A DNA stretch of 64,000 nt, taken from Denitrobaculum tricleocarpae (lineage in GTDB: Bacteria; Pseudomonadota; Alphaproteobacteria; Kiloniellales; Kiloniellaceae). Numbering within the stretch: position 1 is the stretch's first letter; every line of letters begins with the position of its first letter. A program made the position numbers and the translations under genes. Of the stretch, positions 1 through 64,000 are shown piece by piece. A model generated the notes under the pieces. It saw nothing but the letters and a program-made list of their open reading frames with translations. It was not told the origin of the DNA and made no database searches. The DNA is taken from assembly GCF_007004665.1 (NCBI RefSeq), contig NZ_ML660052.1:1-64000 (forward strand). Direction: 5' to 3'.

Positions 1-2
1 TG

Positions 3-113
3 TTCTGCAGGCTCAAGGATTTCAGGAGGATAGCGACCCGCTACGACAAGCGTGCCGACACCTTCCTCGCGGCCATATGCCTCGCCGCTTCCATCACTTG
101 GTGGATCAATTGA
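3..113 (+). mobile_element. IS5-family transposase, C-terminal tail (cut by window edge)
   Basis: Frame 3 reads 36 codons from the left edge to TGA at 111-113. The peptide contains RLKDFRRIATRYDKRADTFL and ends LAASITWWIN. This is the conserved C-terminal block of IS5-family DDE transposases, whose catalytic Glu lies just upstream, outside the window. The bases after the stop (about 112-127, GTCCCGACCCTAG-like) could be the terminal inverted repeat, but the other end is not visible. The element lies just beyond the 3' end of the convergent LysR gene. Recognition is by motif only; whether the element is intact is unknown. Confidence 0.8.
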
Positions 114-181
114 GTCCCGACCCTAGTGTGGTCCAGGACATCGCCGGGGATGCCAAGAGATACACCAAACCTCAACAGACC

Positions 182-1072
182 CTAGCTCTTTGGCGTAAAC
201 ATCGCCCGTTCGGCCTTTACGAGATCATCGAGGAACTGCGCGAAGATCGCGATGCGTTTCGTGTTTTTCATGCTTTCGTGCCACACGGTGTAATAACTTC
301 GCTGCAACGATTTCTCGGGAAAGAGGCGGACGAGGTCGGGACAGGGCGCCGCCATGAAGTCGTGCAACACGCCCACACCGGCCCCTGATTTCACGGCTTC
401 GAACTGGCCCAGTGCGCTGGAGATCTCGATGCTTGAGTGCCAGCCGCGCAGGATCTCCGTGGTGTAATTCAAGGCCGGTGTAAAGATAAGATCCTCCACA
501 TAGCCAACCAGTTGATGTTCGTGCAGATCGGTCAATTGCAGGGGCGCGCCAGCACGCTCCAGATAGCTTTGCGAAGCGTAGAGCCCCAGGCTGTAGTCGG
601 TGAGTTTGCGTGCCCTGAGCCGCCCCTTTTCCGGCCGGCCCACCATGATGGCAATATCTGCCTCACGTTGGGACAGGGAAAAGCTGCGCGGTGCCGGGAC
701 CAATTGAATTTGCAGATCGGGGAAGCGCGCTGTCAGCTTGTGCAGGCGGGGTGACAGAAACGCGATGCCGAAGCCGTCGGGCGCGCCGACGCGGATCGTT
801 CCCGAGACGTCGCTCTCGGATCCTTTGAGTGCAGACTGAGCGCCCAGGAACTCGCTTTCGATCCGCGTGGCGATTTCCAGAAGGGCCGTGCCGTCGGCCG
901 TCAGCTCGCAACCGCCGGTGCTGCGGTCAAAGAGTTTGCTGTCGAGAGCTTGCTCTAAGGCATTGATACGGCGACTAAGTTTAGCCTGACTCACGCCCAG
1001 CCGGGTTGCAGCGCCGAGCATCTGTCCTGCCCGAGCCACCGCAATAAAGTACTTTGCGTCATCCCAGTTCAT
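182..1072 (-). CDS. LysR-family transcriptional regulator (LTTR 1)
   Basis: About 296 residues, the usual LTTR length. An N-terminal winged helix-turn-helix spans about residues 1-60 (MNWDDAKYFIAVARAGQM, then SQAKLSRRINALEQAL). A substrate-binding domain covers about 85-290. I start it at ATG 1072; the frame extends four codons to a TTG, but MNWDD is the natural LTTR beginning. It is divergent from the methylmalonate-semialdehyde dehydrogenase gene across about 190 bp, the classic layout for an LTTR controlling its neighbour, so regulation of mmsA is a reasonable inference. The effector is unknown. An IS5 tail sits about 70 bp beyond its stop. Confidence 0.9.
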   Translation of the reverse strand: MNWDDAKYFIAVARAGQMLGAATRLGVSQAKLSRRINALEQALDSKLFDRSTGGCELTADGTALLEIATRIESEFLGAQSALKGSESDVSGTIRVGAPDGFGIAFLSPRLHKLTARFPDLQIQLVPAPRSFSLSQREADIAIMVGRPEKGRLRARKLTDYSLGLYASQSYLERAGAPLQLTDLHEHQLVGYVEDLIFTPALNYTTEILRGWHSSIEISSALGQFEAVKSGAGVGVLHDFMAAPCPDLVRLFPEKSLQRSYYTVWHESMKNTKRIAIFAQFLDDLVKAERAMFTPKS

Positions 1073-1264
1073 ATCTGATACCAAGGGTCATTGTTAACGC
1101 TCCTTGGTGTTATCGCCAAAAATGAATAGTAGATCATCTCGATTGTGTATATCGGTGGAGTGTTGGAGTCGATAGATTTGCATTCAAATAGAAGAGATCG
1201 GGATGAGAAGGGCGCGACAAAGGCGACCTGCCGGTCCGGTAAATCCGATCTGGAGGAGGAAAGC

Positions 1265-2767
<1,503 letters not shown>

Positions 2768-2795
2768 TTTCTGAACGAACGACCTTCCACACTTG

Positions 2796-2832
2796 CCCCC
2801 GCCAGATCTGCCTGGCGGGGGTTTTCTTTTTT
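2796..2832 (+). terminator. Rho-independent terminator of mmsA
   Basis: Perfect 10-bp stem, CCCCCGCCAG at 2796-2805 and CTGGCGGGGG at 2812-2821, with a 6-nt loop, followed by a T-rich run (TTTTCTTTTTTT). It lies 28 bp after the mmsA stop and before the convergent CRTAC1 gene. Confidence 0.93.
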
Positions 2833-2872
2833 TGAGAAGAAGTTATCTCCTGAGCCGCCGTCGGTTTGAACC

Positions 2873-4528
2873 TTATTCCGGCGGGTACCAGTAGCGGGCG
2901 GTTTCATCACCGCGCCGGATGACGACAAAGTTATTCGCAAAAACGCGGTAGGGCGCGCTCCAGCTTCCGTCGGGCCACTTGATACGGATCTCGGCGCGTT
3001 CTGCAGTGCCCAACCCCACATGCAGAAAGCCAAGCTTTCCGGACCCGTGGCCACCCCCGACCTGAACCTTGCGGATGCGGGTGTCGTTGCCGGACTTAAT
3101 GGTGACGGATGCGCCGACGGCGTCCCGGTTCGCATCCTCCTGCTGCAGCTCGATTTGCAGCCAGTTTCCCATGGGGCGCGTTCCGAAGCCGGTGCGCGCG
3201 CCACGGTTTCTGAAGAGGCTCAGGGGTTCTTCGCGGTTGACGACCGCCAGGTCGAGCAGGCCGTCCGCGTTGAAGTCGGCAACCGCGGCACCACGCCCCC
3301 GGCGATCAAGTGCGATGCCCGCGTCTGCACCTGCCTCGTAAAAACTGCCGTCGTGCTGCCCGAGCAGCAGGTTATCCGGGTCGTAAGCGGCGAAATCGGG
3401 CATCTGTTCCACATTGCCCTTTGCGACGAAAAGATCCAGACGGCCGTCATTGTTGAAATCCGAGAAGTCGGCGTGCCAGCCGGTGGAAGGCTTGAGGTCT
3501 TCCCCAACGTAGGGCCGGTGGGCTGTTGCGCCCCGTTCGAAGGCGATGTCCCGGTAGGTCGGGCGGTCCTCCTCGCTCTCTGCATCGAGAGTCTGCAGCT
3601 TCGTATCGCCCATCGATGTCAGGGCATACTCCGGAAAGCCATCGGCGTTGAGGTCGGCTTCCGCGATGCCCATACCCCAGATCTTGATGCTCTTCCAGCC
3701 GTCGGCGGCGCGATACGGGCGGCCTGGCCGGCCCGGTTCCAGATGCCAGAGTTGCTCCTGCCCGCCGCGATAATACTGGCGGTCATTGGTGATCCGCAGT
3801 GCCGGTTCGCCGGAGCGGTTCCAGTCGGTGAAGAGCATGGAGAGGGCGCAGTAACCGGGTGTCAGTCGCTGGGAGTTGGCGTAATCCGGTGTTTCGCTGT
3901 TTCCATCGGGCCGGTGCAGGAGGTTGTCATGGCAGGTGCCCCAGGGAGAACCGGGCGCGGCCCGATCGACATAGTTACCGAAGGCGAGGGTCGGGAAAAC
4001 CTGGCCGGCCTCGAAGGTCGCGGCAAAGGCCGTGGTCCAGTTTCGCCCGCCGTCATAGGAGAATCTGCGGTTCGAGCGGGTGAAGGTGCAGTCGGGGCCG
4101 CCCTTGAGAAGGGCGTTCGCGCCGACCCGCAAGACCACGAGATCCTTGATGCCGTCGTTATCAATATCGATAGGATAGAAGCCGGTCGTCCGTCGGGAGA
4201 CGCCCTCGCTCAGGGCATCGGGTTTGTGTTCGAACTTGAGATCGCCACCCGCACGGCTGCGGTTGATATAGACTTTCGCTGCGTTGCTGCCACCGGCAAC
4301 GGCAAGATCCGGCATGCGGTCGCCGTTGCAGTCGAACGCCGCGACCCCGCCGCCCACGAAGTGCTCCCAGGGACCGCCGTAGCGGTGATCGATCCCGGCA
4401 AGAGCTGCCTGCTCCTGCATGACGGGAATATCCAGCGCTGGCCCTGCCCTCTGGTCCAGCGTTTCGGCCGTGGCGACTGGCGTTGCAAGGCAGCCGGCAA
4501 GGATCAGAGAGAGCCCCCGCCGTTTCAT
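2873..4528 (-). CDS. Exported CRTAC1-family protein (FG-GAP/VCBS repeats plus ASPIC/UnbV domain)
   Basis: 551 residues with a signal peptide (MKRRGLSLILAGCLATPVATA). The body carries several calcium-binding FG-GAP/VCBS repeats, seen as DCNGDRMPDLAVAGG (about 65-80), DIDNDGIKDLVVL, DLNADGFPEYAL, DFNNDGRLDLFVA and DFNADGLLDLAVV. The C-terminal ASPIC/UnbV domain is about 460-540 (VGASVTIKSG to IKWPDGSW). This order is that of the CRTAC1 family, predicted beta-propellers of the periplasm or cell surface with unknown function in bacteria. Its start overlaps the stop of the upstream di-haem gene by 4 nt (ATGA), so the two are probably translated and work together. Confidence 0.85.
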   Translation of the reverse strand: MKRRGLSLILAGCLATPVATAETLDQRAGPALDIPVMQEQAALAGIDHRYGGPWEHFVGGGVAAFDCNGDRMPDLAVAGGSNAAKVYINRSRAGGDLKFEHKPDALSEGVSRRTTGFYPIDIDNDGIKDLVVLRVGANALLKGGPDCTFTRSNRRFSYDGGRNWTTAFAATFEAGQVFPTLAFGNYVDRAAPGSPWGTCHDNLLHRPDGNSETPDYANSQRLTPGYCALSMLFTDWNRSGEPALRITNDRQYYRGGQEQLWHLEPGRPGRPYRAADGWKSIKIWGMGIAEADLNADGFPEYALTSMGDTKLQTLDAESEEDRPTYRDIAFERGATAHRPYVGEDLKPSTGWHADFSDFNNDGRLDLFVAKGNVEQMPDFAAYDPDNLLLGQHDGSFYEAGADAGIALDRRGRGAAVADFNADGLLDLAVVNREEPLSLFRNRGARTGFGTRPMGNWLQIELQQEDANRDAVGASVTIKSGNDTRIRKVQVGGGHGSGKLGFLHVGLGTAERAEIRIKWPDGSWSAPYRVFANNFVVIRRGDETARYWYPPE

Positions 4529-5943
4529 TCCGGTATCACCAGAGTCTTCAAAAATGCAATGAGCGCGGACTTATCGCCGTCGGAAAGTGCAAGGTAGTTA
4601 TCCCGGCTTTCCCGTCCTTCGCCGCCGTGCGCGCGGATGACTTCGTCGAGCGTCGTGAGGTCGCCGCGATGGCCGTAGGGCGCGGTCGAGCCAATGCCCC
4701 ACAGCTCCGAGGTCTGGAAAACGTTGCGTTCGACAAAACGCTGCGACAGCAACTCGTTCCCGAGTGTAGCCACCTGGCGATCCGTCATGGCGTGACGCTT
4801 CAGATCGCCGAAGAGCGGTACCATGATCTGGTTGCTTGTGTTCCGTGGCAGTGTCCTCGCCCAGTCGAGCAGTTCAAGATTGTAGGTGGAGGCTGCATCC
4901 ACCTCGCCCTGCCGCAGTGTGCCGGCGGCGTCGAAGGGTCCGGGGTCTTCGAACGAAAGCGCCTCGAGCGGGAGGGCTCTGATGTGGCAGCTCGAACAGC
5001 CAACGCTATCGAACAACAGGTCGCCTTTACCGGCGGCTGCACGCCAGGCAGGGTCCTCTGGCGTGACTTGCAGGGGGGGCGGTCGTGTTGCCTGCCAGGC
5101 GACAAGCGCGGAGATGTCTCCAGTGGAGATCTCACCGGAGACACCGTCCTCATCGAAATCTGTCTCTCCGGTCCAGCGAGCGCCAAAGCGCTCGTCAGCT
5201 TGCATGCCGTGATGATGGTTCAGCGCGTTAATCGTGAATTGCCGGAGCGAGGTCATCACGCCCTTTTGTCCGAAGGGCCGCACGACAAGATCGCTGTCGA
5301 TGCCTTCGGTCTTGCTCAGATCGAGGATGCCGTCCGGACCTGCCATGATTTGGCCAAACTGCACGCCTTTCGTGACAAGCTTCCGGGTTTGCGTTTCGGC
5401 ACTGCTGCGGGCGGCGCGCAATGCCTCGCGCCGGATGGCGTGAAGATCCGCCGTCATCTCGCGCGCCAGCAGCTCGATAAGGCCGGCACCCATGAGGTGG
5501 TTCGTATTGCGCTCGTTGGAAAACTGCGGATCGGTCGTGTCGAAATCGGCATTGGTGAAGCCTTCCGACACGAAGACGTTCACCGAGAAATCGCCAGCGC
5601 CGCCGGTGACCGGGTCGTTGTGACAGCCGGCGCAGCTGTTTGCATCGAGTCCGGCGGTGCGATGGAATTGCTTTTCCGGCAGGCGTTTGCGTTTTGTGGG
5701 AATGATGGCCTGCGTCGCCATGGGGCGCCCCACGCCGTCGTGCAGTGTGAATTTCGCTTTGAAAAGCCGTTCGCCGTGACCGGTCAGCGTATTCAAGCGG
5801 GTGGGGTCGAGGTCGCCGGAATAGCGGGTCTGGTCTACATGGGTTTTATGGACTCTCTCCTCCCACGGCTCCCCGGCCAAAGCAGCCGAGGCAGAGACTA
5901 TAAGCCCCAAGGCTGAAATCCGGGTGAGCCAATCCCTATTCAT
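4525..5943 (-). CDS. Di-haem oxidoreductase-like c-type cytochrome (DHOR family)
   Basis: 472 residues, exported (signal peptide MNRDWLTRISALGLIVSASAALA). Two CxxCH haem-binding motifs are visible: CAGCH near residue 100 and CSSCH near 315. The family hallmark APYGHRGD is near the C-terminus. This matches the DHOR (thiol-oxidoreductase-like, MauG-related) family, likely periplasmic redox proteins. ATG 5943 is preferred to the upstream in-frame start at 5997 because it follows a GGGGGAAAG Shine-Dalgarno and begins the signal peptide. It is upstream of, and overlaps by 4 nt, the CRTAC1 gene. The substrate is unknown. Confidence 0.87.
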   Translation of the reverse strand: MNRDWLTRISALGLIVSASAALAGEPWEERVHKTHVDQTRYSGDLDPTRLNTLTGHGERLFKAKFTLHDGVGRPMATQAIIPTKRKRLPEKQFHRTAGLDANSCAGCHNDPVTGGAGDFSVNVFVSEGFTNADFDTTDPQFSNERNTNHLMGAGLIELLAREMTADLHAIRREALRAARSSAETQTRKLVTKGVQFGQIMAGPDGILDLSKTEGIDSDLVVRPFGQKGVMTSLRQFTINALNHHHGMQADERFGARWTGETDFDEDGVSGEISTGDISALVAWQATRPPPLQVTPEDPAWRAAAGKGDLLFDSVGCSSCHIRALPLEALSFEDPGPFDAAGTLRQGEVDAASTYNLELLDWARTLPRNTSNQIMVPLFGDLKRHAMTDRQVATLGNELLSQRFVERNVFQTSELWGIGSTAPYGHRGDLTTLDEVIRAHGGEGRESRDNYLALSDGDKSALIAFLKTLVIPE

Positions 5944-6251
5944 AAACTGCTTTCCCCCGTTGCTGTATTGCCAGCTTACTCCGCTGCAGGATTCCACGCA
6001 CGGGCAAGGATGCGCGAAGTTTAGTGCATTGGCTTTTGCGAGTCACATGCATCCGTTATGCGCAAAAAGTCTGCGCTTTCCCGAGGATAGAGTGCTGTTG
6101 TCGAAAAAAAACGTCACTCTAACTAGCTGATACAAAACAGAATTAGAAAAAAATCGATAAAAGCAAATTTTTTCGGGAAGGATTTCCGGTTGCGCCCGTT
6201 GTTCTGTTGAAAAGGCCCAAACGAGAGGGTCGCGAAACAGGAGATACAACG
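5944..6251. other. Intergenic region between divergent genes, no gene seen
   Basis: About 308 bp separating the di-haem gene and the lipoprotein gene. The half next to the lipoprotein gene is A/T-rich (poly-A and poly-T stretches around 6100-6175) and probably holds its promoter. I see no convincing small ORF, repeat or RNA. Confidence 0.5.
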
Positions 6252-6908
6252 ATGAAACGTCTTTTAGCACCTTTGATTGCCTTGCCGCTCGCGGCCTGTT
6301 CCATCACCGATGATTTCGAAATTCCGACCATTTCTTCCGTGACCTCACTCTTTGCGCCAGTCGGTCCTGAGACACGGCCATTGACGGCATCGATTGCACC
6401 GGTGCAGCGGCCTTCGGCCAACGCGCTGTCCAGCATGACCGTCGCGGATCTTGAGAACGGCAGCCGCAAGACCTTTGACGTCAAATCCTTTGGCAACGGC
6501 GTGCGCGTCCGCGAAGGAAACGGATGCATATGGACGCGCGCTGGCGACTGGTTTTCACCGTCCGACAGCTGGGCAAATTGCGGAACCTCGAGCAGCTGGC
6601 ATACGGGTCAGGCCAAGGTTCGCGAACTCGACTCTCTCTATCCTTTACGCGTCGGAAGTGTCGGAAGCTATCAGCGCAGCGCCGTATCGCATACAGGCCG
6701 CAGCTACAGCCGAAAAACCCGCTGCGAGGTCACCGACGCAGTTGATGTTCTGCGCGAGGGCCGAGCCGCGACACCGGCTTATGTTGTCGAGTGTGACGAC
6801 AGCCGTCGTGTCCGGACGACCTGGTTTGCTCCCGGTGAGGGTCCCATCGCTTATCGAGAAGTGCACAGGCGTAACGGTGTCGAAGAAGCCTGGGTCCGGA
6901 TCAACTGA
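6252..6908 (+). CDS. Hypothetical exported lipoprotein
   Basis: 218 residues. The N-terminus MKRLLAPLIALPLAACSI has a lipobox (LAAC, Cys about residue 16), so it is predicted to be lipid-anchored. The rest is a soluble domain with several cysteines and no family I recognise. A stretch around residues 65-130 (MTVADLENGSRKTFDVKSFG, then GCIWTRAGDWFSPSDSW) looks like a compact beta domain. ATG 6252 is chosen because AGGAGA precedes it and it starts the signal sequence; an upstream in-frame ATG at 6207 would spoil this. No operon partner is evident. Confidence 0.75.
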   Translation: MKRLLAPLIALPLAACSITDDFEIPTISSVTSLFAPVGPETRPLTASIAPVQRPSANALSSMTVADLENGSRKTFDVKSFGNGVRVREGNGCIWTRAGDWFSPSDSWANCGTSSSWHTGQAKVRELDSLYPLRVGSVGSYQRSAVSHTGRSYSRKTRCEVTDAVDVLREGRAATPAYVVECDDSRRVRTTWFAPGEGPIAYREVHRRNGVEEAWVRIN

Positions 6909-7145
6909 TTACCGGGGTCCGACAAGATGAATTTCAGATGAAGTCGGAATGAACGCAGAAGCAAGAACGCGTGAACGAAAATGAAAATAGCCGTTAAAAA
7001 ACAATTTAGTAACACAAGTGAGCGACGCGCCGTGATAAGTGCGGACTCACAAATTGGCGGCGCCTCTCAAGGTCGCTGCCGGTCCACAGAAGCCAAAAAC
7101 CCAACAGGAGTGGCGTGCTCCTGTGAAGCTCTCAAGGAGTCCGAC

Positions 7146-7718
7146 ATGCAGTATTTCCGACGCTTACTAACAGCCATCGACACTCAGCCTTATCTTGACG
7201 AAATTGCAGCCGTCGAGGGGGCGTGGGATCAGTCGACCGGTCGCCAGAATAAAATCAGAGTCCAGCGTGAAGCACAGGCAATTCCGTTGCGTGGTCTGCG
7301 AAAGTCGGCCATCGCCGGTCGCAAGCGCAGCGATGTGCATGAAAGCCGCTGGACAAGCGGTTCGGTCAACTTTCCGCTCGCCTGTCAGTTTTTGCGCGAT
7401 ACCGCGAAAGCGGAAGATAGCCTGCTCAGCCGCGGAAAGATCGTTTGCCTACCCGCCGGCCGGCGCGTCTATCCGCATATTGACCGCGGCGAATACTACG
7501 CCGTCCGCAATCGCTATCACCTGGTTCTGAAATCGGCTTGCGGATCCTGGCTCAAGGCCGGAGATGAAGAAATCCGGATGCAGGAGGGCGAACTGTGGTG
7601 GTTTGACAATAAACAGGTCCATGAAGCCTACAACGACGGCGATCAGGACCGGATTCACATGATTTTCGATCTTCTACCTCGTGCTGCCGCCGAACGCGTT
7701 TTCGGCACGGCCGCCTGA
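7146..7718 (+). CDS. Aspartyl/asparaginyl beta-hydroxylase-like 2-oxoglutarate oxygenase
   Basis: 190 residues. The Fe(II)-binding HxD is seen in PHIDRGEYYAVRNRYHLVL (about residues 110-130). The distal His is probably in NKQVHEAYNDGDQDRIHMIF (about 155-175). This is the Asp/Asn beta-hydroxylase cupin family, which uses iron and 2-oxoglutarate. The start at ATG 7146 follows AAGGAG at good spacing; the frame is open upstream to 6981, but that part is uncharacteristic. It is followed 13 bp later by an alpha/beta hydrolase, suggesting an operon. The protein or peptide substrate is unknown. Confidence 0.8.
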   Translation: MQYFRRLLTAIDTQPYLDEIAAVEGAWDQSTGRQNKIRVQREAQAIPLRGLRKSAIAGRKRSDVHESRWTSGSVNFPLACQFLRDTAKAEDSLLSRGKIVCLPAGRRVYPHIDRGEYYAVRNRYHLVLKSACGSWLKAGDEEIRMQEGELWWFDNKQVHEAYNDGDQDRIHMIFDLLPRAAAERVFGTAA

Positions 7719-7731
7719 AAAGGATAAATTG

Positions 7732-8625
7732 ATGTTAAACCCTGTATCCGAGCTTCCGGGCTGTGCACCTTCGGAAACGGTCACCCTTCTCTACCGGCCC
7801 GCAAAAGGCAAAGGCGCACTTTCCTGCTGGCTTGCGCTCCCTTCGAATATGCCGGCGGACGCGACGCCGATCGTCGCGGTCCATGGTATCCGGCGCGGTG
7901 CGAAACAGCAGGCCGAGGCTCTCGCTCCCCGCGCCGCCGCACTCGGACGTCCCGTCATCGCGCCTCTGTTCGACAAGGTGAATTGGCCTAAATACCAGCA
8001 GGTCGTGCGGGGTCAACGTGCCGACCTCGCTCTGCTGGAATTGATGACAGAATTGCGTCTCACCGGGACCTGGCGGACCCGAAACTTCGAGCTCTGTGGC
8101 TACTCGGGTGGGGCGCAGTTCGCTCACCGCTTTGCGATGCTATATCCTCAACTGGTAACGCGCCTGACCGTATCATCGGCTGGCTGGTACACCTTTCTGG
8201 ATGATGCGGCTTTCCCTTACGGCCTGAACGAACGGCCCGGAAAGACCAACGACTGGGGCCCGCGTTTCGCGGCAGGTTTAGACCAGTTTCTGCGAATCCC
8301 GGTTCAGGTCTGCATCGGGGAAGAGGATTGCGTCTCTGACGATAACACGCGCCAGGGGCCGGAGATCGACGCGCAACAGGGCAGGGATCGCCTTACGCGG
8401 GCCAGACGCTGGAGCGCGGCCTTCTGTAAGGCGGCTTCAGAGCGCGGTTTGACTCCCCGGATCACGCTTTCGGTTATGCCCGGCTGCGGTCACGACTTTC
8501 AGGATTGCGTTCAGTATGGCGGCCTCGACCGCCTGATCCTGCCGGATGGCGTCGCAACAGCTCTGGAGCAGTCTTCACTTTACTCCCAACAGCAGGAAGA
8601 TGGGGAGGCCGTGAAGCAGATCTGA
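7732..8625 (+). CDS. Alpha/beta hydrolase
   Basis: 297 residues. The nucleophile elbow GYSGGAQFAHRF (Ser about residue 125) and the early strand VAVHGIRRGA, whose His-Gly forms the oxyanion region, indicate an alpha/beta hydrolase. The late PGCGHDF probably holds the catalytic His. No signal peptide is visible, so it is likely cytoplasmic. ATG 7732 follows AAGGAT; an earlier in-frame ATG at 7681 lies inside the upstream gene. It is probably co-transcribed with the hydroxylase-like gene. The substrate cannot be told. Confidence 0.8.
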   Translation: MLNPVSELPGCAPSETVTLLYRPAKGKGALSCWLALPSNMPADATPIVAVHGIRRGAKQQAEALAPRAAALGRPVIAPLFDKVNWPKYQQVVRGQRADLALLELMTELRLTGTWRTRNFELCGYSGGAQFAHRFAMLYPQLVTRLTVSSAGWYTFLDDAAFPYGLNERPGKTNDWGPRFAAGLDQFLRIPVQVCIGEEDCVSDDNTRQGPEIDAQQGRDRLTRARRWSAAFCKAASERGLTPRITLSVMPGCGHDFQDCVQYGGLDRLILPDGVATALEQSSLYSQQQEDGEAVKQI

Positions 8626-8632
8626 AGTGGTC

Positions 8633-8676
8633 TTCATCTGGTGTTCATCGGCCCTTGAAGGTCAGTTCATCAAGGT
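8633..8676 (+). promoter_or_regulatory. Four 11-bp direct-repeat units, candidate OmpR/PhoB-type response-regulator site
   Basis: TTCATC occurs at 8633, 8644 and 8666, and a degenerate TTGAAG at 8655, so four units follow each other at exactly 11-bp steps. OmpR-family regulators typically bind such 11-bp direct repeats. The array lies between the hydrolase stop and the P-loop/ABC/kinase operon. An OmpR-type regulator is encoded at 13628. Which regulator binds is an inference. Confidence 0.5.
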
Positions 8677-8777
8677 GACAGACGCTCTTCAACAGACTGC
8701 TCCATACTCACTCAAACAAATTCAAAACACTTTAGTTTCGCACTTTACCGCGTGCTGGAAAATTCAGGAGAAATCAA

Positions 8778-9869
8778 ATGACCGTCCTTACTCCCATCGC
8801 TCTTAATACACTCGACCAGGCTAAATGGGCCTTTTCTACCCGCCGGGTTGCTCGCGAAGACGCAGTTGGTTTGCTTGACATGTTGTCTTATGCCACCTCT
8901 GGCGATCTTGTTCTCGGCCGTGTCGAGTGCATCGGATCCCACAAAAAAATCCAGTTGGCTCAAGGCCGCGCATCTGAACTCTACATCGGTGACCTGGTCG
9001 TGCTCGCTTGTGGCGACCGCTATGCTCCGGATCAGTTCGAAGGACTTGCTGAGTTGGATCCGCAAGGCGCTGATATGCTGGCCGGTGGCGGCGTTCTGGG
9101 CCGGATGCGGCATCGCCATGCCAAAATGTCGGCGCCAACCCGCATCACTCCTCTCGGATTGCTGGCAAATGCCGCGGGCAAAGCGGTCAACCTCGCGGAC
9201 TATGCACTGGAGAAAGTCACCCGGCCAGAAGGTTTGAGGGTGGTGGGCGTTGTGGGCGCGTCTATGAATTCAGGCAAGACCACTGCGGTTGCGGGTCTTG
9301 CGCACGGCTTGAGTCGCGCCGGTTACCAGGTCGCCGCTATCAAAGCGACAGGCACCGGGGCGTTCGGCGACTTCAATGCTTTTGTGGATACCGGCGCGCG
9401 CTACGTCGCGGACTTTACCGACGCGGGAATGGTCTCCACCTACCGGCAGCCTCTCGCCCGGATCGAAGCCGGTCTGGACACGCTATTGGCGCATGCCAAG
9501 CGTGACGGCTGCGATGTTGCCGTCGTCGAATTGGCGGACGGTGTGTTTCAGAAGGAGACGGCGGATCTCCTGAAAAAACCGCATGTCCGCGACGGCTTTG
9601 CCGGGATGGTCTTCGCGGCACCCGATGCCCTTGCTGCCGCCGGTGGCTGCGCCGCTTTGCGCGCAATGGGTATTGAGCCTGCTGCGGTCACAGGCATGGT
9701 GAGCTGTTCCCCGCTTGGAGCGGCCGAAGCAGAGGCTGCCACAGGTGTTCAGGTCGTCACGCGCAGTGCACTCTGTGATCCTGCACAGGCGAATGCACTC
9801 GTCGCACAGATGCTTGCCAAACAGGGCGCCCACGCTCTGGAGCTTTCCGAAATCGGAGTTGCAGCATGA
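8778..9869 (+). CDS. P-loop NTP-binding protein, DUF1611-like
   Basis: 363 residues. A Walker A motif GASMNSGKTT sits near residue 160, followed by a MobB/DUF1611-like segment, IKATGTGAFGDFNAFVDTGA (about 195-215). The N-terminal 130 residues form a separate domain. It resembles DUF1611-type proteins, some of which take part in amino-acid derivative metabolism, but the role here is not established. Its stop overlaps the start of the ABC exporter by 4 nt (ATGA), so the two are translationally coupled. It could modify or charge what the exporter moves, or act as an NTP-dependent partner; both are speculation. Confidence 0.65.
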   Translation: MTVLTPIALNTLDQAKWAFSTRRVAREDAVGLLDMLSYATSGDLVLGRVECIGSHKKIQLAQGRASELYIGDLVVLACGDRYAPDQFEGLAELDPQGADMLAGGGVLGRMRHRHAKMSAPTRITPLGLLANAAGKAVNLADYALEKVTRPEGLRVVGVVGASMNSGKTTAVAGLAHGLSRAGYQVAAIKATGTGAFGDFNAFVDTGARYVADFTDAGMVSTYRQPLARIEAGLDTLLAHAKRDGCDVAVVELADGVFQKETADLLKKPHVRDGFAGMVFAAPDALAAAGGCAALRAMGIEPAAVTGMVSCSPLGAAEAEAATGVQVVTRSALCDPAQANALVAQMLAKQGAHALELSEIGVAA

Positions 9870-11605
9870 CCTCGCTGTTCACGCGCGTTCAGCGCCCGGA
9901 TGCTCAGTCCAAGGGCCGAGGTGTCCGGAGCCGCCTACCGCGCATTTTCGGCGAGGGCCGTAAGATCAGCATTCTTCTGGTCGCGGTCCTCGCCCTCGGC
10001 CAGGGTATTGCCGCGGGGGTTGCGGCCTTTGCGACCCGCGATGTCTTCGCAGCCTTTCGCGAGAACGACGCGATCCTGCCAACGCTCGCTCTGGCCCTGA
10101 TCGTGATCGGCGGTCTGGCCATCGCAGTTTTAAGAGTCGGAGAGCGTCTGTTGGCAGAACGCGTCGGGCAGGACTATGCAGCCTCCTTGCGCCTGAAACT
10201 CTTCAAGCACCTTTCCCGCATGTCCGCGCGGAGCGTGTCACAGCGCCGAAAGGGCGCTCTGGCAATGCGCTTCGTCGGAGATCTGGCATCGGTCCGCGGC
10301 TGGGTCAGCCTTGGCGTCGCCCGACTGATCTCCGCCTGTATCCTTCTGCCTGTGACCGGCGTCGTTCTCTACCTGCTGAATCCCAAGCTCGCGACAGCCG
10401 CTGCGGTGCCGATTGCACTCGGCCTGATCGCCATGACATTGATTGGGCCAAGTCTCGGACCGGCACACAAACGCTTGCGGGCGCGCCGTGCCCGTCTGGC
10501 GGCCGATATGAGTGAACGTGTGCCCCATGCGCCCGAACTGCGGCTCCTCGGGCGCAGCGAAATCGAAACCTCGCATCTGCGCCGGCGCACGAAAAAACTT
10601 GTCGCGTCCGCTCTTGAGCGCGCGCGCGGTGCCGCAGTCCTGACGGCGATACCAGATGTGATATCCGGGCTCGCTGCTGCTGCCGTCTTCTGGACAGCCC
10701 TGCGCGCCGGCGCGTCCGGCGCCGATGCAGCGGGTGCCATGGCCGCAGTAGGACTATTGATCCAGCCTATTCGCGACCTGGCCGGCGTTTGGGACCGGCA
10801 TCGCGCCTGGATCGCCGCGCGTGATAAGTGTGACGCGATGCTTGCAGCACCGAAGCTCGAGCTTCCCAACGATAAACCGGCTGCACCTCTCCCTTCTGTA
10901 CCCTGCAGTTTGCGGTTCACGAATGTTTCAGCGGGGCTCTTGAATGATGTAACGATCACCGCCGAACCGGGGCAAAAGATCGCGATCGTGGGCGGGAACG
11001 GCGCGGGCAAGTCCACCCTTCTTGGCCTGGCTGCCGGATTGGAGCAGCCTGATAACGGCAGGGTACTGCTTGGAGACCGGAATCCGGTCGGTTTGAGCGC
11101 GAAAGAGCGCCGGAGCCTCTTGTCTTTGGTCGGCAAGCATTCACCCATTCTCGCCGGCAGTCTGCGCCGTGCCCTTACCATGGGCGTCTCTGACCGGCCC
11201 GACGACAGCAAGATACTGGCGGCGGCGGACACCTTCGGATTATGCGAGACGATCGACCGGCTTGGCGGGCTTGACGAAAAGGTCTCGGAAGCGGGCCGGA
11301 ATCTCTCGGCTGGCGAGGCGCGCAGGCTGCTTTTAGCGCGGGCCGCACTTGCGGACCCGAAGCTCATGCTCCTGGATGAGCCGGACGATGCGCTCGATAC
11401 CGATGGCCCGGATCTGATCGAAAACCTGGTCCGGCAGAGCGATGCAACCGCGCTGGTGATCACACACAATCTGGCTGTTGCCCGCCGAATGGATCTGATA
11501 TGGTTTATAGAAGACGGGAAAATACTGGAAATCGGCCCGCCTGAAGTACTTCTCACCTGTGAGGGGCCGACCAATCGATTCTTTGCACCCCGCCGGGTGG
11601 CATAA
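9866..11605 (+). CDS. ABC exporter, fused membrane and ATPase domains
   Basis: 579 residues. An N-terminal ABC type-1 transmembrane domain (about 30-310; helices visible at ISILLVAVLALGQGIAAGVA and LPTLALALIVIGGLAIAVL) is followed by a nucleotide-binding domain with Walker A GGNGAGKSTLL (about 375), signature LSAGEARRLLLARA and Walker B LMLLDEPDDALD. The signature is LSAGE rather than LSGGQ and the D-loop is DDALD, so it is slightly atypical. A half-exporter of this kind probably works as a homodimer. It is translationally coupled to the P-loop gene and followed 17 bp later by a histidine kinase. The cargo is unknown. Confidence 0.87.
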   Translation: MTSLFTRVQRPDAQSKGRGVRSRLPRIFGEGRKISILLVAVLALGQGIAAGVAAFATRDVFAAFRENDAILPTLALALIVIGGLAIAVLRVGERLLAERVGQDYAASLRLKLFKHLSRMSARSVSQRRKGALAMRFVGDLASVRGWVSLGVARLISACILLPVTGVVLYLLNPKLATAAAVPIALGLIAMTLIGPSLGPAHKRLRARRARLAADMSERVPHAPELRLLGRSEIETSHLRRRTKKLVASALERARGAAVLTAIPDVISGLAAAAVFWTALRAGASGADAAGAMAAVGLLIQPIRDLAGVWDRHRAWIAARDKCDAMLAAPKLELPNDKPAAPLPSVPCSLRFTNVSAGLLNDVTITAEPGQKIAIVGGNGAGKSTLLGLAAGLEQPDNGRVLLGDRNPVGLSAKERRSLLSLVGKHSPILAGSLRRALTMGVSDRPDDSKILAAADTFGLCETIDRLGGLDEKVSEAGRNLSAGEARRLLLARAALADPKLMLLDEPDDALDTDGPDLIENLVRQSDATALVITHNLAVARRMDLIWFIEDGKILEIGPPEVLLTCEGPTNRFFAPRRVA

Positions 11606-11622
11606 AAAGGGCTGGCGTAGAC

Positions 11623-13200
11623 TTGCGCTATCTAACCAAACTCACCCTCTCTTTCAGTGCGCTCCTGGCAATTGCGCTGGTTTCCGCCGGTATTGCTCTC
11701 TGGAGCGCGCAGTCTGCGGAGCGGCACCTTGAGCGTTCGCAGCTCGCGTACCAGGTGCACGGACGATATCTCTCGCTCTCAAACCATACCTACCAGCTCT
11801 TCAAGCAGTTCGGCGATGCGCTGATGATCGGTGACCGAGACCAGGGACGCGGTGAAGCCGTGCTGCTCACGGCTATTCGCAGCGATATCCGGGAACTGCG
11901 CATCCTGATCGCCGAAGAAGTCCAATTGGTGGGTGATGAGGAGATCGAAGAGCTCGAACTCCTTGCGCAGATCGAACGCAAGATCGAGTCTGTTTTACAG
12001 GAGTTCCAGCGTCTGCAGACCAGCGCCGAGTCCTCGGATCCCGCGCAGTTTCAGGACCGGCTTTCCAAGTTCCTGGATGAAAAGATAGATGCGGATTTCG
12101 AGGCCCTGATTGCGGAGGCCCTTGCGGAGGAGGAAGGGGAGGTAGCCGAGACTACAGCGGAGATGCAATACGCAATCGTCCTCTTCGAGGTTGCCGCTAT
12201 TTTGGCTGGCGTGATTGCCGCTTTAACCGCCATTTTCGGCATTCTATTCCTGCGCCGGGGGTTGACTGTGCCCTTGCAGCGTCTGTTGAGAGGGGCAGAG
12301 GCCGTCGGACGCGGCGAGCTCGATCATCGTATCGACGTTCCCGGCGATACGGAACTTGGCAGTGTGGCACAGGCCTTTAACCAGATGATTGATAATGTCG
12401 CCGAGCGGCAGGATCTCCTGTCTGCGTCGCGCGATGCGCTTGAGCACGAAGTCTCGCGCAGAACTGAGCAATTGCAAAAACTCCTCAAGACTCTGCGGGA
12501 GTCCGAGGACAACCGGAAACGCCTGCTGGCGGACGTCAGTCACGAGTTGCGAACCCCGCTCACCATTATCCGGGGCGAAGCCGACGTCGCCCTGCGCGGC
12601 GGGGATCGCAGCATCGGCGAATATCAGGAGGTTTTGAACCGGACGCGCGAGGCGGCGGATCACACGGCCCGGATCGTAGACGATCTGTTGTTCGTTGCCC
12701 GTCAGGAAAGCGGCGAAGTCCGGATCCGGCCCCGGGAAATCGATCTCGCGGAACTCGTGCAGCGGGCTGTGACAGCCGGGAAAGCGCTTGGAAGCAGCGC
12801 AAAGGCCGTTAGCTTCGAGACCTCTGTTACAGATGCCAAACTGCAGGCCGACCCGCGCCGGATTCAGCAGGTCGTGACGATCCTGCTGGAGAATGCACTG
12901 CGCTACGGTGGGGAGAACGTCCAGGTCCGTTTGGATTATGCCCCGGGGGGATTCGCGGTGACGATTGCTGATGACGGGCCCGGCCTGACCGATTCAGACC
13001 AAGAGCATGTTTTTGAGCGATTCTTCCGTGGCTCGAACGCCGCCATTCGTTACGATGGCGGCGCAGGCCTGGGCCTGCCGGTGGCAAAGGCAATCGTAGA
13101 GGCACATGGCGGTCAGATTGCCCTGACAAGCGAACCGGGTGAAGGCGTGGAGGCACGCTTCACGCTTCCAAACCGCGTACGCCTCGAAGCGGCGTCCTAA
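11623..13200 (+). CDS. Membrane sensor histidine kinase
   Basis: 525 residues. A first membrane helix (about 8-28) precedes a helical periplasmic region of about 150 residues, a second helix (about 185-210), HAMP (about 210-265), HisKA with the phospho-accepting His in DVSHELRTPLTIIRGEAD (about 310), and a HATPase_c domain with NALRYGG, DDGPGL and GGAGLGLPVAKAI. The start is TTG 11623, preceded by AAAAAGGG; no ATG fits. It sits 17 bp after the ABC exporter, which suggests that the kinase senses or controls that export. Its likely partner regulator is at 13628, oddly about 430 bp away. Confidence 0.88.
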   Translation: MRYLTKLTLSFSALLAIALVSAGIALWSAQSAERHLERSQLAYQVHGRYLSLSNHTYQLFKQFGDALMIGDRDQGRGEAVLLTAIRSDIRELRILIAEEVQLVGDEEIEELELLAQIERKIESVLQEFQRLQTSAESSDPAQFQDRLSKFLDEKIDADFEALIAEALAEEEGEVAETTAEMQYAIVLFEVAAILAGVIAALTAIFGILFLRRGLTVPLQRLLRGAEAVGRGELDHRIDVPGDTELGSVAQAFNQMIDNVAERQDLLSASRDALEHEVSRRTEQLQKLLKTLRESEDNRKRLLADVSHELRTPLTIIRGEADVALRGGDRSIGEYQEVLNRTREAADHTARIVDDLLFVARQESGEVRIRPREIDLAELVQRAVTAGKALGSSAKAVSFETSVTDAKLQADPRRIQQVVTILLENALRYGGENVQVRLDYAPGGFAVTIADDGPGLTDSDQEHVFERFFRGSNAAIRYDGGAGLGLPVAKAIVEAHGGQIALTSEPGEGVEARFTLPNRVRLEAAS

Positions 13201-13264
13201 AAAAAACTTCCCTTTCTCATGACGATTTTGCGCATGCAAGACGTTACTCGCTCTGATTGAAAAA

Positions 13265-13318
13265 CCCACTCAACCTGCAAGATACCTGAAGCTGCTATAC
13301 TTCAGCGGAACGAGTGGG
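13265..13318. other. Two-tier hairpin in the kinase-regulator gap
   Basis: The outer stem is CCCACTC (13265-13271) with GAGTGGG (13312-13318). The inner stem is CTGAAG (13286-13291) with CTTCAG (13300-13305). A T run follows at about 13326-13332 and another at 13342. It may be an imperfect terminator after the kinase, or a leader of the regulator gene. The rest of 13201-13627 shows no gene I can support. Confidence 0.35.
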
Positions 13319-13627
13319 CCTGTGAGTTTTTTGCTCGCCCCTTTTTTGTCACAACGTTACAGGGATTAAATCGCCGAAGTGACCGTTGTTGTCATGAAAG
13401 CCGGCCCGTTTCGGGGAGATTCAGTTACAGCTGGATCGCTCGTCCGGCCGGATCTGACACAGACCATTTGCGGTCCGTGTGCGCAGGTTGTAGCTGAGCG
13501 GAAAGTTCGCTCCTGGCTGCAAAGTGTCACACGCGAACAGAAGGAACGGCGATATGTCTCTCTCTCCCCAAGCGATGCGCGCGTCTTGCGAATCGCGGAA
13601 TGATCGGCTCCGGGAGGATTTGGAACC

Positions 13628-14305
13628 ATGAACCTTTTACTTGTGGAAGACGAGGCCCGGGTTGCCGACTTCATCGTCCGGGGCCTGCGCGCCGAGGGAT
13701 GGGTGGTGACCCATGCGCCCGACGCCGAGACCGCAATGGAGCTGTCGCAGCAGGACCGCTTCGACGTGATCGTTCTGGATCTGGTGCTGCCCGGCATGCA
13801 GGGGCAGGACTTTTGCCGGAAACTGCGTGCGCGCCGGGACCTGACGCCTATTCTTATGCTCTCGGCGCTCGATGCGCTGGATGAACGGGTCGCGGGTCTA
13901 CGTCTCGGTGCCGACGACTACATGGGCAAGCCTTTCGAGTTCGATGAGCTTATCGCCCGTATCGAAGCCCTTGCAAGGCGCTCAACTCAATTCAGCGATC
14001 CGCCCGTTCAAAGTCTGTTGCAGGTCGGCGCCATCGCATTGGATCTGGAGAGCCTGCAGGCGACCGTGGAGGGCGAGGTGCTCGATCTGACCGCCAAGGA
14101 GCGCGAGATTCTGAAACTCTTTCTCTCCAAGCCCGGCCGCGTCTTCTCACGCGAGCGCATTCTCAACAGCGTTTGGGGTACCAATGAAGATCCCCTGACC
14201 AACGTTGTGGATGTTTATGTCGGCCGCCTGCGCCGCAAACTCGGGACGCAGTGCGACAAACTGCAAACCATCAGAGGGGCGGGTTACCGGCTGAGGGGGG
14301 ACTGA
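13628..14305 (+). CDS. OmpR-family response regulator
   Basis: 225 residues. The receiver domain is about 1-115: acidic pocket VEDE, phospho-acceptor Asp in VIVLDLVLPG (about 51), Thr/Ser position MLSALD, and Lys in MGKPFE. A winged-helix DNA-binding domain is about 130-222 (LTAKEREILKLFLSKPGRVF, then DVYVGRLRRKLG). A GGGAGG Shine-Dalgarno precedes ATG 13628. It is the probable partner of the kinase upstream and a candidate binder of the 11-bp repeats at 8633. Its 3' end is echoed by a decayed copy at 18141-18364. Confidence 0.93.
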   Translation: MNLLLVEDEARVADFIVRGLRAEGWVVTHAPDAETAMELSQQDRFDVIVLDLVLPGMQGQDFCRKLRARRDLTPILMLSALDALDERVAGLRLGADDYMGKPFEFDELIARIEALARRSTQFSDPPVQSLLQVGAIALDLESLQATVEGEVLDLTAKEREILKLFLSKPGRVFSRERILNSVWGTNEDPLTNVVDVYVGRLRRKLGTQCDKLQTIRGAGYRLRGD

Positions 14306-14402
14306 CGTGCGCGCCCGGCCTGCGCTCAGGCAGACTCTATACCCGGGTAAAACCGCACTCCGGGTGTTTTTGGTCCAGTCTCAAAAGAGCGCGTCAGGAA
14401 CC

Positions 14403-15254
14403 TCATGTCGTACGAAACACCCGCTCAAACGATTCCCGCAACCATTTGATCGTGGCCTGGATCCTGAGAGTCTGTACGGTGTCATGGTAGGCGTGAATGT
14501 AGAGCGTGCGTTCAAGCTCGGGATCGCCATTGCTGACCCGCACCAGCCGCTCGTCCTGCCCGGCGATACACATGGGCAGAAGTCCGTTCCCCAGCCCCAC
14601 GCCGACGGCGCTCATCAGAATTTGCGCGTCAGACGCTGTAAAACGCATGTCTTTGCTGCGTTGGCGCAGCCGCCGGTTCGCGCGTTCGAGCAGGGGAAAG
14701 GTTGAGAGTTCGTCCTGGAACGCGACCCAGCCTTCGACATCGTGCTCCACCTCACGCGACCGGTACACCGCATAGGGGATCTTTCCCAGGGCGATGGTAA
14801 AGGCGCCGTCTTTAGGCTCGGTCTCGAACCAGAGCGATAACGATGCGCCGCTGCGCACCAGGTTGTCCGGCGGGCGGGTCAGGGTGCGCAGATCGATCAG
14901 CGGGTTTGTCTGCAGGAAATCCGAGACCGCCGTTTCCGTGAGGCGTTTGATGATCCAGCCGTTGGCGATGAGACGCACCGTTCCAACCGGGCCTTCATTC
15001 GATTCCGTGACTTCATCGACCAGGGACGCGATCTGGTTCTGCACCACCATCACACGGTTGATGGTCGATTGGCCCGCATCGGTCAGGGCAAAGCCGGCTT
15101 TGGTCCTGACGAAGAGCGGTACACCCAGGTCGGCTTCCAGGCTCGACAAGCGCCGCCCCGCCGTAGAGGTGTCGACCCCGAGGACCTGGGCCGCGCGCGT
15201 CAGAGAGCCGGTCCGGCTGATCGCCAGCGCCACTTTCAGATTATTCCAGTCCAT
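14403..15254 (-). CDS. LysR-family transcriptional regulator (LTTR 2)
   Basis: 283 residues. The N-terminal helix-turn-helix is about 1-60 (MDWNNLKVALAISRTGSLTR, then DTSTAGRRLSSLEADL), with a shortened effector-binding region after it. It ends 98 bp from the stop of the convergent response regulator and is 28 bp upstream of an alpha/beta hydrolase gene on the same strand, so it lies downstream of that gene in transcription. Target and effector are unknown. Confidence 0.88.
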   Translation of the reverse strand: MDWNNLKVALAISRTGSLTRAAQVLGVDTSTAGRRLSSLEADLGVPLFVRTKAGFALTDAGQSTINRVMVVQNQIASLVDEVTESNEGPVGTVRLIANGWIIKRLTETAVSDFLQTNPLIDLRTLTRPPDNLVRSGASLSLWFETEPKDGAFTIALGKIPYAVYRSREVEHDVEGWVAFQDELSTFPLLERANRRLRQRSKDMRFTASDAQILMSAVGVGLGNGLLPMCIAGQDERLVRVSNGDPELERTLYIHAYHDTVQTLRIQATIKWLRESFERVFRTT

Positions 15255-15281
15255 CTTATCCGTTCATCCCGTGGCGTGCGC

Positions 15282-16226
15282 TCATGCTGTATTGCGCAGT
15301 GGTGGCGGCCGATTGGCTTCCAGCAGATGATCCATAATGGCCATGTGGACATCGTCGGCGTGGGTGACGTGCCCCATGTGTCCGGCGCCGGATACATCCA
15401 CCAGCCGGGCATTCGGCAGAACCTCGGCGAGCGCACCGGCAATGGCTTCGGTGGGCGTCGGCGTGTGCTCACCCCGCAGAAGCAGCACCGGCATGTTCAG
15501 TTCCGAATAAGAGCCCAACAGCACCGATTCTTCCATCAGGGCGTAGAACTCCAGGGGAGCCTTCGGGGCCCAGCGCAGCATCAGTTTCTGAAGATCCGAC
15601 CGCATCGTGACCCAGGCGTCGGCGCCGTTCCAGTAGTCGACAAAGCTGGTCATGGCGGCTTTGTAATCCCCAACGGCGACCCGGGTTTTGACAAAGCTGT
15701 TCAGCTCCATGATTTCAGCGAAGCCCTCCTCGCCCTCTCTGCCGATTTGACGCAGCAGGTGGTAGGCGCAGGGTTCGTAAACCGCGAGGCTCGCAATTTT
15801 GTGGGGGCGGGCCAGAGCGATGTGGAGGGCCAGCGCGCCGCCGTAGGAATGTCCGATCAGATGCACCGGGTCCACGCTTGCGTCTATGATCTCGATGGCT
15901 CCGGCGGCTTCGTCCGCGAGCGTGAAGGGCTGTTCCCCTGGCCAGTCGCCCCGGTTGTCGGTGCCGTAGTTCTCCGGCGTGTGCAGTTCGAAGTCGGGGC
16001 CAAGCACGTCATGAAGGCTGCGCCACTGCTTCGCGTTCCATCCGGAGCAATGCAGTGCGATCACCTTTGTCCGGGCGTGCCCCTTCGCGGGGAACTGCTT
16101 CACTGCGTCCGTCCGTAGAAAGTCTTCGGGCCTTGGAAAGTCTTCGGGGGATGCGGTCTTGTCCGGCTTTGAGATTTCTTCCGGCTTTGCGAATTCATCT
16201 GGCATGGCCTTGCCCAGCTTTTTCAT
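15282..16226 (-). CDS. Alpha/beta hydrolase with an acidic Pro/Glu-rich N-terminal tail
   Basis: 314 residues. Residues about 1-50 are a low-complexity tail of repeated KPEE/RPED-like units (KPEEISKPDKTASPEDFPRP). The hydrolase fold follows: VIALHCSGWN, nucleophile elbow LIGHSYGGALALH (Ser about 140), and the late His in SGAGHMGHV. The family covers esterases, lactonases and ring-fission hydrolases; the reaction cannot be assigned. The start could instead be the internal ATG at 16205, because neither candidate has a clear Shine-Dalgarno. It is probably co-transcribed with the LysR gene that follows it. Confidence 0.8.
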   Translation of the reverse strand: MKKLGKAMPDEFAKPEEISKPDKTASPEDFPRPEDFLRTDAVKQFPAKGHARTKVIALHCSGWNAKQWRSLHDVLGPDFELHTPENYGTDNRGDWPGEQPFTLADEAAGAIEIIDASVDPVHLIGHSYGGALALHIALARPHKIASLAVYEPCAYHLLRQIGREGEEGFAEIMELNSFVKTRVAVGDYKAAMTSFVDYWNGADAWVTMRSDLQKLMLRWAPKAPLEFYALMEESVLLGSYSELNMPVLLLRGEHTPTPTEAIAGALAEVLPNARLVDVSGAGHMGHVTHADDVHMAIMDHLLEANRPPPLRNTA

Positions 16227-16685
16227 GGGTGGTGCGAAACGATCGGGCTCGTCACTGATCAGCTCATGAACGATCCCGGGTCTTTAAGTACCCCCGGTAT
16301 AACTCTTGATGAACCCGTATAAATGCACGCCTTTCATGCAATCCTGCAGGATAGGCCAAAAACACGAGGTTTAGCAGGGCTTTGGGAGGATCTCATCTTT
16401 TTGGCAAACGCGCTGTGGTTCTCACGAAACCTGAAAGCCCGGCCTCCCGAATTCGGCCTGAAGGAACATCGTCTCTGCAGAAATACTTTTTGATTATGCA
16501 GTTTTGCGGGTTCTTCTCGTGGCCAGACGGACTTAATAAAGCACAAGTGAAATAAATTCGTAGACAAACGATTTTTATCACCGCCTCTCCGCGGAGAGGG
16601 ACCTGAATGTTCAAAAATCAGATTTCAATATCGGCAGGCTCCGCCGCACTTACGTTCGAATCAAATTCTAAAAGGGATGTCCATT
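16227..16685. other. Intergenic region, no gene seen
   Basis: About 460 bp between the divergent hydrolase and LCCL genes. It is comparatively A/T-rich toward 16480-16680. Short open frames on the minus strand look like chance. A GTTCGAATC string at about 16654 resembles a tRNA T-loop, but the flanks cannot pair. It probably contains two promoters. Confidence 0.45.
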
Positions 16686-17540
16686 ATGAGAACCAGAAAC
16701 TTGAAACTCTTCGCCGCCGCTTCCATTGCAAGTGCTTGTCTCACCGGAACGGCCGCGGCCCAAAACGCCACGACCGGCCAGAACACAACCACCGGCACCA
16801 CTGCCGCCCAGGAGGCTCCCTCTGGCATTGATACTGCCCGCTACGAGGGCCGGAACCTCCCCGAGCTGGGCTGGAACGACACACTGAAGCGCTACAACTT
16901 CGACAACGACAAGTTTATCGGCCAGCGCTTTTCGGCGACCTGCCCGCCCCGCAACATCCGGGACAAGAACGACGATCTCTACGGCACCGACGTCTATCCC
17001 AGCGACAATCCGATCTGCGTTGCCGCTTTGCACGCGGGCAAGATCACGGCAGCGGACGGCGGCCCCTTCACCCTTCAGGTGAATCCTGGCCTCGAGTCTT
17101 ACACCGGCAGCAGCCGCAACGAAGTCGATTCCGCCAATCTGCCGGGCACCAAGCGCTCCATGGTCTTCCTCGATGCCGCCAACACCGCTGCCGCCGACGA
17201 AGCGCGGGCGCCTTACATCCCGCGGGTCAAGTGGGACATGAAGTTTACCAAGTCCGGTTACGCCTACAAGAAACTCCGCGGCCAGCGTTTCACCTTCAAC
17301 TGTCCGGCAGCCCCCAGCGGCAGGCTCCGGGCCATCACCGGCACGGATTCCTACAGCCTGAACGCGGTGATCTGTGTGGCCGCGGTCCACGCCGGCAAGA
17401 TCACCAAGGACGGCGGCCTCGTGCACATTCAGATGGATGAGGGCAAGTCGAAACTCGTGGGCAGCATCCGCAACGAGATCGAGAGCGGCAACGGCTCGGG
17501 CAGCAGCGGCACCGTCTCCTACGTCGACGCCACGTTCTAA
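16686..17540 (+). CDS. Secreted protein with two LCCL domains
   Basis: 284 residues with a signal peptide (MRTRNLKLFAAASIASACLTG to AAA). A Thr/Gln-rich linker is followed by two LCCL domains, about residues 65-150 and 190-275. Each has the FxCP ... GTD.Y...ICVAALHAGKI / ICVAAVHAGKI ... GG ... GS.RNE pattern and a pair of cysteines. LCCL is an extracellular ligand-binding module better known from eukaryotes. ATG 16686 is preferred because AAAGGG stands 9 nt before it, whereas the ATG at 16677 abuts the same GGG. A role in the envelope or outside the cell is inferred; the ligand is unknown. Confidence 0.82.
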   Translation: MRTRNLKLFAAASIASACLTGTAAAQNATTGQNTTTGTTAAQEAPSGIDTARYEGRNLPELGWNDTLKRYNFDNDKFIGQRFSATCPPRNIRDKNDDLYGTDVYPSDNPICVAALHAGKITAADGGPFTLQVNPGLESYTGSSRNEVDSANLPGTKRSMVFLDAANTAAADEARAPYIPRVKWDMKFTKSGYAYKKLRGQRFTFNCPAAPSGRLRAITGTDSYSLNAVICVAAVHAGKITKDGGLVHIQMDEGKSKLVGSIRNEIESGNGSGSSGTVSYVDATF

Positions 17541-17792
17541 GCCCTTAGCGCTTGCGTGCCGCAAAGTGTCTCGGAATTTGCGTTCGAAATCAGCGCTCGG
17601 CTGATTGAGAGGCAGTGAATTCCGAGGCCGCTTAAATGCAAACTGCTCTATGCGCGAAACGCGCGTCTACAGCTGACCAAGCCGAGGGGGCGGCCCGGAT
17701 CGAGAGAACCCGGGGTGTCCCCTTTGGCGTGTCTTTCAGCCGACTCAATTCTCTGGCCTTCCCGATCTCCGGCCCAACCCAAAGGAGCGACC

Positions 17793-18089
17793 ATGATCCT
17801 CCGCGTCCTGACCCATCTCTTTCTGCTGGGCGCGCTCTGCCTCCTCGCGGGCGCCATCGCCCACAATCAGCTTTCGCCCAGCTTCACCACCGCCATGACA
17901 GTCCCCTTCGCCAACCTGGCCAGCCTGATCCTGGCCCTCATCGCCTCGGCCCTCGCTACTTACGGCTACCGCCGCGACCAGAGCTCGCGGGCCGCAAAAC
18001 GGCGCATGTGGATCGTGATCGCTTGCGCGCTGGTTTTGGCGCTGCTGCTGCCGATGTCGGACCTGGGGTATTTGAGTAGCGTGAGGTAG
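17793..18089 (+). CDS. Small membrane protein, hypothetical
   Basis: 98 residues with three predicted membrane helices: about 3-22 (VLTHLFLLGALCLLAGAIA), 37-58 (FANLASLILALIASALATYG) and 72-90 (MWIVIACALVLALLLPM). ATG 17793 has a good AAAGGAG Shine-Dalgarno; the frame is open further upstream but without a start signal. I recognise no family. It lies between the LCCL gene and the decayed regulator fragment. Confidence 0.65.
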   Translation: MILRVLTHLFLLGALCLLAGAIAHNQLSPSFTTAMTVPFANLASLILALIASALATYGYRRDQSSRAAKRRMWIVIACALVLALLLPMSDLGYLSSVR

Positions 18090-18140
18090 GGGGTGAAGTG
18101 CCTTGAGTGCTTGCGTTCGTATCAGCGCGAGACCCCGCCC

Positions 18141-18364
18141 TTGAACCCGACCACGAAGGAACGCGAGATCCTGAAGCTCTTCTATGCAAACCCGGCCTGG
18201 TCTTCTCCCACGGTTGCATCCTCAAAAGCCGCCTGGAGCACTAACGAAGCCCCCCTGACCAATGTGGCGGATGTTTATGTGGGCAGCTTAAGGCGGAAGC
18301 TGAGCGAGCAGGGGAGAAGCTGCAGACGGGTAGAGGGGCAAGATATCGATTGAAGGCGGAGTGA
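18141..18364 (+). pseudogene. Decayed copy of the response-regulator C-terminal domain
   Basis: The frame reads TTKEREILKLF, then TNEAPLTNVADVYVGSLRRK, closely matching the C-terminus of the regulator at 13628 (AKEREILKLF; TNEDPLTNVVDVYVGRLRRK). Between these blocks the match moves to another frame (PGLVFSHGCILKS against PGRVFSRERILNS) and returns. After LRRKLSEQ it moves again (EKLQTGRGARYRL against DKLQTIRGAGYRL) and reaches TGA 18362-18364. Three frame changes and no receiver domain mark it as a remnant. Confidence 0.8.
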
Positions 18365-18402
18365 GAGTAGAGCGGCGCCTGGCTGGGGATAGGCCAGAAA
18401 GA

Positions 18403-18510
18403 TCAAACGAGCAAAGCGGGTTGTGTTGGGGTGTTCAGGGGGCGGTTGAGGGCGGTTTCGATGTGGGTGAGAGCGAGTGTGAGTTTCATCTGAAACCATT
18501 TGACGGTCTA
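18403..18510 (-). pseudogene. Possible remnant of a LysR gene 3' end
   Basis: Minus-strand frame TVKWFQMKL resembles the ATIKWLRESF near the C-terminus of the intact LysR at 14403. The string AACCATTTGA is identical in both. It lies 131 bp after the pseudogene stop; in the intact locus the same string lies 136 bp after the regulator stop. So the whole regulator/LysR junction may be duplicated and decayed here. The sequence match alone is weak. Confidence 0.35.
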
Positions 18511-18603
18511 ACTCCCCTTCTCAAAGCCAAACTCCCGGATCAAGAAGTCGACGGTTGCCTGGTCGCGCATCTTGCAGATAGTGCTCTGGTTCGCGAAGGC
18601 CTC

Positions 18604-19623
18604 CTATACGAACCAGCCCCGCATGGCATTCACACGATTAACGTAATTTGGTGCTGGCCTGTCCGCATGTGCGGGCGGCACAGCGATGATAGGAAGCAGC
18701 TTGTCCCTGAAATCAGCTAGGCCAGCATCCAAATTGTTGGTGCTCAGGTCTTGCTCCATCCGCCCGTTGCGGTGAACGCGGTAAGCAGCATCGAATGTTA
18801 CGAGACCTCGGTCATAAGCCCGGTGATGTAGCGCGCACAACGCGACCCCGTTCGACGTTTCATCTGTACTCTCGGGATGGGCTGCTGGTAAAATATGTGC
18901 GGCATCTAGAAGTCTAAGCTGCACACCGCACATCGCGCAGGCATGAGAATAGGCAGTCAGAACCCGGTCTTTAAAGTTAGCGTCCCTAAGAGCTTTCTTT
19001 GTGGATACAACAGCGTATCGGCGTGATTCGGGAACAATTGCCTCAATCTCTGCCTCGTCGATATTTTCAGGGTTCTCGCAGATTTCCGCTAGAAGTCGAA
19101 GCGTCTCATCCGATGATCCGCAGGCATGGAGTTCGTCCATGTAGCGCAGATACGTTCCCATATAGGCAGACTTCACCGCAAAAGCGACTTCCTCTTCACC
19201 TTTGAACTGGTGAGCCAGTCCGTTGATGTGAGCCGATTCAAGAGCCGGTTGCCGTATTTGGATAGACGGAGACCCTCCAAGCGGGCCGCTATGGCGGCTA
19301 ATGTCATAGGCAGCAAAAACACGCAGATCGTCACACCAGCCGAGGATTGCCGTTTTCCCGCCAACCTCTGGAACAAACCTCTGTCGCCCCTCGATCTCAG
19401 GCAGCCCTGTGACTTGTATCCGCCACTCATTCGGTAGGCTTGCGCGACCGCCAAATGTTAGATTCCAGATGTAGAGTCGTAACCTGAAGGATTTATCTCC
19501 ATCCATGATCTGATATGCAGCGGGGTGGGTGCGTTCTTCAGAAAGCCTTAGGAAGCTCTGCCCGCTTTGGTACAGAGATTCCTCGAATAGTTGAAACAGC
19601 GCAGGCTTTCGGAGTGGCGCCAT
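18604..19623 (-). CDS. HNH endonuclease, probable restriction enzyme
   Basis: 339 residues. The C-terminal third has a zinc-binding HNH motif: CAMCG (about 225-229), LDAAHILPAA (first His), SNGVALCALHHRAYD (Asn and final His, about 255-270). The N-terminal 200 residues are an unassigned domain that could recognise DNA. It is the last gene of a minus-strand run with a methyltransferase (3-bp gap) and an Mrr-type nuclease, which makes a restriction role very likely. G+C is visibly lower than in the urease genes, in keeping with acquisition. Confidence 0.83.
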   Translation of the reverse strand: MAPLRKPALFQLFEESLYQSGQSFLRLSEERTHPAAYQIMDGDKSFRLRLYIWNLTFGGRASLPNEWRIQVTGLPEIEGRQRFVPEVGGKTAILGWCDDLRVFAAYDISRHSGPLGGSPSIQIRQPALESAHINGLAHQFKGEEEVAFAVKSAYMGTYLRYMDELHACGSSDETLRLLAEICENPENIDEAEIEAIVPESRRYAVVSTKKALRDANFKDRVLTAYSHACAMCGVQLRLLDAAHILPAAHPESTDETSNGVALCALHHRAYDRGLVTFDAAYRVHRNGRMEQDLSTNNLDAGLADFRDKLLPIIAVPPAHADRPAPNYVNRVNAMRGWFV

Positions 19624-19626
19624 TCT

Positions 19627-20712
19627 CTACTCTGCAGCCTCGATGATCGTAACTTCTTTGGGTTCATCTTTTGGTTTCCGCATGTGCGCCGGACGTAGTT
19701 TGCCACCATCCTTGGGAAGGGGCGCAGATTCACGTTCATCACCGCCGTTCCAAAGAAGGCCTGGATGGGCGATCCGATAGTAGCCATCATCTTCTTTTTT
19801 CGAATTCTTTGCCTTAGGAGGTTCAACAGGCTTTACAAAGCGGCCTTTTGCGCCTTCGAGATATGACTCAACTAATTCAGCACAGATCCATCGCCTTCCT
19901 AGTCGTTCACAAACCTCTCCGGTAATGCAGCTTCCGCCAAAGGGGTCGAGCACGAGATCGCCAGGATCTGTCACCATTCGGATGAAATACTCAGGCAACG
20001 CCGCCGGAAAGCGTGCAGGATGCGCTTTGAGTCCCTGTTCCTTGCAATAGCGCATGTAACTGCTGTTGCTCTCGGTATTGGGTAGTGCAATCAAGTTCGG
20101 CGGAATGGAGGCCCCATTATCAATGGAGAACTTTTCACTAATGTCGTGACCTGACGGCCTGAGCTTTGCTTTGTAACCGTTACTCAAAAGACTTTTCATG
20201 CTGTCGCTGTAGGGCTGCAGGACGCGCCGATTGCTGGCCTTTGGCCACGGTGATTTGGACAACCACCAGACAGTGTTTATGCCGTCTTTCACGCGAATGC
20301 GACGCACATTTACCCATTCAGCAGGTGTCGGCAATTTTGACGGATTCCACCAATAAAACTCCTGAGAAAGATGAAAGCCGTACTCTTCACACAACATGAT
20401 GAGAAGTTTGAAGTGATAGAGGCTTCGCACTGGTAGTCCTGGTTTCCACGCACCGCCAAGATCTATGACAAGGCTGCCGTCCTCTTTCAGGATGCGATGG
20501 AACTGCTCTGCAAAACTCCGGAACCACTCCAGGTAAGCATCCTCTTGTTCGTTGCCATAATCTTTCTTTCGAGTCAGTGCAAACGGAGGACTTGTCACAA
20601 TCAAATTGACGGAGTCTTTTTTGCGCTGCTTCATCACCGCCAGACTGTCGGCGTGAAAAATCTTGCCGAGCTTTGTATTGTGGAAGACTGTCGGAGGTTC
20701 TTGTTTTGCCAT
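19627..20712 (-). CDS. Site-specific DNA methyltransferase, probably N4-cytosine, beta-class order
   Basis: 361 residues. Motif IV TSPPFALTRKKDYGNE is near residue 40 and motif I/SAM site LDPFGGSCITGEVCERLGRR near 255-275. Motif IV before motif I is the beta-class order, and TSPPF rather than DPPY points to N4-cytosine methylation, as in PvuII-type enzymes. A basic tail follows. It would protect the host site cut by one or both neighbouring nucleases. Spacing is 13 bp from the upstream nuclease gene and 3 bp to the downstream one, so it is one operon. The recognised sequence cannot be read from this. Confidence 0.9.
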   Translation of the reverse strand: MAKQEPPTVFHNTKLGKIFHADSLAVMKQRKKDSVNLIVTSPPFALTRKKDYGNEQEDAYLEWFRSFAEQFHRILKEDGSLVIDLGGAWKPGLPVRSLYHFKLLIMLCEEYGFHLSQEFYWWNPSKLPTPAEWVNVRRIRVKDGINTVWWLSKSPWPKASNRRVLQPYSDSMKSLLSNGYKAKLRPSGHDISEKFSIDNGASIPPNLIALPNTESNSSYMRYCKEQGLKAHPARFPAALPEYFIRMVTDPGDLVLDPFGGSCITGEVCERLGRRWICAELVESYLEGAKGRFVKPVEPPKAKNSKKEDDGYYRIAHPGLLWNGGDERESAPLPKDGGKLRPAHMRKPKDEPKEVTIIEAAE

Positions 20713-20725
20713 ATATTCGTCTCCC

Positions 20726-22090
20726 TTACAGATCGAGTTTCTTTAAGTTCATAGCATGACGCGCCTCGCGCTCGAAGGCCCGTATAACTGTAGCTGGGCT
20801 ATCGCTGATGTTGTGCAAGTCGCCCCCGTCCAGCATCACAATCGCAAGATTGGAGTCGGCCATGATCCTATTGGCGTAGCGCCTTGCTTCATTGCCGATA
20901 TCCCCTGTCGTGACCATCACGATGACATTGCTCTTCAGGAAATGTGTAAGGCCTACCTCTTTTGCTACGTCGTCAAGGGAGACACGCGCAGTGTTCTTAC
21001 ACTGTATCTGCCAGCGCGAAAACACTAGGCGCGCACTTTCAAAGACCAGATCAACCTCTGCCCCGCCGGTCTGGTTGGCGCGCAGGCGAGTGGCCACGTA
21101 AGTCATATCCAGGAGGCGCATAATCTTGAAGGCAAGCGCTTCGAGTGCTAATCCCGCTTTGTAACGATCTTTCTCTTTGATCTCTTCCAAAATATCGGAG
21201 AGCGGCGTGCGCAGTAGTGCAAGAAGCTTCGGATCGGTTTGCCCCTTTAACTGTTCCAGAAGCGGCTCGACAACATCTGCAATCAGCTTGTCGGTTGGTG
21301 CTACCTGAAACGGCTTTGCTCCGCGTCCGGTAGTCGTTTTGTCCGCCGTAATGTATCCCGCCTCAACCAGACTATGCAGAACCATCTTTGGCAGGCTCTT
21401 CTCAGGGAACTTGATACCGTAGGTAGCTGTTGCCAGTTTCACGATTTTATTCGCAGGCTGCGGATCGCGCTCTCCAGTATTGGCAAGCGCCCGCAAGAAT
21501 GTCCGCTGCTCAGGTGTAAAGTCCGCCAGAGCCTCGAACTCATCCGGATTAAGCCCAAGAATATCTTCGATGCGATGCGGATTAACCTGCCATCTACTCC
21601 CGACAAACACACCTGCTTTGGCAAGCCACAAGCGCATCATGCTCGGATGCTTACCGCCGGAGGGATAGTGCACGCCCCGCGCTGCAAGTCCCTCTCGAAG
21701 CGTTGTTAGCGTCACAACTTCACCTGCGGCCACCATGTCCTGAATGCAGCGCACAAGCGTCATACCGTGGAGATTTAGAAGGATATGTTTGGCAAACCGC
21801 TCATACAGAGATGGCTCATCATTCGTGAGCAGGAGCAGTTCCTGTCCAAACTCCGTCAAGGCCGCCTCCCGGTCGATGATCCCATATGCGATCATCCCTA
21901 GCTTGGTATTGTTGGCGAGTTTCCCTCGGTTGTACTCAGTAGTCTTGTGGTTATCGAAATAGGTCGCCCGCACGGCGTCCTCAAAGGCGTGCCAGTCACC
22001 GCCATGTTCATCAGCCATCTCCAGAACGCGAGCAAGCTCGATTTGAGAGGGGGAAAACTCGCTGCCGAATGGAAGATCGCTTCTTTTCAT
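20726..22090 (-). CDS. Mrr-type (PD-(D/E)xK) restriction endonuclease-like protein
   Basis: 454 residues. Winged-helix-like N-terminal and middle parts (about 1-290) are followed by a C-terminal nuclease domain: LALEALAFKIMRLL (about 325), catalytic Asp in GGAEVDLVFE, and WQIQCKNT (Q-x-K, about 375). This is the Mrr family core. It is the second gene of the restriction-modification operon and overlaps the stop of a 42-codon ribbon-helix-helix-like gene by 3 nt. It may be the main restriction enzyme, with the HNH protein as a second nuclease, or a subunit of a two-nuclease complex. Confidence 0.83.
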   Translation of the reverse strand: MKRSDLPFGSEFSPSQIELARVLEMADEHGGDWHAFEDAVRATYFDNHKTTEYNRGKLANNTKLGMIAYGIIDREAALTEFGQELLLLTNDEPSLYERFAKHILLNLHGMTLVRCIQDMVAAGEVVTLTTLREGLAARGVHYPSGGKHPSMMRLWLAKAGVFVGSRWQVNPHRIEDILGLNPDEFEALADFTPEQRTFLRALANTGERDPQPANKIVKLATATYGIKFPEKSLPKMVLHSLVEAGYITADKTTTGRGAKPFQVAPTDKLIADVVEPLLEQLKGQTDPKLLALLRTPLSDILEEIKEKDRYKAGLALEALAFKIMRLLDMTYVATRLRANQTGGAEVDLVFESARLVFSRWQIQCKNTARVSLDDVAKEVGLTHFLKSNVIVMVTTGDIGNEARRYANRIMADSNLAIVMLDGGDLHNISDSPATVIRAFEREARHAMNLKKLDL

Positions 22091-22215
22091 CTCTGACCCA
22101 CACTCAAGGTCGAGACATCATAGGTCTCTGCGATTGCTCTCAGGGCATTGTGATCGCTTTCGTCCAGACTGATACTTAATCCTACTAGTTTTTTGCCTAA
22201 TCTCGATTTTGCCAT
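22087..22215 (-). CDS. Micro-protein (42 aa), ribbon-helix-helix-like; probable controller of the R-M operon
   Basis: The frame from ATG 22215 to TGA 22087 encodes 42 residues, including LVGLSISLDESDHNALRAIA and ETYDVSTLSV. The beta strand followed by two short helices is the pattern of CopG/Arc-type RHH regulators. The second helix ends sooner than usual. The stop overlaps the nuclease ATG (ATGA), so the two are coupled. Its start has only a weak Shine-Dalgarno. A perfect inverted repeat lies 36 bp upstream. Acting as a repressor that sets nuclease expression is an inference. Confidence 0.6.
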   Translation of the reverse strand: MAKSRLGKKLVGLSISLDESDHNALRAIAETYDVSTLSVGQR

Positions 22216-22251
22216 AGCTTCACCATTTTGGTGTTTTCCGCACCATTAAAC

Positions 22252-22297
22252 CTCTATATCTAGCGGTGAGCAACGGTGACTTTGCCTAGATATAGAG
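22252..22297. promoter_or_regulatory. Perfect 12-bp inverted repeat, candidate operator of the R-M operon
   Basis: CTCTATATCTAG (22252-22263) and CTAGATATAGAG (22286-22297) are exact reverse complements separated by 22 bp, directly upstream of the RHH micro-gene. A smaller repeat, CACCA/TGGTG at 22221-22233, lies just before its start. Repeats of this size suit a small dimeric repressor. The A/T-rich arms may overlap the promoter. Confidence 0.6.
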
Positions 22298-22322
22298 ATA
22301 TCCACAAGATAATGCCAAGCTG

Positions 22323-22353
22323 AGGCCTATTGCATGCAGGCCTTTATGCATGC
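22323..22353. repeat. Short tandem repeat at the island border
   Basis: AGGCCTATTGCATGC (22323-22337) is followed at once by AGGCCTTTATGCATGC (22338-22353), two near-identical units between the end of ureG and the R-M operon. Cause unknown. Confidence 0.5.
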
Positions 22354-22426
22354 GTCTTAGGTCGACCAAGAAGCGATACTCGCACTGTTGGCACCGCATT
22401 TGAGAATAGGGTGCCATTCATTCAGC

Positions 22427-23163
<737 letters not shown>

Positions 23164-23167
<4 letters not shown>

Positions 23168-23862
23168 GAGCGGAACAATCTCGTGTGCTGGGTTTCATGG
23201 GCCATGGCGCAGATCTCGGCCATGATATTGTTGGTGGTCAGGTCCTCGAGCCGGGTTGCGGCGGCGCGGGCGGCGGTCTCTGCGATCACCGGCTCCAGGC
23301 CAGCGAGGAGGCTCTGGCCTTCGCTCTGGCCGAGCGGCACCAGGCGAATGGCGGCGGAAATCAGGTTGGAGACGCCGGCGTGCAGCCAGGCCTCCAGGGC
23401 CGGCGCCGCTGCGATGCCGTGACCGGCCGCTGCGCCCGCGACGGCAAGCGGATAAACCGCTTCGGAACCGAGCACCTCTTCCAAAAGCGTGAGCGTTTCA
23501 CAGGGCCAGGCCTGCTGTGTCGTGCGCAGGAAGGCGCTGCCCAGGGCCAGGGTCTCTTCCCGTAGTTCTCTCGCGGGCTGGAAGGCGAGGGCGAAGGCGT
23601 TGATCTCCGCGAGGGTTGGATTGTCTGGGCCGTCGCGCTCCCGCGCCGCTTCATGGGCGCGGGCGAAGATCACCGCGTCGCTCCAGAGACTCCCGCCTGT
23701 CAGGCTGTCCCCGATCCAGTCCTGCGTGCCCGCGCGGTCCGTCACCAGCCCCCGCGCGATGGCGGTTTCCAGCCCCTGGCTATAGGCAAAAGCGCCGACC
23801 GGATAGGCGGGGGAAAGCCAGGTGAGCAGGCGGTAGAGAGCGGAAGAGGACTCACTGGTCAT
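23164..23862 (-). CDS. ureF: Urease accessory protein UreF
   Basis: 232 residues, all-helical. Family marks are [20 protein letters not shown] (about 10-30), [12 protein letters not shown] and [18 protein letters not shown]. UreF bridges UreD and UreG in the urease activation complex. I start it at ATG 23862, which overlaps the end of ureE by 11 nt; the frame extends upstream, but that portion is the antisense-like reading of the ureE His tail. It is coupled to ureG. Confidence 0.93.
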
Positions 23863-24358
23863 GGCCGTGTCCGTCGCTATGCGCGTGACTATGGTCGTGC
23901 TCATGGCTGTGCCCGTGACCATGACCGGCGCTATCGTAAGCCCCGCCTTCCGGATTGAAAGGCTCCACGACCTTACCGACCTCGGCGCCCAGGCGCTCCA
24001 GCATATCGGCGATCACCCGGTCGCGGCGGATCAGGATGCGGTCCGGTTCGATCTGCGATTCCAGATGGCGGTTGCCCAGGTGCCAGGCCAGGCGCAGCAG
24101 GTGCGGTGTGTCCCTGGCGCGCACCTCCAGCAGAGGTTCCGGCAGAGCGCGCACTTCCAGCGTGCGCCCATCCTCCAGACGCAGCCCGTCGCCATGACGC
24201 AGCAGCACCCGCTCAGGCAGGTCGAGCAGAAACCGCAGGCCGCCGTCGCTTGTCAGCGCAATGCGCCGCCGGTCCCGCTGACCCTGCTCCAGGGTGACGG
24301 AGTCGGCGGGCGGGCCGTTCCACTGGCCGGCGGGAAGGTGCTGGGAGGCGCGGATCAT
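23852..24358 (-). CDS. ureE: Urease nickel metallochaperone UreE
   Basis: 168 residues. An N-terminal substrate-like domain and a central nickel-binding domain (LAWHLGNRHL, about 90-100) end in a His-rich tail from about residue 145 (GHGHGHSHEHDHSHAHSDGH). The tail is typical of UreE and stores nickel for delivery to urease. It lies 12 bp downstream of ureC in the operon. Confidence 0.95.
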   Translation of the reverse strand: MIRASQHLPAGQWNGPPADSVTLEQGQRDRRRIALTSDGGLRFLLDLPERVLLRHGDGLRLEDGRTLEVRALPEPLLEVRARDTPHLLRLAWHLGNRHLESQIEPDRILIRRDRVIADMLERLGAEVGKVVEPFNPEGGAYDSAGHGHGHSHEHDHSHAHSDGHGHDQ

Positions 24359-24370
24359 CTTCTGTTTCGC

Positions 24371-26080
24371 CTAGAAAAGGAAATAGCGCTGCGCCATGGG
24401 CAGGGTTTCCGCCGGGTCGCAGGTCAGGAGTTCGCCGTCGGCGCGCACCTCGTAGGTCTCCGGGTCGACTTCGATCTCCGGCGTCTTGTCGTTCAGGACC
24501 ATATCGGCCTTGGTCACCTTGCGGATGTCGCTGACCGCCAGCACTTCGCTCTCCAGGCCTAGATCTTCCCAGATATCCCCGGCCATCGCGGCTTCCGAGA
24601 CGAAGGTCGCCCGGCTCTTGGGCAGGGACTTGCCGAAGGCCGCGAACATGGGGCGATAGTGCACCGGCTGAGGCGTCGGGATCGAGGCGTTGGGGTCACC
24701 CATGGGGGCCATGGCGATGCTGCCCATCTTCAGGACCAGATCCGGTTTCACGCCGAAAAAGGCCGGGGACCAGAGCACCAGATCGGCCAGTTTGCCGACC
24801 TCCAGCGAGCCGATGTGGGCCGACATGCCGTGGGCGATGGCCGGGTTGATGGTGTATTTCGCGATGTAGCGCCGGACACGGAGATTGTCATTGTCGCCGG
24901 TCTCTTCGGGCAGTTTTCCGCGCTGGCGCTTCATCTTGTCGGCAGTCTGCCAGGTGCGGATCAGAACCTCGCCGACCCGGCCCATGGCCTGGCTGTCCGA
25001 GGCGATGATCGAGAAGGCGCCGATGTCGTGCAGAATGTCTTCCGCCGCGATGGTCTCTTTCCGGATCCGGCTCTCCGCGAAGGCCACGTCCTCCGCAATG
25101 GAAGGATCCAGGTGGTGGCAGACCATCAGCATGTCCAGATGCTCATCCACCGTGTTGACCGTGTAGGGCCGGGTCGGATTGGTGGAGGAGGGAATGACGT
25201 TCTGCAGGCCGCAGACCTTGATGATGTCGGGGGCGTGGCCGCCGCCCGCGCCCTCGGTGTGGAAGGCGTGAATGGTTCGGCCCTTCAGCGCCTCGATCGT
25301 GTGCTCCACGAAGCCCGACTCGTTCAGGGTGTCGGTGTGGATCATGACCTGCACGTCCATGTCTTCCGCCACCGAAAGGCAGCAGTCGATAGCCGCCGGG
25401 GTGGTGCCCCAGTCCTCGTGCAGCTTCAGGGAACAGGCGCCGGCTTCGATCTGTTCGATCAGACCGGCCGGTTGCGAGGCATTGCCCTTGCCCGAAAAGG
25501 CCAGATTCATGGGAAAGGCCTCGGCGGCCTGCAGCATGCGTCCGATGTGCCAGGGACCGGGCGTGCAGGTGGTGGCGTTGGTGCCGGTGGCGGGACCGGT
25601 GCCGCCACCCAGCATGGTGGTTACGCCGGAGGTCAAAGCCTCCTCTATCTGCTGCGGGCAGATGAAATGAATATGGGCATCAAAGCCGCCGGTCGTCAGG
25701 ATCTTGCCTTCCCCGGCGATCGCTTCCGTCGAGATGCCGACGATGATGTCGACGTTCGGCTGGGTATCCGGGTTACCCGCCTTGCCGATCCCGGCGATCC
25801 GTCCGTCTTTCAGTCCGACATCGGCTTTGTAGATGCCTGTGTGATCGACGATCAGGGCGTTGGTGATGACCGTATCCACTGCCCCCTGGGCCCGGGAGGC
25901 TTGGCTCTGGCCCATGCCGTCGCGGATGACCTTGCCGCCGCCGAACTTGACCTCTTCGCCGTAGGTGGTCAGGTCTTTTTCTACCTCGATAAAGAGCTCG
26001 GTATCGGCGAGCCGCACTTTGTCCCCGGTGGTCGGGCCGTACATGGCGGCATAGGTCGATCGGGAGATTTTTGCGGGCAT
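24371..26080 (-). CDS. ureC: Urease alpha subunit (catalytic)
   Basis: 569 residues, the normal length. Nickel ligands are seen in [14 protein letters not shown] (about 135). The carbamylated Lys is in [12 protein letters not shown] (about 220), further His ligands follow ([26 protein letters not shown]), and the mobile flap holds [20 protein letters not shown] (catalytic His about 322). It hydrolyses urea to ammonia and carbamate in the cytoplasm. Start and ureB stop overlap by one base (TGATG). All catalytic residues I looked for are present. Confidence 0.97.
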
Positions 26081-26388
26081 CAGTCGAGCCCTCCCATGAC
26101 TTTTGCGTTAAAGCCGAAGACGGCCCGCTTGCCGCGCAGAGGCACCAGGGTGACTTCGCGGGTCTGGCCGGGCTCGAACCGTACGGCGGTGCCGGCGGCG
26201 ATGTCCAGACGCTGGCCGCGCGACGCCTCGCGATCAAACTGCAGGGCCGGGTTGACTTCGAAGAAGTGATAGTGGGAGCCGACCTGCACCGGGCGGTCGC
26301 CGCTATTCGCAACCTCAAGGGTCGTCGCTTCACTGCCTTCGTTCAGCGTGATCTCGCCGTCGGCCGTGATGATTTCACCTGGGATCAT
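26080..26388 (-). CDS. ureB: Urease beta subunit
   Basis: 102 residues. [18 protein letters not shown] at the N-terminus and [18 protein letters not shown] in the middle are the family signature. It is a separate subunit, not fused to UreA, as is usual in proteobacteria. It lies between ureA and ureC, overlapping the latter by one base. Confidence 0.96.
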
Positions 26389-26414
26389 GGGGGCTGTCTC
26401 CTTTGACCGGGGGC

Positions 26415-26717
26415 TCAGCGAATCGGTTCGTGAACGGTCACCAGCTTGGTGCCGTCGGGGAAGGTGGCTTCAACCTGGACGTCGTGGATCATCTCGGCAA
26501 TGCCCTCCATGACCTGGTCGCGGGTGATGACCTGCGCGCCCTCGGCCATGAGCTCGGCAACGCTGCGGCCGTCGCGCGCGCCCTCGACCACGAAGTCGGT
26601 GATCAGGGCGATGGCCTCCGGGTGATTGAGTTTGACACCGCGCTCCAGCCGGCGGCGCGCCACCATGGCGGCCATGCTGATCAGCAGCTTGTCCTTTTCT
26701 CTCGGGGTCAGGTTCAT
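26415..26717 (-). CDS. ureA: Urease gamma subunit
   Basis: 100 residues. [20 protein letters not shown] at the start, [11 protein letters not shown] and [20 protein letters not shown] are characteristic. It is the first structural subunit gene of the operon, 18 bp after ureD. Confidence 0.96.
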
Positions 26718-26735
26718 GTCGGTCCTTCCGGGTCG

Positions 26736-27614
26736 CTAACAGGTCCAGACGCGCGGCAGAGCGCCGCCGCGCAGTCTTTCAAGAAGTGGAATGAGGGTGG
26801 CACGCAGCCTGTAGCCGCTGGGCGCGAGAATGCGGGTCAGGACAACACCGCCGAGATCACTGCAGCTCGCCACAACGCCCGACTGATCCAGAAGAGGGCG
26901 GATCGCGTCGCGGAGTGTGCTGCTGTCAGGCGCGCAAACGATGACGCTCGCGATGGCGCGGGCTTCGTTGCCGATCGCGGTGCGGTTGAGCTGCGCTACG
27001 GGATCGCCGGAAAAGCCCAGACGGTCGGCGAAGAGTAACTGACCATCCCGTTCGATCCGCCAGGAATCCCGCAGCAGGCCGGAGCGGACCTCTTCGCCCA
27101 TGGCGGGGCGGCCGAAGATTATCGACTCGCAGGCGACAAGCCGCGAGGAGGCGGTCAGACTGACCTGGGTTTGGCGGTCCAGCTGGCCGCTGTCGAAAAG
27201 AATGGTCTCCTGCGGCAGCCAATAAGCCGAGGCGTTGGCAGCGACGTCGATCCGGCTGTCGATCCGGGCGGGCTCGGCGCGGGACCTGTAGATCCGCTCG
27301 CAGGCCTGGGTGGTGACGACCGCATCAGTGCCTGTTCCCCAGGTGGCTTCGATCGAGAGATGGTCGCGGTCGGTTAGGCCGCCGGAGGTGTTGACCAGGA
27401 CCGCTTCCGGCCCTTGCGCGGCGATCCGGGGCAGGCGCGCTTTCAGGCAACCCTGCTGGAAAAGATCGCCAATCCTGCTGCGGCCCGCGGCATGCTTGAA
27501 GGACAGCCGTACAGCGCCCTGAGCGCGCTGCAGCTTCGCGGGCCTCGACCGGGAGCTATCTGCCGTATCAAGGAATTCCGGAACCGCCGCTCTGCTCAAG
27601 CTCTCCAAATTCAT
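26736..27614 (-). CDS. ureD: Urease accessory protein UreD
   Basis: 292 residues. The family pattern is seen in FKHAAGRSRIGDLFQQGCLK, NTSGGLTDRDHLSIEATWG and TTQACERIYRS. UreD (UreH) scaffolds nickel insertion by binding the apo-urease trimer and UreF. It is first in the ure set and lies 16 bp after urtE, so urea transport and urease are probably one transcript. Confidence 0.93.
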   Translation of the reverse strand: MNLESLSRAAVPEFLDTADSSRSRPAKLQRAQGAVRLSFKHAAGRSRIGDLFQQGCLKARLPRIAAQGPEAVLVNTSGGLTDRDHLSIEATWGTGTDAVVTTQACERIYRSRAEPARIDSRIDVAANASAYWLPQETILFDSGQLDRQTQVSLTASSRLVACESIIFGRPAMGEEVRSGLLRDSWRIERDGQLLFADRLGFSGDPVAQLNRTAIGNEARAIASVIVCAPDSSTLRDAIRPLLDQSGVVASCSDLGGVVLTRILAPSGYRLRATLIPLLERLRGGALPRVWTC

Positions 27615-27630
27615 GCCTGCCGCTGTCCCG

Positions 27631-28326
27631 TCAGATCGTCAGGTGCTTCATGATGGCCGTCTCGTCATCGCTTTTCATTTCGCCCGACATGACGATTTCC
27701 CCGCGGTCCATGACCGCGTAGCTGTCAGCCAGCGCGCGGACGAAGTCAAAATACTGTTCGACCAGAAGGATGCTCATTCCACCGCGGCTGCGCAACAGGC
27801 GAATGACCCGCTCGATATCCTTGATGATCGAGGGTTGAATACCCTCGGTCGGCTCGTCGAGAATCAGCAGGCGCGGTTTCATCACCAGGGCCCGCGCGAT
27901 GGCGAGCTGCTGTTGCTGGCCGCCGGAGAGATCCCCGCCGCGCCGTCCAAGCATATCTCCCAGCACCGGGAAGAGCTCGAAGATTTCATCCGATATGCGC
28001 CGTTCCCGCCGTGGCAGGACGAAGAGCCCGGTCTGCAGGTTTTCCCGGACGCTCAGCAGGGGGAAGATCTCCCGGCCCTGGGGGACATAGGCCAGACCCG
28101 CGCGGGCCAGATCTTCGCTGCTCGCTTTGGTCACATCTTGACCGTCCCAGGTGACGGTCCCGCGCGAGACGGCTGCCTGACGCATGATCGCGCGCAGCAA
28201 GCTGGTTTTGCCCACGCCATTGCGCCCCAGCAGGCAGGTGACCTTGTCCTTGGGGACCTCCAGGCTGACCGATCGCAGCGCTTGCGCGGCGCCATAGTGG
28301 AGATCCAGGTTCGAAACGCTCAGCAT
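27631..28326 (-). CDS. urtE: Urea ABC transporter ATP-binding protein UrtE
   Basis: 231 residues, of the LivF type. Walker A is LLGRNGVGKTSLLRA (about 35), the signature is LSGGQQQQLAIARAL (about 135), and Walker B is LLILDEPTEGIQPSII. It energises high-affinity uptake of urea with UrtD. It lies 3 bp after urtD. Assignment to urea rests on the urtABCDE order and the adjoining urease genes. Confidence 0.93.
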   Translation of the reverse strand: MLSVSNLDLHYGAAQALRSVSLEVPKDKVTCLLGRNGVGKTSLLRAIMRQAAVSRGTVTWDGQDVTKASSEDLARAGLAYVPQGREIFPLLSVRENLQTGLFVLPRRERRISDEIFELFPVLGDMLGRRGGDLSGGQQQQLAIARALVMKPRLLILDEPTEGIQPSIIKDIERVIRLLRSRGGMSILLVEQYFDFVRALADSYAVMDRGEIVMSGEMKSDDETAIMKHLTI

Positions 28327-28329
28327 AAC

Positions 28330-29079
28330 CTATCTCCCCAGGTAACTCTCAATGACGCGCTCGTCGGCGCTGACACTGTCCAGGGAACCTTCCGCGAGGA
28401 CCGAACCTTCCGCCAGGACCGTGACCTTGACGTCCAGGTCGCGCACAAAGCTCATGTCGTGCTCGACCACAATGACGGAGTGGTTCTCGGCTATTTCGCG
28501 CAGCAGGCGTGCGGTCTCGACCGTCTCGGAATCCGTCATTCCCGCGACCGGTTCGTCGACCAGCAGGACCTTGGGATTCTGGGCCAGCAGCATGCCGATC
28601 TCCAGCCACTGCTTTTGCCCATGCGAGAGTGAATTGGCCATACGGTCCCGCAGGTGTGTCAGGCGGATGATCTCAAGCAGTTCATCGATCCGGGTCTTGT
28701 CTCTGGCGCTCGCGGACCAGAGAAAGGTCTCCAGGACGCCGCGCACACCGGAGAGCGCGAGCTGCAGATTGTCGGCGACAGTCTGATTTTCGAAGACCGT
28801 CGGTTTCTGGAATTTACGCCCGATGCCCAACTGCGCGATGTCGGCTTCGTCCAGCTTGGCCAGATCGACGGCGCCGTCGAAAAAGACTTCACCGCTGTCC
28901 GGTTTGGTCTTGCCTGTAATGACGTCCATCATGGTGGTTTTTCCGGCGCCGTTGGGGCCGATGATGGCGCGCATCTCGCCGGGTTCAATGTAGAGCGAGA
29001 GGTTGTTGAGCGCCTTGAAGCCATCGAAGCTGACGGTGATGCCGTCGAGATAGAGGACAGAAGAAGGCAGGTCGCTCAT
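28330..29079 (-). CDS. urtD: Urea ABC transporter ATP-binding protein UrtD
   Basis: 249 residues, LivG type. Walker A is IGPNGAGKTTMMDVITGKTK (about 40), the signature is LSHGQKQWLEIGMLL, and Walker B is VLLVDEPVAGMTDSET, all typical of UrtD. The LSHGQ signature, with His in place of Gly, is usual for this subfamily. It overlaps urtC by 4 nt. Confidence 0.94.
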   Translation of the reverse strand: MSDLPSSVLYLDGITVSFDGFKALNNLSLYIEPGEMRAIIGPNGAGKTTMMDVITGKTKPDSGEVFFDGAVDLAKLDEADIAQLGIGRKFQKPTVFENQTVADNLQLALSGVRGVLETFLWSASARDKTRIDELLEIIRLTHLRDRMANSLSHGQKQWLEIGMLLAQNPKVLLVDEPVAGMTDSETVETARLLREIAENHSVIVVEHDMSFVRDLDVKVTVLAEGSVLAEGSLDSVSADERVIESYLGR

Positions 29080-30224
29080 TGGGCGGGCCCCTCGTTTGCG
29101 ACCGTTGCCGTGCCAGGGGCACTTTTGCGGTCTTTGAAGCCTTGCCAGCGTGCGATCAGGAAACCCGCGATTCCCTTGGGCAGGAAGAGCGTGACGGCGA
29201 CAAAGAGTCCGCCGAGCGCGAAGAGCCAGAACTCGGGCAATTCGCCGGTAAACCAGGTTTTCGCGTAGCTGATCAGCACCGCGCCCAACACCGCCCCGAT
29301 CAGGGTTCCGCGCCCGCCGACCGCGACCGCAATGACGATCTCGATGGAGTTGGCCGGGGCGAATTCGCCCGGATTGATAATGCCGACCTGCGGCACGTAG
29401 AGCGCCCCTGCGATCCCCGCCAGACAGGCGGAGACAACGAAAACCATCAGCTTGTAGTGCTCGACCCGGTAGCCCAGAAAGCGTGTGCGGCTCTCGGCAT
29501 CGCGGATGGCGGCCAGGACCATGCCAGCCCGCGATCGGGTGATCAGGCGGCAGAGGACGTACCCCAGTCCGACCGCGACGGCGGAGGCGGAAAAGAGCAC
29601 GGTGCGGGTCGTATCGCTTTGCAGGGAAAAGCCAAGAATGTCCTTGAAATCGGTCAGGCCGTTGTTGCCGCCAAAGCCCATCTCGTTGCGGAAGAAGGCC
29701 AGCATCAAGGCATAGGTCAGGGCCTGGGTGATTATCGAGAGGTAGACCCCGGTCACGCGCGAACGGAAGGCGAGCCAGCCGAAAACGAAAGCCAGGATGC
29801 CTGGTGCGAGCACCACCATGGCCAACGCGAAGCCAAAGCTGTCGAAGCCGTACCAGTACCAGGGCAGCTCCGACCAGTTCAGGAAGACCATGAAGTCGGG
29901 CAGCTCCGGATTGGCATAGACGCCACGGTCGCCGATCTGGCGCATGAGATACATGCCCATGGCATAACCGCCCAGCGCGAAAAAAGCGCCATGGCCGAGT
30001 GAGAGGATGCCACAGTAGCCCCAGACCAGATCCACCGAGAGAGCCAGCAGCCCGTAGCAGAGATATTTTCCCATCAGGGCGACGGCATAGCCGGGCACAT
30101 GAAGGGCGCTTTCCGGCGGGAGCAGCAAATGCAGGGCCGGGACCAGCAGAGCAATGAGGCCGAGGAGCCCCAGGAACCAGTAACTTCCCTTGTCGAGAGA
30201 ACGAAGCAGCATGCCTGTGATCAT
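29076..30224 (-). CDS. urtC: Urea ABC transporter permease UrtC
   Basis: 382 residues of the LivM type with about nine or ten hydrophobic helices. The GRGTLIGAVLGAVLIS block (about 305-320) and the LGHGAFFALGGYAMGMYLMR segment (about 75-95) are the family marks. With UrtB it forms the inner-membrane channel. Its ends overlap urtB and urtD by 4 nt each. Confidence 0.94.
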   Translation of the reverse strand: MITGMLLRSLDKGSYWFLGLLGLIALLVPALHLLLPPESALHVPGYAVALMGKYLCYGLLALSVDLVWGYCGILSLGHGAFFALGGYAMGMYLMRQIGDRGVYANPELPDFMVFLNWSELPWYWYGFDSFGFALAMVVLAPGILAFVFGWLAFRSRVTGVYLSIITQALTYALMLAFFRNEMGFGGNNGLTDFKDILGFSLQSDTTRTVLFSASAVAVGLGYVLCRLITRSRAGMVLAAIRDAESRTRFLGYRVEHYKLMVFVVSACLAGIAGALYVPQVGIINPGEFAPANSIEIVIAVAVGGRGTLIGAVLGAVLISYAKTWFTGELPEFWLFALGGLFVAVTLFLPKGIAGFLIARWQGFKDRKSAPGTATVANEGPAQ

Positions 30225-31837
30225 GCTTCCGCCCCCCGGCCCTTGAGGGCGAAGAGCCCTTTCGGCCGCTTTTGGATGAAGAGGATGATAAAGACCAGGA
30301 CCAGGATTTTCGCCAGCACAGCGCCGGAGTAAGGCTCCAGAAACTTGTTGGCGACCCCCAGGGTCATGGCGCCCACCAGCGTGCCCCAGAGATTTCCGAC
30401 TCCGCCGAAAACCACGACCATGAAACTGTCGATGATGTAGCTCTGACCCAGGTTCGGACCGACGTTATCGATCTGGCTGATGGCCACACCGGCAAGCCCG
30501 GCGATGCCCGAGCCCAGCCCGAAGGTCAGGGCATCGACCCACTTGGTGCGGATACCCATGGCGGCCGACATCTGCCGGTTCTGCACCACGGCACGCATCT
30601 GCAGACCAAAGCTGGTTTTGCGCATGGCGACGAAAAGCGCGGCGAAAACCACCAGGGTGAAGGCTATGATGCAGATCCGGTTGTAGGTGAGCGTCAGCTG
30701 GCCCAGTTCCAGCGAACCGGACATCCAGGAGGGATTGCCCACCAGCCGGTTGTTGGGGCCGAAGATGCTGCGCACCGCCTGTTGCAGAATCAGTGAGACG
30801 CCCCAGGTGGCGAGCAGGGTCTCCAGTGGCCGTCCGTAAAGGAAGCGGATAATGCCCCGCTCCATGGCGATCCCGATTAGAGCCGTGACTCCGAAAGCGA
30901 GGGGCAGCGCGATCAGCAGAGACCAGTCGAAGAGATCGGGCATTGAGGTGCGGATCACGTCCTGCACCACGAAGGTCACATAGGCACCGATCATGACCAT
31001 CTCGCCGTGGGCCATGTTGATGACGCCCATCACGCCGAAGGTAATGGCCAGGCCGATGGCGGCCAGCAGCAGGACCGATCCGAGACTGATGCCGTAAACG
31101 ACGTTCTGTGCTGTTGCCCAGAGCGCCAGGGCGCTTTGCATCTCGGCGATGGCCCGCTCGGCCCGTTCCGCAACTGCGCCGCTGTCATTGCTCACGACCT
31201 GGGTGAGCAGTGCGAGCGCGTCCTGATTGGCCTTGGGCGCAATGACGTCGATGGCGGCAAGCTTGTCGCTTTCCTCCGCGTCCGAGGCCAGAAGGGCGGC
31301 GGCGCGGGCGCGTTCCATCTCACGCTTAACCCTGCTGTCCGTTTCCTTGGCGATGGCGCCGTCGAGCAACTCGAGCGCGCTGGAATCGCGCGTGTTGAAA
31401 ATGCTGCGGGCCGCGGCAAGGCGCCGATTTCGGTCCGCACTGCCGAGGGTCAGCGTGCCCAGGGCTTTGCGGACCGCGGAGCGCATCCGGTTGTTGATTT
31501 TTACTCTTTTTAACGCCGACTTGGAAAAGTCGCCCGCTGTCTCGCCGTTAAATGCGAAGAGGTAAGAGCCTTCTTGGGCCGGATCGGGAAGGACGATGTG
31601 ACCATCGGCCTTGGTGATAAAAAGCTGCCTCTTAACGAGAGCGTCCAGGACTTCCGCTGCCCGTTCGTCCTGGGTTGCTGCGATGTCGTCGACGGCCTTG
31701 AGGCGGGCTTTAAAGCTTTTTTCCGCGAGCCCTGAGAGCGCGGTTTCCAGATCAGCCGCCTGCGCTGGCTGAGAAGTGTTCGAGGTGAAGATCAGCGCGC
31801 AAAGAAGCGGGATCAAGAGGAATCGCAGGCAATACAT
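30221..31837 (-). CDS. urtB: Urea ABC transporter permease UrtB with periplasmic N-terminal domain
   Basis: 538 residues. A signal sequence (MYCLRFLLIPLLCALIF) and an Ala/Glu-rich helical region of about 200 residues precede the LivH-type permease (from about 240), with INMAHGEMVMIGAYVTFVVQ and GLGSGIAGLAGVAISQ. A long extracytoplasmic N-terminus is a known feature of many proteobacterial UrtB proteins. It is separated from urtA by a 99-bp gap that contains a hairpin. Confidence 0.93.
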   Translation of the reverse strand: MYCLRFLLIPLLCALIFTSNTSQPAQAADLETALSGLAEKSFKARLKAVDDIAATQDERAAEVLDALVKRQLFITKADGHIVLPDPAQEGSYLFAFNGETAGDFSKSALKRVKINNRMRSAVRKALGTLTLGSADRNRRLAAARSIFNTRDSSALELLDGAIAKETDSRVKREMERARAAALLASDAEESDKLAAIDVIAPKANQDALALLTQVVSNDSGAVAERAERAIAEMQSALALWATAQNVVYGISLGSVLLLAAIGLAITFGVMGVINMAHGEMVMIGAYVTFVVQDVIRTSMPDLFDWSLLIALPLAFGVTALIGIAMERGIIRFLYGRPLETLLATWGVSLILQQAVRSIFGPNNRLVGNPSWMSGSLELGQLTLTYNRICIIAFTLVVFAALFVAMRKTSFGLQMRAVVQNRQMSAAMGIRTKWVDALTFGLGSGIAGLAGVAISQIDNVGPNLGQSYIIDSFMVVVFGGVGNLWGTLVGAMTLGVANKFLEPYSGAVLAKILVLVFIILFIQKRPKGLFALKGRGAEA

Positions 31838-31882
31838 TGAAACGAATATCCGGGGCTGCTGTTGGCTGAGAGAGCGAAGTGT

Positions 31883-31918
31883 GGGGACAGCTCACACCCT
31901 GTGGTGCAAGCTGTCCCC
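31883..31918 (-). other. Intercistronic hairpin between urtA and urtB
   Basis: GGGGACAGCT (31883-31892) and AGCTGTCCCC (31909-31918) form a perfect 10-bp stem. On the coding (minus) strand no T run follows, so it is more likely a 3' stabiliser or processing site for urtA mRNA than a full terminator. That would let the binding protein be made in excess. Confidence 0.6.
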
Positions 31919-31936
31919 CTATTTATTTGCGCCTCT

Positions 31937-33241
31937 TTAGCTGCCGCTGCCGCCGCACTTGCCGGTTTTGGTGTTGAAGTTTCCGCAGGCCAGGGGCTTG
32001 CGCCAGTCGGAAATCAGGTCCGCGGAACCGGCCAGGTAATCGGACCAGGCATCGCCGACGACCATGCCGGGGGTCTCCCAGACGATTTCGAACTGCCCGT
32101 CTTCCTGGATCTCGCCGATCAGAACCGGCTTGGTGATGTGGTGGTTCGGCATCATGGCCGAATAACCGCCCGAGAGGTTCGGCGCGGTCACGCCGATGAT
32201 GGCGTCGCCGACCGCATCAGGGTCGGTCGTGCCGGCCTTTTCAACCGCGGCGGCCCACATGTTGAAGCCGATGAAGTGCGCTTCCATGGGGTCGTTGGTG
32301 ACGCGCTTTTCATCGCCGATGAAGGCTTTCCATTCTTCGACGAAGCTCTCGTTTATTTCGGCCTCGACGCTCTGGAAGTAGTTCCAGGCCGCCAGATGCC
32401 CGACCAGCGGCGTGGTGTCCAGACCGGCGAGTTCTTCCTCACCGACCGAGAAAGCCACGACGGGAATATCTTCGGCGGCAATGCCCTGGTTGCCGAGTTC
32501 TTTGTAGAAAGGCACGTTGGCGTCGCCGTTGATGGTGGAAACCACGGCGGTTTTCTTACCGGCGGAGCCGAACTTCTTGATGTCCGAGACGATCGTCTGC
32601 CAGTCGGAGTGCCCGAAAGGCGTGTAGTTGATCATGATGTCTTCGTCGGCGACACCTTTGGACTTCAGGTAAGATTCCAGGATCTTGTTGGTGGTGCGGG
32701 GATAGACGTAGTCAGTTCCCGCCAGCACCCAGCGCTTTACCTCGCCGCCTTCTTCGCTCATCAGATAGTCGACGGCGGGGATGGCCTGCTGGTTCGGCGC
32801 GGCACCGGTGTAGAAGACGTTCTTGGAGCTCTCCTCGCCCTCGTACTGAACCGGGTAGAACAGCAGGCTGTTGAGCTCTTCGAAGACCGGCAGAACGGAC
32901 TTGCGCGAGACAGAGGTCCAGGCCCCAAAGACAGCTGCGACCTTTTCCTTCTCGATCAGCTCACGGGCTTTTTCCGCAAAGAGTGGCCAATCCGAGGCCG
33001 GGTCCACCACAACGGCTTCCAGTTTCTTGCCGAGTAGTCCGCCCTTGGCGTTCTGCTGTTCGACCAGCATCAGCATAACGTCTTTCAGAGTGGTTTCCGA
33101 AATGGCCATGGTGCCGGAGAGGGAATGAAGAACGCCGACCTTGATGGTTTCTTCGGCGGAAACGACCGCGGAGCCGGACAGGAGGGCCGCGCTGACGACA
33201 GCGGCGCCGATCCCTTTCCGCAAGAAGTTGAGTTTAGACAT
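31937..33241 (-). CDS. urtA: Urea ABC transporter substrate-binding protein UrtA
   Basis: 434 residues with a signal peptide (MSKLNFLRKGIGAAVVSAAL to SAE). The mature part begins ETIKVGVLHSLSGTMAISET, the family signature, and includes FYPVQYEGEESSKNVFYTGA, typical of UrtA/AmiC-type periplasmic binding proteins. It ends with two cysteines near the C-terminus (CGNFNTKTGKCGG). ATG 33241 follows GGGAGAAG; an in-frame start at 33280 lies upstream without a good signal. It is the first gene of the urt-ure cluster. Confidence 0.95.
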   Translation of the reverse strand: MSKLNFLRKGIGAAVVSAALLSGSAVVSAEETIKVGVLHSLSGTMAISETTLKDVMLMLVEQQNAKGGLLGKKLEAVVVDPASDWPLFAEKARELIEKEKVAAVFGAWTSVSRKSVLPVFEELNSLLFYPVQYEGEESSKNVFYTGAAPNQQAIPAVDYLMSEEGGEVKRWVLAGTDYVYPRTTNKILESYLKSKGVADEDIMINYTPFGHSDWQTIVSDIKKFGSAGKKTAVVSTINGDANVPFYKELGNQGIAAEDIPVVAFSVGEEELAGLDTTPLVGHLAAWNYFQSVEAEINESFVEEWKAFIGDEKRVTNDPMEAHFIGFNMWAAAVEKAGTTDPDAVGDAIIGVTAPNLSGGYSAMMPNHHITKPVLIGEIQEDGQFEIVWETPGMVVGDAWSDYLAGSADLISDWRKPLACGNFNTKTGKCGGSGS

Positions 33242-33265
33242 GATGCTTCTCCCGTGCATTTTTTT

Positions 33266-33278
33266 GTTGCGTCGCAAC
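33266..33278. promoter_or_regulatory. Palindrome GTTGCG-T-CGCAAC in the urtA leader
   Basis: Perfect 6-bp arms around one base, 25 bp before the urtA start and overlapping the transcription start expected from the sigma-54 match. It could be an operator or a small 5' hairpin. Confidence 0.4.
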
Positions 33279-33285
33279 ATGTCAT

Positions 33286-33302
33286 TACAAGCGCCGTGCC
33301 AA
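33286..33302 (-). promoter_or_regulatory. Sigma-54-type promoter of the urt-ure cluster
   Basis: On the minus strand TGGCAC-GGCGC-TTGT fits the -24/-12 consensus TGGCAC-N5-TTGC at all but the last base, with the exact 5-bp spacer and the G after TGGCAC. The start point would be near 33275, about 35 nt before the urtA ATG. Sigma-54 and NtrC control of urea use is well known. No clear NtrC enhancer was found. Confidence 0.65.
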
Positions 33303-33399
33303 GACTCCGCCGCCGGGAGATAAAGTGATTAATGCTTTGTAAAGAATTGGAAAAGTTGCGGAGGCGCATTTCCTTTTCTTTCAGGGGATGCAGAAAATC

Positions 33400-33443
33400 G
33401 CCTAAAAATTATGCGAGATGTTCGTTCAGCATAAAAATTAGGC
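33400..33443. promoter_or_regulatory. Inverted repeat between urtA and the LysR gene
   Basis: GCCTAAAAATTATGC (33400-33414) and GCATAAAAATTAGGC (33429-33443) are reverse complements at 12 of 15 positions. They also share the direct repeat TAAAAATTA at a 29-bp step. It is a candidate binding site for the LysR regulator that starts at about 33549. Confidence 0.5.
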
Positions 33444-33548
33444 ATATGAGCATCAGATTTCGAGGCTGATCGAATCAAGAACGCGCTCTGACCGATTTGG
33501 CGCCCCTGACGGGTTAAGGTGTATTTACGGCTATCGTTAGTTCGGCTA

Positions 33549-34607
33549 ATGATCGATACGCTGGCCGCTCCGCTTGACCGGCAACAGGTCTGTCTCTTCA
33601 GGGAACTTGCTTTGGCTCAGGAAAACCCTCTCGACCTCTCGGTTCGTGCCCTGCGCGTCCTGGTCGCTGTCGATGAAGCCGGGTCCATGGCAAGGGCGGC
33701 CGAGCGGCTGGGTGCCAGCCCGGCGGCGGTCTCTCAGCAGATCTCGAACCTGGAAGCCTTTGCGCGAACCACGCTTCTGGATCGCGGTGAGCGGCCGATC
33801 CGCCCGACGCCCGCCGGGGCACTTTTGCTGAGCCATGCCCGTAAGGTGCTGTTGTCGATCGCCGAGGCGCAGGCGCAGATGATGGAGCTCAATCTTTCGT
33901 CCCTGCCGCAACTTCGCTTCGCGGTGATCGACGACTTCGATGCGTCGGTGACACCCCATCTGATCGGTGCCCTGCACGAAACCTATCCCAAGACCGTCCT
34001 GAGTGCGGTCTCCGGCCGGTCCGACAGCATGACCGAGGTCTTTGTCCGGCGCGAGGCGGACATCGCGATCACCGGCCTGCCGCCGGACGACCCCTCGATC
34101 TACGACGTCTTTCCCTTACTGCAGGAGACCTTCGCGGTCGTTGCCGCCCGGGGCGCTCTGAGCCCTGATATGCCGCTCCGGCCCCAGCTGGAGCGGTTGC
34201 CCTTTGTGCATCACGACGAGAAGATGCCGATCGGCCGTCTCGTCGAGCAGCATCTGCGGCGGCATCGCTTTTCCGCCGAAAGACGTTTTTCTTTTGAGGC
34301 CTCCCGCTCGATCCTGGCCATGGTCGCGATGGTCGGCGGCTGGAGTCTCGGGACCCCGCTGAACATCCTCGACAGTGCGCGTTTCGAAGCCGGAACCGAG
34401 GTGATCCAGTCTCCCTTCACCCGTCTCACCCGCAAGGTTTACCTGGTCGCCCGGCGCGGCGAGCTGGGGACCTTGCCCGGACGGGTTGCCGATCTGATAC
34501 GGAACTTCCTGGGTGACAGCGTCACACCGCAGGTGCGGCGGCTCTCGGGGTCCGGTGACGCGCTTTTCGAGGTCCTGTCAGATACGGATACCGCACTTCA
34601 CGGTTAG
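33549..34607 (+). CDS. LysR-family transcriptional regulator (LTTR 3)
   Basis: About 352 residues, longer than most LTTRs because of a roughly 28-residue leader before the helix-turn-helix (LSVRALRVLVAVDEAGSMAR, then SPAAVSQQISNLEAF). An effector domain follows. The start is uncertain: ATG 33549 lacks a clear Shine-Dalgarno, and GTG 33519 is also possible. It is divergent from urtA and convergent with the MttB-family gene, whose stop it overlaps by 4 nt. It could regulate either neighbour; the methylated-amine genes seem the better guess. Confidence 0.85.
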   Translation: MIDTLAAPLDRQQVCLFRELALAQENPLDLSVRALRVLVAVDEAGSMARAAERLGASPAAVSQQISNLEAFARTTLLDRGERPIRPTPAGALLLSHARKVLLSIAEAQAQMMELNLSSLPQLRFAVIDDFDASVTPHLIGALHETYPKTVLSAVSGRSDSMTEVFVRREADIAITGLPPDDPSIYDVFPLLQETFAVVAARGALSPDMPLRPQLERLPFVHHDEKMPIGRLVEQHLRRHRFSAERRFSFEASRSILAMVAMVGGWSLGTPLNILDSARFEAGTEVIQSPFTRLTRKVYLVARRGELGTLPGRVADLIRNFLGDSVTPQVRRLSGSGDALFEVLSDTDTALHG

Positions 34608-36175
34608 CTGCCGCCGGATCTCATGCAGCCGCGCGGCAGCAGAATGTTGAAGCGTTCTCTGATGATTTTATCGACCTCCGGCTCGATATAGTCCGGATAG
34701 TGGCTCGCCAGGATCTCATCCGCGCGGGTCCTGGCGCGGGTCCATAGGTCGGTCGCGCCGGCTTCCTCCCAGGTGCGGGGCTCGTTCCGGTCGGCAAGCG
34801 CGGGATAGAAGTAATCGCGCTGCATGGCGTCCATGGTTTGCGCCGCGCCCAGGAAGTGGCCTTCGCCGGTCACGGCTTCGCGAATGGTCTCGAAGCCCAG
34901 AGTCTCTTCGTTCACTTCGATACCGCGGATCGCCCGATGCACGTGGCTGAGCATCTCATCGTCGGCCACGAAGGCTTCAAAGGATGCGCCAAGCAGGCTG
35001 GCCATCATGCCGGAGGACTCGTAGATCATGTTGGCGCCGCCCAGGCCCGCGGCGAGCGCGGAGATCCCTTTTTCCATCCCCATCTGGGCATCGACGGCCT
35101 TGGCGTCCGACATGGAGGACGCAACGCCGCTGGGCAGACCCAGGTGATTGCTGATCTGTCCGGAAGCTGCGTTCATGATGCTGATCTCGCCGCCACCGCC
35201 GCAAAAGGCGCCGGTCCTGAGGTCGATGACCAGGGGCCAGTTGGAAAAGATCATCGGATAGCCCGGCGCGAAGAGGTTGACCATCACCAGGGCGGCCAGC
35301 GTCTCCGCAGTCGATTGCACCAGAAAGCCGGCGGGGGTGGCCGGCGCGGTTGCGCCTGACATGGCGGCCACGATGTTGTTGATCGGGACACCCAGACGGA
35401 TGCACTCCAGGGCGACGCCGACCGCATCCTCGCCGTAGCGCAAGGGAGAGATCACCGGGCTGATATGCGCTTTGCAGAAAGGCCGCTCTCTAAACCGGCC
35501 TTCACCGCCGAGGGCAAGATCGAACATTTCAATCACCGGCGCGACGTACTCCGGCAGGGTAAAGGAGGTGCCGACCGGCTTTGTCGTGCCCGCAAGCAGG
35601 GCGTAGGCGGTATTGATATCAAGATCGAAGTTGTCAGGGATATCGGTCGCCACACAGCAGCGGGTGAACCAGCTCACGTTGGGCAGGGTATCGACTAAAC
35701 GCGTGAAGTCATAGAGATCCGCCAGGGTCGAGGGCCGGTAGAGGCCGCTCTTCCGGTCCAGGGTCTGTACCGCGGCGCCGCCCGTGCCGAAGTAGACCTT
35801 GTCACCGCCGACCTCGAAGTCATGTCTCGGGTCGCGGCCATAATAGATAAGGCTTGTGGCCGCGCCTGCAATGATGTCTTCGACCATGGAACGCGGATAG
35901 CAAAGGCGGCCAAGGTCGTTGAGACGTGCGCCCCCGGCCAGCGCCATTTCCTGCACCATCGGCGGGACTTCGCTCATCCCGATTTCTTCGAGAACGCGGA
36001 AAGCTTCGTTGCAGATCGTATTCAGTTTGGCATCCGAAAGCGGGCGATAGGCACCGCCGCGCTGGCCGGGTGTGCAGGGATCGACTTCGACTTCGGGGGC
36101 CAGGCGTGCCGCCTTGCGTGCTGCGCGGCCACCACCGCGCCGGCCGATCCGCGTTTCTTCCGACGTCATCTCCAT
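34604..36175 (-). CDS. MttB-superfamily methyltransferase without pyrrolysine
   Basis: 523 residues. It matches the trimethylamine methyltransferase family across its length: PLSDAKLNTICNEAFRVLEE near residue 45, YYGRDPRHDFEVGGDKVYFG (about 110), SGATAPATPAGFLVQSTAET (about 275), GGGGEISIMNAASGQISNHL. The frame has no internal amber codon, so it is a non-Pyl member; such proteins demethylate glycine betaine or related compounds onto a corrinoid protein. No corrinoid protein gene is visible nearby. A basic Arg/Ala-rich leader starts it. It is divergent from the DMGDH-like gene. Confidence 0.87.
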   Translation of the reverse strand: MEMTSEETRIGRRGGGRAARKAARLAPEVEVDPCTPGQRGGAYRPLSDAKLNTICNEAFRVLEEIGMSEVPPMVQEMALAGGARLNDLGRLCYPRSMVEDIIAGAATSLIYYGRDPRHDFEVGGDKVYFGTGGAAVQTLDRKSGLYRPSTLADLYDFTRLVDTLPNVSWFTRCCVATDIPDNFDLDINTAYALLAGTTKPVGTSFTLPEYVAPVIEMFDLALGGEGRFRERPFCKAHISPVISPLRYGEDAVGVALECIRLGVPINNIVAAMSGATAPATPAGFLVQSTAETLAALVMVNLFAPGYPMIFSNWPLVIDLRTGAFCGGGGEISIMNAASGQISNHLGLPSGVASSMSDAKAVDAQMGMEKGISALAAGLGGANMIYESSGMMASLLGASFEAFVADDEMLSHVHRAIRGIEVNEETLGFETIREAVTGEGHFLGAAQTMDAMQRDYFYPALADRNEPRTWEEAGATDLWTRARTRADEILASHYPDYIEPEVDKIIRERFNILLPRGCMRSGGS

Positions 36176-36233
36176 TCACTCCCGCCTGTCCGGATTCAGT
36201 CTGCCCGATCTTGAGGCTCCCCGCCTAAGACTG

Positions 36234-36247
36234 CGAAGGCGCTTCAG
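36234..36247. promoter_or_regulatory. Weak LacI-operator-like sequence in the mttB/DMGDH divergent region
   Basis: CGAAGGCGCTTCAG matches the 14-bp palindrome at 40042 in 9 of 14 positions and keeps the central GCGC. This is weak and may be chance. Confidence 0.2.
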
Positions 36248-36369
36248 GAAAACCGAAGACTGTCCCGCCATCTGCCTTAACTTGGATTTTGACCGTGAAA
36301 TCTCTTGCCGGCTTTGCGCATGCTGGCGGGGTGCAAGGAAGTCAATGGTTATGAGTTAAGAGAGCAGGC

Positions 36370-38790
36370 ATGAAATCGCACGCACGTGTTGTTGTGATCG
36401 GCGGCGGCATCGGCGGCTGCAGCGCCCTTTATCACCTGACCCGGGAGGGTTGGCGCGATGTCGTCCTGGTGGAGCGCGACGAGCTGACCTCCGGCACCAC
36501 CTGGCATTCGGCGGCGCAGGTTACGAATTTCGGCGGTATCCAGGTCATGGTCGGCCTCAAGAGCCATTCCATCCGGCTCTACAAGGAGCTGGCCGACGAT
36601 CCCGAGTACCCGATCAACTACCACCATGCCACTGGCGGATTGCGCCTGGCCTCGACCCAGGATCACCTGGACGGCTACCGGCACTTCATGTCCCTGGCCA
36701 AGGGCATGGGCGTCGATTTCGAACTGCTCGACCCGGAGGAATGCAAGCGGCGCCATCCCCTGATCACCACCGACAATCTTCTGGGTGCGCTTTGGGATCC
36801 GCTCGACGGTGATATCGATCCCGCCCAGCTCTGCCAGGCACTCGCCCGCAGGGCCCGTTTGGCGGGCGCGGAGATTTACCGGCACACGGCGGTGACGGAC
36901 CTCACGCAAAAGCCCGACGATAGCTGGATCGTCCACACCGAGAAGGGCGATATTCATTGCGAGATGATCGTCAATGCCGGCGGCTACCGCTGCAATGAGA
37001 TCTCAGCCATGATGGGCGTCGAGTTGCCGGTCGCTTCCATGGAGCACCAGTATCTGCTGACCGAACCTATTCCTGAAATCGAGGCGCTGGACTTCCGGGT
37101 GCCGCTGCTGCGCTGCCCGACCAATGACTTTTACTCCCGTCAAGAGAAGCACGGCCTGCTGGTCGGGTTTTACGAGCAGGACTGCAAGACCTGGGGTCTC
37201 GACGGCATCGATCCGAATTTCACCAACGCGCTTTGCCCGGACGATCTGGACCGCTGTATCGATACCATGGAGGGAACCTTCGCCCGGCTGCCCTGTTTGC
37301 AGGAGGCCGGCATCCATACCATCATCAACGGGCCGATCACCTACACGCCGGACGGCGTGCCGCTGGTCGGCAAGATCCCCGGCAAGCGCAATGCCTGGTG
37401 CCTGACCGGTTTGCGCGCGGGTCTGGGCGAAGGCGGGGGGCACGGCTGGCTCCTGGCGCAGATGATTGTCCACGGCGAAGCCTGCTACGACACCTGGGCA
37501 CTCGATCCCCGGCGTTTCACGCGTTATGCCAACATTGAGTATACGGCCTTAAAGGCGATCGAGGATTATCAGAACGAATTCCGCTTCCATATGCCCCATG
37601 AGCACCGGCCAGCAGGGCGGCCCATGAAGACCACGCCGCTGACTTCCCGCCTGGCGCAATTGGGCGCGGAGTTCGGGGTCGTGAACGGCTGGGAGCGTGC
37701 GCTCTATTTCAAGCCGGATCCCGACTTCAGGGAAGAACATTCCTTCCGCTTCAACAACAGTTTCGATGTGGTGGCCGCGGAGGTTAAGGCGGTTCAAAGC
37801 GGCGTCGGCATCATGGAGGTCTCCGGCTTTAACCGTTTCGAGATTGCCGGCGAGGGCGTTCTGGATTGGCTGGATGGGATCGTCTGTTCGCGGGTTCCGC
37901 GCAAGCCCGGCAAGCTGGCACTGACCTATTTTCTGAACGAACTCGGCAACGTGAAGGGTGAGGCGACGCTCGCAAACCTGGCCCAGGAGCGGGTGTGGTT
38001 CGGATCGGCGGCGGCCGCGGAGTATCACGATATGGACTGGCTGCACGAGAGACTCCCCGGGGATGGTTCGATCCGGATCGAGAGCCTCACGAACCGCATG
38101 ACCATTCTTGTCGTCGCGGGTCCGCGCGCGCGGGACCTGCTCAGGAAAGCCGCCCCGCGCTGCGATTGGTCGAAGGCGGCGTTCCCCTGGCTCTCGGCCC
38201 GCCCTGTAATGATCGGCAATGCCGAGGCTCTGGCCATGTCCGTGTCATTTTCTGGCGAACTGGCCTGGGAGCTGCACATTCCCAACGAACAGCTTTCCCT
38301 TGCCTTCGAGACGCTTTGGGAGGCGGGGCGGGAATTCGGCCTGAAGCCTTTCGGCCTCGCCGCGACCGAGTCCATGCGCCTCGAAAAGGGCTTCCGTCAC
38401 TGGAAAGCGGATCTCATAACGGAATTCAATCCCTTTGAGTCGGGGCTCCAGCGCTTCGTCAAACTGGACAAAGACTTTGTCGGCAAGCCCGCCCTGGAGA
38501 AGATGATGTCGGCGGGCCCGCGCCGTTCTTTTGTCAGCATGGTTTTGGAGAGTGAGACGGCGCCGGCGCAGCCGGGCGACTCAATCCTCTCGGCTGGCAA
38601 GGTCGTGGGGACCGTGACCTCCGCGTCCTGGGGCCACCGCGTCGGTAACAACATCGCGGCGGGATTCGTTGGGCCGGAACTCGCGTCACTGGGGACCAGG
38701 CTCGAGGTTGAGGTGATTGGTGAAGCGGTCGGCGCCGCTGTAACCGAGCCGTGTCTCTACGATCCTGACTTCACGCGCGTTCGGGCTTGA
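36370..38790 (+). CDS. FAD-dependent oxidoreductase with GcvT domain (dimethylglycine/sarcosine dehydrogenase-like)
   Basis: 806 residues. The N-terminal half is a DAO-type flavoprotein: dinucleotide motif VVVIGGGIGGCSALYHLT (about 8-25), then LTSGTTWHSAAQVTNFGG with the His that binds FAD covalently in DMGDH. The C-terminal half (about 425-800) is a GcvT/aminomethyltransferase fold that accepts the one-carbon unit on tetrahydrofolate (GVGIMEVSGFNRFEIAGEG; ESMRLEKGFRHW). It probably oxidises an N-methylated amino acid. It is divergent from the MttB-family gene; its 3' end overlaps the LacI gene end by 34 nt. Confidence 0.9.
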   Translation: MKSHARVVVIGGGIGGCSALYHLTREGWRDVVLVERDELTSGTTWHSAAQVTNFGGIQVMVGLKSHSIRLYKELADDPEYPINYHHATGGLRLASTQDHLDGYRHFMSLAKGMGVDFELLDPEECKRRHPLITTDNLLGALWDPLDGDIDPAQLCQALARRARLAGAEIYRHTAVTDLTQKPDDSWIVHTEKGDIHCEMIVNAGGYRCNEISAMMGVELPVASMEHQYLLTEPIPEIEALDFRVPLLRCPTNDFYSRQEKHGLLVGFYEQDCKTWGLDGIDPNFTNALCPDDLDRCIDTMEGTFARLPCLQEAGIHTIINGPITYTPDGVPLVGKIPGKRNAWCLTGLRAGLGEGGGHGWLLAQMIVHGEACYDTWALDPRRFTRYANIEYTALKAIEDYQNEFRFHMPHEHRPAGRPMKTTPLTSRLAQLGAEFGVVNGWERALYFKPDPDFREEHSFRFNNSFDVVAAEVKAVQSGVGIMEVSGFNRFEIAGEGVLDWLDGIVCSRVPRKPGKLALTYFLNELGNVKGEATLANLAQERVWFGSAAAAEYHDMDWLHERLPGDGSIRIESLTNRMTILVVAGPRARDLLRKAAPRCDWSKAAFPWLSARPVMIGNAEALAMSVSFSGELAWELHIPNEQLSLAFETLWEAGREFGLKPFGLAATESMRLEKGFRHWKADLITEFNPFESGLQRFVKLDKDFVGKPALEKMMSAGPRRSFVSMVLESETAPAQPGDSILSAGKVVGTVTSASWGHRVGNNIAAGFVGPELASLGTRLEVEVIGEAVGAAVTEPCLYDPDFTRVRA

Positions 38791-39842
38791 AAATGATCTG
38801 TGTCGACGCGCTGCAACAGGGGTGTCGGCCGGGGCGGCGCGGTGGATTTTCGCACCACAAGCGTTGTCTCGATCGGCCGCGGCGCGACAAGGCGCTCGCC
38901 CCGAAGCTGCGCGAGCAGGTGATGGGCGGCCTGACGCCCCATGCGGCCGCGCGGTGTCCGCACTGTGGTCAGGGGCGGTGAGATCTGACTTGCCAGCCAC
39001 ATGTCGTCGAAGCCCGTCACCGACACTTCGCCGGGGACGTCGACGTTCATATCCCTGGCTTCAAAGAGCGCGCCGTAGGCGTGGGGTTCGGAGCCGCAGA
39101 GGATACAGGTCGGCGGATTTTCCGCGGACATGAGGAGATGAAAAGCGTCCCGGCCGGCGTCCGGCTCAAAGGGGCGATGCAACAGCTGGTCCGGCGGCAG
39201 GCTCAGGCCATGACGCTCCAGTGCATTGCGGACACCGAAGTAACGGGCCTTCGCGCGGTCGTTATGTTCAATAAAGCCGGAAATCATGGCGAAGTGCCGG
39301 TGTCCCAGAGTGACCAGATAGTCGACCAGTTGCTCTGCGGCGGCGGCGTTATCAAAACCGACGCAGTGTTCTTTGCGCGTGTCGCTCGAGATCCATGTCA
39401 ATACGTAGGGAACGCCCTGTTGCTCGAGCTGGCGGTATATGTCCGGATCCCGCTGCGCCCCCACCAGCAGGAGTCCGTCGACCCGGCTCTCCAGGAAGTT
39501 CCGGATGTGGATCCTCTCCTGCTGCGGGTCGTACTCGGAACAGGCGACCGCAACCGTGTAACCGGCGCTGCCCACTTCCTTCTGAAAAGCCTCCAGTGGG
39601 CCGCCGAACAACATGTTGTCGAGCGAGGGCATGATGGCACCGATCATGCGGGTCTTTTTGGACGCAAGGGCGCGTGCCGAACCATTGGGGACATAGCCCA
39701 GCCGTTCGATAGTGTTCAGGATGCGTTCGCGTTTCTCCTCGCGCACGCTCGCCGGCCGGTTAATGCAGCGCGAAACAGTCGCCGGCGAAACCCCGGCGGC
39801 CCGGGCGACGTCGTCCAAAGTCGTGGTTGTGCGCCGCTTCAA
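38757..39842 (-). CDS. LacI-family transcriptional regulator
   Basis: 361 residues. The helix-turn-helix TTLDDVARAAGVSPATVSRC (about 7-26) and hinge GSARALASKKTR are followed by a periplasmic-binding-like effector domain (MIGAIMPSLDNMLFGGPLEA) and the usual GEVSVTGFDDMWLASQISPP near 280. The start is TTG 39842 with GGAAAGG before it; no ATG fits. An operator-like palindrome overlaps its own leader and a perfect one lies before the aminotransferase gene, so self-control and control of that operon are likely. Confidence 0.9.
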   Translation of the reverse strand: MKRRTTTTLDDVARAAGVSPATVSRCINRPASVREEKRERILNTIERLGYVPNGSARALASKKTRMIGAIMPSLDNMLFGGPLEAFQKEVGSAGYTVAVACSEYDPQQERIHIRNFLESRVDGLLLVGAQRDPDIYRQLEQQGVPYVLTWISSDTRKEHCVGFDNAAAAEQLVDYLVTLGHRHFAMISGFIEHNDRAKARYFGVRNALERHGLSLPPDQLLHRPFEPDAGRDAFHLLMSAENPPTCILCGSEPHAYGALFEARDMNVDVPGEVSVTGFDDMWLASQISPPLTTVRTPRGRMGRQAAHHLLAQLRGERLVAPRPIETTLVVRKSTAPPRPTPLLQRVDTDHFQARTRVKSGS

Positions 39843-39844
39843 TC

Positions 39845-39858
39845 TGAAAGCCTTTCCA
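39845..39858. promoter_or_regulatory. Imperfect LacI-type operator at the lacI-like gene start
   Basis: TGAAAGCCTTTCCA agrees with the perfect site at 40042 (TGAAAGCGCTTTCA) in 11 of 14 positions. It lies immediately upstream of the TTG start and covers its Shine-Dalgarno, as expected for autoregulation. Confidence 0.45.
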
Positions 39859-40207
39859 TGGAGACGGCCCTTTGACCCTCCTGCTTCGTCGTAGCAAACC
39901 GTCGACCAGCATATATTCTTTCTTCAAACAAAACGAAGACAGAAATTTTTCCCATACAACTCAATTACAAAGACCGGAGTTGTCTTGCCTTGTTGACTCA
40001 CTACCAAGCTATGTGATCTGTTTTGAAAAAGAGAGGCGTTTTGAAAGCGCTTTCAGAAAGGCGCAAGCTGCGAGCGGTGCCTTTCCAGGGACAGACTTTT
40101 CGGAGACGGGGTTTGCAGGGACTGGGTTTGCGAGCAAAGCAGAATGTCTTCAAGCTGACGCAACAGGCCGGCACGTGAGATCGGCTGTGGATGGGCAGTG
40201 CGAATCA
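39859..40207. other. Regulatory gap between the LacI gene and the aminotransferase gene
   Basis: About 350 bp. The aminotransferase frame is open through it but the translated stretch is not like the family. The first half is A/T-rich; a LacI-type operator lies at 40042. No separate gene is seen. Confidence 0.5.
40042..40055. promoter_or_regulatory. Perfect LacI-type operator TGAAAGCGCTTTCA
   Basis: Fourteen-base perfect palindrome with the central CG typical of LacI/GalR-family and cre sites. It lies 150 bp before the aminotransferase start and about 200 bp from the divergent lacI-like gene. Confidence 0.7.
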
Positions 40208-41455
40208 ATGGCCGAAGTCACCTTTTCAGGGGATTTGAGCGCACCGGACCCGGTTCCGGAGGCCGGAATTGAAGCCGCTGTCCGTTTGCTGCGTGACGGG
40301 CGCTTGTTTCGCTATGGCGAGGACCGCAGTTCCATTCCCGAGGCCGCATTGCTGGAGCAGGAGTTCGCGGCCTATCAGGGCCGCAAGTACTGCGTTGCCG
40401 TAAATTCCGGCGGCTGTGCCATTTTCCTTGCTCTCAAGGCAGCAGGGGTTTGTGCCGGTGACAAGGTCCTGGTCAACGCCTTCACGCTGGCGCCGGTTCC
40501 GGGCGCGATCTCTCATGCCGGTGCCGACCCTGTCCTTGTCGATATCAACGATCGCTATGTCGTTGACCTTGAGGACCTGGACCGCAAAGCGGCTGAGAGC
40601 GGTGCAGGCTTCTTTCTCATGTCCTTCATGCGCGGTCATATCCCCGATATGGATGCGGTCGTCGAAATCTGCGCGCGGCACGGCATTACCATGATCGAAG
40701 ACTGTGCCCATACCATGGGCGGCGGCTGGAACGGTCGCCTGACCGGTACCTTCGGCAAGGCCGGGTGCTTCAGTGCGCAAACCTTCAAACAGATCAACTC
40801 CGGCGAGGGTGGCCTGATCGTCACCGATGATGAGGATCTTGCGGCCCGCGCGATCCTGCTGTCCGGCAGCTACATGCTTTACGCGCAGCACCGCGCCCGG
40901 CCACCGATGGAAGTCTTCGAGCGCCATCGTTTTTCAACACCCAACTGTTCCATGCGGATGTCCGGGCTGGTCGCGGCTCTGCTGCGCCCGCAGCTTGCGA
41001 GTTTGGATGAGCGAAATCTCCGCTGGCGGCGAATTTACGACACTCTGGCAGCCGAGCTTGCCGGGATTGACGGACTTGTCCTCCCCGCACGGCCCGCAGA
41101 AGAAGACTTCGCGCCGACTTCGATGCAGTTTTCTGTCAGTCCCGATCTCCTGGATGACGGGCAGCTTGCGCACTTCATTCAGGATGCCGACGCCCATGGC
41201 GTCCATGTAAAATGGTTCGGCGCAACCGATCCCGTCGGCTTCACCAGCCGTCATGATCACTGGCGCTATATTGATGGGTCGGCGGCCGGCGCGGTCCCCA
41301 ACGCGGACCGTATTCTGAGCCGGCTTTGCGACTTTCGCTTGCCGCTTTGGCTGAGCGAGGCGGATTGCCGGACCATAGCTGCAGTCTTGAAGCAGGCCGT
41401 GGCGGCGGCCCGGTCGGTCGGAAACGGGTCCGAAAAGATCAGGCACACTGCCTGA
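40208..41455 (+). CDS. DegT/DnrJ/EryC1/StrS-family PLP aminotransferase
   Basis: 415 residues from ATG 40208. Fold-type I aminotransferase marks: VNSGGCAIFLALKAAGVCAG (about 65-85), EDCAHTMGGGWNGRLTGTFG (about 165) with the Asp that binds the PLP pyridine, and FSAQTFKQINSGEGGLIVTD, where Lys is the expected Schiff-base residue. The family usually aminates keto sugars, but no sugar-nucleotide genes are nearby, so the substrate is open. It sits between a LacI regulator and the betaine transporter, 162 bp before proX. The open frame runs upstream to 39872, but that part is unlike the family. Confidence 0.8.
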   Translation: MAEVTFSGDLSAPDPVPEAGIEAAVRLLRDGRLFRYGEDRSSIPEAALLEQEFAAYQGRKYCVAVNSGGCAIFLALKAAGVCAGDKVLVNAFTLAPVPGAISHAGADPVLVDINDRYVVDLEDLDRKAAESGAGFFLMSFMRGHIPDMDAVVEICARHGITMIEDCAHTMGGGWNGRLTGTFGKAGCFSAQTFKQINSGEGGLIVTDDEDLAARAILLSGSYMLYAQHRARPPMEVFERHRFSTPNCSMRMSGLVAALLRPQLASLDERNLRWRRIYDTLAAELAGIDGLVLPARPAEEDFAPTSMQFSVSPDLLDDGQLAHFIQDADAHGVHVKWFGATDPVGFTSRHDHWRYIDGSAAGAVPNADRILSRLCDFRLPLWLSEADCRTIAAVLKQAVAAARSVGNGSEKIRHTA

Positions 41456-41617
41456 GGGAAAGACGTTTTGAAGAGACAGATGCGTTCGGATTGGGGAATT
41501 CGGGCGCTTCATCGGGAACCCGAGATTGACCTCGAAACACGGCCAAAGACGCTGTGAAGAGGCCAGAAACCAGAAGCATGAGTGTTAAAAAAGAAACTAA
41601 AACAGGAGCAAGAGGCA

Positions 41618-42574
41618 ATGAAAGTGAATAAGGTTTTATCAAGTGTTGCGGTGGCTGCGGTTCTTTCCACGGCTGCGCCTGCCTATGCGGCGGACGTGAT
41701 CATCGGTGTGCCGAACTGGCCGTCGGTGCGTGTAACCGCGCATGTTCTCAAGGTGGTTCTGGAAGACAACCTCGGCCTGGAAGTTGAGCTGCAGAACGGC
41801 ACCAACCCGGTCGTCTTCGAGGCCATGGATTCGGGCTCCATGCATGTGCACCCGGAAGTCTGGCTGCCGAACCAATCCAATCTGAACAATAAGTTCGTCA
41901 ATGAGCGCAAGAGCGTGATGGTCAACCCGAACGGCGTGGCAGGTGATCAGGCCATGTGCGTCACCAAAGGCACCGCCGAGCGGACCGGAATTACCGAGCT
42001 GTCGGATCTGACCAACCCTGATATGGCCAAGAACTTCGATACGGACGGCGACGGCAAGGGCGAGATCTGGATCGGAGCCGCAGGCTGGGCCTCCACCAAC
42101 GTGGAGAAGGTTCGCGCAAAGTCCTATGGCTATTCCGAGACCATGCAGCTCAAGGAAATGGACGAAACGCTCGCGCTGGCGGAAGTGGACAACGCGGTTG
42201 CCCAGAAGAAGGACATCGTTTTCTTCTGCTACACGCCGCACCACATGTTCGCGCTGCACGATCTTGTCATCCTGAAAGAGCCGAAGCATGACGCTGCCAA
42301 GTGGAATGTGCTTCAGCCGACGGACGATCCGGAATGGCTCGAGAAGTCAGACGCCGCGGTTGCCTGGAACACGGCTTACCTGCACATCCACTATGCCGCC
42401 AAGCTTGAAGAAGAGCAGCCGGCAGCCGCCGAGGTGCTGAAAAATGTCAAGCTCGATACCGACACGGTGTCTGCCATGACCTATGCACTGGTGGTCGAGA
42501 AGCAGGATCCCGAAGCCTACGCCAAGAAGTGGGTGAGTGAAAACGGGGCACTGGTTGACTCCTGGCTGAACTAA
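41618..42574 (+). CDS. proX: Glycine betaine/proline-type ABC transporter substrate-binding protein
   Basis: 318 residues with a signal peptide (MKVNKVLSSVAVAAVLSTAA to AYA). The mature protein starts ADVIIGVPNWPSVRVTAHVL and contains SMHVHPEVWLPNQ and GEIWIGAAGWAS, typical of ProX/OpuAC-like binding proteins whose aromatic residues cage a quaternary ammonium group. The start after AGGAGCAAGAGGCA is preferred to 41582. It is followed by a hairpin and then the ATPase and permease genes. The ligand could be betaine, choline or a related compound. Confidence 0.88.
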   Translation: MKVNKVLSSVAVAAVLSTAAPAYAADVIIGVPNWPSVRVTAHVLKVVLEDNLGLEVELQNGTNPVVFEAMDSGSMHVHPEVWLPNQSNLNNKFVNERKSVMVNPNGVAGDQAMCVTKGTAERTGITELSDLTNPDMAKNFDTDGDGKGEIWIGAAGWASTNVEKVRAKSYGYSETMQLKEMDETLALAEVDNAVAQKKDIVFFCYTPHHMFALHDLVILKEPKHDAAKWNVLQPTDDPEWLEKSDAAVAWNTAYLHIHYAAKLEEEQPAAAEVLKNVKLDTDTVSAMTYALVVEKQDPEAYAKKWVSENGALVDSWLN

Positions 42575-42597
42575 AGTCCGGAACTGGTGATGACGCC

Positions 42598-42623
42598 GGG
42601 CGCTCTCTTCCTTGAGGGCGCCC
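42598..42623 (+). terminator. Hairpin after proX, attenuator or partial terminator
   Basis: GGGCGCTCTC (42598-42607) pairs with GAGGGCGCCC (42614-42623) over 10 bp including one G-U pair; the loop is TTCCTT. Only a weak T run (TGTTTT) follows about 10 nt later. It probably reduces read-through into proV. Confidence 0.55.
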
Positions 42624-42848
42624 GCGCTATCCTGTTTTGTGAGTCTGATTGTCGTCATCCGGTCGGTGGTGCACGTACAACAGACTCTCATTTTCGCGTC
42701 AAACTCGTTGCTCAAGGGGATGGGAGCGGCAGGTTTGAGAGGCTGATCGTTCGAAGTTGCAATGATCAGGCTTCAGAGTGCGGACGTTCTTGACGGATAG
42801 GGTCAAGAGCGGGAAACGCCCTCTCACTCTATAGTCATGAGGCTGATT

Positions 42849-42878
42849 GACGTTTTCTCGGTTTCAGCGAAAACGGTC
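42849..42878. promoter_or_regulatory. Inverted repeat before proV
   Basis: CGTTTTC (42851-42857) and GAAAACG (42869-42875) are exact reverse complements, and flanking bases extend the pairing with one bulge (TGAC/GTCA). It is 27 bp before the GTG start and may be an operator or a leader hairpin. The rest of 42624-42848 shows no gene. Confidence 0.4.
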
Positions 42879-42901
42879 AGGCTCTAGCTGGGGGAAGCTA
42901 A

Positions 42902-43951
42902 GTGCCGGAAAATGTAATCGAGCTTGAGGGCGTCTGGAAAATCTTCGGCGAGCGCGCCCAAGAAGCCATGGAAGCCGTCAAATCCCGCGACCTGAGCAAA
43001 GCCGAGGTCCTTCAAGAGTTCGGCTGTGTTGTCGGAATTGCGGATTGTTCCTTCACCGTGGAGCGCGGTGAAATTTTTTGCGTCATGGGACTGTCGGGGT
43101 CCGGCAAGTCGACCATGGTGCGCCATCTGAACCGGCTGATCGAGCCTACGGCGGGCCGTATATCTCTCTTGGGGCGGGATATGATTTCGCTGGGTGGCGA
43201 GGAGCTGCGGGAAATGCGGGCCGTCCACATCGGGATGGTCTTTCAGCACATGGCGCTCTTGCCGCACCGCACGGTGCGCGACAACGTCGGCTTCCCGCTG
43301 CAGGTTCGCGGTGAGCCGAAGTCCAAACGCTGGGAGGTGTCGCAGCAGTGTCTCTCCCGCGTGAATCTCGACGGCTACGAGGACCGGTTTCCCCGGGAGC
43401 TCTCGGGCGGCATGCAGCAGCGCGTTGGCCTGGCCCGTGCGCTGGCTTCCGACCCCGAAGTCCTGCTGATGGACGAGCCCTTCTCGGCGCTCGATCCCCT
43501 GATCCGCAGACAGCTCCAGGACCAGTTCATGGCGCTGTCGCATGAACTGCAGAAGACCACGGTCTTCATCACCCATGACCTGGACGAAGCAATCCGCATC
43601 GGCAACCGGATTGCCATTATGAAAGACGGGCGCGTCGTTCAGATCGGCACGCCCGAGCAGATCGTCACCCAGCCCGCCGACGATTACGTGCGGGATTTCG
43701 TCGAGGGTATCTCCAAACTCAAGCTGGTTTTCGCGCACTCCATCATGGTGCCGATAGAGAGCTACGAGGTCACAGCCGGACAGGATCTCGCGCTGGCGCC
43801 CAGGGCACCGCACGGAACGGACCTGGACCAACTGATCGACATTGCGACCACCACCGAACAGCCAATCGTCATTCAGGACGATGACGGTAAGGACGTCGGT
43901 GTGATCAACAAAGCGACATTGCTCAAGGGCATTCAGGGAGGCAAGGCATGA
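42902..43951 (+). CDS. proV: Glycine betaine ABC transporter ATP-binding protein
   Basis: 349 residues. Walker A MGLSGSGKSTMVRHLNRLIE (about 62), Q-loop MVFQHMALLPHRTV, signature LSGGMQQRVGLARAL, Walker B LLMDEPFSALDPLIR. These are ProV/OpuAA marks. The usual tandem CBS region is short and diverged (about 280-345). The start is GTG with GGGGGAAG before it. An N-terminal insertion containing EVLQEFGCVVGIADCSF is characteristic of the family. It overlaps proW by 4 nt. Confidence 0.92.
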   Translation: MPENVIELEGVWKIFGERAQEAMEAVKSRDLSKAEVLQEFGCVVGIADCSFTVERGEIFCVMGLSGSGKSTMVRHLNRLIEPTAGRISLLGRDMISLGGEELREMRAVHIGMVFQHMALLPHRTVRDNVGFPLQVRGEPKSKRWEVSQQCLSRVNLDGYEDRFPRELSGGMQQRVGLARALASDPEVLLMDEPFSALDPLIRRQLQDQFMALSHELQKTTVFITHDLDEAIRIGNRIAIMKDGRVVQIGTPEQIVTQPADDYVRDFVEGISKLKLVFAHSIMVPIESYEVTAGQDLALAPRAPHGTDLDQLIDIATTTEQPIVIQDDDGKDVGVINKATLLKGIQGGKA

Positions 43952-45483
43952 CCGATACAGGCCTCGAACTCGGGCCCAAGGCGCTCGACAGTTCCATCGG
44001 CGAATTCGTCAAGGAACGCGAAGACTACTACACGGCGGAATTTGCCAAGATCCAGGGCGCGACGGGTTTTGCCTGGTCCTGGAATCTCATGGCGGCGGTT
44101 TTCGGCCCACTCTGGGGGGCCTACCGCGGGCTCTGGGGTTTCTTCTGGACCTTCCTGGTTCTCGAACTCTTTGCTCTGGTGCAGCTCGGACGCGGGCTTT
44201 GGGCGGACCTGGGAGCCGAAAGTCTGGCGCGGGTCGAGAGACTGACGGCAAACATTGAGGCGCGCAGAGAAAGGGCACGTGAGGCGCTTGCAGCGGGGGA
44301 TCAAGCCGCGGCGGACTCTTCGCTCAAGGTGGCTGAAAACCTGGAAAAGGCCGTGGCGAATGCGCAGGCGGCGGCTGACGCCGCGGCGGCAGATGCCTTT
44401 GGTATTCTCCTGATCGGTATCGCCTTATTCGTTCTGGTGAAGCTGCTTGAAGGTTTTTACGCGAATTACGCCTACGAAAAGCAGTACCTGCGCTGGCGTA
44501 CAGACGAGAATACGCCTTCTGGGCTGAACACCACCAGTGCCGCGTTGGGTGGGCTCCTGTTGCTCGGGATCTGGCCCCTGACGCTGTACCGCTTCACGGT
44601 GTCGAAGCCGAATGAATTCATCACGACCTTCCCGATTGACAAGGAGTTCTTCACCCCGACCGCCAACTGGATGGAGGGCGGTTTCGACTGGCTTGCCGTT
44701 GAGTTCGGTGGGGTTTTCAAGGGCGTGACGACTTCGATCAAATGGGTGCTGGACGGGCTTGAAGTTATTCTGGTGGACACGCCCTGGCCGGTGGTGATGC
44801 TGGTGATCTTCGTTATGGCGTGGCGTCTGGCGGGGCCGCGTGTCGCGATTTTCTCGGCTGCGGCTCTAGCCTATCTGGCCTTCTTCGGGCTCTGGGAAGT
44901 CTCCATGGTCACGGTCGCACTGCTGGGCGCCGCCGCTTTCCTCTGCCTGATCTTCGGGATTCCTCTGGGCATCTGGTTCGGGAAGAGCCAGCGCGCCTAC
45001 AACGCGGCACTGCCTGTCCTCGACTTTATGCAGACCATGCCGGCCTTTGTTTACCTGATCCCGATTATCGCCTTTTTCGGCACCGGCAAGCCTCCGGGTG
45101 TCTTGGCGACGATCATCTTCGCCATGCCGCCGGTGATCCGCCTGACGGCTCTGGGGATGCGCCAGGTGCCGGCGGGCACGAAGGAGGCCGCGGTGGCCTT
45201 CGGCTGCACCAAGTGGCAGCTCTTGCGTGATGTGGAGATCCCGCTCGCCATGCCGTCGATCATGACCGGGATCAATCAGACCATTCTGATGTGTCTCTCG
45301 ATGGTGGTGATCGCTTCGCTGATCGGCGCCGGCGGACTGGGTGCGAACATTCTCGAAGCCCTGCAGTATGCCGCGAAGGGCCAGGGCATGCTCGCCGGTC
45401 TGGCCATTCTCTTCTGCGCCATGGTGATCGATCGGATCATTCAGGGCAGTTATCGGCGCTCCGAGAAAGCAAGCGGCGGCTGA
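43948..45483 (+). CDS. proW: Glycine betaine ABC transporter permease with extra N-terminal membrane/coiled-coil domain
   Basis: 511 residues, well above the usual 280-350. About residues 20-85 resemble a DUF2628-type membrane segment (GFAWSWNLMAAVFGPLWGAY). An Ala/Glu-rich coiled coil (about 92-150) and a helix (FGILLIGIALFVLVKLLEGF) follow. The classic permease starts at about 270 and holds the conserved EAA loop (GMRQVPAGTKEAAVAFGCTK) and MVVIASLIGAGGLGANILEA. With ProV it imports betaine-like solutes. The added domain may sense osmolarity or crowding, but this is a guess. Confidence 0.9.
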   Translation: MTDTGLELGPKALDSSIGEFVKEREDYYTAEFAKIQGATGFAWSWNLMAAVFGPLWGAYRGLWGFFWTFLVLELFALVQLGRGLWADLGAESLARVERLTANIEARRERAREALAAGDQAAADSSLKVAENLEKAVANAQAAADAAAADAFGILLIGIALFVLVKLLEGFYANYAYEKQYLRWRTDENTPSGLNTTSAALGGLLLLGIWPLTLYRFTVSKPNEFITTFPIDKEFFTPTANWMEGGFDWLAVEFGGVFKGVTTSIKWVLDGLEVILVDTPWPVVMLVIFVMAWRLAGPRVAIFSAAALAYLAFFGLWEVSMVTVALLGAAAFLCLIFGIPLGIWFGKSQRAYNAALPVLDFMQTMPAFVYLIPIIAFFGTGKPPGVLATIIFAMPPVIRLTALGMRQVPAGTKEAAVAFGCTKWQLLRDVEIPLAMPSIMTGINQTILMCLSMVVIASLIGAGGLGANILEALQYAAKGQGMLAGLAILFCAMVIDRIIQGSYRRSEKASGG

Positions 45484-45511
45484 TCCGGTTTCTGTCGGAA
45501 ACACCTTTTAG

Positions 45512-45546
45512 TGAGCGGAGCTTCACGTGCTCCGCTCATTTTTTTT
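45512..45546 (+). terminator. Rho-independent terminator of the proVW operon
   Basis: TGAGCGGAGC (45512-45521) and GCTCCGCTCA (45529-45538) form a perfect 10-bp stem with a 7-nt loop, followed by eight T residues. It lies 29 bp after the proW stop. Confidence 0.95.
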
Positions 45547-45767
45547 GACCCGCTCTCCGTGATCCGGACCGCGCTTCGCCAAGCCAAGAGATCCCCGCAT
45601 CCGGCGAGCCCGTACAACCAGCTCAGACATTCAACCTTGTTGCAAGTTTGGCACCTGAAAACGCCTTTTAGGTATTTGAAAAACATAGATACTTATTAAA
45701 AAATTAAGATTTCGCCGCTTAGGTATCGCAGGTTGTTTTTGCCCGTCTGCCACGGAGGATGATCTCG

Positions 45768-46367
45768 ATGTCGGGTTTTCGCTGCTTTGCCGGTTTGGCG
45801 GTTGTTTGTCTGCCGGCGGTTTTCGCCGGTCCGGCCTCAGGACAAGAAGACACAATTGGTGATCAAGTTGTGCAAGACATTCAGTCCTGGGCCTCGTCTC
45901 CCGTTGTTTTTCTGACACTGGAGGCGAGCAATGCCCGCTACGCGGACTTGGATCAGGCGGGAATCGAGGCGCTCGATAAACAGTGGCGTGACGAGCGGGG
46001 CAAAGCCGATCAGCCGCTGATCACGGCTGTGCTTTCCAACCCTCTCTCGAGTTATCTGACAAAGATTCAGGCCGGTTCGCATGGCCTCTATACCGAGATA
46101 TTCGTGATGGACGCGAAAGGCCTGAACGCGGGGCAGAGCGCGATCACCTCGGATTTCTGGCAGGGCGACGAGGCCAAGTGGCAGAAAACCTATCTCGTGG
46201 GTCCCGATGCCGTTTTTATCGACGAGGTTGAATTGAATGAGGAACTGGGCACCGAAAACGCCCAGGTCAATTTATCGATCGTGCACAAAGGACAGTTGCT
46301 CGGTGCGATCACGGTGGAGGTTAACGTCACCGAGTTGCGCCGGCGCCGCGATGCCGGAAAAGTCTGA
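45768..46367 (+). CDS. Secreted PDC/Cache-like protein, hypothetical sensor partner of the chemoreceptor
   Basis: 199 residues. The signal peptide is [20 protein letters not shown]. The mature part ([20 protein letters not shown], then [20 protein letters not shown] and [12 protein letters not shown]) has the feel of a single Cache/PDC sensor domain without membrane anchor or output domain. ATG 45768 stands 9 nt after GGAGG; the ATG at 45759 abuts it. The next gene, 26 bp on, encodes a chemoreceptor with a short sensor region, so this protein may present a ligand to it. Confidence 0.65.
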
Positions 46368-46393
46368 TTTGCTCCGGATTACAGGAAAAGAAT

Positions 46394-48076
46394 ATGAAAA
46401 TCGTCGATAACACGCGCATCTCCAATAAACTGATCGCGGCTTTTGCCACACTGGTTCTTATCATCTTCTGTCTTGCCGGCATTACCTTCTTTGAGCTTGA
46501 GAGAGCGCAAGCCCGTGTCGAGGACACGTCCCGCATCAACAGGATCACCCTGGATATCGAGGCGCTGCGCCAGCAGGTTTCGAGCCAGCAGGCTGCGGTC
46601 CGGGGACTCCTGCTCAGCGGAAACCGTGAATACATCGCGGAATATGAAATCGCCGGTGAGCTATACAGGTCGCTGCTCAAGGAACTGCGGGCGCGCGTTC
46701 ACATCGCGGAGGCGGATGCGCTCATGAATTCGGCCGACGCGGTGATCTCGACCTGGCAGGCGGATATCGTCGCCCGGCAGATCAGCTTGATGCGCAACCC
46801 TTTGACGGTCGATGAGGCGCGGGTGCTCGAAGCGAACGGAACGGGCGAACGCCTGCTTGAAAAAGCCAACAGAGACCTCACCCTGCTGAATGAGTTGGCA
46901 GTCTCGCTGACGGATGAAAATGCGCGCATGGTGGCCAGGGAGTTCGACATTACGCTTGTCGTGCTTATGGCGGGCGCAGGTGTGGCCATGATTTTCTCGG
47001 TTATTGCCTGGTTTGTTCTCTCGCGGGCAATTGCGGCACCCATTAATGATATGTCCGCGTTCATGGGCCGTATGGCGGAGGGCCACTACGACGATCCCGC
47101 CGCGTATCAGCAGCGCCGCGATGAAATCGGCCAGATGGCCAAGGCGGTGGAGTTTTTCCGGCAGCGTCTGATTGAAAACCGCCAGATGGAGGCACAGGCG
47201 GCCCGCGAGAATGAGGAGAAAGCCTCGCGCGCCAAAAAGATCGAAGAAATGACGAGTGCGTTCGACCAGGCCTCTGGGGAGTTGGTGTCCAGTGTCGCGG
47301 AGGGTGCGACCGAATTGAAGTCTGTCGCCACCTCCATGTCCGAGGTCGCAGAACGTACCGAGATGATGAGCGCCGGTGTCGCGGCGGCGGCGGAGCAGGC
47401 CTCGACCAACGTGGAGACGGTGGCGTCCGCGACGGAGGAAATCAATTCCTCGCTCTCCGAAATCGCATCTCAGGTCTCCCGGGCGAGTGATGTCGCTCAG
47501 TCCGCGGTGACGGCGGCGGGCGAGACCTCGCAGGTCATCAACGGCCTGCGGACACAATCCGATTCGATCGGTGACGTGATCAAACTGATCAACGAGATCG
47601 CGGAACAGACTAATCTGCTTGCGCTGAACGCTACCATCGAGGCAGCACGGGCCGGTGAGGCGGGCAAGGGCTTTGCGGTCGTGGCCAGCGAGGTCAAAGG
47701 GCTCGCGACTCAGACGGCGAAGGCCACCGAAGAGATCTCGGCACAGATCGACAGCGTTCGCGGAGAGTCGGAGAACGCGGTGAACGCCATTGATAATATC
47801 TCGAGCGTCATTCGGCAGATGGATGAGATCACATCCGCGATCGCAACCGCGGTCGAGGAGCAGTCTTCGGCGACTCAGGAGATCGCGCGGAATGTGGCCG
47901 AGGCATCGCGGGGCACTTCCGATGTGACCGAAAACATCGTCCAGGTCAAAAGCGGCGCAGGCGAGACCGGCGGCGCGTCAAGGGACGTCCTGGCCGCTTC
48001 CGATGAGCTCTCGCAGCATGCCGAGCGCATGCGTGAGACCGTTCAGGGCTTCATTGCAGGCATCAAGGCGGCTTAA
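46394..48076 (+). CDS. Methyl-accepting chemotaxis protein
   Basis: 560 residues. The first helix is about 12-33. The periplasmic helical region (about 34-190) resembles a four-helix-bundle or CHASE3 module. A second helix (about 195-217), HAMP (about 218-270) and the signalling domain follow, with the conserved hairpin tip [20 protein letters not shown] (about 410). No C-terminal CheR-tethering pentapeptide is seen. No chemotaxis kinase genes adjoin. It is probably co-transcribed with the secreted protein upstream. Confidence 0.92.
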
Positions 48077-48099
48077 GAGAGTCAGCTACGCTTGAGTAC

Positions 48100-48564
48100 T
48101 CAGCCCGGCAGACGCCTGGCCTCATTCCCCGGCAGATTCGAGAGCAGGGACCGCAATGCGCTGTCATCTGCGAGCAGGTCTTCCAAGCTGTAGCGGTCCA
48201 GGACGGCGAGGTAGGCGTCGAGCGCTTCGGAGAGAACGCCCTGCAGGCGGCAAGCCTTCGTGATCACGCAGCTGTTGCGATCCTTGTTGAAGCACTCCAC
48301 CAGATCCAGATCCTCTTCCGTCACGCGGATCACGTCGCCTACCCGGATGCGCGATGGCGGTTTGGCCAGGCGCAGTCCGCCGCCGCGCCCGCGCAATGTT
48401 TCCACATAACCCGCCTGTCCGAGCTGATGAGTGATCTTCATCAAGTGATTTTTCGAGATACCGTAAACCTCGGCGATCTGCTGAATGGTGCAGAGTTCGT
48501 CGGGGTGGGTTCCCAAAAACATAAGTAGGCGCAGGGCGTAATCCGTATATCGCGTCAGCCGCAC
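48100..48564 (-). CDS. nsrR: Rrf2-family nitric-oxide-sensing repressor
   Basis: 154 residues from GTG 48564, giving the canonical start (M)RLTRYTDYALRLLMFLG. The winged helix covers about 1-80 (IQQIAEVYGISKNHLMKITH). Three cysteines in ECFNKDRNSCVITKACRLQG (about 90-110) are the iron-sulfur cluster ligands of NsrR. The longer frame from 48588 adds eight residues (MHLIWEFI) that are not typical. The gene is divergent from a truncated haemoglobin gene, a standard NsrR target, with an operator-like sequence between them. Confidence 0.87.
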   Translation of the reverse strand: MRLTRYTDYALRLLMFLGTHPDELCTIQQIAEVYGISKNHLMKITHQLGQAGYVETLRGRGGGLRLAKPPSRIRVGDVIRVTEEDLDLVECFNKDRNSCVITKACRLQGVLSEALDAYLAVLDRYSLEDLLADDSALRSLLSNLPGNEARRLPG

Positions 48565-48579
48565 AATGAACTCCCATAT

Positions 48580-48602
48580 AAGATGCATTTAAAATATTGC
48601 TT
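48580..48602. promoter_or_regulatory. NsrR-like operator
   Basis: AAGATGCATTT at 48580-48590 is a perfect half-site of the NsrR 11-1-11 motif. The second half (AAATATTGCTT, 48592-48602) is degenerate. It lies 16 bp upstream of the nsrR GTG and about 55-75 bp before the haemoglobin start, so it could govern both. Confidence 0.65.
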
Positions 48603-48677
48603 TTAAGCCATGAAGGCAATATATGATCTGTCGAAGCCCTGATTTTTGTATCGACCATGCAGTTTGAAGTGACGGCC

Positions 48678-49196
48678 ATGACAGATGTCCCCTGCGCACC
48701 GAAACGAGCTTTAAAGGCGGCGCCCGCAGATGAATTGTTGGCGATCCCGGATCCCCGTTCGGATGATCGACGACCCTTGCGGCAGCCTTTGCATCCTGAT
48801 ATTTCCGAAGAACTGATCGAGCGGCTGGTCCGTGGTTTTTACGAAAAGGTGCGGGCCGATCCGGAGCTGGGTCCGATCTTCGCCGCCAAAATCGGCGACG
48901 ATTGGGAACCGCATCTGCAAAAAATGTTCGACTTCTGGTCCTCGATCACGCGCATGACCGGCCGCTACCGGGGAAAACCCAATGCCGTTCACAGCCGCCT
49001 CAAAAATGTTGAGCCGGAGCACTTCCTGCGCTGGCTGGCATTGTTTCGCGAGACCACGCGTGATCTTTGCGCCCCGGAGGTGAGCGCGATCTTCATCGAC
49101 CGGGCCGAGCGCATTGGGGAAAGCCTGCAGCTTACGATGTTCTTTGATCCGGCGAACCCCGGGCGCATTTTGTCCCTCAAGGAAACGCCCACCTGA
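48678..49196 (+). CDS. Truncated haemoglobin, group III-like
   Basis: About 172 residues. The globin core is residues 40-160, with a roughly 40-residue Ala/Asp-rich leader. Features are ISEELIERLVRGFYEKVRAD, DWEPHLQKMFDFWSSI (distal part), and the proximal His of the family in KPNAVHSRLKNVEPEHFLRW. Group III haemoglobins bind oxygen and nitric oxide. Pairing with NsrR supports NO detoxification or signalling. The start is uncertain: ATG 48657 or 48678; neither has a strong Shine-Dalgarno. Confidence 0.85.
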   Translation: MTDVPCAPKRALKAAPADELLAIPDPRSDDRRPLRQPLHPDISEELIERLVRGFYEKVRADPELGPIFAAKIGDDWEPHLQKMFDFWSSITRMTGRYRGKPNAVHSRLKNVEPEHFLRWLALFRETTRDLCAPEVSAIFIDRAERIGESLQLTMFFDPANPGRILSLKETPT

Positions 49197-49290
49197 GTGC
49201 CCGTGACTTGAGTGCTCATGACCTGAGCGCGTGTGAAAGCTGTGCCTTCTCTTGACCGGACTGAAATGAAAAAGCCCGGTCCTGAAATGC

Positions 49291-49328
49291 GCCCGCCGAC
49301 CTCCCGGTTAAGGAGATCGGCGGGCTTT
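49291..49328. terminator. Shared terminator between the globin and flotillin genes
   Basis: GCCCGCCGACCTCC (49291-49304) pairs with GGAGATCGGCGGGC (49312-49325) over 14 bp with one mismatch. TTT follows on the plus strand. On the minus strand AAAGCCCG-like flanks precede a second T-rich stretch (complement of 49267-49274). It probably stops both convergent transcripts. Confidence 0.75.
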
Positions 49329-49352
49329 CGTTCTACTTAATTGACTTCCAGG

Positions 49353-51218
49353 TCAGGCTTGCGGGACAGGCGCTTCCGGCGGTGCCTCTCCGCCCGGCGT
49401 TTCACCAACCGGCGCTTCACCAATCGGCGTTTCATGAGCCGACATTCCGCTGGTCGGAGTCCCGCTAGTCGGAGTCTCGCTGATGGGCAGGATCTTGGCC
49501 GGCTGAGCGGGTGCGGCACCGAGCTGCTCGTTGAGTGCGGCTGTCATGTTGCTCCAGTCGCCGTTTTCCAAACCCAGCTCCTTCAGCAGGCCGTCGATCA
49601 GCGGTGCCTGAGCCCGGTATTTGAGAGCACTCTGGACGATCTGGTCTGCGCCGCCGCCGCCAGCTCCGCCGGCACTACCTGCGCTGGCGCCACCGTTCGG
49701 TCCTCCCGCGCCCATACCGTCGAGCTGCAGGATTTTGATGGAGTCGATATTCTCCATTGGTTTGACCGACTCGCGGATGATGTCGCGCATCTGCTCGATC
49801 AGAGCCAGGCGGACCTTCATCTGTACAATGTCTTCTGACAGCAGGTTGTCGGCTTCGTTCAGCGCCATGCGGCCCTTGGCATCGACTTCGTATCGCAACC
49901 TCGCGGCTTCCGCCCGGGCCTTCTCGGCTTCGGCATCACCTTCGGCCTCGATGCGGCTCTTGCTCGCGCTCGCCTGGGCCAGAGTCGTGATGGCGTCGGC
50001 CTCGTCTTCCGCGGCCATCTTCTCGGCTTCCGCCCTGACCTGGACGGCGATAGCATTGCGCTCAGCCTGCTTTCGGGCCTCGATCAGCTCGATCGCCTTG
50101 TCACGCTCCGAGCGTTCCGTCTCGCGAACCGTCACGACCTGCTCTTCCGCCTGTACGGCTTCCGCGCGCGCCCGGTCGGCCTCGGCCTGAGCCGCCGCCT
50201 GCTGCTTGGATTTCTCGGCAATCGCGATGGTCCGGTCCTGATTGGCGACCTCGACCGTCTTCTCCCGGTCGATGTCCTTCTCGCGGATGGCCCGTTCTTT
50301 CTCGATGCGCCGCTCTTCGGTTTCGCGTTCGGCGCTGATTTTGGCCAGCTCGACTTCCTGTGCCGCGAGGATGCGTGCCTCCTCCGCGATCCGTGAACGC
50401 TCGGCTTCCTCCCGCGCGATCTCACTGGTCTGACTGGCCTTGCGGACCGCGACTTCGCGTTCCTGCTCGAGCCGCGCGTACTCAGTGTCACGGGAAATCT
50501 CAAGACGCTGCTGCTCGGCCTGCAGGTTCTTCTGTTCGATCTGAACACGCGTATCCTGCTCGATATCGTTGCGGCGCTTGCGCTTGGCTTCGATCTCTTC
50601 GGTCAGTTTGGTCAGACCGGCGGCGTCGAAAGCGTTGTCGGAATTGAAGAACTCCTTCTTGGTCTGATCCAGGCCGGTCAGCGAGACCGATTCAAGCTCC
50701 AGACCGTTCTGCAGCAGATCCTCTGAGACGGCTTTCTGCACCTTCTGGACAAAGCTGACCCGCTGCTCGTGCAGCTCTTCCATGGTCATCTCCGCCGCCA
50801 CCGCGCGCAGGGCATCGACGAACTTGCCTTCGATCAGGTCCTTCAGCGCGTCGGGCTGCATGGTGCGTTGACCCAGGGTCTGGGCCGCGGCGGCGATGGA
50901 TTCCGAGGTCGGCTGGACGCGCAGGTAAAACTCCGCGAGCACGTCGACGCGCATCCGGTCCCGCGTAATCAGCGCCTGTTCGTTCGAACGGTGCACCTCG
51001 AGCCGCAGGGTATTCATATTCACCGGGATGACTTCATGCAGGACCGGGAAGACCAGGGTGCCGCCATTGAGCACGACCTTTTGTCCGCTCAGGCCGGTCC
51101 GCACAAAGGACACCTCTTTGGACGCCCGTACGTAGAGCCGGGCAAAAATCAAACCTATGGTGATCAATGCCAGCAGGGCGAGACCTGCGGTAATGCTAAT
51201 ACCAATTACATCATTCAT
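49353..51218 (-). CDS. yqiK: Flotillin-like YqiK-family membrane protein
   Basis: 621 residues. An N-terminal membrane helix (about 7-28) precedes a SPFH/band-7 domain (about 45-200, KEVSFVRTGLSGQKVVLNGG). A very long Glu/Ala/Arg-rich coiled coil (about 210-480) and a Gly-rich linker with a repetitive tail (SETPTSGTPTSG, HETPIGEAPVGETPGGEAPP) follow. Flotillins organise membrane microdomains. It is the last gene of a four-gene unit with yqiJ, pspA and a hypothetical gene, a membrane-stress set. Confidence 0.9.
   Translation of the reverse strand: MNDVIGISITAGLALLALITIGLIFARLYVRASKEVSFVRTGLSGQKVVLNGGTLVFPVLHEVIPVNMNTLRLEVHRSNEQALITRDRMRVDVLAEFYLRVQPTSESIAAAAQTLGQRTMQPDALKDLIEGKFVDALRAVAAEMTMEELHEQRVSFVQKVQKAVSEDLLQNGLELESVSLTGLDQTKKEFFNSDNAFDAAGLTKLTEEIEAKRKRRNDIEQDTRVQIEQKNLQAEQQRLEISRDTEYARLEQEREVAVRKASQTSEIAREEAERSRIAEEARILAAQEVELAKISAERETEERRIEKERAIREKDIDREKTVEVANQDRTIAIAEKSKQQAAAQAEADRARAEAVQAEEQVVTVRETERSERDKAIELIEARKQAERNAIAVQVRAEAEKMAAEDEADAITTLAQASASKSRIEAEGDAEAEKARAEAARLRYEVDAKGRMALNEADNLLSEDIVQMKVRLALIEQMRDIIRESVKPMENIDSIKILQLDGMGAGGPNGGASAGSAGGAGGGGADQIVQSALKYRAQAPLIDGLLKELGLENGDWSNMTAALNEQLGAAPAQPAKILPISETPTSGTPTSGMSAHETPIGEAPVGETPGGEAPPEAPVPQA
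49373..49490 (-). repeat. 15-bp repeats encoding the flotillin tail
   Basis: The 3' end of the flotillin gene holds imperfect 15-bp units such as TCGGCGTTTCACCAA-like blocks (about 49390-49435) and GGTCGGAGTCCCGCT blocks (about 49452-49482). They encode a pentapeptide-like (E/G)TP(T/I)(S/G) series. Copy number may vary between strains. Confidence 0.6.
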
Positions 51219-51267
51219 ATCTGTCGTCCTTACCCCATTATCGAATTGAGTTGGAAATCAGCAGCCC

Positions 51268-51975
51268 CTAGAGCGATTCGCTGGGTGCGGGGATGGCTCG
51301 AAATACGCTGCTGTTGCGCGAAACCAGAAGAACGCGCGTGCCTTGCGGCAGGGTCTGGCCCGGCAGGTCGGGTTCGACCAGAACGCGGTGGCTGTGACCC
51401 TTGGAGTCTCTCAGGCGCGCCCGGGCGGGTTCGCCCTCCCTGGCGGTACCTAGCGTGATCTCCGCCACACGTCCGACAAAGCTCTCGGAGGAGACCGCGT
51501 CGGTCTCGACTGCCGGAATGAGCTTGCCGAAGAAGACGGCGATGCGGCCGCTGAGCGAGGAACCGATAACCAGGGCCGGCATGGCAGCGACCGTTGCCGG
51601 CAGATAGGCGCCGGTGATCGTGCTGAAGAGATATTGCGTCGCCAGACCGACAAACCCGAAGCAGGTCAGAAAGGCCACCAGAACCACCAGGAAGGGCACG
51701 GTTCCAATGCCGAAAAATCCCAGGACGCTGCTGAGAGCAGTCGAGCCGCCAGTGCCGGCTATATCGGTATCGACATCGATGTCCGCATCTACGTCCGCAT
51801 CGAGGTCCAGGTCAACGGAGGCGCCCAGGCCTTCCGGCAGGACCGCATCGACCAGTTGAGACAGGCCTCCAAGTCCACTTAGCAGGAAACCCACTTCAAG
51901 CGCTGCGAGACCGGCCATCATGGCCAGGGCGACGGCGAAGGGCCGCGTGTCCGTGGCTAAAAGCAAGTCAATCAT
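51268..51975 (-). CDS. yqiJ: YqiJ-like membrane protein with OB-fold domain
   Basis: 235 residues. There are membrane helices at about 12-35, 85-115 and 120-145, with a striking Asp/Val-rich loop (DLDLDADVDADIDVDTDIAG, about 55-75) and a C-terminal OB-fold/NfeD-like domain (about 165-230, FVGRVAEITLGTAREGEPAR). This is the YqiJ/OapB-like partner of YqiK flotillins. Its order before the flotillin gene is as in the enterobacterial yqiJK pair. The acidic loop could bind calcium or another cation (inference). Confidence 0.82.
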   Translation of the reverse strand: MIDLLLATDTRPFAVALAMMAGLAALEVGFLLSGLGGLSQLVDAVLPEGLGASVDLDLDADVDADIDVDTDIAGTGGSTALSSVLGFFGIGTVPFLVVLVAFLTCFGFVGLATQYLFSTITGAYLPATVAAMPALVIGSSLSGRIAVFFGKLIPAVETDAVSSESFVGRVAEITLGTAREGEPARARLRDSKGHSHRVLVEPDLPGQTLPQGTRVLLVSRNSSVFRAIPAPSESL

Positions 51976-52086
51976 CGGCTACTTCCCCTTAAATCTCTGG
52001 ATCTCTGTGGCAGTGTTCAGAGCCCGACCTCTTCCGCTGTGCAAAGCTATCGTTCATTCAGATTTCCGGCACGTGACCGCTGCAAA

Positions 52087-52794
52087 TCACACGCGTTCCC
52101 TGAGGGACACCAGGCGTTCCTTGACCCGGTTCTTGCGGGCAAGTTCTTCCAGTTCCGCCGTCGCTGCCGCGGCCTTACGGTCCAAGGCGCTGCCACCCAG
52201 AGCGCTGCCACCCAGAGCGCTGCCACCAAGCCCGACACCGCCTGTACGCTCCAGAATGCGGTTAAAGCTCTCGGACGCCTTCTCGACGCGGCGTTCGACA
52301 CCACTTGCGGTCTCCACAGCACCGACGACTTCAGGCGCATTGGCCGCAGCCTCCCGCGCGGAGCGGAAGTCCTTCAGGTCCTGCTTCATTTCCCGGCGCC
52401 GGGCCTGCAAGGCACTGATGTAGCCCTCCAGTTCAGCCTGCGCTTCACGGGTTTCCGCCAGAACCGATTCCAGCACCGGAATCTGTGCCTCGATATCGAG
52501 CAGGCGTTCGACGCCGCTTTCCGCCAGATCGGCGCGCTCCTCCTTGAGTGCCACGCGGACCTTTTCGTTGAGGTCTTCGTGACGCTCGTTCTCGGCGGCA
52601 ATGCGCTGGCTGGCGTGATACTGCCGCGTCATCACCTGCCCCAATTCGGCACGGATATCGTCGATGGCCCGGTCGACCTCGCGGACCGCTTCTTCCATCA
52701 CCATTTCCGGCGCCAGGTCTTCGACAGCCGAGACGACTCTGTTGGCGCTCCCTGAAATCAGGCGCTTTACGCGGCCGGCCAATGCTTCATTCAT
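52087..52794 (-). CDS. pspA: PspA/IM30-family membrane-stress protein
   Basis: 235 residues. Amphipathic first helix (ALAGRVKRLISGSANRVVSA), then a long helical hairpin of the ESCRT-III/PspA type (about 25-175, MVMEEAVREVDRAIDDIRAE). A short Gly-rich tract with repeated GGSAL (about 190-205) and a last helix follow. These proteins coat and stabilise damaged inner membranes. Its start overlaps the stop of the RHH-like gene by 4 nt. It is transcribed toward yqiJ and the flotillin gene. Confidence 0.87.
   Translation of the reverse strand: MNEALAGRVKRLISGSANRVVSAVEDLAPEMVMEEAVREVDRAIDDIRAELGQVMTRQYHASQRIAAENERHEDLNEKVRVALKEERADLAESGVERLLDIEAQIPVLESVLAETREAQAELEGYISALQARRREMKQDLKDFRSAREAAANAPEVVGAVETASGVERRVEKASESFNRILERTGGVGLGGSALGGSALGGSALDRKAAAATAELEELARKNRVKERLVSLRERV
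52187..52231 (-). repeat. Three 15-bp tandem repeats inside pspA
   Basis: GCGCTGCCACCCAGA occurs at 52187 and 52202, with a third degenerate copy at 52217. They encode the GGSAL series. The 15-bp unit keeps the frame, so copy changes would lengthen or shorten the linker. Confidence 0.8.
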
Positions 52795-53312
52795 GTTCGT
52801 CCTCCATTGCTGATCGTGACAACCTTGTCCAGAAGGCGGGAAACCTCGAGAACCGCAGGCATACGCTGGAGCAGGATCTTCTGCTCGTAACTCTGTTGGT
52901 CGGCCGTGATCGACATATTCAATACGGCGATGATCAGGGCGAAAACCCGGTCCGAGAGCTCCTGCTCCAACGCGACAAGCTGCTCGGATTTCAGCTCTTT
53001 CTCACCCGACCGCGTCGTGGTCAGAGCGATAACATCGGGCAGCCAATTCAGAACCTGGAGCAGAAACTCCGAGTGAATATGGTGCTTTGCCTCCGCGACC
53101 CTGACGTTGTGCGCGGTCGGGTTGATCTGTTCCTCGCTCAATTCGAGCGCGGTATCGAACTGCTGCTTCGCCGTTTCGCGGCGGTAGGCATCCCGCACCA
53201 GCTTCCTGAGCTTTTCGCTCGGGGTCACCGCGCCGGGCAGGTTGAGCGACGAGAGCATCGCCATGTCATTGGCGCTCATGCGAACGCTCAGGGGAACCGA
53301 CTTTTCGACCAT
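52791..53312 (-). CDS. Hypothetical protein with RHH-like N-terminus, first gene of the pspA-flotillin unit
   Basis: 173 residues. The N-terminal SVPLSVRMSANDMAMLSSLN (about 5-24) followed by SEKLRKLVRDAYRRE fits a ribbon-helix-helix DNA-binding fold. The rest is helical (KSEQLVALEQELSDRVFALI, about 115-135) without a known domain. I do not recognise the family. As the first gene, coupled to pspA by a 4-nt overlap, it may be the autoregulator of this operon. The leader before it is A/T-rich (about 53340-53420). Confidence 0.65.
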   Translation of the reverse strand: MVEKSVPLSVRMSANDMAMLSSLNLPGAVTPSEKLRKLVRDAYRRETAKQQFDTALELSEEQINPTAHNVRVAEAKHHIHSEFLLQVLNWLPDVIALTTTRSGEKELKSEQLVALEQELSDRVFALIIAVLNMSITADQQSYEQKILLQRMPAVLEVSRLLDKVVTISNGGRT

Positions 53313-53521
53313 ATATGTGTGTCCGGATTGCGCAATTCAGGAATGATCATGTCTATAGATATATATACTTATGAGAGAATTGTCAACATTTGTAGTACAT
53401 AAAAATACAAACGTATTTGATTCGAGCACAAGCGCCACGGTGTGCAAAAGTGCTGTGACTCCGCCTGGGGCTGATGCCTGAGGCTTCACAAAGACGGTGG
53501 TGAAAGTGACGGGACCGGGAC

Positions 53522-54418
53522 TCAGTTTTTGCGGCGCGCGGTCTGGATCGTGAGGTAGTTCGCGGTGAAAACCACGGCTCCGCCGACGAAGACCCAGACA
53601 TCGGGTTCTTCGCGGTAGAGGATCATGCCGACCACGGTGATCAGCGGCAGGCGCAGAAAGTCCATGGGCGCGACAATGGTGGCATCCGCGTAGCGGTAAG
53701 CCTGGGTCAGGCTGAAGTGGGCGAGCAGCCCGCAGAGGCCGATCAGAAGCACCCAGAGAATGGCTTTTCCCTGAGGAACCACCGGCAGGCCCCAAAGCAT
53801 GATCAGCGCCATGATGGCTTGTGAGAAGGTCATCCAGAAGATGATGGTCAGGGTGCTTTCCGTCCGGGTCAGGGTCTTGGTCGCGATGACGGTACCGACG
53901 AAGCCCGCGACGCAGGCCATGGCCGCGAGCTCGCCCGGGCCAATGGCTGTGAAGCCGGGCCGGATGACGATTAGAATGCCGGCGAAGCCCAGCAGGATCG
54001 CGCCCATGCGCAATGCGGTGAAGCGCTCGCCCAGCAGAAGGGGCGCCAGCAAGGCCACCCAGATCGGCGTGGTCAGCTCAAGAGCGAAGACCTGCGCCAG
54101 GGCGACCAGCGAAACCGCGTAGAACCAGAGGTTTTGTCCCGCGAAGTGAAAGGCGTTGCGTGTCAGATGCAGAGGCAGCCTGCGCGTCTTGACCGCCGAG
54201 AAACCCTGGCGCGAGAAGGGCAGAATGCAGAGGACCACGGCCAGCCCGAAGAGGCTGCGGTAGAACATGATCGAAAAGGTATCCAGGTCCGGCGCCACCT
54301 CCCGGCCCGCAACCGCCATGGTCGAGAAGGACAGGAGCGCCACGCAGACCCATGCCACCGCGCGCCCGGTCGAGGGGCTCGGCGTGCCGACAGCAGCATT
54401 TGCGGGGATTGAAGACAT
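53522..54418 (-). CDS. EamA/DMT-family transporter
   Basis: 298 residues with about ten membrane helices in two EamA repeats (about 15-145 and 155-290). WVCVALLSFSTMAVAGREVA opens the first, and LWFYAVSLVALAQVFALELT and LLGFAGILIVIRP are typical. The family exports metabolites such as amino acids or nucleobases; the substrate is unknown. It stands alone between the pspA operon and the HAD gene. Confidence 0.87.
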   Translation of the reverse strand: MSSIPANAAVGTPSPSTGRAVAWVCVALLSFSTMAVAGREVAPDLDTFSIMFYRSLFGLAVVLCILPFSRQGFSAVKTRRLPLHLTRNAFHFAGQNLWFYAVSLVALAQVFALELTTPIWVALLAPLLLGERFTALRMGAILLGFAGILIVIRPGFTAIGPGELAAMACVAGFVGTVIATKTLTRTESTLTIIFWMTFSQAIMALIMLWGLPVVPQGKAILWVLLIGLCGLLAHFSLTQAYRYADATIVAPMDFLRLPLITVVGMILYREEPDVWVFVGGAVVFTANYLTIQTARRKN

Positions 54419-54508
54419 GGATACCTATGGAGACGACGCGTTGTCTTAACGCGTGACTCGGAGAGGGTAAAGCTCCGGCTTGCGATTTAGCGGCCTGCGC
54501 AGGCAGGC

Positions 54509-55363
54509 TCAATCCCAGGCGAAGCTCTGTGACAGGAAGTCGGGCGCCGCCTTGTACTTTGCGAAGAGAGCGGACAGCTCGGCTTCATCCGCATCGGCCA
54601 GGATGCCGCCCTTGATCAGCAGGCTCGCCGCGCCGATGCCCCGGGCGCCCGCGATATCGTGTTCGATGCTGTCGCCGATGCCGATGATGCGTTTGTCCTC
54701 TCCCTCGCCATCGGCACCGCTGCAGCGTTCCAGCGCAAAGCGGTAGATGCTTGGCCAGGGCTTCCCGATCCATTCCACAGGACCGCCGAGCGCTTCGTAT
54801 TCTTCGGCGATCCGTCCGGCGCCGTAGCGCAGTCCCGCGGCAGTGATCATGATTTTGTCGGGATTGGTGCAGAGGCAGGGGACTTTTCGCTCCGCCGCGG
54901 GCCGAAGGTTCTCCAGGTAGTGCTCCAGGGGCACGCTATCCCCGTCACTGCCGGCCAGCAGAACCAGATCGGCATCCGCGCCGTCCTCAACCAGTTCAAG
55001 TCCCAGACCCTCGACCGCGGATCTGGTTCCACCGCGCGACAGCAGAAGACAACGCCGGGTTTGCCCAGCGCCGCTGCCCGCCGAAAGCTGGTGCCAGGCG
55101 ACCTCGCCGGAGGTGACGAAATGATCGTAAAGGTCACTTGGAAAGCCCAGCGCCTCCATGCGCGTCGCATTCGCCGTAGACCGCCGGCCCGAGTTGGAGA
55201 GCAGGACCACGGTCTTAGCTTCCGATTTGAGCTTCTCGAGCACCCGGATCGCGCCCGGATAGGGGGCTTGCCCGTCGTGCAGCACCCCGAACTGATCGAT
55301 CAGGAAAAGATCATAATCCCCGGCGATTTCTCTCAGTCCGCCGACGGCACGGTATGAGCTCAT
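54509..55363 (-). CDS. HAD-superfamily (class IIA) phosphatase
   Basis: 284 residues. The nucleophile motif is changed to LFLIDQFGVLHDG (DxF in place of DxD; about 18-30). LLSNSGRRS (motif II), WIGKPWPSIYRFALE with the motif III Lys, and GIGDSIEHDIAGARGIGAAS (motif IV) are normal. It is the NagD-like/HAD-IIA group that removes phosphate from sugar or polyol phosphates. ATG 55363 overlaps the stop of the kinase upstream by 4 nt; the long frame to 55816 is antisense-like and not part of the gene. It is the last gene of the polyol operon. Confidence 0.85.
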   Translation of the reverse strand: MSSYRAVGGLREIAGDYDLFLIDQFGVLHDGQAPYPGAIRVLEKLKSEAKTVVLLSNSGRRSTANATRMEALGFPSDLYDHFVTSGEVAWHQLSAGSGAGQTRRCLLLSRGGTRSAVEGLGLELVEDGADADLVLLAGSDGDSVPLEHYLENLRPAAERKVPCLCTNPDKIMITAAGLRYGAGRIAEEYEALGGPVEWIGKPWPSIYRFALERCSGADGEGEDKRIIGIGDSIEHDIAGARGIGAASLLIKGGILADADEAELSALFAKYKAAPDFLSQSFAWD

Positions 55364-56655
55364 ATCAGACCCGCCCCGCGTGCAGCGGCGAGGGCGAGGC
55401 GTGCGGTTCCCGCAGCGGCGTCCTGGGAAGCCGGTGCCAGGAACGGTACGGGCAGCACACGCTGGCGGATTGCCGTCCAGGTCGGGTTCTGCGCGCCGCC
55501 TCCGACCGTGCGCAGGGATCTGAGCTCCGGCGCGCCCAGCTCCTTGAGGCGCTGATAGCCCAGAACTTCCACGGCGGTGACGCCCTCCAGGAGGGCCTGA
55601 AGAAACTGCGCGTCTTTCAGGGGCCGAGGTTCCAGCCGCGGCTGCAGCTCGGGATCGTTGATGGGAAAACGCTCGCCCTCGGTGGCGAGCGGATAATAGT
55701 CGTAGCCCAGGGGCGCATCCGGATTGATTTCCGTTGAAAGCGTGCGCATTTGCTCGGGGCTGAAATACTTGGCCAGCACTGCGCCGCCGGAGTTCGACGC
55801 ACCGCCCGCGAGCCATCGGTCTCCAATGCGGTGACTGTAAAGTCCATACTCGGGCGCAAAGAGCGGCTTATCCGAGAGCATCTTGAGGACCAGTGTCGAC
55901 CCGAGCGCCGTCACGGCATCGCCGGGCTCTTCGGCTCCGGTCGCCAGGAAGGAGGCGCAGCCGTCTGTGGTGCCCGCCGCGATGACCGCCCGGGGTGAGA
56001 TGCCCAGGAACGCGGCGGCTTCTCTCGTAATCTCGCCGATCACGCTGCCGGGTTCGGCGACCTCCGGCAAGAGGGCGCGTCTGGCGGCCGTCCGGTCCAG
56101 CCAGTCTGGCCAACGGCGCTCGATGGGATCATACCCGGTCTTCAGCGCATTGTTCTCGTCACTGACATCGAAACGTCCGCTCAGGCAACCGGCTATCCAG
56201 TCGGCTTGATGGATGACCTTCTGCGTTCCTTTGGTGTCCTGCAGGCGAACAACCTTCAGAAGTCCGGAGGTCGGGCCGTGCGCCGCGGAGGTTTCCGGCG
56301 CATGGGCGGCAATGTCGGCGATGGCTTCGGGCGTGGTCACCACGTCGTTGTACATCAGGGCGTTGCCGAGCGGATTGCCTGCTTTATCGACGGGCAACAG
56401 GGTGCCCGAAGTGCCGTCCACAGCGATCGCGGCGATCCGTTCGCCATCAAGCCTGCGCATCAGATCCTCGAGCGTTCTTATCGTCGCGCCCCACCAGACC
56501 TTGGGATCGCGTGGATTGGGCCCGGCTTCCGACATGGGCGTGTCCGCCCTGGCCACTTCATGCTTCGCGCCATCAATGGCGACGGCTCGCACACCCGTGG
56601 TGCCCACGTCGATACCAAGGGCTACAGATCCCGAATTTTCGTCAACGCCGATCAC
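55360..56655 (-). CDS. FGGY-family sugar/polyol kinase (ribulokinase-like, short)
   Basis: 431 residues. ATP-binding phosphate 1 loop GIDVGTTGVRAVAID (about 14-28), catalytic Asp in VDGTSGTLLPVD-type segment, and TALGSTLVLKML and GGGAQNPTWTAIRQ (adenosine loop) in the C-terminal half. The length is nearer to D-ribulose-kinase-like proteins than to the 500-residue xylulokinases. It phosphorylates a pentulose or similar, using the aldolases and HAD protein as neighbours. The exact substrate is open. Confidence 0.85.
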   Translation of the reverse strand: MIGVDENSGSVALGIDVGTTGVRAVAIDGAKHEVARADTPMSEAGPNPRDPKVWWGATIRTLEDLMRRLDGERIAAIAVDGTSGTLLPVDKAGNPLGNALMYNDVVTTPEAIADIAAHAPETSAAHGPTSGLLKVVRLQDTKGTQKVIHQADWIAGCLSGRFDVSDENNALKTGYDPIERRWPDWLDRTAARRALLPEVAEPGSVIGEITREAAAFLGISPRAVIAAGTTDGCASFLATGAEEPGDAVTALGSTLVLKMLSDKPLFAPEYGLYSHRIGDRWLAGGASNSGGAVLAKYFSPEQMRTLSTEINPDAPLGYDYYPLATEGERFPINDPELQPRLEPRPLKDAQFLQALLEGVTAVEVLGYQRLKELGAPELRSLRTVGGGAQNPTWTAIRQRVLPVPFLAPASQDAAAGTARLALAAARGAGLI

Positions 56656-56726
56656 GAGAGGTTTCTCTTCCCACTAAAGACTTTGCACCCGGCTTTTAGC
56701 ACTGCAAGCGCCGCAGGTCAGCTCTC

Positions 56727-57773
56727 CTATAGTTGAGCTTCCAGTTGCTTGCGGTATTTTTCCGCGTCCCAGTTCAGAAGTTCGTCATCCTGTTCGGCCG
56801 TCAGATAGCGCACCGGGGTCTCTGCGGCAATCCGGCTTGTCACATGGGCCAAACAGCGCGCCAGTTCTTCACCGCTTTCCGAGACCGACTCGTGCAACAA
56901 GGTGCCTGCGTCCGGGATCAACAGGATGGCCGGGGCCTGTTCCCTTCCGGCGAGCATCTGCTTTGGTGTTTCGCCCGGCGCGAGGGCGGTGGCCCCGGAG
57001 CCCAGAAAAATCACGTGATCCGGATAGAGCGAACCGCCGCTCGCGATCCGGCGCGAGAGAGGATCCAGGGCAACCGCGTGACTGTCGCTGTGGCGCGGCA
57101 GGCGGTACGGCAGGTCCGCTGCGATTGCCGTCAGCTTTTCATGGTTCGCAGCCGGAAGATCGCGCGTCGGGTTGCGCAAGGCTTCACTGACGGCGGCGAG
57201 CAGCTTTTCCGCTTCCGCGACAGAGTCTGCGGCAACCACCAGGCCGTGATTGGCCAGGACCAGGACCGATGTCGTCGCGCTGGTCCGTTCGGCGATGGCG
57301 CGCGAAAGCGGCAGACCGGGCCGGACATAGGGAATCCAGGCCCAGTCGAAGTCGCGCAGTTTATCCTGCAAGGCGGTCTCGCCGTCCCACCGGGCGGACC
57401 AGGCAATGGTCTCCACACAGTGGGCGTGAACCACGACCTTCTGCGGCATGGCGGCATGTAGGGTGGTTTCGATGGAAGGTCTCAGGTTTTCGGGATTTGC
57501 GTCCTCAATGACGAAGCCCTGGGCTTTTTCGGCGGCTGGGTCGTTGGCGGCAAGGGCGGTCAGCAGAGGTTTGAGCCTCACGGGCACCATGATGTTCCGC
57601 TCGAGCGCCTGGCTCAGCCAGGTGCCCGATGCTTTGATCCAAAGCACACCCTCCTGCTTGATCGAGGTGTTGCCGCCTGCGGCCTGGACCAACGCCGGGT
57701 CTTTGCCGATACGGGCGGAAAGTCTGCGCAGCGCGACCAGCTCATCCCGGTTCTCTGTCGTCTCTTGGGTCAT
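56727..57773 (-). CDS. Class II aldolase/adducin-family protein, extended
   Basis: 348 residues. The N-terminal class II aldolase domain (about 10-215) has GGNTSIKQEGVLWIKASGT and zinc-ligand histidines in VVHAHCVETIAW and LANHGLVVAADS. A second region (about 230-345) resembles the part of long rhamnulose-aldolase relatives, without the dehydrogenase. It probably splits a ketose phosphate. It sits 71 bp upstream of the short FGGY kinase and 3 bp after glpD in the same direction. Confidence 0.82.
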   Translation of the reverse strand: MTQETTENRDELVALRRLSARIGKDPALVQAAGGNTSIKQEGVLWIKASGTWLSQALERNIMVPVRLKPLLTALAANDPAAEKAQGFVIEDANPENLRPSIETTLHAAMPQKVVVHAHCVETIAWSARWDGETALQDKLRDFDWAWIPYVRPGLPLSRAIAERTSATTSVLVLANHGLVVAADSVAEAEKLLAAVSEALRNPTRDLPAANHEKLTAIAADLPYRLPRHSDSHAVALDPLSRRIASGGSLYPDHVIFLGSGATALAPGETPKQMLAGREQAPAILLIPDAGTLLHESVSESGEELARCLAHVTSRIAAETPVRYLTAEQDDELLNWDAEKYRKQLEAQL

Positions 57774-57776
57774 TGT

Positions 57777-59333
57777 TTAACCTGCCTTTGCCATTTTGCC
57801 CGCGCACCAGGTCTCAAAGTTCCGGCGCTCCTGGGCGCTCAGATGCAGCCCGTGCTTCGTACGGCGTTCCAGAATGTCTTCGGCCGTGACGGCCCATTCT
57901 CTCTCCATCAGATAGTGCGCCTCAGCTTCATAGAGCTGAGCGCCGAAGTGTTTGCCCAGGTCTTCCAGGCTGCGCGCCGGGCCAAGCAGATCGCGCAGCC
58001 GTGTGCCGTAAAGGCGGCTGAGGTGATCGGCGAGGGATGCCGGCAGCCAGGGATAGTCCTTCGTTACGGACTGACGGAAACTGTCGAAATCCGCATCGGG
58101 AATATCGCCTCCGGGCAGACTCCCCTGCGCCGTCCAATCCGGCCCAAGATCGGGAAAATAGGGTTGGAGTTTCTGCAGCGCATGTTCCGCCAGTTTGCGG
58201 AAGGTCGTAATTTTACCCCCGAAGACGGAGAGCATCGGCGCGCCACTCTGGTCGTCGAGATCGAAGACATAGTCGCGTGTGACCGCGCTGGGATTTTCCG
58301 CCGCGTCGTCGTACAGCGGACGCACGCCGGAAAAACGATGGACGATGTCTGCTTCGCTCAGCTGCTGTTTGAAGTAGCGGTTGACGGCGCTCAGCAGGTA
58401 GTCAACTTCTGCCTGGTCGACGGCGACTTCGTCGGCGGTCCCCTCGTAGGGCACGTCCGTGGTCCCGATCAGGCAGAGGTCGTCCTCGTACGGATTGATG
58501 AAGATCACCCGCTTGTCGGTGTTCTGCACCAGGTATGCCTGCGGGCCGTCCCAGAACTTGGGCACGACCAGATGGCTGCCTTTGACCAGCCTGATGTTGC
58601 GCGAAGAATTGAAGCCGGTGACCTTGCCCAGGACCTCCTGAACCCAGGGACCGGCGGCATTGACCAGGGCTTTGCACCTCAGAACCCGGGTTTGCCCCGT
58701 CGTGCCGGATTTGAGTTCGACCCGCCAGTGACCGTCTTCCCGGCGGGCGGAGGTGCAGGTCGTGCGGGGATAGATCTTCGCGCCCCGATCCGCCGCGTCC
58801 AGCGCGTTCAGAACCACCAGCCGCGCATCGTCGACCCAGCAGTCCGAGTATTCGAAGGCCTTGTGGTAGCTGTCCCGCAGGGCTAGGCCCTCGGGAGCGC
58901 TGCGCAGATCCAGGGTCCGGGTTCCGGGCAGGCGCTTGCGGCCGCCCAGATGGTCGTAAAGGAACAGACCGAGCCGGATCAGCCAGGCCGGCCGATCCTG
59001 CGGGCTGTGCGGCAGGACGAAGCGCAGCGGCCAGATGATGTGCGGCGCGGACTCCATCAGAACTTCACGTTCGATCAGGGCCTCACGCACCAGACGGAAT
59101 TCGTAGTACTCCAGGTATCGCAGGCCGCCGTGCACCAGTTTACCGGACCGCGATGATGTGCCCTGCGCAAGATCGTCTTTTTCACAGAGCACGACCGAGA
59201 GACCCCGCCCGGCGGCATCCCGGGCAATCCCGGTGCCGTTGACCCCGCCACCGATCACGCAGAGGTCCAGAAGATCGGACTCGCTTTCGGTATCTGCTGT
59301 CGGCGCGTGCGGTGCGGTTGGCGACGGTGTCAT
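57777..59333 (-). CDS. glpD: Aerobic glycerol-3-phosphate dehydrogenase-like flavoprotein
   Basis: 518 residues. FAD-binding CVIGGGVNGTGIARDAAGRG (about 26-45), SSRSGKLVHGGLRYLE and the family block GTTDVPYEGTADEVA (about 290) indicate the GlpD family. A C-terminal helical domain follows (EAHYLMEREWAVTAEDILER). It is a membrane-associated quinone-linked enzyme. Relatives act on other polyol phosphates (for example erythritol phosphate), and the two kinases and aldolases next to it make that possible here. Confidence 0.88.
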   Translation of the reverse strand: MTPSPTAPHAPTADTESESDLLDLCVIGGGVNGTGIARDAAGRGLSVVLCEKDDLAQGTSSRSGKLVHGGLRYLEYYEFRLVREALIEREVLMESAPHIIWPLRFVLPHSPQDRPAWLIRLGLFLYDHLGGRKRLPGTRTLDLRSAPEGLALRDSYHKAFEYSDCWVDDARLVVLNALDAADRGAKIYPRTTCTSARREDGHWRVELKSGTTGQTRVLRCKALVNAAGPWVQEVLGKVTGFNSSRNIRLVKGSHLVVPKFWDGPQAYLVQNTDKRVIFINPYEDDLCLIGTTDVPYEGTADEVAVDQAEVDYLLSAVNRYFKQQLSEADIVHRFSGVRPLYDDAAENPSAVTRDYVFDLDDQSGAPMLSVFGGKITTFRKLAEHALQKLQPYFPDLGPDWTAQGSLPGGDIPDADFDSFRQSVTKDYPWLPASLADHLSRLYGTRLRDLLGPARSLEDLGKHFGAQLYEAEAHYLMEREWAVTAEDILERRTKHGLHLSAQERRNFETWCAGKMAKAG

Positions 59334-59378
59334 GGTTCCGGTGTTTTTGCGATGCGTCCACTCAAAGTCGAACGGCCG

Positions 59379-60230
59379 TTACGCCTGCTTCCTCGTTCTG
59401 GGTTTAGTTTGCGTTCTGGCTTTAGTCTGAGCCCCGGCTTTAGTCTGAGTTCTGGCTTTGCTTGGGGCCTTCCGCTTAGCCGCGACTTTTGGTTTGGCCG
59501 CTGCACTCGTTTTGCCAGCCGCTTTCGTCTTAGCCGGGGTTTTGGCTCGGGTTTTGGGCTTGGCATTGCTGTTCGCGGATTTCTTGTCCTGCAGCCCGTA
59601 GCCCTTGAAGCGTTCCATCACATTTGCGATCTCCGCGTCACTCAACAGGTTGGGGCCGCCGATCAGCAGGCTCTGGTAGTACTGCTTGGCAATGGTCTCC
59701 AGCTCGACCGCCAGCCACATGGCCTTTGCGATATTGGCGCCGGTCGCGATCATGCCGTGGTTCGCCAGGATACAGCCGGTCCGGTCCTTCAGGGCTTTTA
59801 ACGCATTGGCGGAGAGTTCTTCGGTCCCGAAGGTGGCGTAATCGGCACAGCGGATCATCGGGCCGCCGAAGGCCGCGATCATGTAGTGACAGGCCGGGAT
59901 CTCCTTGCCTGCGATGGAGAGGATCGTGGCGTAAGTGGAATGGGTGTGAACGATGCCGCCCACGTCGGGCCGATCGATCATGATATCCAGATGGAAGCGC
60001 CATTCGGTCGAGGGCTTAAGCGGGCCTTCCCAGGATCCGTAATCCTTGTTGATCGGCATGGTGGCCAGATCACCGGGTTTCAGGGCTTCGTAGGCGATTC
60101 CGCTGGGGGTAATGATCATCACATCTTTGTAGCGTGCGCTGAGATTACCTGAAGTGCCCTGGTTGAGACCAGTCGCGTTCATCTTCAGGCAGTTCTCAAT
60201 GATCGCCTTGCGTATTTCGAGTTCCGTCAT
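59379..60230 (-). CDS. Class II aldolase (fuculose-phosphate-type) with histone-H1-like C-terminal tail
   Basis: 283 residues. The aldolase core (about 1-215) has NQGTSGNLSARYKDVMIITP, the His pair in VHTHSTYATIL and LANHGMIATG, and the catalytic Glu region. From about residue 218 it carries a roughly 65-residue tail of Lys/Ala/Thr/Pro repeats (KPKTRAKTPAKTKAAGKTSA), strongly basic like histone H1 or AlgP. The core already has the usual family length. ATG 60230 follows GGAGAGA. It sits in the polyol operon. Confidence 0.87.
   Translation of the reverse strand: MTELEIRKAIIENCLKMNATGLNQGTSGNLSARYKDVMIITPSGIAYEALKPGDLATMPINKDYGSWEGPLKPSTEWRFHLDIMIDRPDVGGIVHTHSTYATILSIAGKEIPACHYMIAAFGGPMIRCADYATFGTEELSANALKALKDRTGCILANHGMIATGANIAKAMWLAVELETIAKQYYQSLLIGGPNLLSDAEIANVMERFKGYGLQDKKSANSNAKPKTRAKTPAKTKAAGKTSAAAKPKVAAKRKAPSKARTQTKAGAQTKARTQTKPRTRKQA
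59385..59575 (-). repeat. Degenerate short repeats encoding the basic tail
   Basis: The plus strand shows repeated GGCTTTAGTCTGAG-, GTTCTGGCTTTAG- and GTTTTGGCT-type units over about 190 bp at the aldolase 3' end. They encode alternating Lys/Ala/Thr blocks. Slipped-strand expansion is a likely origin. Confidence 0.6.
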
Positions 60231-60352
60231 GGGTCTCTCCGTTATCCTTTCGCGCCGCTGCATTCGGGTGTCGAAGCCGCTTGCGCTCTATCTACTTGTC
60301 TTGGGCTCTTCGTCAATCTATTGCGGTCTCTTTATCAACAGGCATCAGTGGC

Positions 60353-61393
60353 TCAACAGGGATTGATCGGCGGCTTGCCGCTCAGGAACCTGCGCACCTC
60401 CTCCGCCGCCTGTTCCGCCGCATAGGTTACGGTGCGGACCGAGGCGCCGGCGATGTGCGGCGTCAGGGTCACATTCGGCAGCTGCAGCAGTGGCCACTCC
60501 TCCGGCGGCGGCTCGATGGCAAAGGTCTCCAGCATGGCACCGCCGAGGTGACCCGAGACCAGGGCGTCGTAGAGGGCGTCGTAATCGACCATCGGGCCGC
60601 GTGCCGTGTTCACGAAAAGGCTGCCGGGTTTCATCCTGACAAAAGCACCGGCGTCAATGAACCTGGTCGTCTCCGGCGTGACGCGGGCATGCAGGGTGAC
60701 CACATCGGACTGTTCCAGAAGTGTCGGCAGGTCGACCTGCTCGACACCGGCCTTCAGGTCTTCGGCCGAGAGCTGCACATAGGGGTCGCAGACCAGTACC
60801 CGGCTGCCGAAGGCGCGCAGCAAGGGCACGACCCGGGTCCCGATATTGCCGTAGCCGATCACGCCGACGGTCATCTCGTTCAGTTCCCGGCCGGTCCGGT
60901 CGGCGCGGTAGAGATCGCCGCGCCATTCGCCCTTGCGCAGGGCTTCGTGTCCGACGCGGATCAGGCGGGTCTCCGCCAGGATGGCACCGATGGTGAATTC
61001 GGCAACCGCGCTGGCGTTGCGGCCCGGTACGTTGACGACCCGGATATCGCGTTTGCGGGCGGCCTCCATGTCGATATTGACCGGTCCGCCGCGCGAGACC
61101 GCGACGAACTTCAGGTTCGGCAATTGCGCCATCATGTCGTCCGACAGGGGCGCCAGATGCGTGACGAAAATCTCCGACTCGCCGATGAAGCGCACAACTT
61201 CATCCGGATCGCCCATGTATTCCTTGAGGCCGTCGAGACCCGGTTTGGCGTAGCCATGCTCCATGGGCTCGTCCGGCCAGGGAAACTCCAGGCTGCGGAT
61301 CCGGTGTTCCCCGCCGCAGGCCTTCTCGATGGCGTCGCTGAAGGCATCCGCCATCATGAAGCGGTCACCGATGATCGTGATTTCACTCGCCAT
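60353..61393 (-). CDS. D-isomer-specific 2-hydroxyacid dehydrogenase
   Basis: 346 residues. NAD-binding VGVIGYGNIGTRVVPLLRAF (about 165-185), and catalytic-site blocks NVPGRNASAVAEFTIGAILA, FVNTARGPMVDYDALYDALV and LTPHIAGASVRTV with the catalytic His. ATG 61393 is chosen because the longer frame covers the end of the kinase gene. It lies 1 bp after the stop of the long FGGY kinase and is probably translated with it. The substrate may be a sugar acid made by this pathway. Confidence 0.88.
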   Translation of the reverse strand: MASEITIIGDRFMMADAFSDAIEKACGGEHRIRSLEFPWPDEPMEHGYAKPGLDGLKEYMGDPDEVVRFIGESEIFVTHLAPLSDDMMAQLPNLKFVAVSRGGPVNIDMEAARKRDIRVVNVPGRNASAVAEFTIGAILAETRLIRVGHEALRKGEWRGDLYRADRTGRELNEMTVGVIGYGNIGTRVVPLLRAFGSRVLVCDPYVQLSAEDLKAGVEQVDLPTLLEQSDVVTLHARVTPETTRFIDAGAFVRMKPGSLFVNTARGPMVDYDALYDALVSGHLGGAMLETFAIEPPPEEWPLLQLPNVTLTPHIAGASVRTVTYAAEQAAEEVRRFLSGKPPINPC

Positions 61394-61394
61394 A

Positions 61395-62948
61395 TCAGGC
61401 TCCGTTCCTCTGTGCCAGAGATCGCCAGAGAGGCGGCATGTTGCGCCGGGCTTCTTCATAGAGCGTGTAGGTCTTTCCATAGATCGCGGTCAGTTCCGCA
61501 TCGGGCGCTTCGCGCGCGCCGAGATAGGGCGTGACCCATTGTTCCGCACAGTCGGCCATATCGGCGTATACGCCCAGGCAGACCGCCGCCATCATGGCGA
61601 CGCCCGCTGCGCCCGCCTCAACGCGTTCGCTGGTGCGGACATCCGCGCCCAAAGCCGCGCTCAGAATGCGGCGGATCTGCGTGCTGCGTGCTGCGCCGCC
61701 GGTCAGGCGCACTTCCTTGGGCAGGTCGCCCATGGCTTCGTAGCAATCGCGCGCGGCCAGGGAGAGCCCTTCGTAAGTCGCCCGCAAAAGATCGCCGTAA
61801 CCATGCCGTGTCGAGAGGCCGAGAAAGGCCGCGCTTGCGCTGGCATCCGTGAAAGGACCGCGTTCGCCCGCCGCTGAAATGTAGGGTTGATAGAGCAGAT
61901 TTGCCGGTTGCGCTGCCGCGACCAGTCCGTCGGCCTTCGCCAGAAGATCCGCACGGGAACGCTCGACGCCTTCGCTGGAGAGCACACCCAAGGCCAAATC
62001 CAGCAGCCAATCGATGTTGAGGGTGCCTGCCAGGTTCGACTGCATCTGCGCGTAGCTGCCGGGCACCGGGAAGGGCATGGTATAGCCGGTGGCGTGCGGA
62101 TTGATCACCACATCCTCCGCCGATTTCACGAAGCGCATATGCATGCCCGTGGAACCGACGATGGTGCAGCCCAGGTCCGAGCCGGGGTCGTAGAGTCCGG
62201 CGCCCAGCGCAGCGCAGATCACATCGACGTAACCGAGCACCACCGGCGTCCCCTGCGGCAGGCCGGTCGAACGCGCCGCCTCGTCGCTCAGGCTGCCGTG
62301 CTGCCGGGTGCCCTCGATCATTTCCGGCAACAGAGGCCGTTGCGCGCTCAGTCCGAGACTTGCGATCACCTCGTCGGAGTAGGTCCGGGTTCTGAAGTCG
62401 CCATAGGTGAAGGTCCCTTCCGAAGGATCGGTCACCCGCTCGCCACAGAGTTTGTAGTAGAGCCAGTCCTTGCAGTGAAAAGCGGTGGCGGCTTTCTCCA
62501 GCCTCTCCGGCTGATGACGTTTCATCCAGAGCAGCTGCGGACCCTGCTGACAGGCCGCCAGACCGGTGCCGGTGTGGGCGAAGCGTGCCCGGTCCTCCGG
62601 CGATTCCCGCAGCTCATCCACGATGGATGCGGCGCGGGAATCCAGCCACAGCCAGGCCGGGCCGACCGGCGCGCCGCCGGCATCAATCAGCCAGGTCCCA
62701 TCGCCCTGACCCGTAACCGCAATTCCCAGTGTGCGGTGCGTGAGTTCCGGCAGCTGCGCGGCAAGCCCCGCGATGGAATCGAGCGTATCCTGCCAGGTTC
62801 GGGCGACATCCTGTTCCACCCCGCCGTCCGGCAGGCTCTCGTAACTGTTGGGCTGCGCGAAAACCGCCAGCTGCTCGCCCCTGGTCGAGAAGGCGACCGA
62901 TTTAATGACGGAGGTGCCGGCATCGATGCCGATCAGGATGTCTTTCAT
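61395..62948 (-). CDS. FGGY-family polyol/sugar kinase (long form)
   Basis: 517 residues. GIDAGTSVIKSVAFSTRGEQ at the N-terminus, catalytic Asp region WLWLDSRAASIVDE, IVGSTGMHMRF and the adenosine loop LTGGAARSTQIRRILSAALG. Length and order resemble erythritol kinase and xylulokinase-type proteins; erythritol, threitol or a pentulose are possible. It overlaps the ABC ATPase gene by 4 nt and precedes the 2-hydroxyacid dehydrogenase gene. Confidence 0.87.
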   Translation of the reverse strand: MKDILIGIDAGTSVIKSVAFSTRGEQLAVFAQPNSYESLPDGGVEQDVARTWQDTLDSIAGLAAQLPELTHRTLGIAVTGQGDGTWLIDAGGAPVGPAWLWLDSRAASIVDELRESPEDRARFAHTGTGLAACQQGPQLLWMKRHQPERLEKAATAFHCKDWLYYKLCGERVTDPSEGTFTYGDFRTRTYSDEVIASLGLSAQRPLLPEMIEGTRQHGSLSDEAARSTGLPQGTPVVLGYVDVICAALGAGLYDPGSDLGCTIVGSTGMHMRFVKSAEDVVINPHATGYTMPFPVPGSYAQMQSNLAGTLNIDWLLDLALGVLSSEGVERSRADLLAKADGLVAAAQPANLLYQPYISAAGERGPFTDASASAAFLGLSTRHGYGDLLRATYEGLSLAARDCYEAMGDLPKEVRLTGGAARSTQIRRILSAALGADVRTSERVEAGAAGVAMMAAVCLGVYADMADCAEQWVTPYLGAREAPDAELTAIYGKTYTLYEEARRNMPPLWRSLAQRNGA

Positions 62949-64000
62949 CCGACAACCTCCCTGCCATGCAGAAGCGCTCTGCCGTCGTCCTCGGCGAAGA
63001 GGTGAACGGCCCGGGGCGGAATGGAAAAAGCGACCTCGGCGCCGAGCGCGTCGTCAACGCGGCCATAACTGACCGCCACCATGGCCTGTCCCGCCGTCTC
63101 GATCACCACATGGGTCTGGTCGCCGAGCCATTGGTTCGACACCAGCAGGCCCCGGGTGTCACCTTTGCCCAGCGCCACACTGTGCGGTCGGACGCCCAGA
63201 TGTACCGATGCGCCGTCCTGAAGAGCGCTGCCGGGAGGACGGACGATTTCGCCCAGCTCCACGCTGAATCCGCTCGCGGAACCGGCCCCTTCAACCGCGA
63301 CACTCACCTGGCCGTCCTGTGCGGAGAGCTTCGCCGGAAAAACGTTCATGGGCGGTTCGCCGATAAAGGTCGCGACAAAAAGGTTCGCGGGCCGGTCCTT
63401 GAGTTCGGCGGGGCTGGCGATCTGTTGCAGCACGCCGTCTTCCATCACCGCGATCCTGTCGGCGAGGGCGTTTGCCTCGGTCTGATCGTGGGTGACGAAA
63501 ACCGACGTCAGGCCTTGCTCGATCAGGTAGCTCTTGATCCGCCCGCGCAGAACCGAGCGCAGTTGCGGCTCCAGCTGCGACATGGGTTCATCGAGCAGAT
63601 AGAGATCAGCTTTGCGGATCAGGGCACGGGCCAGGCTGGCACGCTGCTGCTGACCGCCGGAGAGCGACGAGGGATATTTGTCCAGGATAGGCCCGATTTC
63701 CAGAAGCGCCGAGATATGATCGACCTTCCGCTTGACCTCGCTCTGTTCGAGTTTCGCTGCCTTTAGGGCAAAGGCGATGTTGTCACGGACCGTCAAGGGC
63801 GGGTAGAGCGAATAACCCTCGAAGGCCATGGCGACATTGCGCTTTGCCGGCGGCAGGCTGTCGATCCGCCGTCCGGCCAGATTGATTTCCCCCCGGCTGA
63901 CGGTCTCGAAACCGGCAATCATACGCAGGGTCGAGGTCTTGCCGCAGCCGGAGGATCCCAGCAGCGCGACGATCTCGCCCTGGCCGACCTCCATGGAAAA
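62945..64000 (-). CDS. Sugar/polyol ABC transporter ATP-binding protein (5' end outside window)
   Basis: At least 351 residues; the frame continues past the right edge (FSMEVGQ), so the ATG at 63994 is not the true start. Walker A is LLGSSGCGKTSTLRM, the signature is LSGGQQQRASLARAL, Walker B is DLYLLDEPMSQLEP, and a C-terminal MalK-type regulatory domain (TOBE/OB) spans about 240-345. Two positions are unusual: the Q-loop reads AFEGYSLYPPLTV (Glu in place of Gln), and the D-loop is SQLE rather than SALD. This resembles a degenerate partner in two-ATPase glycerol/polyol importers. It is the first visible gene of the polyol operon. Confidence 0.88.
   Translation of the reverse strand, partial: FSMEVGQGEIVALLGSSGCGKTSTLRMIAGFETVSRGEINLAGRRIDSLPPAKRNVAMAFEGYSLYPPLTVRDNIAFALKAAKLEQSEVKRKVDHISALLEIGPILDKYPSSLSGGQQQRASLARALIRKADLYLLDEPMSQLEPQLRSVLRGRIKSYLIEQGLTSVFVTHDQTEANALADRIAVMEDGVLQQIASPAELKDRPANLFVATFIGEPPMNVFPAKLSAQDGQVSVAVEGAGSASGFSVELGEIVRPPGSALQDGASVHLGVRPHSVALGKGDTRGLLVSNQWLGDQTHVVIETAGQAMVAVSYGRVDDALGAEVAFSIPPRAVHLFAEDDGRALLHGREVVG

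Follow-up and report, generated by a model that had tools for sequence, protein, structure and literature searches.

Restraint of restriction-modification (R-M) and other defence operons is best known for controller (C) proteins, which are helix-turn-helix (HTH) proteins, and for WYL-domain regulators. In the parts of a review that treat their regulation, the C gene appears, like the leader gene described here, as a small gene within the R-M operon near a repeat, and C proteins are set against the ribbon-helix-helix (RHH) regulators of toxin-antitoxin loci, which are strict repressors (PMC3874152). The same parts describe the RHH regulators of type II toxin-antitoxin loci (Omega, PaaR and ParD-like antitoxins) as repressors that bind their own promoter (PMC3874152). 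The WYL-domain proteins BrxR and CapW, as portrayed in portions of a second source, form one regulator family that represses several defence systems (PMC9122588). RHH repressors of the CopG/RHH_1 type (PF01402), such as CopG, ORF56 and the antitoxin CopA(SO), are associated with plasmid-copy or toxin genes. No report of RHH leaders at the head of R-M or other defence operons was recognised in the open-access literature, although one may exist.

Here we describe a small gene at the head of an R-M operon in a 64-kb stretch of DNA from Denitrobaculum tricleocarpae (the window), together with the family of leader genes to which it belongs. The leaders resemble CopG/RHH_1 repressors in their RHH_1, PDB and Foldseek matches but head R-M and defence operons, and the copy in the window fails the profile. 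They are RHH rather than HTH proteins, the intact relatives matching RHH_1, which separates them from C proteins. Whereas BrxR and CapW are multi-domain, ligand-responsive WYL proteins, a leader consists of a single RHH domain and a short tail. Nor is the arrangement that of a type II toxin-antitoxin pair: what follows the window leader is the Mrr_cat nuclease gene of an R-M operon, and toxin-paired RHH proteins were recovered only as weaker matches in the class-wide search (those examined had E values of 1e-7 or higher). By sequence, the intact leader family is best classed as a putative variant of the RHH autorepressors.

Results

The operon runs on one strand from the nuclease through the methylase to the MTaX1 and HNH gene, successive genes being separated by 13 and 3 nt (Table 1), and the nuclease and methyltransferase genes predicted from PF04471 and PF01555 stand together as in type II R-M systems. 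Each of the three genes has the same length as its counterpart on plasmid NZ_CP090156 of Roseivivax marinus, and the two nucleases share 85.7% identity. Within the taxonomic family, the nuclease was found in its own genome only (0 of 22 other genomes searched). Genomes of the genus differ in what lies behind ureG: where the window has the R-M cassette of ~4.4 kb, one genus-mate (G387), collinear on both sides by blastn, has ~143 bp between the flanks, and another (G386) has ~2.9 kb of other sequence. As judged from these comparisons, the R-M cassette is acquired. The final ~11 residues of ureG (22427-22460) are unmatched in the genus-mates (residues 1-235 of 246 aligned), as if insertion had replaced the gene end, and the other cassette junction carries a short ORF (18093-18353, + strand) in which a Trans_reg_C domain is recognised (E 2.2e-7).

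Table 1. Features of the R-M locus, in window coordinates
Feature	Position	Strand	Basis or remark
Acquired cassette	18096..22494	.	Absent at the same place in the collinear genus-mate (blastn)
MTaX1 + HNH endonuclease, 339 aa	18604..19623	-	PF20296, PF13391
DNA methyltransferase (N6/N4), 361 aa	19627..20712	-	PF01555 E 4.6e-40; PADLOC MTase_II
Restriction endonuclease, Mrr_cat, 454 aa	20726..22090	-	PF04471 E 4.2e-9
ATGA overlap, leader stop / nuclease start	22087..22090	-	Sequence; candidate translational coupling
Truncated RHH leader gene, 42 codons	22087..22215	-	A3 alignment; leader profile without the window row
Extra TGGTG half-site, 20 bp from the first	22221..22225	-	Sequence
Operator-like inverted repeat TGGTG-N7-CACCA	22229..22245	.	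Same alignment position in nearest relatives
Weak promoter-like pair TTGCTC-17-TTTAAT over the operator-like repeat	22245..22273	-	Inferred; TTGC...TTTAAT aligns with Roseivivax
Left arm of 12-bp inverted repeat, CTCTATATCTAG	22252..22263	.	Sequence; lineage-specific
Right arm (by coordinate) of 12-bp inverted repeat, CTAGATATAGAG	22286..22297	.	Sequence

The initial annotation of this locus had reported a 42-codon frame sharing ATGA with the nuclease start and a perfect 12-bp inverted repeat 36 bp upstream of that frame, all of which are present in the sequence. It had proposed that the frame encodes a small RHH protein that binds the repeat and represses its own operon, delaying nuclease expression after entry into a new host. 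On profile and substitution evidence, the frame is a real coding sequence homologous to RHH (CopG-type) proteins. A profile of 31 RHH leaders built without the window row recovered it at E 7e-9 among 1588 translated window pieces (next best 0.36); the value was E 4.5e-13 with a profile that included the window row, and in a whole-genome search with the profile lacking that row the frame did not reach E 1e-8. Pairwise, 15 of 36 residues are identical to the Roseivivax leader. Over 35 codons, pN/pS between the window frame and five relatives was 0.29-0.56 in frame versus 0.74-1.58 in the two other frames, so that the frame holds up in both conservation and coding bias. The relatives among themselves gave 0.15-0.48 over 35 shared codons, and set against this range the in-frame values for the window do not demonstrate relaxed selection on the remnant.

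In the A3 alignment the window copy keeps the strand and helix A but has lost the tail and the greater part of helix B, its frame ending at residue 42. It is 23-27 codons shorter than five neighbours yet retains the ATGA overlap, and in the DNA alignment with its nearest relatives there is one long gap in the leader, immediately 5' of the nuclease start codon. The strand position held by Arg in all 18 other aligned rows is Gly in the window. AlphaFold2 predicted a helix at residues 19-32 and a stub at 36-41, leaving the second helix incomplete, and a Pfam scan of the frame returned 0 families and no RHH match. With most of helix B and the strand Arg lost and no Pfam RHH match, formation of an RHH dimer is probably beyond the window copy; since the two defining features tested (Pfam RHH_1 and a complete second helix) are absent, it is not classed as a working RHH protein. 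The copy, known from one assembly, is probably a dead repressor, the remnant of a small RHH protein. A full-length family member acting in trans from elsewhere in the genome was considered as well and rejected, as no second member was found at E up to 1 using the profile with the window row, a search in which a very divergent member could escape first-look scoring.

To place this copy within its family, we compared 84 nuclease-family loci, made up of 80 kept from 101 genome relatives, 3 in viral contigs, and Roseivivax. An RHH leader lies upstream of 20 of these nucleases, a weak case (L036; E 0.58, failing Pfam RHH_1) being left out, and 64 have no counted leader. Presence and absence change 10 times on a quick version of the nuclease tree, from which L031, L066 and L084 are absent; this and the 64 nucleases without a counted leader argue that the leader is dispensable. 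The five rows closest to the window on that tree all have leaders of 65-69 aa. Roseivivax has a 65-aa leader at the same position with the same ATGA overlap, and a 4-bp ATGA-type overlap with the nuclease occurs in 11 of the 18 nuclease-family leaders with a placed end. Two of the 20 leaders are damaged: L049 has a frame change within its second helix, and at L066, which coincides with L005, a degenerate leader is in frame with a nuclease gene that itself contains a stop. One leader-nuclease pair (L090) is on an IMG/VR viral contig.

Pfam RHH_1 was matched above the curated cut-off by all six leaders scanned (L006, L012, L020, L027, L048 and L007). The AlphaFold2 model of one relative, L010 (mean pLDDT 80.4), has helices at 19-32 and 36-49 and no strand assigned in the monomer; on this model the strand-then-two-helices order of RHH proteins is counted as present in the intact family. 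Sequence matches of leaders in the PDB are 6iya, 7etr, 2k9i and CopG, and Foldseek placed 6iya at the top, with antitoxin CopA(SO) as the best fold match; the Foldseek matches are RHH proteins, none of them as good as E 0.001.

The sequence that recurs upstream of the leaders is TGGTG-N7-CACCA, found 19-31 nt before the leader start codon in the nuclease family. Counting the window, the exact form occurs in 5 of 23 stretches and a looser form, TG[GC]TG-N4-AAACA[CT], in 12 of 23 versus none of 63 leaderless loci. TGGTG also recurs as direct repeats 10 bp apart, with 8 pairs among 22 non-nuclease stretches and 3 among 21 from the nuclease family; in 500 shuffles, no spacing of direct repeats gave more than 2. 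When an operator-like pair is defined as either the inverted or the 10-bp direct arrangement with at most one mismatch within 150 nt of the leader, it is found upstream of 31 of 51 leaders (L151 duplicating the leader region of L138), versus 4 of 138 control stretches, which were taken from 600-1350 nt farther upstream, and none of the 63 nuclease loci without a leader; in the remaining 20 of 51 leaders it is missing within that distance. The upstream half-site has diverged in the window relative to its neighbours. A consensus scan upstream of the window leader returned neither promoter nor terminator, and GCATGCA and TGCATGC lie near each other in this region (22331-22356).

The 12-bp inverted repeat fares differently. 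Its arms are perfect and separated by 22 nt, and the window has no other perfect inverted repeat of 12 bp with a loop of 3-60 nt; 20 shuffled windows held a mean of 0.65 (range 0-3), and at least one such repeat arose in 5 of 3000 shuffles of 22091-22426. The repeat is therefore locally unusual, yet within chance for the whole window. It is absent in all 22 relatives checked, which argues against its being the operator of the leader family and the binding site that the initial annotation took it for, a role better suited to the recurrent TGGTG-N7-CACCA. As a terminator it was rejected because the scan found none, and as a repeated element because it occupies one genomic place, other matches being chance ones of 15-17 bases. 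Its right arm, on the coding strand, sits where the neighbours hold the upstream half-site. Inside the loop are two copies of CGGTG exactly 10 bp apart (22264-22278), which resemble degenerate half-sites in the other orientation. Judging from its distribution, the 12-bp repeat is probably not the control sequence of the family.

Leaders of this family are also found ahead of other defence genes. Among the matches listed, an R-M or defence gene comes directly after the leader at 17 of the 18 places on plasmids and at 16 of the 19 loci in genomes. On plasmids besides that of Roseivivax, the genes following these 17 are a methylase, restriction enzyme, dndC or HmaA-type helicase; 19 such places were collected, H20 lacks annotation, near-duplicates and others (e.g. 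H47-H49 and H51) were left out, and plasmid places besides L138 and L151 are close kin of one another. A class-wide search of 385 genomes gave at least 11 non-self leader matches below E 1e-10, with an R-M or defence gene next in 9 of the 11 listed. Their next genes encode SspA/DndA, PbeA, BrxA, two cytosine methylases, a type I methylase, a SIR2 protein, two Ppl-like proteins, a PurM-like protein and a small membrane protein. The Ppl matches of L105 (E 1.6e-13) and L106 (E 9.7e-12) are partial, and stops fall inside the matched stretch of both leaders. A further leader just under the cut (L109, E 5.4e-8) precedes a cytosine methylase. Across the phylum (398 genomes), at least 10 leader matches were found, two at places already known; seven of the eight new matches listed precede methylases or DrmD-like helicases, six of these called by PADLOC and one (L159) by its resemblance to L158, and the eighth accompanies an integrase-like ORF. 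Both the class-wide and phylum-wide counts are lower bounds, at most 15 candidates having been scored per genome.

Four leaders have no recognised defence gene next to them: L103 precedes small membrane proteins, L161 the integrase-like ORF, L150 hypothetical genes, and L100 a PurM-like (AIRS) gene that is not known as a defence gene. Upstream of that last gene, the RHH leader is accompanied by an exact TGGTG-N7-CACCA. The genes at L103, L159 and L161 were named from translations rather than a profile.

A contrast set of 16 weaker RHH matches (E 1.4e-7 to 6.1e-5; next ORF in 15) excluded L123, which is the degenerate leader of L066. Here the next genes were ParE or PIN toxins or unrelated genes. 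Pfam assigned ten of these next ORFs to ParE (four), PIN (two), T2SSE and NnrS, with two lacking a family; ten run through PADLOC yielded one marginal match (L121, E 9.8e-7), a T2SSE ATPase in Pfam.

Discussion

We consider it likely, from the sequence comparisons above, that the leader is a portable RHH autorepressor module heading defence operons, which has decayed in the window while the nuclease, methylase and HNH genes remain intact. An intact leader would be a 65-80-residue CopG-like RHH protein, most likely acting as a dimer. Most likely this dimer would bind TGGTG half-sites that cover the leader's promoter and the region of its start, arranged as an inverted TGGTG-N7-CACCA or as TGGTG every 10 bp, and in doing so would repress the defence operon that it heads, the first enzyme probably being translationally coupled to the leader through ATGA. 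The proposed small RHH autorepressor thus survives in part: the frame belongs to the RHH family and its intact relatives are probably autoregulators of their own operons, but the window copy is truncated, has lost the strand Arg and lacks a Pfam RHH match. Decay in this genome would comprise the loss of most of helix B and the tail, the change of the strand Arg to Gly, and divergence of the upstream half-site. Because the leader is a remnant and the genome search recovered no further member, the operon of nuclease, methylase and HNH genes is probably expressed free of this repressor, while the residual frame still reads into the nuclease start.

It is hardly credible that the 42-residue protein works as a dimer on the 12-bp repeat, repressing the operon and delaying the nuclease in a new host. 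The frame is a real RHH homologue and the repeat is unusual in local shuffles (5 of 3000), but the second helix is a stub, the strand Arg is lost and the repeat is missing in 22 of 22 relatives. Gene order also led us to reject delayed nuclease expression after entry. The methylase follows the nuclease by 13 nt on the same strand in the same apparent operon; repression would therefore lower nuclease and methylase alike, and a delay of the nuclease relative to the methylase does not follow. Negative autoregulation would be expected to give early expression and then shut-down rather than delay. The repeat might instead be a new operator for another host regulator, replacing the lost RHH control, a role to which the placement of one arm where neighbours hold the upstream half-site and its single occurrence in the genome would be suited. 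No such regulator was identified, however, and 0.65 such repeats are expected per window by chance, which makes this improbable.

Similarly improbable is a leader family of antitoxins neutralising the enzyme encoded behind them, as in type II toxin-antitoxin pairs. The leader is an RHH protein encoded by the first gene and overlapping the next, its best fold match is antitoxin CopA(SO), and more distant RHH matches precede ParE or PIN toxins; yet the genes that follow the leaders (methylases, sulphur-modification genes, helicases, SIR2) are unrelated to one another, so that a specific protein partner is ill-suited to them. That the short window frame is a mere translated leader handing ribosomes to the nuclease, with an inert product, is unlikely as a full account, though less so than the foregoing readings. 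In its favour, the frame has lost 23-27 codons relative to five neighbours while keeping the ATGA overlap, but such retention can be chance; the idea is compatible with decay of a portable autorepressor. Finally, an assembly or sequencing error concealing an intact gene might be suspected, given that there is one assembly and that the five nearest relatives are all full length. A local assembly gap would be insufficient, however, to explain the additional loss of the strand Arg and the divergence of the upstream half-site, and we regard such an error as very unlikely.

The systems found behind leaders are Mrr-type, type I and type II R-M, Dnd/Ssp, Pbe, BREX, DISARM-like, Hma and SIR2. More tentatively, and with some doubt, the TGGTG half-sites and RHH leader may form a portable regulatory cassette common to unrelated defence systems. 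As the half-site is common to them, a leader that enters a cell with one system could also repress others present there.

A small RHH leader with its recognisable TGGTG site, recurring ahead of several unrelated types of defence gene, would be a third and more compact form of defence control beside C proteins and the WYL regulators, as the latter are depicted in portions of their source (PMC9122588). The leader and site would also offer a sequence handle for finding defence operons, and the window, with a broken leader and intact enzyme genes, would be a natural test case. If the portable cassette holds true, it would amount to a defence-wide regulon in which loss of a leader, as here, would unleash one system.
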